Shown piece by piece: positions 1 through 27,857 of a DNA stretch of 27,857 bases; position 1 is the stretch's first letter, and the number at the start of each line of letters is the position of its first letter. The notes beneath the pieces were generated by a model. It was not told the origin of the DNA. It did no database searches and saw nothing but the letters and a program-made list of their open reading frames with translations. The position numbers and the translations under genes were made by a program. The stretch spans positions 1 to 27,857 of the IMG/VR virus record IMGVR_UViG_3300025892_000118; one strand, written 5' to 3'. This DNA comes from a virus.

Positions 1-1518
1 GTAGGACTTTCTCAAGGCGACTTATGGTTTGATAGTCAAACAAATCAGTTAAGTGCTTGGAACGGATCTAACTTTGTATTGATTGGTCCACAAAGCGCAC
101 CAGGATTTGGTACATCACAGATTGTTACTGAAGTAGTAAAAGACAATAATAACACTTCACATGTTATATTACGTGCTGTTGTTGGCGGTATTACTACAGC
201 AGTGTTTAGTAACGATGATGATTATACACTAGATAGTTCAAATACACTCGCAGGATTTAGTGAAACCGGCCGTCAAATTAAAAAAGGTATTACATTAAAC
301 AGTGTAAATGGTACAACTGGTATTAGTGATAGTGCTGGCTTTAGATTCTTTGGTACAGCAAGTAACGCAGAGAAATTAGGCGGGCTTGATCAAACTAGAT
401 TTGTTAGAACAGACGGTTCAGAAGGATTTACAACTGCTCAGTCGTTTGCTGACTTAGGCTTTACTGTTGGTAATCCTGTTAAGGCATTAAAAATTTATAT
501 CAATAGTGATCAAAATCCAGCAATTGAAAATCAAGTTAATGGAAAGATTACTATTTCATCAAGTAATCCTACTCAACCTACAGATAAGTTGGATTTTTTA
601 ACATTTAGTAGACAGCAAGCATTTGTTACTGATTCAGATAGTTTAAATTCAATATATCCCGGAGCAACTGGGCTAGTAAATCTTGGATTAGAATCACGTA
701 AGTTTAAGAACATATGGTCAGAAAACTTAAAAGGTGAATTAGTTGGAGACGTTCACGGTAATGTTATAGGCGATGTTACAGGCGACTTATACGCACAAAC
801 AAGTCCTTCTACTACAACTAAAATATTTGATCAAGCAACACAACAATTTACAGCACAACAATTTACAGGACAATTTGTTGGTTCACTAAATGGACTGGCA
901 GCATCAGCAATTACGGCAAACAAATTAACAAATTTAGATCCTAGTGATGTACATGTTCCAGGTTTTAGTACAGTACCAACTCGTTCAGCAACTGGTACAA
1001 TTAGTGCTATATTATTTGACGGTAAGTCAACAGATACTCAAAGGATAGATGGTAAGGTATTAGATGTTAATAAAAATCCTAACACTGTTGTACTGCGTAG
1101 TATTGGCGGCGATGTTGATGCTAGATTTTTTAACGGAGTTGCTTCAGCGGCCAAGTACGCCGATTTAGCAGAAAAATATACAACTGATAAAACGTATCCA
1201 ATTGGCACAGTAATGATGATAGGTACAGAAAGTCATGAAGCACAAGCATGTACTGATGTAGGGTTTCCGATAGGTGTTATATCAGCAGAACCAGCATACT
1301 TAATGAACAGCGAAATAGATGGCCAAGCAATTGGCTTAAAAGGACGGGTTCCAGTGCGTGTTGTAGGTCCAATTACAAAAGGACAACCAGTTTATGTTTC
1401 AAGCCAAGGAACAGCAAAATGGACTTCTGTGTTGTTACATTATCAAATGGTTGGGATTGCTCTTGAAAGCAGTTCTAATCCAGAAGAAAAATTAATTGAG
1501 TGTGTACTTAAAGTATAA
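1..1518 (+). CDS. Virion structural / tail-fibre-like protein, 5' partial
   Basis: The reading frame is open from base 1, so the gene begins upstream of the window; the first internal ATG at 79 is not the true start. The visible part opens with GDLWFDSQTNQLSAWNGS, a pattern common in structural proteins of marine T4-like phages. Around residues 240-260 there are Gly-Asp-Val repeats (GDVHGNVIGDVTGDL) of the type seen in fibre shafts. The C-terminal ~130 residues (from YADLAEKYTTDKTYPIG to the end) form a compact domain that I recall at the end of many marine phage structural proteins. I infer a virion surface or fibre protein. The exact T4 counterpart cannot be named. Confidence 0.75.
   Translation, partial: VGLSQGDLWFDSQTNQLSAWNGSNFVLIGPQSAPGFGTSQIVTEVVKDNNNTSHVILRAVVGGITTAVFSNDDDYTLDSSNTLAGFSETGRQIKKGITLNSVNGTTGISDSAGFRFFGTASNAEKLGGLDQTRFVRTDGSEGFTTAQSFADLGFTVGNPVKALKIYINSDQNPAIENQVNGKITISSSNPTQPTDKLDFLTFSRQQAFVTDSDSLNSIYPGATGLVNLGLESRKFKNIWSENLKGELVGDVHGNVIGDVTGDLYAQTSPSTTTKIFDQATQQFTAQQFTGQFVGSLNGLAASAITANKLTNLDPSDVHVPGFSTVPTRSATGTISAILFDGKSTDTQRIDGKVLDVNKNPNTVVLRSIGGDVDARFFNGVASAAKYADLAEKYTTDKTYPIGTVMMIGTESHEAQACTDVGFPIGVISAEPAYLMNSEIDGQAIGLKGRVPVRVVGPITKGQPVYVSSQGTAKWTSVLLHYQMVGIALESSSNPEEKLIECVLKV
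841..870 (+). repeat. 15-bp tandem repeat, two copies, in the fibre-like gene
   Basis: Two adjacent 15-bp units (caacaatttacagca, then caacaatttacagga) encode QQFTA-QQFTG, and a degenerate third copy (QFVG) follows. The repeat stays in frame and lies just after the GD-rich repeat section, so it probably arose by slippage in a repetitive shaft region. Confidence 0.6.
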
Positions 1519-1521
1519 ATA
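1514..1521 (+). promoter_or_regulatory. T4-type late promoter box (TATAAATA)
   Basis: This is an exact match to the T4 late consensus TATAAATA. It overlaps the stop codon of the upstream structural gene and lies 25 bp before the ATG at 1546. Transcription would start around 1527-1531, just upstream of the GAGGAA ribosome-binding site at 1534-1539. In T4 such boxes are read by RNA polymerase carrying gp55 and gp33 and activated by the gp45 clamp, and a gp45 homologue is encoded in this window. Confidence 0.6.
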
Positions 1522-1545
1522 TACGCATATAACGAGGAATAATTA

Positions 1546-2820
1546 ATGACACAAGCAAATGCAGGCGATCCAATTCTATATTCAGATTGGGACGCAATAC
1601 AGTCAGTCATTTATGAGCAGTTAGGGCCGCTTCAAGAAGTTGCCGGGTCTCCGGGTGTATTTGTTGAAGGCAAAGGCTACGGATTAGCTCAGAGCCAACT
1701 AAACAGCAGAGCCTATCCATTCACAAGATCAATTATATCAATAAGTTCTGAAGTACAACCAGTTGTGCAATTTGATTCAGATCATCATTTAGTACCTGGT
1801 GAAGTTATCTTCTTTCAAAATTTTAATAACTCATGGGGCGGCGAGCCTATTTCAACTAACTTTGCCACAGTACAAGCAGTTAATAATAGTACAGAAGTTC
1901 TTATAGATTTTTCTACATTTGGATTCACACCATGGGGATTAGGCGACACTGCCGAAGCGGTTCAGTACTACATTAGCGCAAATCAGTTTGCTAACTTAAG
2001 AGCAGATTTAGTACTGGCAGTAACACATATTTGTGGAGGAGTACCAGGACCTGGAAGGTTTTTTCCAGACGGAACCGGAACAGAAATCGCAACACCGCTG
2101 AGAGGAGATATTATCTATAATAGTGTTTATCTACCTTATTATACTATTTCAACAAAAGCTAATCAGTTCAAATATGTTTGTAATTTGGATACCCAAACCT
2201 CTACAGCACTGCCAAATACCTACCCTCCTTCGGCTAATAATACAAATTCGTGGAACGGACTTACAGAATATCAAATGAGGCTTACATGGCCTGGCACAGG
2301 CACCAATGCCGCCTTTGATTTTATGCAATTTTTTAATACAGGCGGCCTTGTTAAAGTTGATATGGAAAATATCGATGCTTCAAACACTCAAAGTGGTAGT
2401 GGTGGTAACAATCAGGCACTTAACAATGCGTGGGCTGACCTAATGAATTCAGTGTTTCCAGTTCATATTGGAGCATATGGCAAGAATGCCATGGGTCTTT
2501 CCGGAGACTCTCGAACAATTTCTAATTTTGGCGTATTTGACTTAGGCCAAAGTATGCAAACAATTTTGGAACAATTTCAAACCGGCGGCTATTCTGATTA
2601 TAGTGATCACTATATTAGTATCCAAGCTAGACAATCAACCTTCCAACGTGCCATAGAAATTTTAGTTCAGTTAAGAGATACGTCAGCTAGTAATTCTTTT
2701 GCTTCTAGAGTTGACATTGATAGAAAACTCGTAATTTCATTTGTACATTCAGTTGGCGCAATCCCACTTGCCATTAACCCATCACAAATTGCTGTAACTA
2801 GGATTGCTGGCTGGACCTAA
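1546..2820 (+). CDS. Putative virion structural protein (424 aa)
   Basis: The start is supported by GAGGAA at 1534-1539, seven bases before the ATG. The protein has no transmembrane segment and is rich in Asn, Gly, Ser, Thr and Phe. Two stretches (DPILYSDWDAIQSVIYEQLG near the N-terminus and YISANQFANLRADLVLAVTHI near residue 145) resemble the 'add subunit / insertion' style repeats I recall from structural proteins of marine myoviruses. A later MRLTWPG...FNTGGL stretch is also typical of that group. Its position between a fibre-like gene and the decoration cluster, behind a late promoter box, supports a late virion role. The specific function is unknown. Confidence 0.65.
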   Translation: MTQANAGDPILYSDWDAIQSVIYEQLGPLQEVAGSPGVFVEGKGYGLAQSQLNSRAYPFTRSIISISSEVQPVVQFDSDHHLVPGEVIFFQNFNNSWGGEPISTNFATVQAVNNSTEVLIDFSTFGFTPWGLGDTAEAVQYYISANQFANLRADLVLAVTHICGGVPGPGRFFPDGTGTEIATPLRGDIIYNSVYLPYYTISTKANQFKYVCNLDTQTSTALPNTYPPSANNTNSWNGLTEYQMRLTWPGTGTNAAFDFMQFFNTGGLVKVDMENIDASNTQSGSGGNNQALNNAWADLMNSVFPVHIGAYGKNAMGLSGDSRTISNFGVFDLGQSMQTILEQFQTGGYSDYSDHYISIQARQSTFQRAIEILVQLRDTSASNSFASRVDIDRKLVISFVHSVGAIPLAINPSQIAVTRIAGWT

Positions 2821-2878
2821 GCCAATAATCATAATAGTAGCATATTTCTAGCATAAGTAATTGTATGCGAGGACTATT

Positions 2879-3241
2879 ATGAATAAAGAATCTATACAGC
2901 AAATTATTGATGTTTCAGATAAGCTTCAATTATTAAATAAACAAAAACTTAGAGCAATCGAACGATTTGAATCTAATACTACATTAGGTTACAATGGCGG
3001 TCTTTTCAGTGTGTCTACTCATCTTTTAACCTATGTGAATTACTTATTACATTGTAAAAGAACACACAATATTGTAGTGTTAGATACTAACAATTTACCA
3101 ATTTTAATAGAAGACGTTACAGATTTTAACAAGCGCATACAAGACGCTTATTACACAGCCCTTGACATTTATCATAATGATATTTCAGAACTTAATCGAC
3201 TTCAAACAGATGCCGCCAGATTTATTAATTTGGAGTCTTAA
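2879..3241 (+). CDS. Small helical protein of unknown function (120 aa)
   Basis: I chose the ATG at 2879 because GAGG lies about eight bases upstream; an in-frame TTG at 2861 would add six residues but has no good ribosome-binding site. The predicted protein is mainly alpha-helical (IQQIIDVSDKLQLLNKQKL..., FNKRIQDAYYTALDIYHND) with a short central part carrying two His and one Cys. No signal peptide or membrane segment is visible. The stop codon TAA overlaps the next ATG by one base, so translation is coupled to the glycosyltransferase-like gene that follows. Similar small helical proteins occur beside tail genes in marine T4-like phages, but I cannot assign a function. Confidence 0.65.
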   Translation: MNKESIQQIIDVSDKLQLLNKQKLRAIERFESNTTLGYNGGLFSVSTHLLTYVNYLLHCKRTHNIVVLDTNNLPILIEDVTDFNKRIQDAYYTALDIYHNDISELNRLQTDAARFINLES

Positions 3242-3999
3242 TGTCACAGGGATTCTTACTTTTTGCTCACAATAACGGAGAGGTTGATTATCTTAAACTA
3301 GCACAAATATGTGCTAAAAGAATTAGGAAATATTACGACAATGTGCTAATAGCACTAGTAACTGATGAGATGTTTGAATCGGATAATTTTGATTATGTTA
3401 TTAGTACTGATATAGATAAAGACAACAAAAGAACGTTAAACAATAAAGTACAATACTTCCATAACACTTCGAGGCTTGATGCGTTTAGGTTATCGCCGTT
3501 TGATGAAACTATTGTTATTGACGTAGACTATATTGTAAACAGCAATTTACTAGGAAACTACTTTGGAAGTCGAGAAAGTTTTTTAATGGGTACTGTTAAT
3601 AATTTTTATGATGACCGAGAGCCTGTATTGCGTGGCATGACAATGAAATGGGCAACTACATTATATTTCAAAAAAGATAATATCGCAAAAGCTATTTTTA
3701 ATCAGGCAATGTTAGTTAAAGAAAATTATAGTTTTTATAAAAACATTTACTACTTTACAGCACAAAATTTTAGAAATGATTATGCATTCACAATAGCAGA
3801 ACATATCGTAAAAGGAATGTCATCATCTGTTAGTATGCCTAAGATAAATTTTTTAGCAAGTATACAAGACGAGATACTAGAAGTAAAAGGTGACAGATTT
3901 GTATGTTTGATTGATAATCTTCCTTGTGTTTTTACAGGCACTGATTTACATTTTTTTAATAAGCAAACTATCTTTGATTTTGAAAAGGATCTAATATGA
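3241..3999 (+). CDS. Glycosyltransferase-like protein, pair A copy 1 (252 aa)
   Basis: The N-terminus GFLLFAHNN followed by helix-strand alternation and the central IVIDVDYIV (near residue 98) match a GT-A nucleotide-sugar transferase, with DVD as the likely metal and nucleotide-sugar binding DxD. The protein is paralogous to the next gene: both start with G(F/Y)LL and have SPF/SPY-x-ETIVIDVDY / HTVCLDVDM at matching positions. It overlaps both neighbours by 1-4 bp, so it is part of one coupled unit. The likely role is sugar transfer onto a virion or host surface glycan; the acceptor and donor are unknown. Confidence 0.65.
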   Translation: MSQGFLLFAHNNGEVDYLKLAQICAKRIRKYYDNVLIALVTDEMFESDNFDYVISTDIDKDNKRTLNNKVQYFHNTSRLDAFRLSPFDETIVIDVDYIVNSNLLGNYFGSRESFLMGTVNNFYDDREPVLRGMTMKWATTLYFKKDNIAKAIFNQAMLVKENYSFYKNIYYFTAQNFRNDYAFTIAEHIVKGMSSSVSMPKINFLASIQDEILEVKGDRFVCLIDNLPCVFTGTDLHFFNKQTIFDFEKDLI

Positions 4000-4844
4000 T
4001 AAATTTTGGTTATTTGTTAATTGTAAACAACGATAAAACAGGCGAGTACCATAATATGGCTTCTATACTTGCTAACAGTATTATTCGAACACAACCTAAA
4101 GGTTACGATTCAGTATGTTTAATTACAGATGATAAAACTAGGGTTAATTCAGATATTGCTTATCAGAGAGTAGTATATACTGATGATACAATCAAAGGAT
4201 GGGATCAAAGAAACTATATGCTAAAATATTCTCCTTACTTACATACAGTGTGTTTGGATGTAGATATGTTTTTTACAAGAGATATTAGCCATTGGATTGA
4301 TTACTTTATAAACAAATCATCAGGATTAGTTATCACTGATAAGGTTTTAAAGTTTAACAATCAACCAATTACTAGTGTTGAATGTCGTCCGGGTTACAAA
4401 GAAAATAATATTCCAATTCTATACAGTGGGTTTACATACTTTAACAAGTCCAAAGGAATTACACAGAAGTTTTTTAAATTAGTTGATTATATTACACAAA
4501 ATAAAGATACGTTTAAAAACTTATACATGAGTAACAATAGTCCTAAAGTAGTAGGTACTGATGAAGTTTTTAGTATAGCGGCACATATATTAGGTATTGA
4601 AGATAAGGTAAAAACTACAACATCATTTCCAAAATTTGTACATTTAAAATCAGAGTTACAGGATGAAATAGGTGTTGAATCAATTGATTTAGATTTAGGT
4701 TATTACTTAGATGATAACGCAAATATAACAGTTGGTAATTTCCTTCAAACTGAAATTATACACTATTCTGAAAAGCAGTTTCCTGGATACCAAATACATA
4801 AACTTTACAAAAGACTTTTTTTATCAGGATTTAAAAATGTATAG
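3996..4844 (+). CDS. Glycosyltransferase-like protein, pair A copy 2 (282 aa)
   Basis: This is a GT-A-like protein paralogous to the preceding gene. It shares the N-terminal GYLLIVNN strand, the VCLITDD strand end, and CLDVDMFF (near residue 88), which supplies a DxD motif. A second conserved part, YSGFTYFNKS, aligns with the WATTLYFKKD part of copy 1. Its ATG overlaps the stop of copy 1 by four bases (ATGA), showing translational coupling. It is about 30 residues longer, mainly at the C-terminus. Family and chemistry are inferred from motif and order only. Confidence 0.65.
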   Translation: MINFGYLLIVNNDKTGEYHNMASILANSIIRTQPKGYDSVCLITDDKTRVNSDIAYQRVVYTDDTIKGWDQRNYMLKYSPYLHTVCLDVDMFFTRDISHWIDYFINKSSGLVITDKVLKFNNQPITSVECRPGYKENNIPILYSGFTYFNKSKGITQKFFKLVDYITQNKDTFKNLYMSNNSPKVVGTDEVFSIAAHILGIEDKVKTTTSFPKFVHLKSELQDEIGVESIDLDLGYYLDDNANITVGNFLQTEIIHYSEKQFPGYQIHKLYKRLFLSGFKNV

Positions 4845-5364
4845 AATTGGCTTTGACGATGCTGGAAACATAGTTTCATATACTGGTAACAAAGGTTATA
4901 TTCTCCCCGGATGTAATTCAGCAGAAGTACCTGAGGAATATACCTACCTTTTTAATTTAGTTAACCAAGGCAAGTTACGTCTCTCAGAAATTAAAGTTGA
5001 TATAGAAAGTAAGAAATTAAAGTTAATTAATTTACTAGATACTCAAAAAAACATAGATGTTACACTAGGAAAATTTATAGAAATTTACTTTAACAAAGAA
5101 GAATGTGATCTCAATATTACATTTAAAACAATTGATAGTAAGCCTCACATAGTAGTTGAATCAACATATAATGAAGATCGAGAGTTTAAAATTTATTTAA
5201 CAAGAAAAATGAATATAAATTATCTATATCAAACTATTTGTTGTGAAACTAACAAAGCAACCACAGTTGAAATTGATCAACTAGATTATAGAGATATTTT
5301 TAGTAATAATTTTAGTTTGTATTATCAAAAGCAATTTAACACAGCAGGATACCGCATAGTATGA
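4837..5364 (+). CDS. Unknown beta-rich protein in the decoration cluster (175 aa)
   Basis: The frame stays open upstream to an ATG at 4732, but that would overlap the preceding gene by over 110 bp. The ATG at 4837 has AGGA seven bases upstream and only an 8-bp overlap, so I use it. The protein begins MYRIGFDDAGNIVSYTG and alternates short hydrophobic strands with polar turns, suggesting a beta-sandwich. There are four Cys (one near the N-terminus, one mid-protein, an adjacent pair near residue 135) but no clear metal motif. It lies between the two glycosyltransferase-like pairs, so a carbohydrate-related or acceptor role is possible but unproven. Confidence 0.55.
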   Translation: MYRIGFDDAGNIVSYTGNKGYILPGCNSAEVPEEYTYLFNLVNQGKLRLSEIKVDIESKKLKLINLLDTQKNIDVTLGKFIEIYFNKEECDLNITFKTIDSKPHIVVESTYNEDREFKIYLTRKMNINYLYQTICCETNKATTVEIDQLDYRDIFSNNFSLYYQKQFNTAGYRIV

Positions 5365-6266
5365 AAACAAAAGATTTAGATATTATTTTTATCAGTTACG
5401 ATGAACCTAATGCTGAAGAAAATTGGGCAAAACTAAAAGCAGTAGTTCCGTGGGCAAAGCGTGTACATGGTGTAGAAGGTAGTGATAACGCACACAAAGA
5501 AGCGGCAACTCTTAGTGAAACAGATTGGTTTGTAGGTGTTGATGGCGATAATATTATTGATCCAAAGTTTTTAGATATTGTAATTGAAGATATACAAGGA
5601 ATAAACTGTTATAGTTGGTGCGGAACAAACGTAATTAACGGACTAATATACGGCAATGGCGGTTTGAAAATATGGAATAAACAGTTTGTTCTCGGTATGA
5701 AAACGCATGAACAATCAAACTCTGATAGAGCGCAAATAGACTTCTGTTGGGAAAGAGGGTATCAAAATTTTCCACAGTCATTTAGCACAACAGTTATAAA
5801 CAAAACTCCACACCAAGCATGGAGAGCAGGGTTTCGTGAAGGAGTTAAGATGCTAACTGTACGAGGAGTATTGCCTCCTATTCAAAATCTTAAAAAAGAA
5901 GTACCTTGGCAAAATTTACATAGATTAAGGATTTGGTGCTCTGTTGGAAGTCATATTGAAAATGGAAATTATGCGATACTAGGAGCAAGGATGGGAGCTT
6001 GTAAAGCATATAGCGAATGGGATTATATTAATGTACGTGACTTTTCAATACTTGATGATCTATTCAAACAAGTAAAAGATTTGCCTGAACATGATATTAT
6101 TGAAAAAATTAAACAGCACGGTAAAGAAATGCGTCAAGCACTAGGTTTAAATTGGGCATATTTTGATCATGAACAAAGTTTACACATGATAGAGTTATAC
6201 AACGAAGCATTATTATTAGGCAATACTTACTTCAATAAGGATAAGATATGGACAAATGGTTCTTAA
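5361..6266 (+). CDS. Glycosyltransferase-like protein, pair B copy 1 (301 aa)
   Basis: It begins with IIFISYDEPNAEENW, then GVEGSDNAHKEAA and FVGVDGDNII; the DGD near residue 80 fits the DxD position of a GT-A fold. Downstream are GLIYGNGGLKIW and HQAWRAGFREGVKM, both repeated in the next gene (LVYGHGGVKVF, FHTWRTAFRECVKL). I recall this family from marine T4-like phage genomes beside tail genes. It overlaps the preceding gene by four bases. A role in sugar transfer is a reasonable inference, but no catalytic evidence beyond motif position is visible. Confidence 0.6.
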   Translation: MKTKDLDIIFISYDEPNAEENWAKLKAVVPWAKRVHGVEGSDNAHKEAATLSETDWFVGVDGDNIIDPKFLDIVIEDIQGINCYSWCGTNVINGLIYGNGGLKIWNKQFVLGMKTHEQSNSDRAQIDFCWERGYQNFPQSFSTTVINKTPHQAWRAGFREGVKMLTVRGVLPPIQNLKKEVPWQNLHRLRIWCSVGSHIENGNYAILGARMGACKAYSEWDYINVRDFSILDDLFKQVKDLPEHDIIEKIKQHGKEMRQALGLNWAYFDHEQSLHMIELYNEALLLGNTYFNKDKIWTNGS

Positions 6267-6904
6267 TATACGATGATCCTTATGCTAAAGTAAACTATGC
6301 TAAAGCAAAGGAAAAACTTGTAACACTTAAAAAACTAGTAACAGGTAAAGGTATACACAGAAGTCATAGAATGTGTGCTGATCAAAGTCTTACAGATAGA
6401 TTTATTGTGTTAGATGCTGACTGCGAATTGCTAGATAGTTTTTCTTATACAAAGTTGTTAACCAGTTTAACTAACGAAAAGAAAGTATTTGTTTTTAGAT
6501 CAATCAATCCAGTTAACAATCTAGTATATGGCCACGGCGGAGTCAAAGTGTTTGATAGAAGATTGTTTGATAATAATATTGCTGTTGATATGACTACAGC
6601 ATTTGATATTACAACTGTGGATTACATAACAAATATACATAGGTTTAACAGCACTGCATTTCATACTTGGAGAACAGCATTTAGAGAGTGTGTAAAATTA
6701 TCAAGCGGTGTTATAAAATTAAGAAATACACAAGATGACGAATATAGATTAACTACTTGGTGCGAAAAATTTAACAATGTTGAGTACGCAGATTATGCCA
6801 AACTAGGAGCACTAGCCGGAAGAGAATACGGTCATAGTTCTAAAGATCTAAATAACATTAACGACTTTAAATGGCTTAGAAATAAGTTTGAGGAAATTAA
6901 ATAA
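6248..6904 (+). CDS. Glycosyltransferase-like protein, pair B copy 2 (218 aa)
   Basis: This shorter paralogue of the preceding gene starts WFLIYDDPYAKVNYAKAKEK and keeps the candidate DxD (VLDADCEL, near residue 57), the YGHGGVKVF stretch, the HTWRTAFRECVKL stretch and a YRLTTWCE...LGALAGREYG tail matching the copy-1 C-terminal region. It lacks about 80 residues, mostly at the C-terminal end. The reading frame overlaps copy 1 by 19 bp and its stop codon shares a base with the next ATG. It may be a truncated, diverged or partner subunit of copy 1. Confidence 0.6.
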   Translation: MDKWFLIYDDPYAKVNYAKAKEKLVTLKKLVTGKGIHRSHRMCADQSLTDRFIVLDADCELLDSFSYTKLLTSLTNEKKVFVFRSINPVNNLVYGHGGVKVFDRRLFDNNIAVDMTTAFDITTVDYITNIHRFNSTAFHTWRTAFRECVKLSSGVIKLRNTQDDEYRLTTWCEKFNNVEYADYAKLGALAGREYGHSSKDLNNINDFKWLRNKFEEIK

Positions 6905-8319
6905 TGTTTTGGAAACCATCTCCTAACAAAAAATATAAAAAGATTGCCACTAAAATTGGTAAAGGCTTTTGTACAGCAAAATGGAATCATGTAAGTATAC
7001 ACTTACACACAGGTGACAATCATAGTTGTTACCATCCTGGTATGCAAAAAGTTAGTTTAGAAGAACTAAAGGAAAACCCAAGCGCATTACACAACAGTGA
7101 ATATAAAAAGAAACAACGTCAAATGATGTTAAATGATGAACGTCCTCCTGAGTGTAGTTATTGTTGGGCTTTAGAAGATTCTGGTTCATTAAGCGATAGG
7201 CATTTTCGTAGTGCTGAGTTTGAAGAGATGGAAAAAGGTACTATTGATAAAATTAAATCAATGCCCTGGGATGCCAATGTAGCACCTAAATACTTAGAAG
7301 TTAGTTTTGGTAATGAATGTCAAATGAAGTGTGCTTATTGTACTCCTAGTATCAGTAGTGCTTGGGAAAATGAATTTAATAAGTTTGGCGACTATCCGTT
7401 ACAACAACGTGAGAATCGCAGACAATATCATGCTAATAATAAAAACAGAGAAAATTGGATTTTTAAAGAAAAGAATAATCCTTACATTGACGCATTTTGG
7501 AAATGGTTTCCTGAAGTATATCCTCAATTACATACTTTTAGAATTACAGGCGGCGAACCGTTATTAAGTAGTAATGTCTTTAAAGTAATGGAGTATATTA
7601 GAAATAATCCTAATCCAAACTTAGAATTCAGTGTTAACACTAATATGTGTGTTCCACAACGTAATCTTAACAAGTTTATTGATAAAGTTACTGTGTTAAC
7701 ACAGCAGAAAAAGATTGACCGATTTCAGTTGTTTACTAGCATTGATACTTGGGGAGATCAAGCTGAATATATACGAGGCGGAATGGATATTGATCTTTGG
7801 GAACGTAACGTTGAAACGTTTATGAATGCTGTACCACAAGCACAATGCGGGCTTATGATCACCGTTAATTTCATGTCTGTGCACCGTTTTAAGGGTCTAC
7901 TAGCGCGGATACTGGAGTGGAAGCACAAATATAACACCTTAACACACAAACGCTTTACAATAGACACTCCGTACTTATTAGAGCCAAAACATCTTAGTTT
8001 ACAGATACTTGATGATGCTACTTTGGATAAAATGTATGACTGTTTAGAGTTTATGAAAAGCAATCATTCAAATTTTAACCTATCCAAATTTAACGATACT
8101 GACATTACAAAATGGGAACGTGTAATTAAATGGGTAGAATCTAACCGTTTTACAGACCTTGAATTAATCAATCATAGAGCTGACTTTAGTAAGTTTGTAG
8201 ATGAATATGATAAAAGACGAGGAACGAACTTTTTAGAAACGTTCCCCGAATTAGAAGATTTTTATAACGAGTGTGTTAGTTATTCAAGTCCTGTGCCAAC
8301 GGAAAGATTTCGGAAATAA
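6904..8319 (+). CDS. Twitch-domain radical SAM protein (471 aa)
   Basis: The radical SAM cluster motif C139-X3-C143-X2-C146 (NECQMKCAYC) is intact, and GGE at 216-218 is the usual SAM-binding motif. Unusually, the extra cysteines are N-terminal to the core: C23, C42, C84 and C87 (PPECSYCW), which fits an N-terminal twitch domain holding an auxiliary iron-sulfur cluster. This matches a family annotated as twitch domain-containing radical SAM proteins in marine phages and bacteria. Substrate is unknown. Because it closes a glycosyltransferase-like operon, sugar or protein side-chain modification is plausible. Its last 44 bp overlap the convergent thyX gene. Confidence 0.8.
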   Translation: MFWKPSPNKKYKKIATKIGKGFCTAKWNHVSIHLHTGDNHSCYHPGMQKVSLEELKENPSALHNSEYKKKQRQMMLNDERPPECSYCWALEDSGSLSDRHFRSAEFEEMEKGTIDKIKSMPWDANVAPKYLEVSFGNECQMKCAYCTPSISSAWENEFNKFGDYPLQQRENRRQYHANNKNRENWIFKEKNNPYIDAFWKWFPEVYPQLHTFRITGGEPLLSSNVFKVMEYIRNNPNPNLEFSVNTNMCVPQRNLNKFIDKVTVLTQQKKIDRFQLFTSIDTWGDQAEYIRGGMDIDLWERNVETFMNAVPQAQCGLMITVNFMSVHRFKGLLARILEWKHKYNTLTHKRFTIDTPYLLEPKHLSLQILDDATLDKMYDCLEFMKSNHSNFNLSKFNDTDITKWERVIKWVESNRFTDLELINHRADFSKFVDEYDKRRGTNFLETFPELEDFYNECVSYSSPVPTERFRK

Positions 8320-8941
8320 CCTTAGCGCAAGCATGAGCAATGTCCATATGCTCTTTTTGTGTACCGTTAGCACCACGAAGTTCAATATAATGTATCCAAC
8401 TACGCAATGTGCCGTTCATGTACAGTCTTGTCTTAGTAATACCTTCCGGTAGTACTTTACGGGCTTGTTCTTTAGCAATGCCCTTTTTTATTGCCCAATC
8501 ATACTCTTTTTTAGCTAATACAGCAATTCTCATCTGAGCATGTAACCAATCTAATTGTAGTTTTTTGTCGTCTACATCAATTGAATTTTGTCTATTCTTT
8601 TCATCTTGTAAACGTGCTTCACTATATTCAAACATATCGCCTTGTTCGTCTGGGTTAGCATAACGTTGACTAAACTCCTGAAAAGCAAAACTTCTATGTC
8701 TTACAATTTGATGAGCAATATCGCGAGTGGTATTAATTTCTAAACATGCGCTTACCATTTCTAATGGTGACCAGTGAGCATGTTTGATCAAGTACTTAAT
8801 TAGTTTTTCACTAGTTTCGCTATTCATTTGATTAGCTGGATTACTTACTCTAGCACAGTAGGCAATTAGTTCTTGACAATCGTCTAGCCCTAGTTCGTCT
8901 GGTGCTTTACTATAAGAAATTAGTTTGACCTGTGTCATCAT
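8276..8941 (-). CDS. thyX: Flavin-dependent thymidylate synthase ThyX
   Basis: ThyX makes dTMP from dUMP using FAD, NAD(P)H and methylenetetrahydrofolate. The signature RHR-X7-S is present at residues 81-91 (RHRSFAFQEFS), followed by QRY. HAHWSPLEM (54-62) is the usual upstream conserved segment, and IHYIELRGANGTQKEH near the C-terminus fits the second substrate-binding segment. At 221 residues it is normal for phage ThyX. Two adjacent ATGs (8941, 8938) are possible; AAGGA lies just upstream of the first. It is the last gene of the leftward block and its end overlaps the radical SAM gene on the other strand. Confidence 0.93.
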   Translation of the reverse strand: MMTQVKLISYSKAPDELGLDDCQELIAYCARVSNPANQMNSETSEKLIKYLIKHAHWSPLEMVSACLEINTTRDIAHQIVRHRSFAFQEFSQRYANPDEQGDMFEYSEARLQDEKNRQNSIDVDDKKLQLDWLHAQMRIAVLAKKEYDWAIKKGIAKEQARKVLPEGITKTRLYMNGTLRSWIHYIELRGANGTQKEHMDIAHACAKVISEIFPLAQDLNN

Positions 8942-9255
8942 TAGTCCTTCATGATATTTTTAGTTTGATCGTTGATTTCTTCTTTGAGCTTTTTAACGTT
9001 GATATTAAAGTTTACTTGCTCAACTTCCTTAGATACTTCTTTAAGAGCTGACATTAACTTAGCAACTATATCCTTTTCGTTATTAAAAGGTAGTTGTTCA
9101 GTAATGTCAACCTCCCATATACGTCCGTCTTTAAACTTTAACTCAACACCGTGAACATACCTAATAGGCATGCTATTCATGTAGATGTGTTCGAAAACCT
9201 CCGGCCATTCTTCGATAAGATTCTTAGGTGGGCGGATAGTTTTCTTTTTACGCAC
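8941..9255 (-). CDS. Conserved small T4-like phage protein, unknown (104 aa)
   Basis: The protein starts with a basic stretch (MRKKKTIRPPKN), followed by IEEWPEVFEHIYMNSMPIRYVHGVE, a beta-strand pair (VELKFKDGRIWEVDI) and a C-terminal charged helix with coiled-coil-like spacing (KEVSKEVEQVNFNINVKKLKEEI). I recall similar proteins in cyanophage genomes but no function. It overlaps the upstream gene by 8 bp and abuts thyX, sharing one base of the stop codon with the thyX ATG. Confidence 0.7.
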   Translation of the reverse strand: MRKKKTIRPPKNLIEEWPEVFEHIYMNSMPIRYVHGVELKFKDGRIWEVDITEQLPFNNEKDIVAKLMSALKEVSKEVEQVNFNINVKKLKEEINDQTKNIMKD

Positions 9256-9868
9256 TTACATCTTCTTTTGTCTTAGTGGCCTTCTTTTTTGTTGGTACTA
9301 ATTCTTCAGCTTGACGTCTTAGTGCAGCCGCTTCTTTGCTTAACCTATCAGCTTGTGAACGGTAAGACTTCGCTAAATCATCATCACTTAATGGTGCGTT
9401 AGCATCTTGTTTTACTTCAGTTGGTGCTTTTTGAACTGAAGGATTAACGTCTCGAGCAGTAGCAACTGTTTCTTCAGTTTCTGTAACTGATAACTGATCA
9501 ACTGTAACACCTTTTTGTTCGGCGATCATTTGATTAAGTTCGCTTAATACAACAGTGTTAGTACTTGTTGGAGTCATAGTAACTTGACTAGTTCCAACTT
9601 TCTTTAGACGTCCGTCAGTATGTAATGCCATAAGCATTTGTCTACCGTCTGGAAAATAGCGTCTTGAAAGTACATCAGCAAGTTCATTTGCTGTTTGTGC
9701 TTGATCGCTTTCTACGACTTTCATTAGTTCATCGTGTTGAGCATCTGTTAAACGTGATACATCAACAACTAATGCTTGATCTGATTCTCCAGGCAATGTA
9801 CGATATGCTACTAAACACTTAGCATTATTGTTATTCATTTTACCTGTATGCTTTAAATTTTTAGCCAT
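9248..9868 (-). CDS. Conserved marine T4-like phage protein, unknown (206 aa)
   Basis: The frame is open to 9946, but the ATG at 9868 is preceded by a strong AAGGAG ribosome-binding site and starts the conserved part MAKNLKHTGKM, so I use it. The N-terminal ~110 residues (CLVAYRTLPGESDQALVVD, FPDGRQMLMAL, SELNQMIAEQKGVTVDQL) form a globular domain I recall from cyanomyovirus genomes. The C-terminal ~90 residues are low-complexity and charged, with a predicted coiled coil (KSYRSQADRLSKEAAALRRQ) and a lysine-rich end. No function can be given. It sits in a run of small conserved genes. Confidence 0.7.
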   Translation of the reverse strand: MAKNLKHTGKMNNNNAKCLVAYRTLPGESDQALVVDVSRLTDAQHDELMKVVESDQAQTANELADVLSRRYFPDGRQMLMALHTDGRLKKVGTSQVTMTPTSTNTVVLSELNQMIAEQKGVTVDQLSVTETEETVATARDVNPSVQKAPTEVKQDANAPLSDDDLAKSYRSQADRLSKEAAALRRQAEELVPTKKKATKTKEDVSA

Positions 9869-9878
9869 GGGTTTCTCC

Positions 9879-10172
9879 TTATTGCGCTGGCGCTGCCGGC
9901 GCTGTTGGTTGAGCTCCTTGATCTGCTGGTGCCGCAGGTGCTTCACCTTCAGCTTGTTTTGGTGTAACTGATTCTAAAAAAGAATTAAGTTTATTAAAAA
10001 CTTTCCCAACTGATTCCATCTCGTTAGCTCTAAATGCGCCACGAGTTGATGCTACATCAATAATTGTTTTAATAGCATTAAGGTCATTGATAGTTAATTC
10101 TGCAGGTGCCTGACCTTCAGCGGCTGGCTGAGCTTGTGTTGCGGCTTCTGCGTTTTTTGCTTCTTCTGTCAT
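9879..10172 (-). CDS. Small Ala/Pro-rich conserved phage protein (97 aa)
   Basis: A central conserved helix-rich part (LTINDLNAIKTIIDVASTRG then NEMESVGKVFNKLNSFLESV) is flanked by low-complexity tails rich in Ala, Pro, Gln and Glu at both ends. The central part is familiar from marine T4-like phages but has no known function. Translation should be strong, since AAGGAGA lies eight bases upstream of the ATG and contains the stop codon of the preceding gene. The disordered tails suggest a binding or structural accessory role; this is inference. Confidence 0.7.
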   Translation of the reverse strand: MTEEAKNAEAATQAQPAAEGQAPAELTINDLNAIKTIIDVASTRGAFRANEMESVGKVFNKLNSFLESVTPKQAEGEAPAAPADQGAQPTAPAAPAQ

Positions 10173-10175
10173 AAG

Positions 10176-10433
10176 TTATCTCCTTGTATATGGACAGGCC
10201 AACATAAAGTATGTTAGCTCTTTTTGATCTTCAAATCCAACAAATGCTCTAGTGCCTGTTGAACCTTCTAAGTGGACTAGACAATATCTACCTTTAAGTT
10301 TATAATCAATCCATTCCGAAATTTGGTTATCCCAGAGAAACTCTCTGTTACCTAGATCGAATAAATGAAAAGAGTCTGGTGCCCAGTCGAGCTTTCTTCT
10401 TTTCAATATGCTTAATGGTGAAATGTCTAACAT
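10176..10433 (-). CDS. Small protein of unknown function (85 aa)
   Basis: The protein starts MLDISPLSILKRRKLDW and contains HLFDLGNREFLWDNQISEWI, then a short beta region with GSTGTRAFVGFEDQKEL and an end in ACPYTRR. It has no membrane segment. No clear ribosome-binding site precedes the ATG. Its stop codon lies inside the ribosome-binding site of the next gene, so the two are closely packed. I do not recognise a family. Confidence 0.6.
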   Translation of the reverse strand: MLDISPLSILKRRKLDWAPDSFHLFDLGNREFLWDNQISEWIDYKLKGRYCLVHLEGSTGTRAFVGFEDQKELTYFMLACPYTRR

Positions 10434-10469
10434 AGTGCTTGTATTTAAATAATAGCAGTTAATGGTTGT

Positions 10470-10862
10470 TTAATTCTGGATCATTCGTTGACGCAGTGCT
10501 TTGGTATATCCAAATTTCTTAACATCACCGCTAAACAAATATAGTTCAAATGCTGATCTTTCTGAAAACACTGTAATATCCTTCTTTGTTATGAAGTATG
10601 GAGTTTCAATAAATTGATCTAACCATACTAATATTTGTGGTGTTATTATGAACTTTCCTGGAAATTTAATTTTGTATAATTTAAGTTTAGCATCGTTAAC
10701 AACAAAGTCAAGACCTTTCTTAGTCAAACGTAACCCGCCCGACTCTTTAGTTCTTAAGTTATACCACCACTCTACGACTTTTTCTTTAATAAGATCATCT
10801 TCTGGATTTATTTTAGCGGCTTGTAAAAACTTTGCTGTATAATCATCTTTGCTGATCATCAC
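10470..10862 (-). CDS. Conserved marine T4-like phage protein, unknown (130 aa)
   Basis: The recognisable part is VVEWWYNLRTKESGGLRLTKKG, which I recall from hypothetical proteins of cyanophages and related T4-like phages. A following lysine-rich strand region (KLKLYKIKFPGKFIITPQ) and LVWLDQFIETPYFI give a small mixed alpha/beta protein, possibly with a winged-helix-like layout. Two ATGs in a row (10862 and 10859) could start translation. The 5' end overlaps the upstream gene by 20 bp. A nucleic-acid-binding function is possible but not shown. Confidence 0.65.
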   Translation of the reverse strand: MMISKDDYTAKFLQAAKINPEDDLIKEKVVEWWYNLRTKESGGLRLTKKGLDFVVNDAKLKLYKIKFPGKFIITPQILVWLDQFIETPYFITKKDITVFSERSAFELYLFSGDVKKFGYTKALRQRMIQN

Positions 10863-11145
10863 TCTTTAATACTTCGCCTTTAGTAAGTTTGACAACCTCG
10901 AAGCTTTCAGTTTTAAACATCCGATTCAATTTTCTAGCCAAGTTGTGAGCATGTCCGGGATTACTAAAAGATACTTTTTTGTACTTTGGTCCAGGATAGC
11001 TGGTAACTAGGCTGCCGCTCTTTAAATTGAAAGGAAACCCGTTATAAAACACAGCCCAGATTGCTTCTGCTTCTAGAATCTGTTCTACTTTGTATGTGTC
11101 TTTATTAGCAAACTCTAACAAGACTTTTGGCTTTGGTCTACTCAT
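10843..11145 (-). CDS. Conserved marine T4-like phage protein, unknown (100 aa)
   Basis: The protein contains KPKVLLEFANKDTYKVEQIL, then AIWAVFYNGFPFNLKSGS and YPGPKYKKVSFSNPGHAHNL, a conserved and basic pattern that I recall from cyanomyovirus genomes. The C-terminal third (ARKLNRMFKTESFEVVKLTKG) is basic. No function is known. A ribosome-binding site (AAAGGAA) lies about 11 bases upstream, and the 44-bp gap before it holds a late-promoter-like box. It appears to head the cluster that runs leftward to thyX. Confidence 0.7.
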   Translation of the reverse strand: MSRPKPKVLLEFANKDTYKVEQILEAEAIWAVFYNGFPFNLKSGSLVTSYPGPKYKKVSFSNPGHAHNLARKLNRMFKTESFEVVKLTKGEVLKSDDQQR

Positions 11146-11178
11146 TTTATACGTAATTCCTTTAATTAACTACGCATA

Positions 11179-11186
11179 TATTTATC
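11179..11186 (-). promoter_or_regulatory. Late-promoter-like box (GATAAATA), leftward
   Basis: On the minus strand GATAAATA matches seven of eight positions of the T4 late consensus. The context GATAAATATATGCG parallels the rightward site TATAAATATACGCA at 1514-1527, differing at only three of 14 positions. A start near 11172 would give a leader of about 27 bases before the ATG at 11145, with the ribosome-binding site inside it. It lies in the 44-bp gap between two genes. Confidence is limited by the single mismatch and the AT-rich background. Confidence 0.4.
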
Positions 11187-11189
11187 TAA

Positions 11190-11432
11190 TTAAAACTCGC
11201 CGCCGTCCATCTTGACATTAATTGATTGGTCTTCTACAGAAATACTTTGTATCTTAGTGCTTATATCGTTAATAGTTTGCGATAATTTAGACGATACAAG
11301 TGCTAAATCGTATACTAAATCTTTTCCTTCTTGAAGAGTAATCTTAATTTCTTTTTGATTACTTTTTTCAGCAGTTCTAATACGCTGTACTAACCTTTCG
11401 ATGCTAGGCATTCTTTCCGGTAAGTTACTCAT
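11190..11432 (-). CDS. Small helical protein, unknown (80 aa)
   Basis: The protein is mostly helix: PSIERLVQRIRTAEKSNQKEI, then EGKDLVYDLALVSSKLSQTI with heptad-like hydrophobic spacing that suggests a short coiled coil. The tail (VEDQSINVKMDGGEF) is acidic. It overlaps the upstream gene by four bases (ATGA). I recall comparable proteins from marine T4-like phages without a function. Confidence 0.65.
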   Translation of the reverse strand: MSNLPERMPSIERLVQRIRTAEKSNQKEIKITLQEGKDLVYDLALVSSKLSQTINDISTKIQSISVEDQSINVKMDGGEF

Positions 11433-11902
11433 TTAGAAACCTTTGATAACATAGAACGCATTTCCATTTCTGTTTTGAAAGGTCCTTTGTAATCATATCG
11501 TTGAAGTGTAATTAGTTTAGGACAAAATGACTTAACCCATCCTTTATCAAACCTAATTGTATAGTAACCAGCACAATACAAGCTCTTACTGTCTTTACTC
11601 TTAGTAAACAACGGAAGTTTTTTCTTAATATCGAACATGCTATTATGGGGTTTAGTGCTAGTTGAGTAACCATGTACTTCGTTAGGTTGAGAGTTATCAG
11701 CTTCTCTCTTAATTTTCAATACAAAAAAGTCATTACCAAACTGTTGTAGTACGCTTTTTTTATTTGGAAAAAACTGTACACCATTTTCATTACTCATTAC
11801 AAAACGTGTTTCGTCTTTTCTAAGTGTGGCAAATTTCTCACCGTCTTGTTCAACGATCCAAAACTTGTTTTCTATAATTGGTTTAGCAATTAATGTTGTC
11901 AT
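11429..11902 (-). CDS. Conserved phage protein next to RNase H, unknown (157 aa)
   Basis: The protein begins with a beta-rich half (FWIVEQDGEKFATLRKDE, TRFVMSNENGVQFF) and has a basic mid-section containing HGYSTSTKPHNSMFD, followed by lysine-rich and aromatic stretches (YCAGYYTIRFDKGWVKSF). Two Cys are present without a metal motif. It overlaps the exonuclease gene by four bases, so its translation is coupled to that gene; a helper role in primer removal or replication is possible but only inferred from position. Confidence 0.65.
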   Translation of the reverse strand: MTTLIAKPIIENKFWIVEQDGEKFATLRKDETRFVMSNENGVQFFPNKKSVLQQFGNDFFVLKIKREADNSQPNEVHGYSTSTKPHNSMFDIKKKLPLFTKSKDSKSLYCAGYYTIRFDKGWVKSFCPKLITLQRYDYKGPFKTEMEMRSMLSKVSK

Positions 11903-12888
11903 TGTGGATACCTCGCATTTAATGGTTCAGCATAACTCTGTGCCTGATCAATAATTTTCTGTAGATCAAACAAGTTACAAAACTTCATAAGTCTAATACC
12001 TACTTGACTAATGTTTTTATTTTCTTCAATATTTTCAGCAATAGTGTTTGCTATAATTTCTTTAATATCATCAGGTTGACGTGTAAGATCAATAAGAACT
12101 TGATTACGTTCATAATCTTCAAGTACACGATGTTCTTCACCGTTATGATCAGTCCAACGCTGTAGCATTAGATTGTTCCAGTTAAAGCCTTTGCTATCAC
12201 GATCTTCAAATGCTTCTGTTAGTCCTACTTTGTTTCTCGATCCCTTCGTTCTAACTCCCGGATAAGCTGAGAAAACGTTGTCACTTGTGTCTCCACGCAT
12301 ACATTTTTGGAAGAGGAGCCACTCTGGGATTGGAGCGGATTTGTCTTCTCCTGTTTTTTTGTCTTTAACTCTTTGTCCTTTGGCATTAAAATATCCTTCA
12401 TGGGTTATAGTTGTTTCGCTAATACCGTTATACTGGCTAACATTCGGAGCGATAAGTTGCTCAAAGTCACTGTCTGTACTAATGATAACATGATCATCAT
12501 TAGGATGACTCTGAGTCCATCCAGCAATTAGATCGTCTGCTTCTAATTGCGAATTCTGTAATACACTACAATTTGTTTTTTCGTTAATAAAGTCTTTGAA
12601 TGTATCAAATGCTTCCCAAAACAATTTATCTTCTTCTTGTTCTTTCTCAGTTAATGCGGCACGAGCATCACTACGATTGCGCTTATACGGCTCATAGTAA
12701 TCTTTACGCCAACTACGACCTTCTAGACAGAACACAACATGATCACCGTCAAAGTCCTTCCATGCCTTTCGAATACTATTCAGTGTGATATGGAATGCCA
12801 TGCCAATTTTAATATCGGCATCACCTCTAACTACGTGTCTAGCACGAAAAAATGTGTTTGCTGTGTCTACTAGAATATATTTACTCAT
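11899..12888 (-). CDS. rnh: 5'-3' exonuclease / RNase H of the FEN family
   Basis: This is a T4 RNase H/FEN-1 type nuclease, which removes RNA primers during lagging-strand synthesis. Metal-binding acidic residues are visible at D8 (ILVDTANTFFRAR), E116-D118-D119 (QLEADDL), D139 and D141 (ISTDSDF) and D200/D203 (RGDTSDNV), the last leading into a helix-hairpin-helix-like region. At 329 residues it is close to the T4 protein's length (about 305). Basic residues around 55-73 (SWRKDYYEPYKRNRS) fit the arch and DNA-binding region. It overlaps both neighbours by four bases and belongs to the unit led by queE. Confidence 0.88.
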   Translation of the reverse strand: MSKYILVDTANTFFRARHVVRGDADIKIGMAFHITLNSIRKAWKDFDGDHVVFCLEGRSWRKDYYEPYKRNRSDARAALTEKEQEEDKLFWEAFDTFKDFINEKTNCSVLQNSQLEADDLIAGWTQSHPNDDHVIISTDSDFEQLIAPNVSQYNGISETTITHEGYFNAKGQRVKDKKTGEDKSAPIPEWLLFQKCMRGDTSDNVFSAYPGVRTKGSRNKVGLTEAFEDRDSKGFNWNNLMLQRWTDHNGEEHRVLEDYERNQVLIDLTRQPDDIKEIIANTIAENIEENKNISQVGIRLMKFCNLFDLQKIIDQAQSYAEPLNARYPQ

Positions 12889-13283
12889 GATACTTCTGAC
12901 TTGCCTTTCTCTATAGGAACTACGTTTATAAATCCTGCGTCTAACGATTTAGCTTCTTCACTACCTTCATCGTCAATTATATTACGAGCTAAGTCCTTAA
13001 ACCAACGATCAACAATTTGTTCATCTGGGTCGCCGTCATAACCGTAACCTTCTTGTTTTAATTTTAACACGAAATACTCGTTCCAGTCAAGCTCAAAGAA
13101 TCCATTTCTAATGTTTTCTGGATTAACTTGTGTATCAAGTACAGCAACCCAAGGTTCTTTCTTCTTAGTTGCTTGCTTCTTTTGTTTTTCTAACAGTTCT
13201 CGATGTTCGTCTACAGGATTTTTATTAGCACTAGTTTTAGTGTTAGTATCCTGTTTGTTAAACATTTTCTTTATAAAGTCCAT
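12885..13283 (-). CDS. Conserved T4-like phage protein, unknown (132 aa)
   Basis: The N-terminal 45 residues are basic and probably disordered (KQDTNTKTSANKNP, KKQATKKKEP). The conserved part follows: WVAVLDTQVNPENIRNGFFE and LDWNEYFVLKLKQEGY, then an acidic helix (DEQIVDRWFKDLARNI). I recall this core from cyanophage genomes, where it is uncharacterised. AAGGA lies about seven bases before the ATG, only nine bases after the queE stop, so it is cotranscribed with queE and the exonuclease. Confidence 0.7.
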   Translation of the reverse strand: MDFIKKMFNKQDTNTKTSANKNPVDEHRELLEKQKKQATKKKEPWVAVLDTQVNPENIRNGFFELDWNEYFVLKLKQEGYGYDGDPDEQIVDRWFKDLARNIIDDEGSEEAKSLDAGFINVVPIEKGKSEVS

Positions 13284-13292
13284 AATTTATCC

Positions 13293-14204
13293 TTATGTTC
13301 CGATAGCGTTACCGAACAGGTATACGTGTACCCTTGCGGCTACATTATATCCTCGTTCAAATGCCATCTTAGCAACTGATCCGGCTGTTGCTGTTTGTTC
13401 TTCTTCTCTAGCACCGACTGGCATAACCCATACCGGATAGTCTACACCCTGTGCTTTAAATTGTGAGATAACATCTTCCATCTCAACCCATTGATGTTTT
13501 TTACTGCCAACAACAAACTTTAGTTGTCCTTTGCTTGACAACTTTCTGTATTGTGCTACAACTTCAGGCTTAATTGCTTTCTTTGATTTCTCACCTGCTA
13601 CACTCCACAGTTTAGGACTTACACTAAAGAACAGTTCAATTTCGTTATCTGCTTCATAAGTCCAGTAATTAATAAATTCTTGTGTTAGTGCTTGTGTACC
13701 ATTAGTTTCAAATGTAACACTAGCAGGCATATTGCTCATACGCTTGAACTCACGCATAATACCAATGAATGCTTCTTGTCCGTGTCTCATTAACGGCTCG
13801 CCACCTGTAACACAAAAGTGTTGTCTTTGTTGTGTAACAGGATGTAGAAACAATCCTTCTGGATTGCTATCTGTTTTAAGTGTATCAATAATTTGCTGTG
13901 CTAGTTCAACAGCAGTCTTTTGACCCATCAAGTGTTTAAACTTCTTGCTCCAAGTGTAACTACTATCACAACCTTTATCCCATACAGGCAAGTCTTCAAC
14001 ACGTTTTACTGTGCTTGTGTCAAACCGTTCAAATGGCAAATCATAAGTGTCAGGATTGCGAGGATCAATCTGTCCAAATCCATTACACTGTAGATTACAT
14101 AGAAAGAAACGTATCCAAGCAGTAGGCACACCAGTATAGTGTCCTTCGCCTTGAATACTGTGAAAAATTTCACTATAATAATATTTCTTATCTGTTGCTA
14201 TCAT
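13293..14204 (-). CDS. queE: QueE-like 7-carboxy-7-deazaguanine synthase
   Basis: QueE is the radical SAM enzyme that turns 6-carboxytetrahydropterin into 7-carboxy-7-deazaguanine (CDG), the precursor of preQ0. The protein has EIFHSIQGEGHYTG (12-25), FFLCNLQC (33-40), a GCDSSYTW segment (78-85) and a GGE motif (VTGGEPLM, near 147), all typical of the family. Oddly, an insertion of about 36 residues splits the cluster motif into C36-X3-C40-X38-C79, where ordinary QueE has CX3CX2C. The ATG at 14204 lies seven bases after a consensus -10 box with no good ribosome-binding site, so the mRNA may be leaderless. It heads the unit that carries the exonuclease. Confidence 0.85.
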   Translation of the reverse strand: MIATDKKYYYSEIFHSIQGEGHYTGVPTAWIRFFLCNLQCNGFGQIDPRNPDTYDLPFERFDTSTVKRVEDLPVWDKGCDSSYTWSKKFKHLMGQKTAVELAQQIIDTLKTDSNPEGLFLHPVTQQRQHFCVTGGEPLMRHGQEAFIGIMREFKRMSNMPASVTFETNGTQALTQEFINYWTYEADNEIELFFSVSPKLWSVAGEKSKKAIKPEVVAQYRKLSSKGQLKFVVGSKKHQWVEMEDVISQFKAQGVDYPVWVMPVGAREEEQTATAGSVAKMAFERGYNVAARVHVYLFGNAIGT

Positions 14205-14210
14205 AATACT

Positions 14211-14239
14211 ATTATACCTTTTCTAACCATTTTTGTCAA
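14211..14239 (-). promoter_or_regulatory. Sigma70-type promoter upstream of queE
   Basis: On the minus strand TTGACA (14239-14234) and TATAAT (14216-14211) are both perfect matches to consensus, with a 17-bp spacer. The expected start, about seven bases after the -10 box, falls on the A of the queE ATG at 14204. The -35 and spacer overlap the last codons of the upstream gene. It shares ACTTGAC with the other leftward promoters of this window. Confidence 0.85.
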
Positions 14240-14426
14240 GTTCTTTTTTAGATATTGACCATGTTTTTTCATCTAATTCTTCCCAAATAAGATCATCACC
14301 GACATCCCAACCAGCTTGATCAATACTGCCAACCGGAAACTCTAAGTATAGTTCTTTTGATTTTCCGTCCTGTTTTACTTCTACTATCCAACTGTTAGGA
14401 CCTGTTTGCTTTGGATATTTGCTCAT
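14223..14426 (-). CDS. Small conserved protein, AbrB-like layout (67 aa)
   Basis: The sequence MSKYPKQTGPNSWIVEV, then ELYLEFPVGSIDQAGWDVGD and DLIWEELDEKTWSI follows the strand pattern of swapped-hairpin AbrB/MazE-type proteins, including the LEFP...GWDVGD segment. I recall similar small proteins in marine phages and SAR11-like genomes. A DNA-binding or regulatory role is only an inference. It overlaps the upstream SGNH gene by four bases, and its 3' end carries the queE -35 box. Confidence 0.55.
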   Translation of the reverse strand: MSKYPKQTGPNSWIVEVKQDGKSKELYLEFPVGSIDQAGWDVGDDLIWEELDEKTWSISKKELDKNG

Positions 14427-15013
14427 CTTAGTTCTTTTACCTTTTCTAATATTCTAGCGCACACTAGTTGATTGCCTTCTGGTGTATAATGATTAATGTT
14501 ACCTTTATAATACGGCCACATCTGCGATAAGTCAAGTTTAAAATCTTCTTTAGCATATTTTAAAGAGGATTCAAAATGATCTATGTGTAGTGTTGGTGTA
14601 TACCTTGTTATGTTTTGTATTTCTTTTCTTAATAAGCTATACATATCTTCGTAATAATCAGGATCGAAATGGTGTTTAAAATAGCCTTTTGCCGCGAACA
14701 CGGACGGCCTAATGCTAAACTTATCGTCAATGTCTGACATTAATAGATCGCAATCTTTGTGTAATTCTGTACTATGTATACTTTGTCTTGTGTGAACTCT
14801 ATACGGGCTTGTGTGAGCTATAATAATTAAACTATACTGTCCTATATTAGAAACACTTTTTAATTGTTTAAGTATTTTATATTCACTTACGCCAGCTTGT
14901 GCTGTGTTAGTAATATCATAATACTGTTTTAGCAACAAAGGCCAACCAACACTCGTATCATTGGGATACTTTGCGGCAAAACTGTCTCCAGCAATTAGCA
15001 GTTTTTGAGCCAT
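14423..15013 (-). CDS. SGNH-type hydrolase-like protein, copy 1 (196 aa)
   Basis: The N-terminal LLIAGDSFAAKYP gives the GDS motif with the nucleophile Ser at residue 11; AQAGVSEY (near 38-45) supplies the block II Gly, IIIAHTSPYRV the block III region, and INHYTPEGN the block V His (H175). The usual DxxH is NINH here, so the Asp is replaced by Asn. The family contains esterases and acyltransferases that act on lipids or on O-acetyl groups of polysaccharides. It overlaps the second SGNH gene by 19 bp, forming a tandem pair. Confidence 0.65.
   Translation of the reverse strand: MAQKLLIAGDSFAAKYPNDTSVGWPLLLKQYYDITNTAQAGVSEYKILKQLKSVSNIGQYSLIIIAHTSPYRVHTRQSIHSTELHKDCDLLMSDIDDKFSIRPSVFAAKGYFKHHFDPDYYEDMYSLLRKEIQNITRYTPTLHIDHFESSLKYAKEDFKLDLSQMWPYYKGNINHYTPEGNQLVCARILEKVKELR
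14507..14535 (-). promoter_or_regulatory. Possible internal promoter (weak)
   Basis: Inside the SGNH copy-1 gene the minus strand has TTGACT (14535-14530), a 17-bp spacer and TATTAT (14512-14507), each hexamer one mismatch from consensus, with the same ACTTGAC context as the four intergenic promoters. It would feed the small gene at 14426. Because it lies in coding DNA it may be chance. Confidence 0.3.
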
Positions 15014-15816
15014 TCTAGAAAATCCTCTGCTACCAGTTTATGATAATCTTTATTGTAATGTTCGTCATCGGGTAAAAAATATTTTTTATGATCTATAAAT
15101 TTTTTATTAAAATAATTTTCTACAGTCATAGGTGATATTTTAGTTACTTTTAAATCGCCGTAGAAGTCAAATGTTTTAGGAAACTTCATTCTATCAGTCA
15201 TATTAAAAAAGTATAATCCGCAGTTACGATCGGCACACATATTATCCATTGTATATATGTCTTTAAAAAAGTCTCTTTGTTCTAAATGTGTATTCAAATC
15301 AAAGAAAAGTTTTATCTTCATAAAACTGTCTTTTCTAATATCGGGATCTAATAATGCGTTGTCGTGACTAAATTTAGCACCAACTGCTTCCTGAAAGTCT
15401 CCTTGGTGAGGCTTATTGTATAATTGAAATCGATCACCTTTAAACAACTCGTCTTGATAGATATCAATTAAACCGTCGTGCTTGTCTTTTACTTTTTTAG
15501 TAAAGTAATCTACAGGCAAAACTTCTGTGGATAGCGTTTTATTAAATGCTAAAATAAATCTATTCCATGATGACAACAGTACAAACACTTCGTCAGTGTC
15601 TGGATACTTGTCAAACATAGTCTTTAGCCAGTCTGGATATATTCTATTACATGATCCAGGCACAGCATAAATTGCTGTTTTCTTATTGTGTTTTAGACCG
15701 TACAATTCGGCGTAGTTGTTATCATTCCATATGGAATAGCTACCAGGACCTTGTTTTCCTGGTAGCGAGTCGTATCCGCATGTATGGCTGTCGCCTAAGA
15801 ATACAGTAGTACCCAT
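14995..15816 (-). CDS. SGNH-type hydrolase-like protein, copy 2 (273 aa)
   Basis: The start MGTTVFLGDSHTCG carries the GDS motif with Ser at residue 10. Further features are VPGSCN (near 52-57, block II), LLSSWNRF (near 80-87, block III Asn) and PDDEH (249-253), in which D250 and H253 form the DxxH catalytic pair. All the main SGNH motifs are therefore intact, unlike in copy 1. It is longer than copy 1 by about 75 residues, mostly in the middle. Its likely activity is ester or acyl-group hydrolysis or transfer; the substrate is unknown. Confidence 0.7.
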   Translation of the reverse strand: MGTTVFLGDSHTCGYDSLPGKQGPGSYSIWNDNNYAELYGLKHNKKTAIYAVPGSCNRIYPDWLKTMFDKYPDTDEVFVLLSSWNRFILAFNKTLSTEVLPVDYFTKKVKDKHDGLIDIYQDELFKGDRFQLYNKPHQGDFQEAVGAKFSHDNALLDPDIRKDSFMKIKLFFDLNTHLEQRDFFKDIYTMDNMCADRNCGLYFFNMTDRMKFPKTFDFYGDLKVTKISPMTVENYFNKKFIDHKKYFLPDDEHYNKDYHKLVAEDFLEWLKNC

Positions 15817-16019
15817 TATGAAAAATACTTATTAAGCATTTCTAATCTGTCATCAGCCGCTGCCATAGCGTCTAATTCTTTTTGGATAGTTTCAATGATA
15901 TCAGAATGTTCTCCAATACCTACAACTGTACTCAAATACACATCAATATTCGTTTGGTGTTTGAGAATCTCCGCCTGCGCATGTGCCTTGGCGGCTGTTA
16001 CTAACTTTTCCTTCAACAT
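15816..16019 (-). CDS. Small conserved helical T4-like phage protein (67 aa)
   Basis: The sequence starts LKEKLVTAAKAHAQAEILKH, then has NIDVYLSTVVGIGEHSDI and an acidic helix (IQKELDAMAAADDRLEMLNK). The VGIGEHSDI core is familiar from many cyanomyovirus small proteins of unknown function. It overlaps the HIT gene by 7 bp and shares one base with the SGNH copy-2 start (TAATG), so translation is coupled on both sides. Confidence 0.7.
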   Translation of the reverse strand: MLKEKLVTAAKAHAQAEILKHQTNIDVYLSTVVGIGEHSDIIETIQKELDAMAAADDRLEMLNKYFS

Positions 16020-16372
16020 AAAACTCCCTTCTTATAGTTACCTTTGTTGGGTATTACGTGGCGAACCCCGCCACTAGGGTCTTCCATATCGCCAGCACGG
16101 CGCGGAATTAGGTGTACATGAGGCCACATAACAGTTTGTCCTGCGGCTTCACCGACATTTTGTCCAATGTTAAACGCATCACAGTATCCGCGTTCAACCC
16201 AATCGTAGCCCCATTTGTATGCGGCTTCCATACATTTAGTAAACGATTGCCAATTTTGTTCTTTAGGTACGAAAAGGATATGTCCTTCTGTAACAGGAAA
16301 TCCATCTCGATAAACTACAAATCCTTTTGCGTCTAGCAATACATCTTTCCACGGAACGTCTTTAAATTCCAT
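16013..16372 (-). CDS. HIT-family protein with altered His triad (119 aa)
   Basis: HIT proteins hydrolyse or transfer nucleotidyl groups. The features seen are GHILFVPKEQNW (30-41), NIGQNVGEAAGQT (68-80) and WPHVHLIPRR (83-92). The usual triad is H-x-H-x-H; here the first His is Trp83, while the middle, nucleophilic His85 and the last His87 remain. AGGAGA precedes the ATG. It overlaps neighbouring genes by one and seven bases and lies two genes away from a phosphoribosyltransferase, suggesting a nucleotide-linked role. Confidence 0.8.
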   Translation of the reverse strand: MEFKDVPWKDVLLDAKGFVVYRDGFPVTEGHILFVPKEQNWQSFTKCMEAAYKWGYDWVERGYCDAFNIGQNVGEAAGQTVMWPHVHLIPRRAGDMEDPSGGVRHVIPNKGNYKKGVLC

Positions 16373-16623
16373 TAACGTGATCTCCTAAAAGACTTAACAT
16401 TTGGATCTTCTGGTAAGTCATCTGCCTTGATAGTAAATTCATATCCAGCCATATTACCAACGTAATGTTTGTGTTTAGCAACATAGGTGAAGTGTACTTT
16501 TACTGTATTCATACTTACGTCAATAAACTTTTCTAGCCTTACGTTTAGGATGTATCCGTTTGTATCTTTATCATTGTTAGTACAATGAATAGAAACCATT
16601 TGATCTACCATATTATGTGACAT
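16372..16623 (-). CDS. Conserved small phage protein, unknown (83 aa)
   Basis: The protein contains MVDQMVSIHCTNNDKDTNGY, then LNVRLEKFIDVSMNTVKVHF and KHYVGNMAGYEFTIKADDLP, a beta-rich pattern that I recall from T4-like cyanophage hypothetical proteins. There is one Cys and no membrane segment. It overlaps the phosphoribosyltransferase gene by 11 bp and shares one base with the HIT gene. Function unknown. Confidence 0.7.
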   Translation of the reverse strand: MSHNMVDQMVSIHCTNNDKDTNGYILNVRLEKFIDVSMNTVKVHFTYVAKHKHYVGNMAGYEFTIKADDLPEDPNVKSFRRSR

Positions 16624-17152
16624 TATATTCTCCTACATTTTCCCACGGATAAACTAACCAAACATCTTCTTCTGCTTTGTTAATATCGTGACACGAATAG
16701 TTAATAGGTACTAATACTTCGCTAGCCATGTTATCTGTAAGTGTAGCAAACTTTACATTGTTACCCCATACACGATGCCAATGAGAATCATCAGGCAAAC
16801 AACCTGATTCCCAGTCTCGCATAATCCAATTGAATGTAGTACCTGTATCGTTAATATCATCTACAATAAGAATGTTCTTTTTATTGTTACCAGCATCACT
16901 GTGCGGATATCCAAAAGCATCTTCTGCCATCCAAGCATTACTTTCACTATCTCTGTTATCATCACGTAGGCTTACTTTAAGTGCTTCGCAACGAATGCCA
17001 GTCATATTACTAATAATAGTAGCAGGCACATTACCACCTCGGGTAATACCCACAATGTAATCAGGACGCCAGTTGTCTTTGTACATTTGATTTACAATGC
17101 TAACACACATACGTTCAATGTCAGCCCAGCTATAATAATGTTTCTTAATCAT
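16613..17152 (-). CDS. Phosphoribosyltransferase-domain protein (179 aa)
   Basis: Type I phosphoribosyltransferases link a base and PRPP. The PRPP-binding signature ILIVDDINDTGTT lies at residues 94-106, and YIVGITRGGNVPATII (32-47) is the usual first strand and loop. The C-terminal hood region (SHWHRVWGNNVKFATLTDN, then VWLVYPWE) resembles xanthine/hypoxanthine-guanine type enzymes. The base is unknown; purine salvage, or handling a free 7-deazaguanine base, would both suit the neighbourhood. Its ATG overlaps the upstream stop (ATGA). Confidence 0.8.
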   Translation of the reverse strand: MIKKHYYSWADIERMCVSIVNQMYKDNWRPDYIVGITRGGNVPATIISNMTGIRCEALKVSLRDDNRDSESNAWMAEDAFGYPHSDAGNNKKNILIVDDINDTGTTFNWIMRDWESGCLPDDSHWHRVWGNNVKFATLTDNMASEVLVPINYSCHDINKAEEDVWLVYPWENVGEYNVT

Positions 17153-17667
17153 TTGTTTTCCTGTTGTTTTAGATACTGTTCATTGTGTATCCATCTATAA
17201 CCTGATTGCGACCAATCAGTATCTGCTCCATACACATAACGTACAAAGCCCCATTCTTTCTTTTTAATTCCCATAAAGAATAAACTTGTACACGGTATTT
17301 CGTTACCATCGTCGTCTTTAGCAAGTTCTAACCAATGTAGGTCATCAGCTTTTCTAAAACGAATATTTCCTGGCCCACGCCATTCTTTTGTAGCACCTAC
17401 TACAGCACCTTCTTGTGAAATAATTGGAATATGTTCCCAGTAACCGCCTTTGATAATAAACGCACCCCAATTCCAAGGATGATCATGTAGTGTTGGCTCG
17501 TCACTAACAAGAACCTTATGTAACGTAATGTTAAAAGGAAAGTTCTTGCGTTCTTTTAGAAATAGATAGTAACGGATAAGATACGGAATCTTACCTGTTC
17601 TATCTGTAATTACACGTTTACGTCCTAGCAAAGTAAACAACTTGTCAAGCAAACTACTCATACACAT
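17149..17667 (-). CDS. Cupin-like protein, unknown substrate (172 aa)
   Basis: TLHKVLVSDEPTLHDHPWNW (residues 48-67) has the HDHPW metal-site pattern of a conserved cupin-like family, followed by GGYWEH and, near residue 108, HWLEL with another His. The family occurs in T4-like cyanophages. Two starts are possible: ATG at 17667, or ATG at 17661, which has GGA six bases upstream and is more likely. Function unknown; a dioxygenase or isomerase-like activity is possible, since many cupins bind Fe, Mn or Zn. Confidence 0.65.
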   Translation of the reverse strand: MCMSSLLDKLFTLLGRKRVITDRTGKIPYLIRYYLFLKERKNFPFNITLHKVLVSDEPTLHDHPWNWGAFIIKGGYWEHIPIISQEGAVVGATKEWRGPGNIRFRKADDLHWLELAKDDDGNEIPCTSLFFMGIKKKEWGFVRYVYGADTDWSQSGYRWIHNEQYLKQQENK

Positions 17668-17863
17668 TCCATACTCTGTGTTTAGGTTGTAATAAAGAAT
17701 AGATTGACTTTACTCTAGCATTGTACTCATCTTCATTTACTGCTAGGTTGTTTAAATGCCTTTGCCAAATAATACGCATATCTTCAGGAAGTGTTTTAAT
17801 TTTAAGTACCTTCTCTAAAGATTTCTTACGTTCTTGTTGTTTACTTGTATTAAATGGTCCCAT
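17654..17863 (-). CDS. Small conserved helical protein, unknown (69 aa)
   Basis: The protein begins MGPFNTSKQQERKKSLEKVL and continues with LPEDMRIIWQRHLNNLAVNE and YNARVKSIYSLLQPKHRVWN. It is helical, basic and without membrane segments. It shares a base with the upstream stop and overlaps the cupin gene start by 8-14 bp. I recall similar short proteins in marine T4-like phages; no function is known. Confidence 0.65.
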   Translation of the reverse strand: MGPFNTSKQQERKKSLEKVLKIKTLPEDMRIIWQRHLNNLAVNEDEYNARVKSIYSLLQPKHRVWNVYE

Positions 17864-18057
17864 TATAGTTCCTCCAATATTCCTAAGCCTTCTGCGGCAA
17901 TTAAAAAGAATCCTGCGAGTACAACATTACCCATAACAAGAAATACACCTGCTACAATACGTACTACACTTTTTACAAGACTAATATAAAAATGTTTCTT
18001 GCTTGGATCTTTAGGTTCTGGCGCTCCTGGCATATACACTCTTTCTGGAATAGGCAT
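17863..18057 (-). CDS. Small membrane protein (64 aa)
   Basis: The N-terminal ~20 residues are Pro-rich and polar (MPIPERVYMPGAPEPKDPSK). The rest forms one long or two short hydrophobic segments (ISLVKSVVRIVAGVFLVMG and VVLAGFFLIAAEGLGIL), so it is probably inserted in the inner membrane. It could be a holin-like, superinfection or other membrane-acting phage protein, but no family motif is visible. It lies between two tiny genes in the folE unit. Confidence 0.65.
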   Translation of the reverse strand: MPIPERVYMPGAPEPKDPSKKHFYISLVKSVVRIVAGVFLVMGNVVLAGFFLIAAEGLGILEEL

Positions 18058-18242
18058 TACACTACCTCCATCAAAGGCTCACTAGTTGTATAGTCATGAT
18101 AGTCGCCATTGGCATTATATTTTCTAACAACAGTTCTTTTAATTAGAACTTTGTCTTCTAATACGTATGAAGTTAACTCTTGTTTAAGCACGTTGTCGGT
18201 TGGTGCGTCAAGGGCTGTTCTTAAAGGTCCTTCTTTAATCAT
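18057..18242 (-). CDS. Small conserved protein, unknown (61 aa)
   Basis: The sequence LKQELTSYVLEDKVLIKRTV followed by RKYNANGDYHDYTTSEPL suggests a beta-hairpin-rich small protein, familiar from cyanophage genomes without a function. Its ATG overlaps the folE stop (ATGA), so it is translated together with folE. No membrane segment or Cys is present. Confidence 0.6.
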   Translation of the reverse strand: MIKEGPLRTALDAPTDNVLKQELTSYVLEDKVLIKRTVVRKYNANGDYHDYTTSEPLMEVV

Positions 18243-18925
18243 CTTGGGGCAAACTCCTGTTGTAATTTAATATTGTCCATAAACTCTTTTTTAGTACCTG
18301 GGTCATCTTTAAAACTTCCTCTTAGTACTGTAGTTTGTGTAAGACTACTATGTGCCATGATGCCTCTATTCTCACAACAGCCATGTGTTGCTTGGATATA
18401 AACACCTAAGTTTTTAGCGTTAGTTGCTATTTCAATCTCTCGAGCAATGTCATTACACAATTCTTCTTGTAGTGTTCCACGTCTAGCACACCATTGAGCA
18501 ATGCGTGTATACTTACTAAGTCCAATTACTTTACCGTTTGGAATAATACCAATGTAAGCTACACCAGCTACTGGCTGATGATGATGTGAACACACACTCC
18601 TAAGCTCTGAACGTACTACAAGCATACCTGTGTACGCATCTTCTCCTTCATTTGGAAATGCTGTTGCTTTAGGAATAGGATCATAACGTCCTGTCATTAA
18701 TTCATTAAAGTACATTTTAGCAAGACGTCTTGCTGTACCTTCTGAATTAGGATCAGTATGTCGATCAATTACAAGTGAATCAAGAACAGTTTCAAATGCT
18801 AGTGTAGCATCATCAATCAGTGCTTCTTTGTCACCCGCTTGTAATACTTCTGAAATGTTGTCGCCGGCCCAGTATCTAATACCAGCATCTTTTAATTTTT
18901 CTTTAATTTGATCTGACTTCTTCAA
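18239..18925 (-). CDS. folE: GTP cyclohydrolase I (FolE)
   Basis: FolE converts GTP to 7,8-dihydroneopterin triphosphate, the first step of both folate and 7-deazaguanine synthesis. The zinc site is visible as C112-S-H-H115 (CSHHHQPVAG) and C183 (HGCCENRG); GLSKYTRIAQW (135-145) and LQEELCNDIARE (152-163) are the other conserved parts. The start is a TTG at 18925 with GGAG eight bases upstream; no in-frame ATG is better placed. It lies downstream of the queD-like and glycosyltransferase genes, which supports a deazaguanine role rather than folate alone. Confidence 0.92.
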   Translation of the reverse strand: MKKSDQIKEKLKDAGIRYWAGDNISEVLQAGDKEALIDDATLAFETVLDSLVIDRHTDPNSEGTARRLAKMYFNELMTGRYDPIPKATAFPNEGEDAYTGMLVVRSELRSVCSHHHQPVAGVAYIGIIPNGKVIGLSKYTRIAQWCARRGTLQEELCNDIAREIEIATNAKNLGVYIQATHGCCENRGIMAHSSLTQTTVLRGSFKDDPGTKKEFMDNIKLQQEFAPR

Positions 18926-18969
18926 TTTACGTTCTCCGAGTTATAGACGAGGATGTCTCTCATCATATC

Positions 18970-20013
18970 TTATTTTAACACTTTTATCATATTAGAGCAA
19001 CCGAAAAAATTATCTTTCAGTTGTTTTACTTGTTTATTTAGGCTTGGAAGATAATTTTGGTAATTTTCCATATAGTTTTTTATAGTACCTTGTAGTGCTA
19101 TTTGATTTCTTTGGTATGCTCCAAAGTCTTCAGTCCATTCACTTGGGTATTTAAATTCATCCAGTGCCATTTCACTATAACTAAGTCTATCAGGCACCAT
19201 AGGAATAGCATCTACTAGTGCGCCTTCATACCAACTGATACCTAATGTTTCTTGTAAGTTAGCACTAAACACTAGTTTAGCCTCACCTAATAAGTTATGA
19301 TATTCATTCTTGCTTAGTTCTTGTTCTTGACAGATCACGAACTCATACTGTGGCATCTTTTCTTTCAAATCACGGAATATCTCAACCTGCTTTTCAGGAG
19401 CAATTCTGTGTGGGAAAAGAATAAGATCTCTTTTCTTCATACCGTTATACATTGCTAGTGTATTAGGCAAGTATTCCATAGGCCATCCTGTTCTAATAAC
19501 CTTTTTATCATTCCAATTCTGAAATACCTGATCAAACATATCAATATGGAAGTTAGTAGCGAAGAAGTTATGATCGTAACATTCATACATACTTTCTTCT
19601 GCTAGTCTGACCCAAGGCTTGTCGCCTATGAGCCTCCCAAGAAAATCAGCAGGATCATAAGACCCAGCATGCCATAGCCCACCAATTCTAATTGATACTC
19701 CCAAGAGTTCAGCCATATAACGAAGTTGGACCACAGTCGGATTCCAAGCGTCCGTATATAAGAAATAATCTCCATCTTTCACTTCTCCTTTACAGAACAT
19801 TTCACCGATTTGTTCTAGTTGTTTTGATTTATAGACGTTAGTTCCGCCAAAGTTAAGAAATGCCCCAGGCGTTGTAGCCTGAGGCGTCTCTCCCCCACTC
19901 ACTACAATAACTTCTTTACCGGTAGCATTCCGCAGTAAGTTAGGAACATGTTCCTTCCACTGTTTAGTATAACGTGTGTCTACTGCTTCAATATCTACGA
20001 TAAAAATAGTCAT
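18970..20013 (-). CDS. GT-B glycosyltransferase, GT4-like (347 aa)
   Basis: The C-terminal half has the donor-binding pattern of GT-B enzymes: LILFPHRIAPEKQVEIF (197-213), EFVICQE, AKLVFSANLQETLGISW (245-261), with the EX7E motif at E255 and E263. The N-terminal half carries GETPQATTPGAF and GLWHAGSYDPADFLGR, which I recall from a glycosyltransferase of T4-like marine phages. There is no membrane segment. It starts directly after the stop of the preceding small gene, with AAAGGAAA upstream. Its place between the queD-like gene and folE raises the possibility that it glycosylates modified DNA; other acceptors cannot be excluded. Confidence 0.75.
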   Translation of the reverse strand: MTIFIVDIEAVDTRYTKQWKEHVPNLLRNATGKEVIVVSGGETPQATTPGAFLNFGGTNVYKSKQLEQIGEMFCKGEVKDGDYFLYTDAWNPTVVQLRYMAELLGVSIRIGGLWHAGSYDPADFLGRLIGDKPWVRLAEESMYECYDHNFFATNFHIDMFDQVFQNWNDKKVIRTGWPMEYLPNTLAMYNGMKKRDLILFPHRIAPEKQVEIFRDLKEKMPQYEFVICQEQELSKNEYHNLLGEAKLVFSANLQETLGISWYEGALVDAIPMVPDRLSYSEMALDEFKYPSEWTEDFGAYQRNQIALQGTIKNYMENYQNYLPSLNKQVKQLKDNFFGCSNMIKVLK

Positions 20014-20226
20014 CTAGTGTTTCCTTTTATAACTTGTGTTATAGCGTGGCCTCCGTGGACGGTAGTTACTCCGCTTACTTGCCAAATAAGCCCGCCAATT
20101 TTCATTGGACTTATTGTACAAATGGGCAGGATCGAACTCACGGAGTTCAAAGCGGCAAAAATCCAAATACGTATCCAAGTCATTAAAGACACGAGTGTAC
20201 GCATCGCGGTTAAACTTGATTGCCAT
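20014..20226 (-). CDS. Small conserved basic protein, unknown (70 aa)
   Basis: The ATG at 20226 is preceded by AGAGGA at a spacing of nine, so I prefer it to the longer open frame, which would overlap the upstream gene by more than 100 bp. The sequence starts MAIKFNRDAYTRVFNDLDTY and ends in a strongly basic tail (SKRSNYRPRRPRYNTSYKRK). The core is familiar from T4-like cyanophages. The basic tail suggests nucleic-acid binding; this is inference. It is coupled directly to the glycosyltransferase. Confidence 0.65.
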   Translation of the reverse strand: MAIKFNRDAYTRVFNDLDTYLDFCRFELREFDPAHLYNKSNENWRAYLASKRSNYRPRRPRYNTSYKRKH

Positions 20227-20245
20227 TTTATAATTCCTCTTATCA

Positions 20246-20743
20246 CTATGGTTTCGGGTAAAAAATGTTGCAGCCGTTTTCGCCGTCTTCGGCAACTTCA
20301 ATCTCAACAAATCGGCCTGGGTATTTTGCTGAAATCTGATTGTATAGATCATCTGCGATCATCTCGCATGATTTGTAATCTAAAACAAGCACTTCACTGT
20401 TGGTTGAGGACGTTCCCTCAGTTCCCTCAGTATTTCCTCCGGAATAGAGCCTTTCGAGCCATCGCTTGAACTGGATGAACTCGATATCTCTATCGTTGTG
20501 TCGCACTTCAATGCGCACCCTGAAGTGGAATATATGACGATGAGGATAACCAAGAAACGAAACATCATCCCAGTCTCCTGTTGCCAATTTTGGATCGTCT
20601 AGTGCAGCTGGGTATTTGTGTATACCCTCTTTTTTGAATGTTACCCATATAGACCTATTTACCTTAGATCTCATATAGTCTTTGTGATCTTCTTCTTTCA
20701 TTTTTCTCATCATAAAGTTGTGGTGACTTTCTTGTTGTGTCAT
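20246..20743 (-). CDS. QueD-like T-fold protein, catalytic residues altered (165 aa)
   Basis: QueD and PTPS enzymes convert dihydroneopterin triphosphate to pterin intermediates. Zinc-site-like His residues are at H42, H68 and H70 (YPHRHIFHFRVRIEV), and the C-terminal EVAEDGENGC (149-158) aligns with the family's WETCTSGC end. However, the catalytic Cys before the HxH pair is missing (VSFLGYPHRH), and no LDHxxLN segment is visible. A 20-residue Gly/Thr/Ser/Glu-rich insert (101-120) contains a short tandem repeat. The first ATG lies only four bases after the -10 box, so translation may start leaderless or further in. It is first in the folE unit. Confidence 0.6.
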   Translation of the reverse strand: MTQQESHHNFMMRKMKEEDHKDYMRSKVNRSIWVTFKKEGIHKYPAALDDPKLATGDWDDVSFLGYPHRHIFHFRVRIEVRHNDRDIEFIQFKRWLERLYSGGNTEGTEGTSSTNSEVLVLDYKSCEMIADDLYNQISAKYPGRFVEIEVAEDGENGCNIFYPKP

Positions 20744-20746
20744 TAT

Positions 20747-20775
20747 AGTATACCATCATTCTACTGGTTTGTCAA
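20747..20775 (-). promoter_or_regulatory. Sigma70-type promoter upstream of the queD-like gene
   Basis: On the minus strand TTGACA (20775-20770) is perfect and TATACT (20752-20747) has one mismatch, with a 17-bp spacer. The -35 context CACTTGACAAACC is identical over 13 bases to the promoter before gene 45. The site overlaps the last codons of the upstream gene and its expected start falls at or just past the ATG. Confidence 0.8.
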
Positions 20776-21274
20776 GTGTATATTTTGTCCAATCTGTAAA
20801 TTTATTACGATCTAATAGATCATGTAAACTATGACACCATACACCTGGATTGGTTGCCTTAAAGTCCTTGTCGTCAATTTTCAACATAGTGTTGTAGTTC
20901 CACTGTTTCACATAAGGCAATGGAATGCGTAGTTGTGGAATAAAGTTTTCATATTCAGTAAGACCGGTATCGAGGAACTCTTCTGCGTAACCGATTGGAA
21001 TATCTAAACTACAAAGTTTGCCTGCGGCTAAGAACGCTTTGATCATTCTTTCCCACGATTCCCATTCAGCGTGTTTTACAGGTTCAAACGAATGATTAGC
21101 ACCAAAGAAGATGTGTTCGCATTGTTCATCGTCGTAATACTTTTGTATAACATCACATGGGTGTGTACCTGTTACAAACAGAGTCTTTAATCCAAACGCA
21201 GGAGTCTTTTCAACTTCTACGCCTGTAAAGAATGTTACGTTAGATGATTGTCCTGTTTCATACTGTCTTAGCAT
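20756..21274 (-). CDS. Conserved marine T4-like phage protein, unknown (172 aa)
   Basis: The protein begins MLRQYETGQSSNVTFFTGVE and has FGLKTLFVTGTH, CEHIFFGANHSFEP, LCSLDIPIGY and IPLPYVKQWNYNTM, then IDDKDFKATNPGVWCHSLHD. I recall this sequence from cyanophages, where it is uncharacterised. The alternating strand-helix pattern suggests a small alpha/beta enzyme-like fold. It follows dpdA and the DUF465-like gene and precedes the queD-like gene, so it may take part in the same modification pathway. GAGGAAG precedes the ATG, and the gene overlaps the previous one by 17 bp. Confidence 0.7.
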   Translation of the reverse strand: MLRQYETGQSSNVTFFTGVEVEKTPAFGLKTLFVTGTHPCDVIQKYYDDEQCEHIFFGANHSFEPVKHAEWESWERMIKAFLAAGKLCSLDIPIGYAEEFLDTGLTEYENFIPQLRIPLPYVKQWNYNTMLKIDDKDFKATNPGVWCHSLHDLLDRNKFTDWTKYTLDKPVE

Positions 21275-21434
21275 GTTCTTCCTCTAGCTCTACAATTTGC
21301 TGTTTAATTTGTAATTTTTCTTTCTTTAATTCTGTTAATTTAATATAGTCTGTACTTAAATAAGGATTAGAAAGTCTGTCAATTTTTGTATCTAGCTCTA
21401 AGTGCTTTTCTTTAAGTGATTCTAATCTAGACAT
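21258..21434 (-). CDS. DUF465/YdcH-like small coiled-coil protein (58 aa)
   Basis: A short frame fills the gap between dpdA and the next gene. It reads MSRLESLKEKHLELDTKIDR, then LSNPYLSTDYIKLTELKKEK and LQIKQQIVELEEEHAKTV. Two antiparallel-type helices separated by a Pro-Tyr turn match the DUF465 (YdcH) pattern. The ATG at 21434 overlaps the dpdA stop (TAATG) by one base, so it is coupled to dpdA, and the end overlaps the next gene by 17 bp. The function of the family is unknown. Confidence 0.75.
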   Translation of the reverse strand: MSRLESLKEKHLELDTKIDRLSNPYLSTDYIKLTELKKEKLQIKQQIVELEEEHAKTV

Positions 21435-22948
21435 TATGCCTCCTGTTCGTGATATAATTCCTCTAGCTCAGCCAATGCTTCATCATTTGGATCGTTAAAG
21501 TCTTCAATACCACCAGTTTTTTGTTCTTCTTCGAACAAGTTATTAAATGTATTATTCGCTACACCACCTTTCAAACGCATACCCATCATATTATTGAGCA
21601 TAGGTTTTGCTTGTTCAATCATTTCAAATGGAGTTTCACTAGCAAATAATTCTTCTACAAAGCGATCGAAGTACAATACATTACGAGGTACCCAATCACT
21701 AAATTCATCACTCATATCTGAGTCTTTAATTTTACGCCATGCTTTCCAGTCTGGCTTAAATCGTGCTGTTTCAATATCAGATAAGTTGTTAGCACGTTGT
21801 ACAGCAACAATATGACAGTATGTATTATGTGCCATCATTAGTGCGTAACTAAAACTATCCCAACTAGTCTTTCCAACCTTACCTATTTTGTTTTGCATAT
21901 CACCTTTATACCAGCAAACATCGCCTTGTGTAATTCTACGACCAATTTCACTTTCAAAAGGAAAAGGAATATCAAAGCGTTGACTAATATCTTTGTTGTC
22001 TGGTGCTTTGTCCATAATAACACTCCAACGCTTATTTGTGTGTTGTGCGTTAGTGTATACAAGTCCGTGTGCTGTTGCGATAAAAGGACTAGCACAGTCA
22101 AAACTTACAGTAAAGTTTTCGTTAACTGTCTTACGTACTTGACGTTGAATGCTTGTTAAGTAACAACTCCAGTCCAGTTGTGCTGTACCCAAGAAGTGCA
22201 TCCAATCTCGATCCTCTAACAGTTGTTCATCACGTAGTGTAATAATTCGCTTAAGAGCAATTTCCATATCACACATGTTTTTACCACCCATTGCCCAACC
22301 TTCAGTTGGAAGATGTTTAACTGCTTGATACCACGCATCAGCAGTTTCCCAATCACTACCTTGTAACACATTTAAAAACTTAGTATTACCTAAACGGTTA
22401 TCAATAAAAAATTTGTTATTGTGTAGTGTTTTATCTAAGCAGTCTTGAAAACTCTTAAGTCCTGTTTTAGGTGAATGAATATGATCACTTGCCCAGGTCG
22501 GAACATCAAGTAACATACTCCAATCAGCTGTAAGTTCTAACCAATTTAAAATGTTTCTACGTGTTTTATCAGCCGCGGCACCTTCAAAATTTAACCAGTC
22601 AAATTTAAGTACACCTTTACCAATCTGATAACCGCCTGAGTCTCCTACGATTACTGTATTATCTCTATCACGTTCTTGTAACATACTATCTTGTTTAATT
22701 GTTTTTTCAAGATCAAGTTGAGCGTGACCCGCAGAATATAAACCATACTTGTATGAAAAATACCCTTTGTCTGCGTTTAGGAAGTTCATACCCTCAATGC
22801 CTCGATCAAATCCTTGCGGAACACGATCTTTAGGAACAAACTCTCCATATCTCTGTTTAGAAATATATGTTGAATAAAAAGTACTAATCGCAGGCAAATA
22901 CACTGCGTAGTCTTTTTGTAAAGGCGATAAATTAACCGGTGCTGTCAT
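21434..22948 (-). CDS. dpdA: DpdA-family DNA (tRNA-guanine-like) transglycosylase
   Basis: DpdA proteins are relatives of tRNA-guanine transglycosylase that replace guanine in DNA with 7-deazaguanine bases. VGDSGGYQIGKG (near 101-112) holds the first catalytic Asp; VLQGSDW and AMGGKN the base-binding region; SFDCASPF (near 289-296) the second catalytic Asp; and ALMMAHNTYCH the Zn-site-type HN. At 504 residues it is longer than bacterial TGT. Near the end, residues 466-475 (NTFNNLFEEE) copy the clamp-binding tail of this phage's gp43. It follows gene 45 by one base, in the same unit, with only a weak AGG ribosome-binding site. Confidence 0.82.
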   Translation of the reverse strand: MTAPVNLSPLQKDYAVYLPAISTFYSTYISKQRYGEFVPKDRVPQGFDRGIEGMNFLNADKGYFSYKYGLYSAGHAQLDLEKTIKQDSMLQERDRDNTVIVGDSGGYQIGKGVLKFDWLNFEGAAADKTRRNILNWLELTADWSMLLDVPTWASDHIHSPKTGLKSFQDCLDKTLHNNKFFIDNRLGNTKFLNVLQGSDWETADAWYQAVKHLPTEGWAMGGKNMCDMEIALKRIITLRDEQLLEDRDWMHFLGTAQLDWSCYLTSIQRQVRKTVNENFTVSFDCASPFIATAHGLVYTNAQHTNKRWSVIMDKAPDNKDISQRFDIPFPFESEIGRRITQGDVCWYKGDMQNKIGKVGKTSWDSFSYALMMAHNTYCHIVAVQRANNLSDIETARFKPDWKAWRKIKDSDMSDEFSDWVPRNVLYFDRFVEELFASETPFEMIEQAKPMLNNMMGMRLKGGVANNTFNNLFEEEQKTGGIEDFNDPNDEALAELEELYHEQEA

Positions 22949-22949
22949 A

Positions 22950-23687
22950 TTAGGCTGCCTGTGCTGGAATAATGTATTTGTAATTTGCTATACCACTATC
23001 AAGTTCGATCTGGATAGCACCATCGTTACTAAGGCTCATCTTAGTACTGTTTACATCAGCAATTTTAAGAATTGCTAAGATAGGAGCAACTGGCCAAGTC
23101 CAACCTCTATCAAGTGTTCCTTCTACATCAGTAGCAAAGATAAACTCGCCTGCGTGTGAGCTTGCGTCACCAAAAATAAATTTAAGGTTATTCTGATCTG
23201 TTTTAGCAAGGAATGTTGGATGCTCTGGATTAGCACCTGCTTGGAAGTTCATACGCTGAACACCAGCAAGTGTAGGAACAATACTCACATGCCAATTAGC
23301 ACCACGGAATTTAACAGTTTTCATCTTTTCGTTAATAATTTCCATGTTCATAAAACGGTAGTCGTTTTTAAAGTCACCGTCTTTGTTCTCAAAATGAATA
23401 CCAACTGGAATAGTTTCTCCGTTTCGGCTTGCTGTTGTAATATTGATCTTAGCGTCTTCTTTATATTCACTACCGTCTAACAGATACTTTAGTTTCTGTA
23501 GTTGCGGCATACCAAATACACCAATCATATCTGGATAAGGATTATTAGTTGTTGCTTCCATAATCACAGAGCGGTCATCTGCCATCGAAAAAATAGCAGT
23601 TTCTTTTTCATCGCCTGTAACCTTAACTGTGGTCAGGAAGCCTAGGTTCTGTGTATGGCTTACAATGTCTTGTAAAATGTCTTTCAT
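22950..23687 (-). CDS. 45: T4-type sliding clamp (gp45)
   Basis: The clamp tethers the polymerase to DNA and, in T4, activates late transcription. The protein has the repeated PCNA-like layout: MIGVFGMPQLQKLKYLLDG in the first half, and WPVAPILAILKIADVNSTKM followed by AIQIELDSGIANYKYIIPA at the end, which matches the family's C-terminal strand. At 245 residues it is close to T4 gp45 (228). A strong ribosome-binding site (GGAGAAAC) precedes the ATG. It has its own consensus promoter just downstream of gene 43 and shares a unit with dpdA. The assignment is by pattern, not by alignment. Confidence 0.75.
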   Translation of the reverse strand: MKDILQDIVSHTQNLGFLTTVKVTGDEKETAIFSMADDRSVIMEATTNNPYPDMIGVFGMPQLQKLKYLLDGSEYKEDAKINITTASRNGETIPVGIHFENKDGDFKNDYRFMNMEIINEKMKTVKFRGANWHVSIVPTLAGVQRMNFQAGANPEHPTFLAKTDQNNLKFIFGDASSHAGEFIFATDVEGTLDRGWTWPVAPILAILKIADVNSTKMSLSNDGAIQIELDSGIANYKYIIPAQAA

Positions 23688-23714
23688 AAGGGTTTCTCCA
23701 TTGTTCTATTATAC

Positions 23715-23743
23715 ATTATATTACGTTTATTTAGGTTTGTCAA
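23715..23743 (-). promoter_or_regulatory. Perfect sigma70-type promoter upstream of gene 45
   Basis: On the minus strand TTGACA (23743-23738) and TATAAT (23720-23715) are perfect consensus with a 17-bp spacer. The start is expected near 23708, giving a leader of about 20 bases that includes the gene 45 ribosome-binding site. It lies in the 63-bp gap between genes 43 and 45, so the clamp and dpdA can be made independently of gene 43. Confidence 0.88.
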
Positions 23744-23750
23744 GTGTTTT

Positions 23751-26420
23751 TTATTCAAAATCAAACAAACTGTTAAAGGTGTTGTCTTGTCTTGTAGATT
23801 TAATATCCCAATCCAAAACACCAATTAAATTACCCAGCTTCTCATCAATAACAGTAGTTTCCATAGTTGCGTCATCAAACGGAAGCTCTTTAAACCATTC
23901 AGGTAGTCGTAGTTCGTCCACAGGATACGCAACACTAGTGAATCCCATTGGATTGTCTTTTACCTTACAAACAATAACTTTCGCACCGTCTGTAATAGTT
24001 TGACTGTACTTGTCATCATTCATGCGTTTAAGCGTATTCCAATTGATACTTGCTCTTACATGACCTGGCATATTTGCCTTTCCAAGTTTCTTTTCTTTGG
24101 CTTGATATTCTGTGATCTTATTAGCACGTTTTGGAGAGCCTTTCTCCCAACCTGATCGTCCGTGAAAATCTGTTCTAAATTCTGAAATGTATGCTAGTAC
24201 ATCTTCTTTAGGTTTTCCATCCAGCACTTTTTCTAACACTTCTTTTAAGAAATCTTGGATAACAACTGGAGTATCAGAACGTTTAAGATCTAGTCCCATT
24301 GCTTTAATTTTACCTGGCTTGCCTTCTGTATCAACACGAAAGCCTTCCATGTCATAGTATAACACAGCATATCGTTTCTTTGTAATAAACAATCCACTTG
24401 AAGCAACTACTTCTCTACCAGCCTTAATAACATCGCCTCTTGTTTTTGGACAGTGGAAACTATCTAGCATCATTTTAGGAAAACTAGCCGAAGCGTCATC
24501 AGCAATCTGATCATACAGTTGTACAACAGAATCTTTAGTCCAAGGTATACTACCGTTATCAATATCTTCTTTTAGTATATTGTAAGCACTAAAGTAAGAT
24601 GAATCAGTATCACCGTAAATAATTGACTTTCCTCTGTAGTCATAATCGCCTGTAATAATTTCATTAATCTTTGCGGACATATGTTTAACAATAGTACGTC
24701 CTGTAAGTGTAGTTGACTGTCCAATACGGTTATCAAAGAATCTACAACCTGGATTAAGAATAGCACCATACAAACTGTTGAGCAAAATCTTCTTAACCAA
24801 CTGTCGCTTGTCCCAGTATTCAATTTGAATATCGTTCTCAGCATCTTTTGCTTCTTTAAGTTTAGCTTGCATCTCTTTACGTTCAGCATACCAACGCTTT
24901 AACAGTCCAGGAATAATACCTTCTTTCTCGTATGTAAAGATTGTACCGTTAGCACTTAACATCCATGGTTGATTACTTTCAAAGATCAAGTCATGTATTT
25001 GTGCGCCAGTGAGTGTATCTTCGTTACCATCTTCCCAATCGATAATGATTTCTTTTGATACGTTCTTTTCCATGACTAGTTCATACTCTAAACTTCCGAA
25101 CTGTCCTTCCCATGCCGCGGCAAAGGACTTTTTGTTACGTACCATTTGTTCATCGATATAGTTTTTTGTATAATCCTGTCGAAGCTGACCTACAATAGTT
25201 TCTGGACCCATATTCAAAGCACGAATAGCACTTGGGTATAGTGAATTGATATCAACAGAGCCAATCCACGAATGAATGCCTTTTTTAGGATAAGCAACAT
25301 ACGCACCTGCCGCAGGCTCACTGCCAGGTTCTCGTCTAATCCTATTAGGAACAATAAAGCCACGTTTGTGTGCTTCGTTGATAATACCTTGTTCTGTAAC
25401 AGCAACAGCACCCATTGTTGTTTGTAGAAGCACGGTGTTTTCATGAGCAACTACATTAGCAAGGTCTATAAACTTTAGTTTCTTGTCTAGTTTATCAAGC
25501 AATGCTGTGTCTTGTCTATTGTATTCAATGAATGTTCTAAAGTCATTGTTGTAAAGTTGATCTAGTGTACCTTCATACACAGTTTTGTTTTCACCAATTT
25601 CTTGTTCACCAATAGCATCAAGTCTATATGTATGTCGTTCTTCATATGTGTACTTACGATACAGTTCCAAACTATCTAAGTGTACACGACCTATAAGATC
25701 ATATGTGACACTTTTACGTCCAAACTTTTCATACTCACGTTTCTTAGGAAGTTGATCCCAAAGGCAAAAGCGTCTTGTATCATCTTTAGATAATGTTTTA
25801 ATTACACGGTTAACTGTGTAGGGAATATCAAAGCCTTCACTGTTCCAACCTGTAAGTATGTCTGCGTCTTGAATTAAGTCTAAAAAAGCATCAAGTAATT
25901 CTGCTTCTGAATCAAACAAGTACGTATCTGGAATTCCTTTGATAGCTTCTTTTGCTTCTTCCATGTTCATAGTCTTAGGAGGAATAGCAAAACATATTAG
26001 TGTATCCAGCCATTGTAAGTGAACAGCGATAGAAGTAATTGGCATGAACGCATCTTCTGGAGAAGCATATCCACGCTCTGGATCGAAGTCAACTTCGATA
26101 TCAAAAAATGCTACATTAAGTTTGGGCGGATCTTGATTAAGATAATTATCTTCTAGACATCTAAAAATAGGATTGACATCGCTTTCGAATAATTTCTTGT
26201 TGCTATAGATCTTTTGTTCTTTGTGAAAGTCTTTAACGTTTTTACAAGTAACACGTTGTAATTGATCACCGTATATACTTTGATACTTTCCTCTAGGGTC
26301 AGCATAATAAAAAACATATCTTGCGGGGTATTCTTTAAATTGGCGTTTGCCGTTTGTGTCTCGTTCTACAATATTAATAATATCGGCATCACGATTATAG
26401 AACGCATCTACATAACTCAT
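23751..26420 (-). CDS. 43: Family B DNA polymerase (T4 gp43-like)
   Basis: This is the replicative polymerase with a 3'-5' exonuclease. Exo motifs are D107-I-E109 (FFDIEVD), NSEGFDIPY and YNRQDTALL; polymerase motifs are DINSLYPSAI (A), KILLNSLYGA (B) and YGDTDSSYF (C). At 889 residues it is close to T4 gp43 (898). The last ten residues, NTFNSLFDFE, resemble the clamp-binding C-terminal tail of T4/RB69 polymerases. Translation starts at 26420 with AGGAGA six bases upstream, and a small hairpin sits directly against that site. All catalytic motifs are intact. Confidence 0.97.
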   Translation of the reverse strand: MSYVDAFYNRDADIINIVERDTNGKRQFKEYPARYVFYYADPRGKYQSIYGDQLQRVTCKNVKDFHKEQKIYSNKKLFESDVNPIFRCLEDNYLNQDPPKLNVAFFDIEVDFDPERGYASPEDAFMPITSIAVHLQWLDTLICFAIPPKTMNMEEAKEAIKGIPDTYLFDSEAELLDAFLDLIQDADILTGWNSEGFDIPYTVNRVIKTLSKDDTRRFCLWDQLPKKREYEKFGRKSVTYDLIGRVHLDSLELYRKYTYEERHTYRLDAIGEQEIGENKTVYEGTLDQLYNNDFRTFIEYNRQDTALLDKLDKKLKFIDLANVVAHENTVLLQTTMGAVAVTEQGIINEAHKRGFIVPNRIRREPGSEPAAGAYVAYPKKGIHSWIGSVDINSLYPSAIRALNMGPETIVGQLRQDYTKNYIDEQMVRNKKSFAAAWEGQFGSLEYELVMEKNVSKEIIIDWEDGNEDTLTGAQIHDLIFESNQPWMLSANGTIFTYEKEGIIPGLLKRWYAERKEMQAKLKEAKDAENDIQIEYWDKRQLVKKILLNSLYGAILNPGCRFFDNRIGQSTTLTGRTIVKHMSAKINEIITGDYDYRGKSIIYGDTDSSYFSAYNILKEDIDNGSIPWTKDSVVQLYDQIADDASASFPKMMLDSFHCPKTRGDVIKAGREVVASSGLFITKKRYAVLYYDMEGFRVDTEGKPGKIKAMGLDLKRSDTPVVIQDFLKEVLEKVLDGKPKEDVLAYISEFRTDFHGRSGWEKGSPKRANKITEYQAKEKKLGKANMPGHVRASINWNTLKRMNDDKYSQTITDGAKVIVCKVKDNPMGFTSVAYPVDELRLPEWFKELPFDDATMETTVIDEKLGNLIGVLDWDIKSTRQDNTFNSLFDFE

Positions 26421-26433
26421 ATATTTTCTCCTA

Positions 26434-26451
26434 TGTCACTTTAGGCTGACA
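26434..26451 (-). promoter_or_regulatory. Candidate gp43 translational-operator hairpin
   Basis: On the mRNA-sense (minus) strand, TGTCA-GCCTAAAG-TGACA forms a 5-bp stem with an 8-nucleotide loop. One base separates it from AGGAGA (26432-26427), and the gene 43 ATG follows six bases later. T4 gp43 represses its own translation by binding a hairpin of the same size (5-bp stem, 8-nt loop) beside its ribosome-binding site. The loop differs from the T4 loop AAUAACUC. The rest of the 82-bp leader (26421-26502) holds another weak inverted repeat (26461-26481) and no convincing promoter. Confidence 0.6.
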
Positions 26452-26502
26452 AATACCTAGCAATCAATTATTGGCTGATTGTGCCTTTCTCAAAACTATT
26501 TA

Positions 26503-26787
26503 TTACCACCAGTTAGCGGCAACGCCGAATCCGAATATATTTACAATAGCAAAGTAAATAGTAATCAACATAACCCATGCTGAGCCTCTGCGATAACTTG
26601 CGTATGCTTGTGTAAGACTTCCTACAAAAAATCCTGGATACACTATTAGCATATTAGGGTTCTTTGCGTTAACTGCTAAGGTCAAACTAGCACCAACTGT
26701 AAATATAAAACTAACAAGCTCAAAGTAGAACGCTGTTTTATCAGAGTTGTAACTGTTTGCCCAAAAGTTAATTATGGTTTGTTTCAT
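26503..26787 (-). CDS. Small membrane protein, conserved in T4-like phages (94 aa)
   Basis: Three hydrophobic segments are visible: YFELVSFIFTVGASLTLAVN, then MLIVYPGFFVGSLTQAY, then WVMLITIYFAIVNIFGFGVA, which indicates an inner-membrane protein. It is well conserved in marine T4-like phages, always as hypothetical. It overlaps the upstream gene by four bases and is followed by gene 43, so it would be cotranscribed with the polymerase. No signal peptide is obvious. Confidence 0.75.
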   Translation of the reverse strand: MKQTIINFWANSYNSDKTAFYFELVSFIFTVGASLTLAVNAKNPNMLIVYPGFFVGSLTQAYASYRRGSAWVMLITIYFAIVNIFGFGVAANWW

Positions 26788-27068
26788 GAAGTGGTATCGT
26801 CTTCTTTAGTTGGCAAGTTATTAGTAATGCCAAGGATACTTTCAATCTCTTCCCATTCTTCTTCGTGTTTAGCCCATTCATCTTTAAAAGCAATTTTTAT
26901 TGCTTTATTGATTGTGCTTGGTTTTACTTCTAATTCTTCTGCTACTGCTTTAACAGTATCTTTTAAACCTGCGTTAAGGTCTTCTACTTCTTGTAGTACA
27001 GTTGCGCCTTCTTTGATAAGTCTGTCTAATTTTGCTTTTTCTTCCGGACCGTAGTGTGATCTTGACAT
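26784..27068 (-). CDS. DsbA-like small protein (94 aa), tentative
   Basis: The core (VEDLNAGLKDTVKAVAEELE, then VKPSTINKAIKIAFKDEWAK and an acidic helix) resembles T4 DsbA, a double-stranded DNA-binding protein linked to late transcription: both have KDxxxxxxxELxV, a following helix ending in xHKDxxx/xFKDExx, and a Glu-rich last helix. The match is by eye. AGGAGA lies six bases before the ATG. It is first in the unit that ends with gene 43, behind its own promoter. A related small helical DNA-binding protein is the alternative. Confidence 0.5.
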   Translation of the reverse strand: MSRSHYGPEEKAKLDRLIKEGATVLQEVEDLNAGLKDTVKAVAEELEVKPSTINKAIKIAFKDEWAKHEEEWEEIESILGITNNLPTKEDDTTS

Positions 27069-27092
27069 ATTAATCTCCTAGTTAATTTATAT

Positions 27093-27121
27093 ATTATACA
27101 GTCATAAAAAAAGGCAGTCAA
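27093..27121 (-). promoter_or_regulatory. Sigma70-type promoter overlapping a terminator
   Basis: On the minus strand TTGACT (27121-27116) has one mismatch and TATAAT (27098-27093) none, with a 17-bp spacer. The -35 box lies on the loop/3'-arm junction of the terminator at 27106-27137, and the spacer contains its T-tract. The start is expected near 27086, with a short leader before the gene at 27068. Confidence 0.75.
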
Positions 27122-27137
27122 GTATTTTAACTGCCTT
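27106..27137 (-). terminator. Rho-independent terminator, leftward
   Basis: On the minus strand AAGGCAG (27137-27131) pairs with CTGCCTT (27117-27111) around a 13-nt loop, and the arm continues into a run of seven T. It lies 24 bp after the stop of the partial lysine-rich gene on the same strand, so it ends that transcript. Confidence 0.8.
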
Positions 27138-27160
27138 AATTTACCAATATGTGTTTTAAA

Positions 27161-27857
27161 TTATTCTGAAATAACTGTTCTAGTAACGTCCCAAACACCG
27201 CCTTTTGATTCGTATACTTTAGCGGCGTATGCTTCTTGCTTAACTCCACCTTCAGTTACTTTGGAAGCGGCAACACGTTTTGCCCAATTCCAAATAGCAG
27301 TGTCAACAGCATTTACTTTCATTTCGCCGTTGCTTTCTTTTACAATCTTAATAGCATCTAAGAAGCTCATTGACTCAGCAACTGCTTTCTTAGTAGTAAC
27401 AACTGATTCAGTTTTACCTTTCTTTTTAGCAATAGCATTCCGTAAACCTGCTGGTAATTTCTTTTGTTTAGCACTTAGACCTTTTTCTGGCTTGTCATCT
27501 TTGCTGTCTGCGCCTTTTTTGCTAGTGTCTTTCTTTCCTTTAAGGAAAGCTGGCTTATCGTCTGACTTGTCATTTGGCGTACCGTTATCATCCATAGGCA
27601 TCTTCTTCTTAGCTTCTTTAACAAGTTTTGATTCAGCGGCCTTTAGGATGTCTTCAACTTCTTCATCGAATTTTTTGGACTTAACTTTAATAGATTCTGT
27701 CTGATCGTCATCAGTTTTCTTAGACTTTTTGGAATCTTTTTTAGGACTTTTACCTTTTTTCTTTGCTAATGCGTCAATAGCCGCCTGTGGCATTTTGCCT
27801 TCTTCAACAGATCTGTCCACACTACTATCTTGAATTTTCTTTGATTCTGCTAGTACT
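27161..27857 (-). CDS. Lysine-rich protein of unknown function, 5' partial
   Basis: The frame is open to the right edge, so the true start lies outside; a GTG at 27820 is only an internal codon. The visible ~230 residues begin with a long charged, disordered stretch rich in Lys, Asp and Ser (KKKGKSPKKDSKKSKK; KGKKDTSKKGADSKDDK), followed by a C-terminal folded part: MSFLDAIKIVKESNG, IWNWAKRVAAS, KQEAYAAKVYESKGGVWDV. Such acidic/basic low-complexity proteins occur as scaffolds, internal head proteins or DNA-binding proteins, but I cannot choose. A terminator follows the stop codon. Confidence 0.6.
   Translation of the reverse strand, partial: VLAESKKIQDSSVDRSVEEGKMPQAAIDALAKKKGKSPKKDSKKSKKTDDDQTESIKVKSKKFDEEVEDILKAAESKLVKEAKKKMPMDDNGTPNDKSDDKPAFLKGKKDTSKKGADSKDDKPEKGLSAKQKKLPAGLRNAIAKKKGKTESVVTTKKAVAESMSFLDAIKIVKESNGEMKVNAVDTAIWNWAKRVAASKVTEGGVKQEAYAAKVYESKGGVWDVTRTVISE

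Follow-up and report, generated by a model that had tools for sequence, protein, structure and literature searches.

Background

To escape restriction, phages have to modify their DNA both quickly and completely, and how they do so is an open question, which the locus described here poses in a specific form: is an enzyme that exchanges bases in DNA, encoded beside the DNA polymerase and the sliding clamp, brought to its substrate by the clamp itself? The locus lies in a stretch of 27,857 nucleotides (positions 1 to 27,857 of IMG/VR virus record IMGVR_UViG_3300025892_000118), which we refer to as the window, and its core consists of the following features.

21434..22948, minus strand: dpdA, TGT-superfamily DNA base-exchange enzyme of 504 aa, assigned by AF2 fold matches
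21437..21577, minus strand: DpdA residues 458-504, predicted disordered tail, pLDDT < 50 throughout
21524..21553, minus strand: motif NTFNNLFEEE, DpdA residues 466-475, putative clamp-binding motif of PIP-like type (hydrophobic-x-x-L-F-acidic)
22097..22099, minus strand: Asp284 of FDC, invariant in 45 diverse homologues
22640..22642, minus strand: Asp103 of DSGGYQ, invariant in 45 diverse homologues
22950..23687, minus strand: sliding clamp of 245 aa with a PCNA-like fold (phrog_12062)
23751..26420, minus strand: gp43-like family B DNA polymerase of 889 aa (PF00136 2.1e-35, PF03104 2.5e-19)
23754..23783, minus strand: NTFNSLFDFE, the last ten polymerase residues, a tail of clamp-binding type with the spacing of T4 gp43 LDFLFG and gp55 LDFLYE

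The comparison of DpdA residues 466-475 with the polymerase end gives the 7/10 identities of the original prediction, and the single base between the clamp gene, which ends at 22950, and dpdA, which starts at 22948, was likewise as described. The motif had also been called C-terminal, but 29 residues come after it in the window DpdA, and it is therefore located inside the tail rather than at its end. Based on the comparisons presented here, we consider it probable that this PIP-like motif in the disordered tail tethers DpdA to the PCNA-like clamp of the phage via the polymerase-binding pocket, with guanine exchange at or behind the replication fork.

The enzyme and the clamp

The window DpdA has no family among the Pfam, PHROGs and NCBIfam profiles, and its sequence homology to DpdA2 of Vibrio phage nt-1 is not significant (HMM E 0.056, with no real alignment). 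Its AF2 model has a confident core with a mean pLDDT of 85 overall, and the fold matches TGT (E 9.1e-8), DpdA 7ui4 (7.1e-5) and nt-1 DpdA2 (6.0e-9); by this modelled fold, the protein is a member of the TGT/DpdA superfamily. Asp103 we take, by its motif, to be the equivalent of the catalytic aspartate in DSGGFQ of TGT, and Asp284 is presumably the nucleophile, by analogy with FDC of TGT. The sequence has no CxC, so the CxCxxC zinc motif of tRNA-type TGT is absent and the protein is not classed as a tRNA TGT. In the model the motif is not buried in a folded domain and sits in the low-confidence tail of residues 458-504. The motif is followed by another conserved element of the tail, predicted to be an acidic helix (DD..L..LE), at residues 488-503 (window 21440-21487).

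For the clamp, the corresponding half of a close homologue's model matches PCNA structures with E values from 4.5e-11 to 2e-9 (TMt 0.59-0.69), while the sequence has no recognisable homology to T4 gp45 (BLASTP E 0.46) and a phmmer search of the PDB found no clamp. The protein designated gp45 earlier is thus a clamp of PCNA fold, but its sequence does not identify it as gp45.

The polymerase-clamp-dpdA order is conserved among related loci, and the clamp gene lies less than 600 nt upstream of dpdA in 147/153 loci with enough sequence. The exceptions include Vibrio phage 2.275.O, with a distance of 839 nt, and Sinorhizobium phage Phosso, where the genes are unlinked and far apart (dpdA at ~323 kb, the clamp gene at ~149 kb); the Phosso DpdA ends with KIVEGLF and its polymerase with TTFNDLFTF, both directly at the stop codon. 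In about half of the related loci the gap between clamp and dpdA is ~300-450 nt (e.g. L035, L133; PA5oct gp169), and in some relatives, in contrast to the window, it holds an ORF of ~120 codons. The PA5oct DNA polymerase (L081 1605-6831) has an annotation that splits it in two, with a Hef-like homing endonuclease in between.

Conservation of the motif and co-change with the polymerase tail

The DpdA relatives comprised 539 in viral contigs, remoter ones obtained in addition via an alignment query, and those of the PA5oct-group, Vibrio and Sinorhizobium phages. Used singly, the DpdA of Vibrio 2.275.O or of PA5oct gave no matches in the viral contigs, whereas the alignment query did. The proposal had been made to depend on the presence of the motif in close DpdA homologues, and there it is found. 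Among 45 diverse DpdA sequences, Phe472 of the motif is invariant (44/44, plus one gap), F or Y occupies position 468 in 41/45, and position 471 is Leu in 33/45 and Phe in 5, while most neighbouring tail columns, unlike the motif, vary freely. As far as these sequences reach, the motif dates far back in the family, occurring across the deep DpdA tree and being internal in most members.

This distribution bears on the idea that the DpdA peptide was copied from the polymerase tail, as had been proposed. Copying or gene conversion from the 3' end of the polymerase gene would fit the high similarity in the window, where 20/30 nt are identical. However, the statement that the codons differ, although wrong for 3/7 shared residues, which use the same codon, is right for 4/7; there is no shared flanking sequence, no lineage was seen with near-identical nucleotide sequences of both ends, and the motif was already present across the deep tree. 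We regard such an origin as very improbable, and because the motif is ancient and the codons differ, the word 'copied' is unsupported; the likeness is explained by retention in parallel or by co-change via a shared partner. The recruitment to the clamp that was proposed along with it is, in contrast, well supported by comparison.

Further, the polymerase and DpdA tails of the same genome were compared. A polymerase with F at position 6 (FF) is paired with FF in DpdA in 10/10 pairs, and a polymerase with L is paired with F in DpdA in 1/95. Along a tree of the DpdA core, 4/4 polymerase changes examined were matched in DpdA, namely two between L and F at position 6 and two between F and Y at position 3, but independent events are few (2 + 2) and each sign test gives p 0.5. 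DpdA also changes while the polymerase does not (FF in L133, His, Met, and Ser at position 3), and the motif was lost in one lineage, L088/L095. The expectation that the motif would track the polymerase tail of its own genome hence agrees with all four changes on the tree but not with the variation of DpdA on its own. The motif appears to follow the polymerase tail when the latter changes, and we treat this as supportive only because so few events are too little for a sign test to become significant and because DpdA varies alone as well.

Resemblance beyond chance

Two low-complexity, Asn-rich tails could resemble each other by chance, and the pattern hydrophobic-x-x-[LFMI]-F does arise in 5.7% of unrelated tails (70/1,237 control tails from the same loci). 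The exonuclease at 11899-12888 can also be counted for this explanation, having an NLFDL that its relatives do not keep; as a further clamp client it was rejected on the same ground. Among 106 non-identical DpdA/polymerase pairs, however, 91 DpdA tails have the pattern, against a mean of 11.9 and a maximum of 20 after shuffling.

Genome-wide rankings also argue against chance. In G001, a relative of 269,730 bp, the last 60 residues of each of 305 genes were scored against the polymerase tail of that genome, and DpdA was the best non-polymerase match with a score of 30, followed by 21. The DpdA of Vibrio phage 2.275.O ends with NNNDLFGW and its polymerase with NNTDLFDW, both thus having -DLF[D/G]W at the stop codon; DpdA is the top match to the polymerase tail among 556 genes (37 vs 28 for the next), and with exact C-termini the scores are 37 and 9. 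In PA5oct, DpdA was not the top match in the whole-genome ranking, and its tail has the pattern (NSFNSLFD vs HFDSLF in the polymerase). When T4 was scanned in the same way as a positive control, gp55, whose binding to gp45 is proven, came out with a score of 26, below the 30-38 of DpdA. With conservation over hundreds of phages and the invariant Phe, these rankings and shuffles leave chance strongly disfavoured and, in our view, hardly credible: the resemblance between the two tails, so far as such comparisons can tell, is not chance. A separate observation from the structural gene region of PA5oct is a protein of 1006 aa (203622-206642; L210/L211) that ends with THAYVIFGW, to be compared with the polymerase end HFDSLFGW.

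The spacing of FNSLFD is that of T4 LDFLFG (gp43) and LDFLYE (gp55). Peptides that bind the bacterial clamp are of the QL[S/D]LF type, and their -LF core is common to them and the DpdA motif, which could therefore be taken to bind the host beta clamp instead of the phage clamp. Yet the motif lacks the usual Gln, its hydrophobic-x-x-L-F spacing matches PIP boxes and the tails of T4, it follows the polymerase tail of the phage, and a PCNA-fold clamp of the phage itself is encoded next door; binding to the host clamp is accordingly most unlikely.

Tethering to the clamp

We consider recruitment of DpdA to the phage clamp well supported, since a tail that is predicted to be disordered has kept the motif, since the motif is like the polymerase tail and changes along with it, and since dpdA is coupled to the polymerase and clamp genes. 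A motif of this kind also ends the phage polymerase, and the DpdA motif would dock on the PCNA-like clamp through the polymerase-binding pocket. The tethered enzyme could then replace guanine by a 7-deazaguanine in DNA at the fork or immediately behind it, so that the exchange would take place in newly replicated DNA.

Docking was also modelled with AF2 for the homologue L141 as a fused clamp-DpdA protein, with its stop codon read through solely to allow the modelling, and the tail remained undocked with pLDDT < 50. This result neither supports nor refutes docking because the model was a single chain built from a shallow alignment, without multimer mode or a positive control. The undocked tail could nevertheless be read in favour of a true conserved short linear motif with its main partner elsewhere, either another phage or host protein or, by folding back, DpdA itself, and the acidic helix near residues 488-503 points to further constraints on the tail. 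Against this, the motif is like the polymerase tail and changes along with it, down to the odd DLFGW/DLFDW ends of Vibrio 2.275.O, and in the AF2 model it makes no confident contact with the core of DpdA. We hold such a partner to be unlikely, albeit the most serious of the alternatives, and return to the clamp as the probable partner.

In regard to the base that would be inserted, the window encodes two enzymes of the 7-deazaguanine pathway.

13293..14204, minus strand: QueE-like radical SAM protein, 7-deazaguanine pathway (phrog_2076 1.1e-54)
18239..18925, minus strand: FolE, the GTP cyclohydrolase I that begins preQ0 synthesis (PF01227 1.7e-41 at 18269-18793)

FolE was found in 9/9 records and QueD in 7/9, with QueE in the window, and the Pfam search for QueC across the records (G001-G005, PA5oct and the window included) found it only in Vibrio 2.275.O. 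Since most of the genomes yielded no canonical QueC, what DpdA inserts may be a precursor of preQ0, e.g. 7-carboxy-7-deazaguanine (CDG), instead of preQ0 itself, or QueC of the host may be needed for it. We suggest, tentatively and with less confidence than for the tethering as such, that a whole clade of large phages could have a clamp-seated DpdA beside the polymerase that swaps guanine in new DNA, perhaps for such a precursor.

Comparison with known systems

Eukaryotic PIP-box enzymes, e.g. DNMT1 on PCNA, are DNA-modifying enzymes held by a short hydrophobic motif. The tether to a PCNA-fold clamp is the likeness to the proposed DpdA, whereas DNMT1 carries out methylation and not base exchange, and the canonical PIP-box Gln of the eukaryotic enzymes is missing from the DpdA motif.

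The closest precedent among phages, of which the original prediction made no mention, is the T4 alpha-glucosyltransferase, which binds gp45 (Sommer 2004, cited and confirmed in PMC13216743, 2026). The enzyme has been proposed to modify DNA together with replication, although the 2026 study finds that the T4 alpha/beta glucosylation ratio is not mainly due to this binding. It resembles the proposed DpdA in being a phage DNA-hypermodifying enzyme on a phage PCNA-type clamp, but differs in fold and chemistry, glucosylating hydroxymethylcytosine. The T4 enzyme (L216 36624-37826) has a candidate site AYEFLYQ, a match starting 27 and ending ~20 residues from its C-terminus, to be compared with LDFLFG and LDFLYE.

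The clamp-binding C-terminal tails of T4 gp43, gp55 and gp33 are similar and interchangeable (PMC2988020). With the DpdA tail they share a hydrophobic-x-x-L-F/Y core and, directly after it, G or an acidic residue; like it, they are short and flexible and resemble the polymerase tail of their own phage. The T4 motifs lie at or near the C-terminus, unlike that of the window DpdA, whereas the motif of Vibrio 2.275.O is terminal.

Phage DpdA of the 9g type and DpdA2 of Vibrio phage nt-1 are expected to insert 7-deazaguanine into DNA (PMC6884629). The window DpdA has in common with them the TGT-superfamily fold, the DSGG aspartate and the presence of at least some preQ0-pathway genes. The nt-1 DpdA2, in contrast, has no such tail motif, and was rejected as a carrier for that reason, nor does its gene lie beside the clamp gene.

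In the open-access literature we found no paper that links DpdA to a sliding clamp other than in passing, in line with the original prediction, which knew of no described clamp-tethered DpdA. Clamp-tethered modification enzymes are already known, while base exchange by a clamp-tethered DpdA appears to be undescribed.

Biological meaning

If true, a transglycosylase docked on the clamp would couple base exchange to replication, and the docking would explain why dpdA is locked beside the polymerase and clamp genes in these phages. It would also extend to purine exchange a principle that so far comes from the T4 alpha-glucosyltransferase and eukaryotic DNMT1, with a DpdA bearing a putative docking tag of polymerase type being common to a large group of giant phages.
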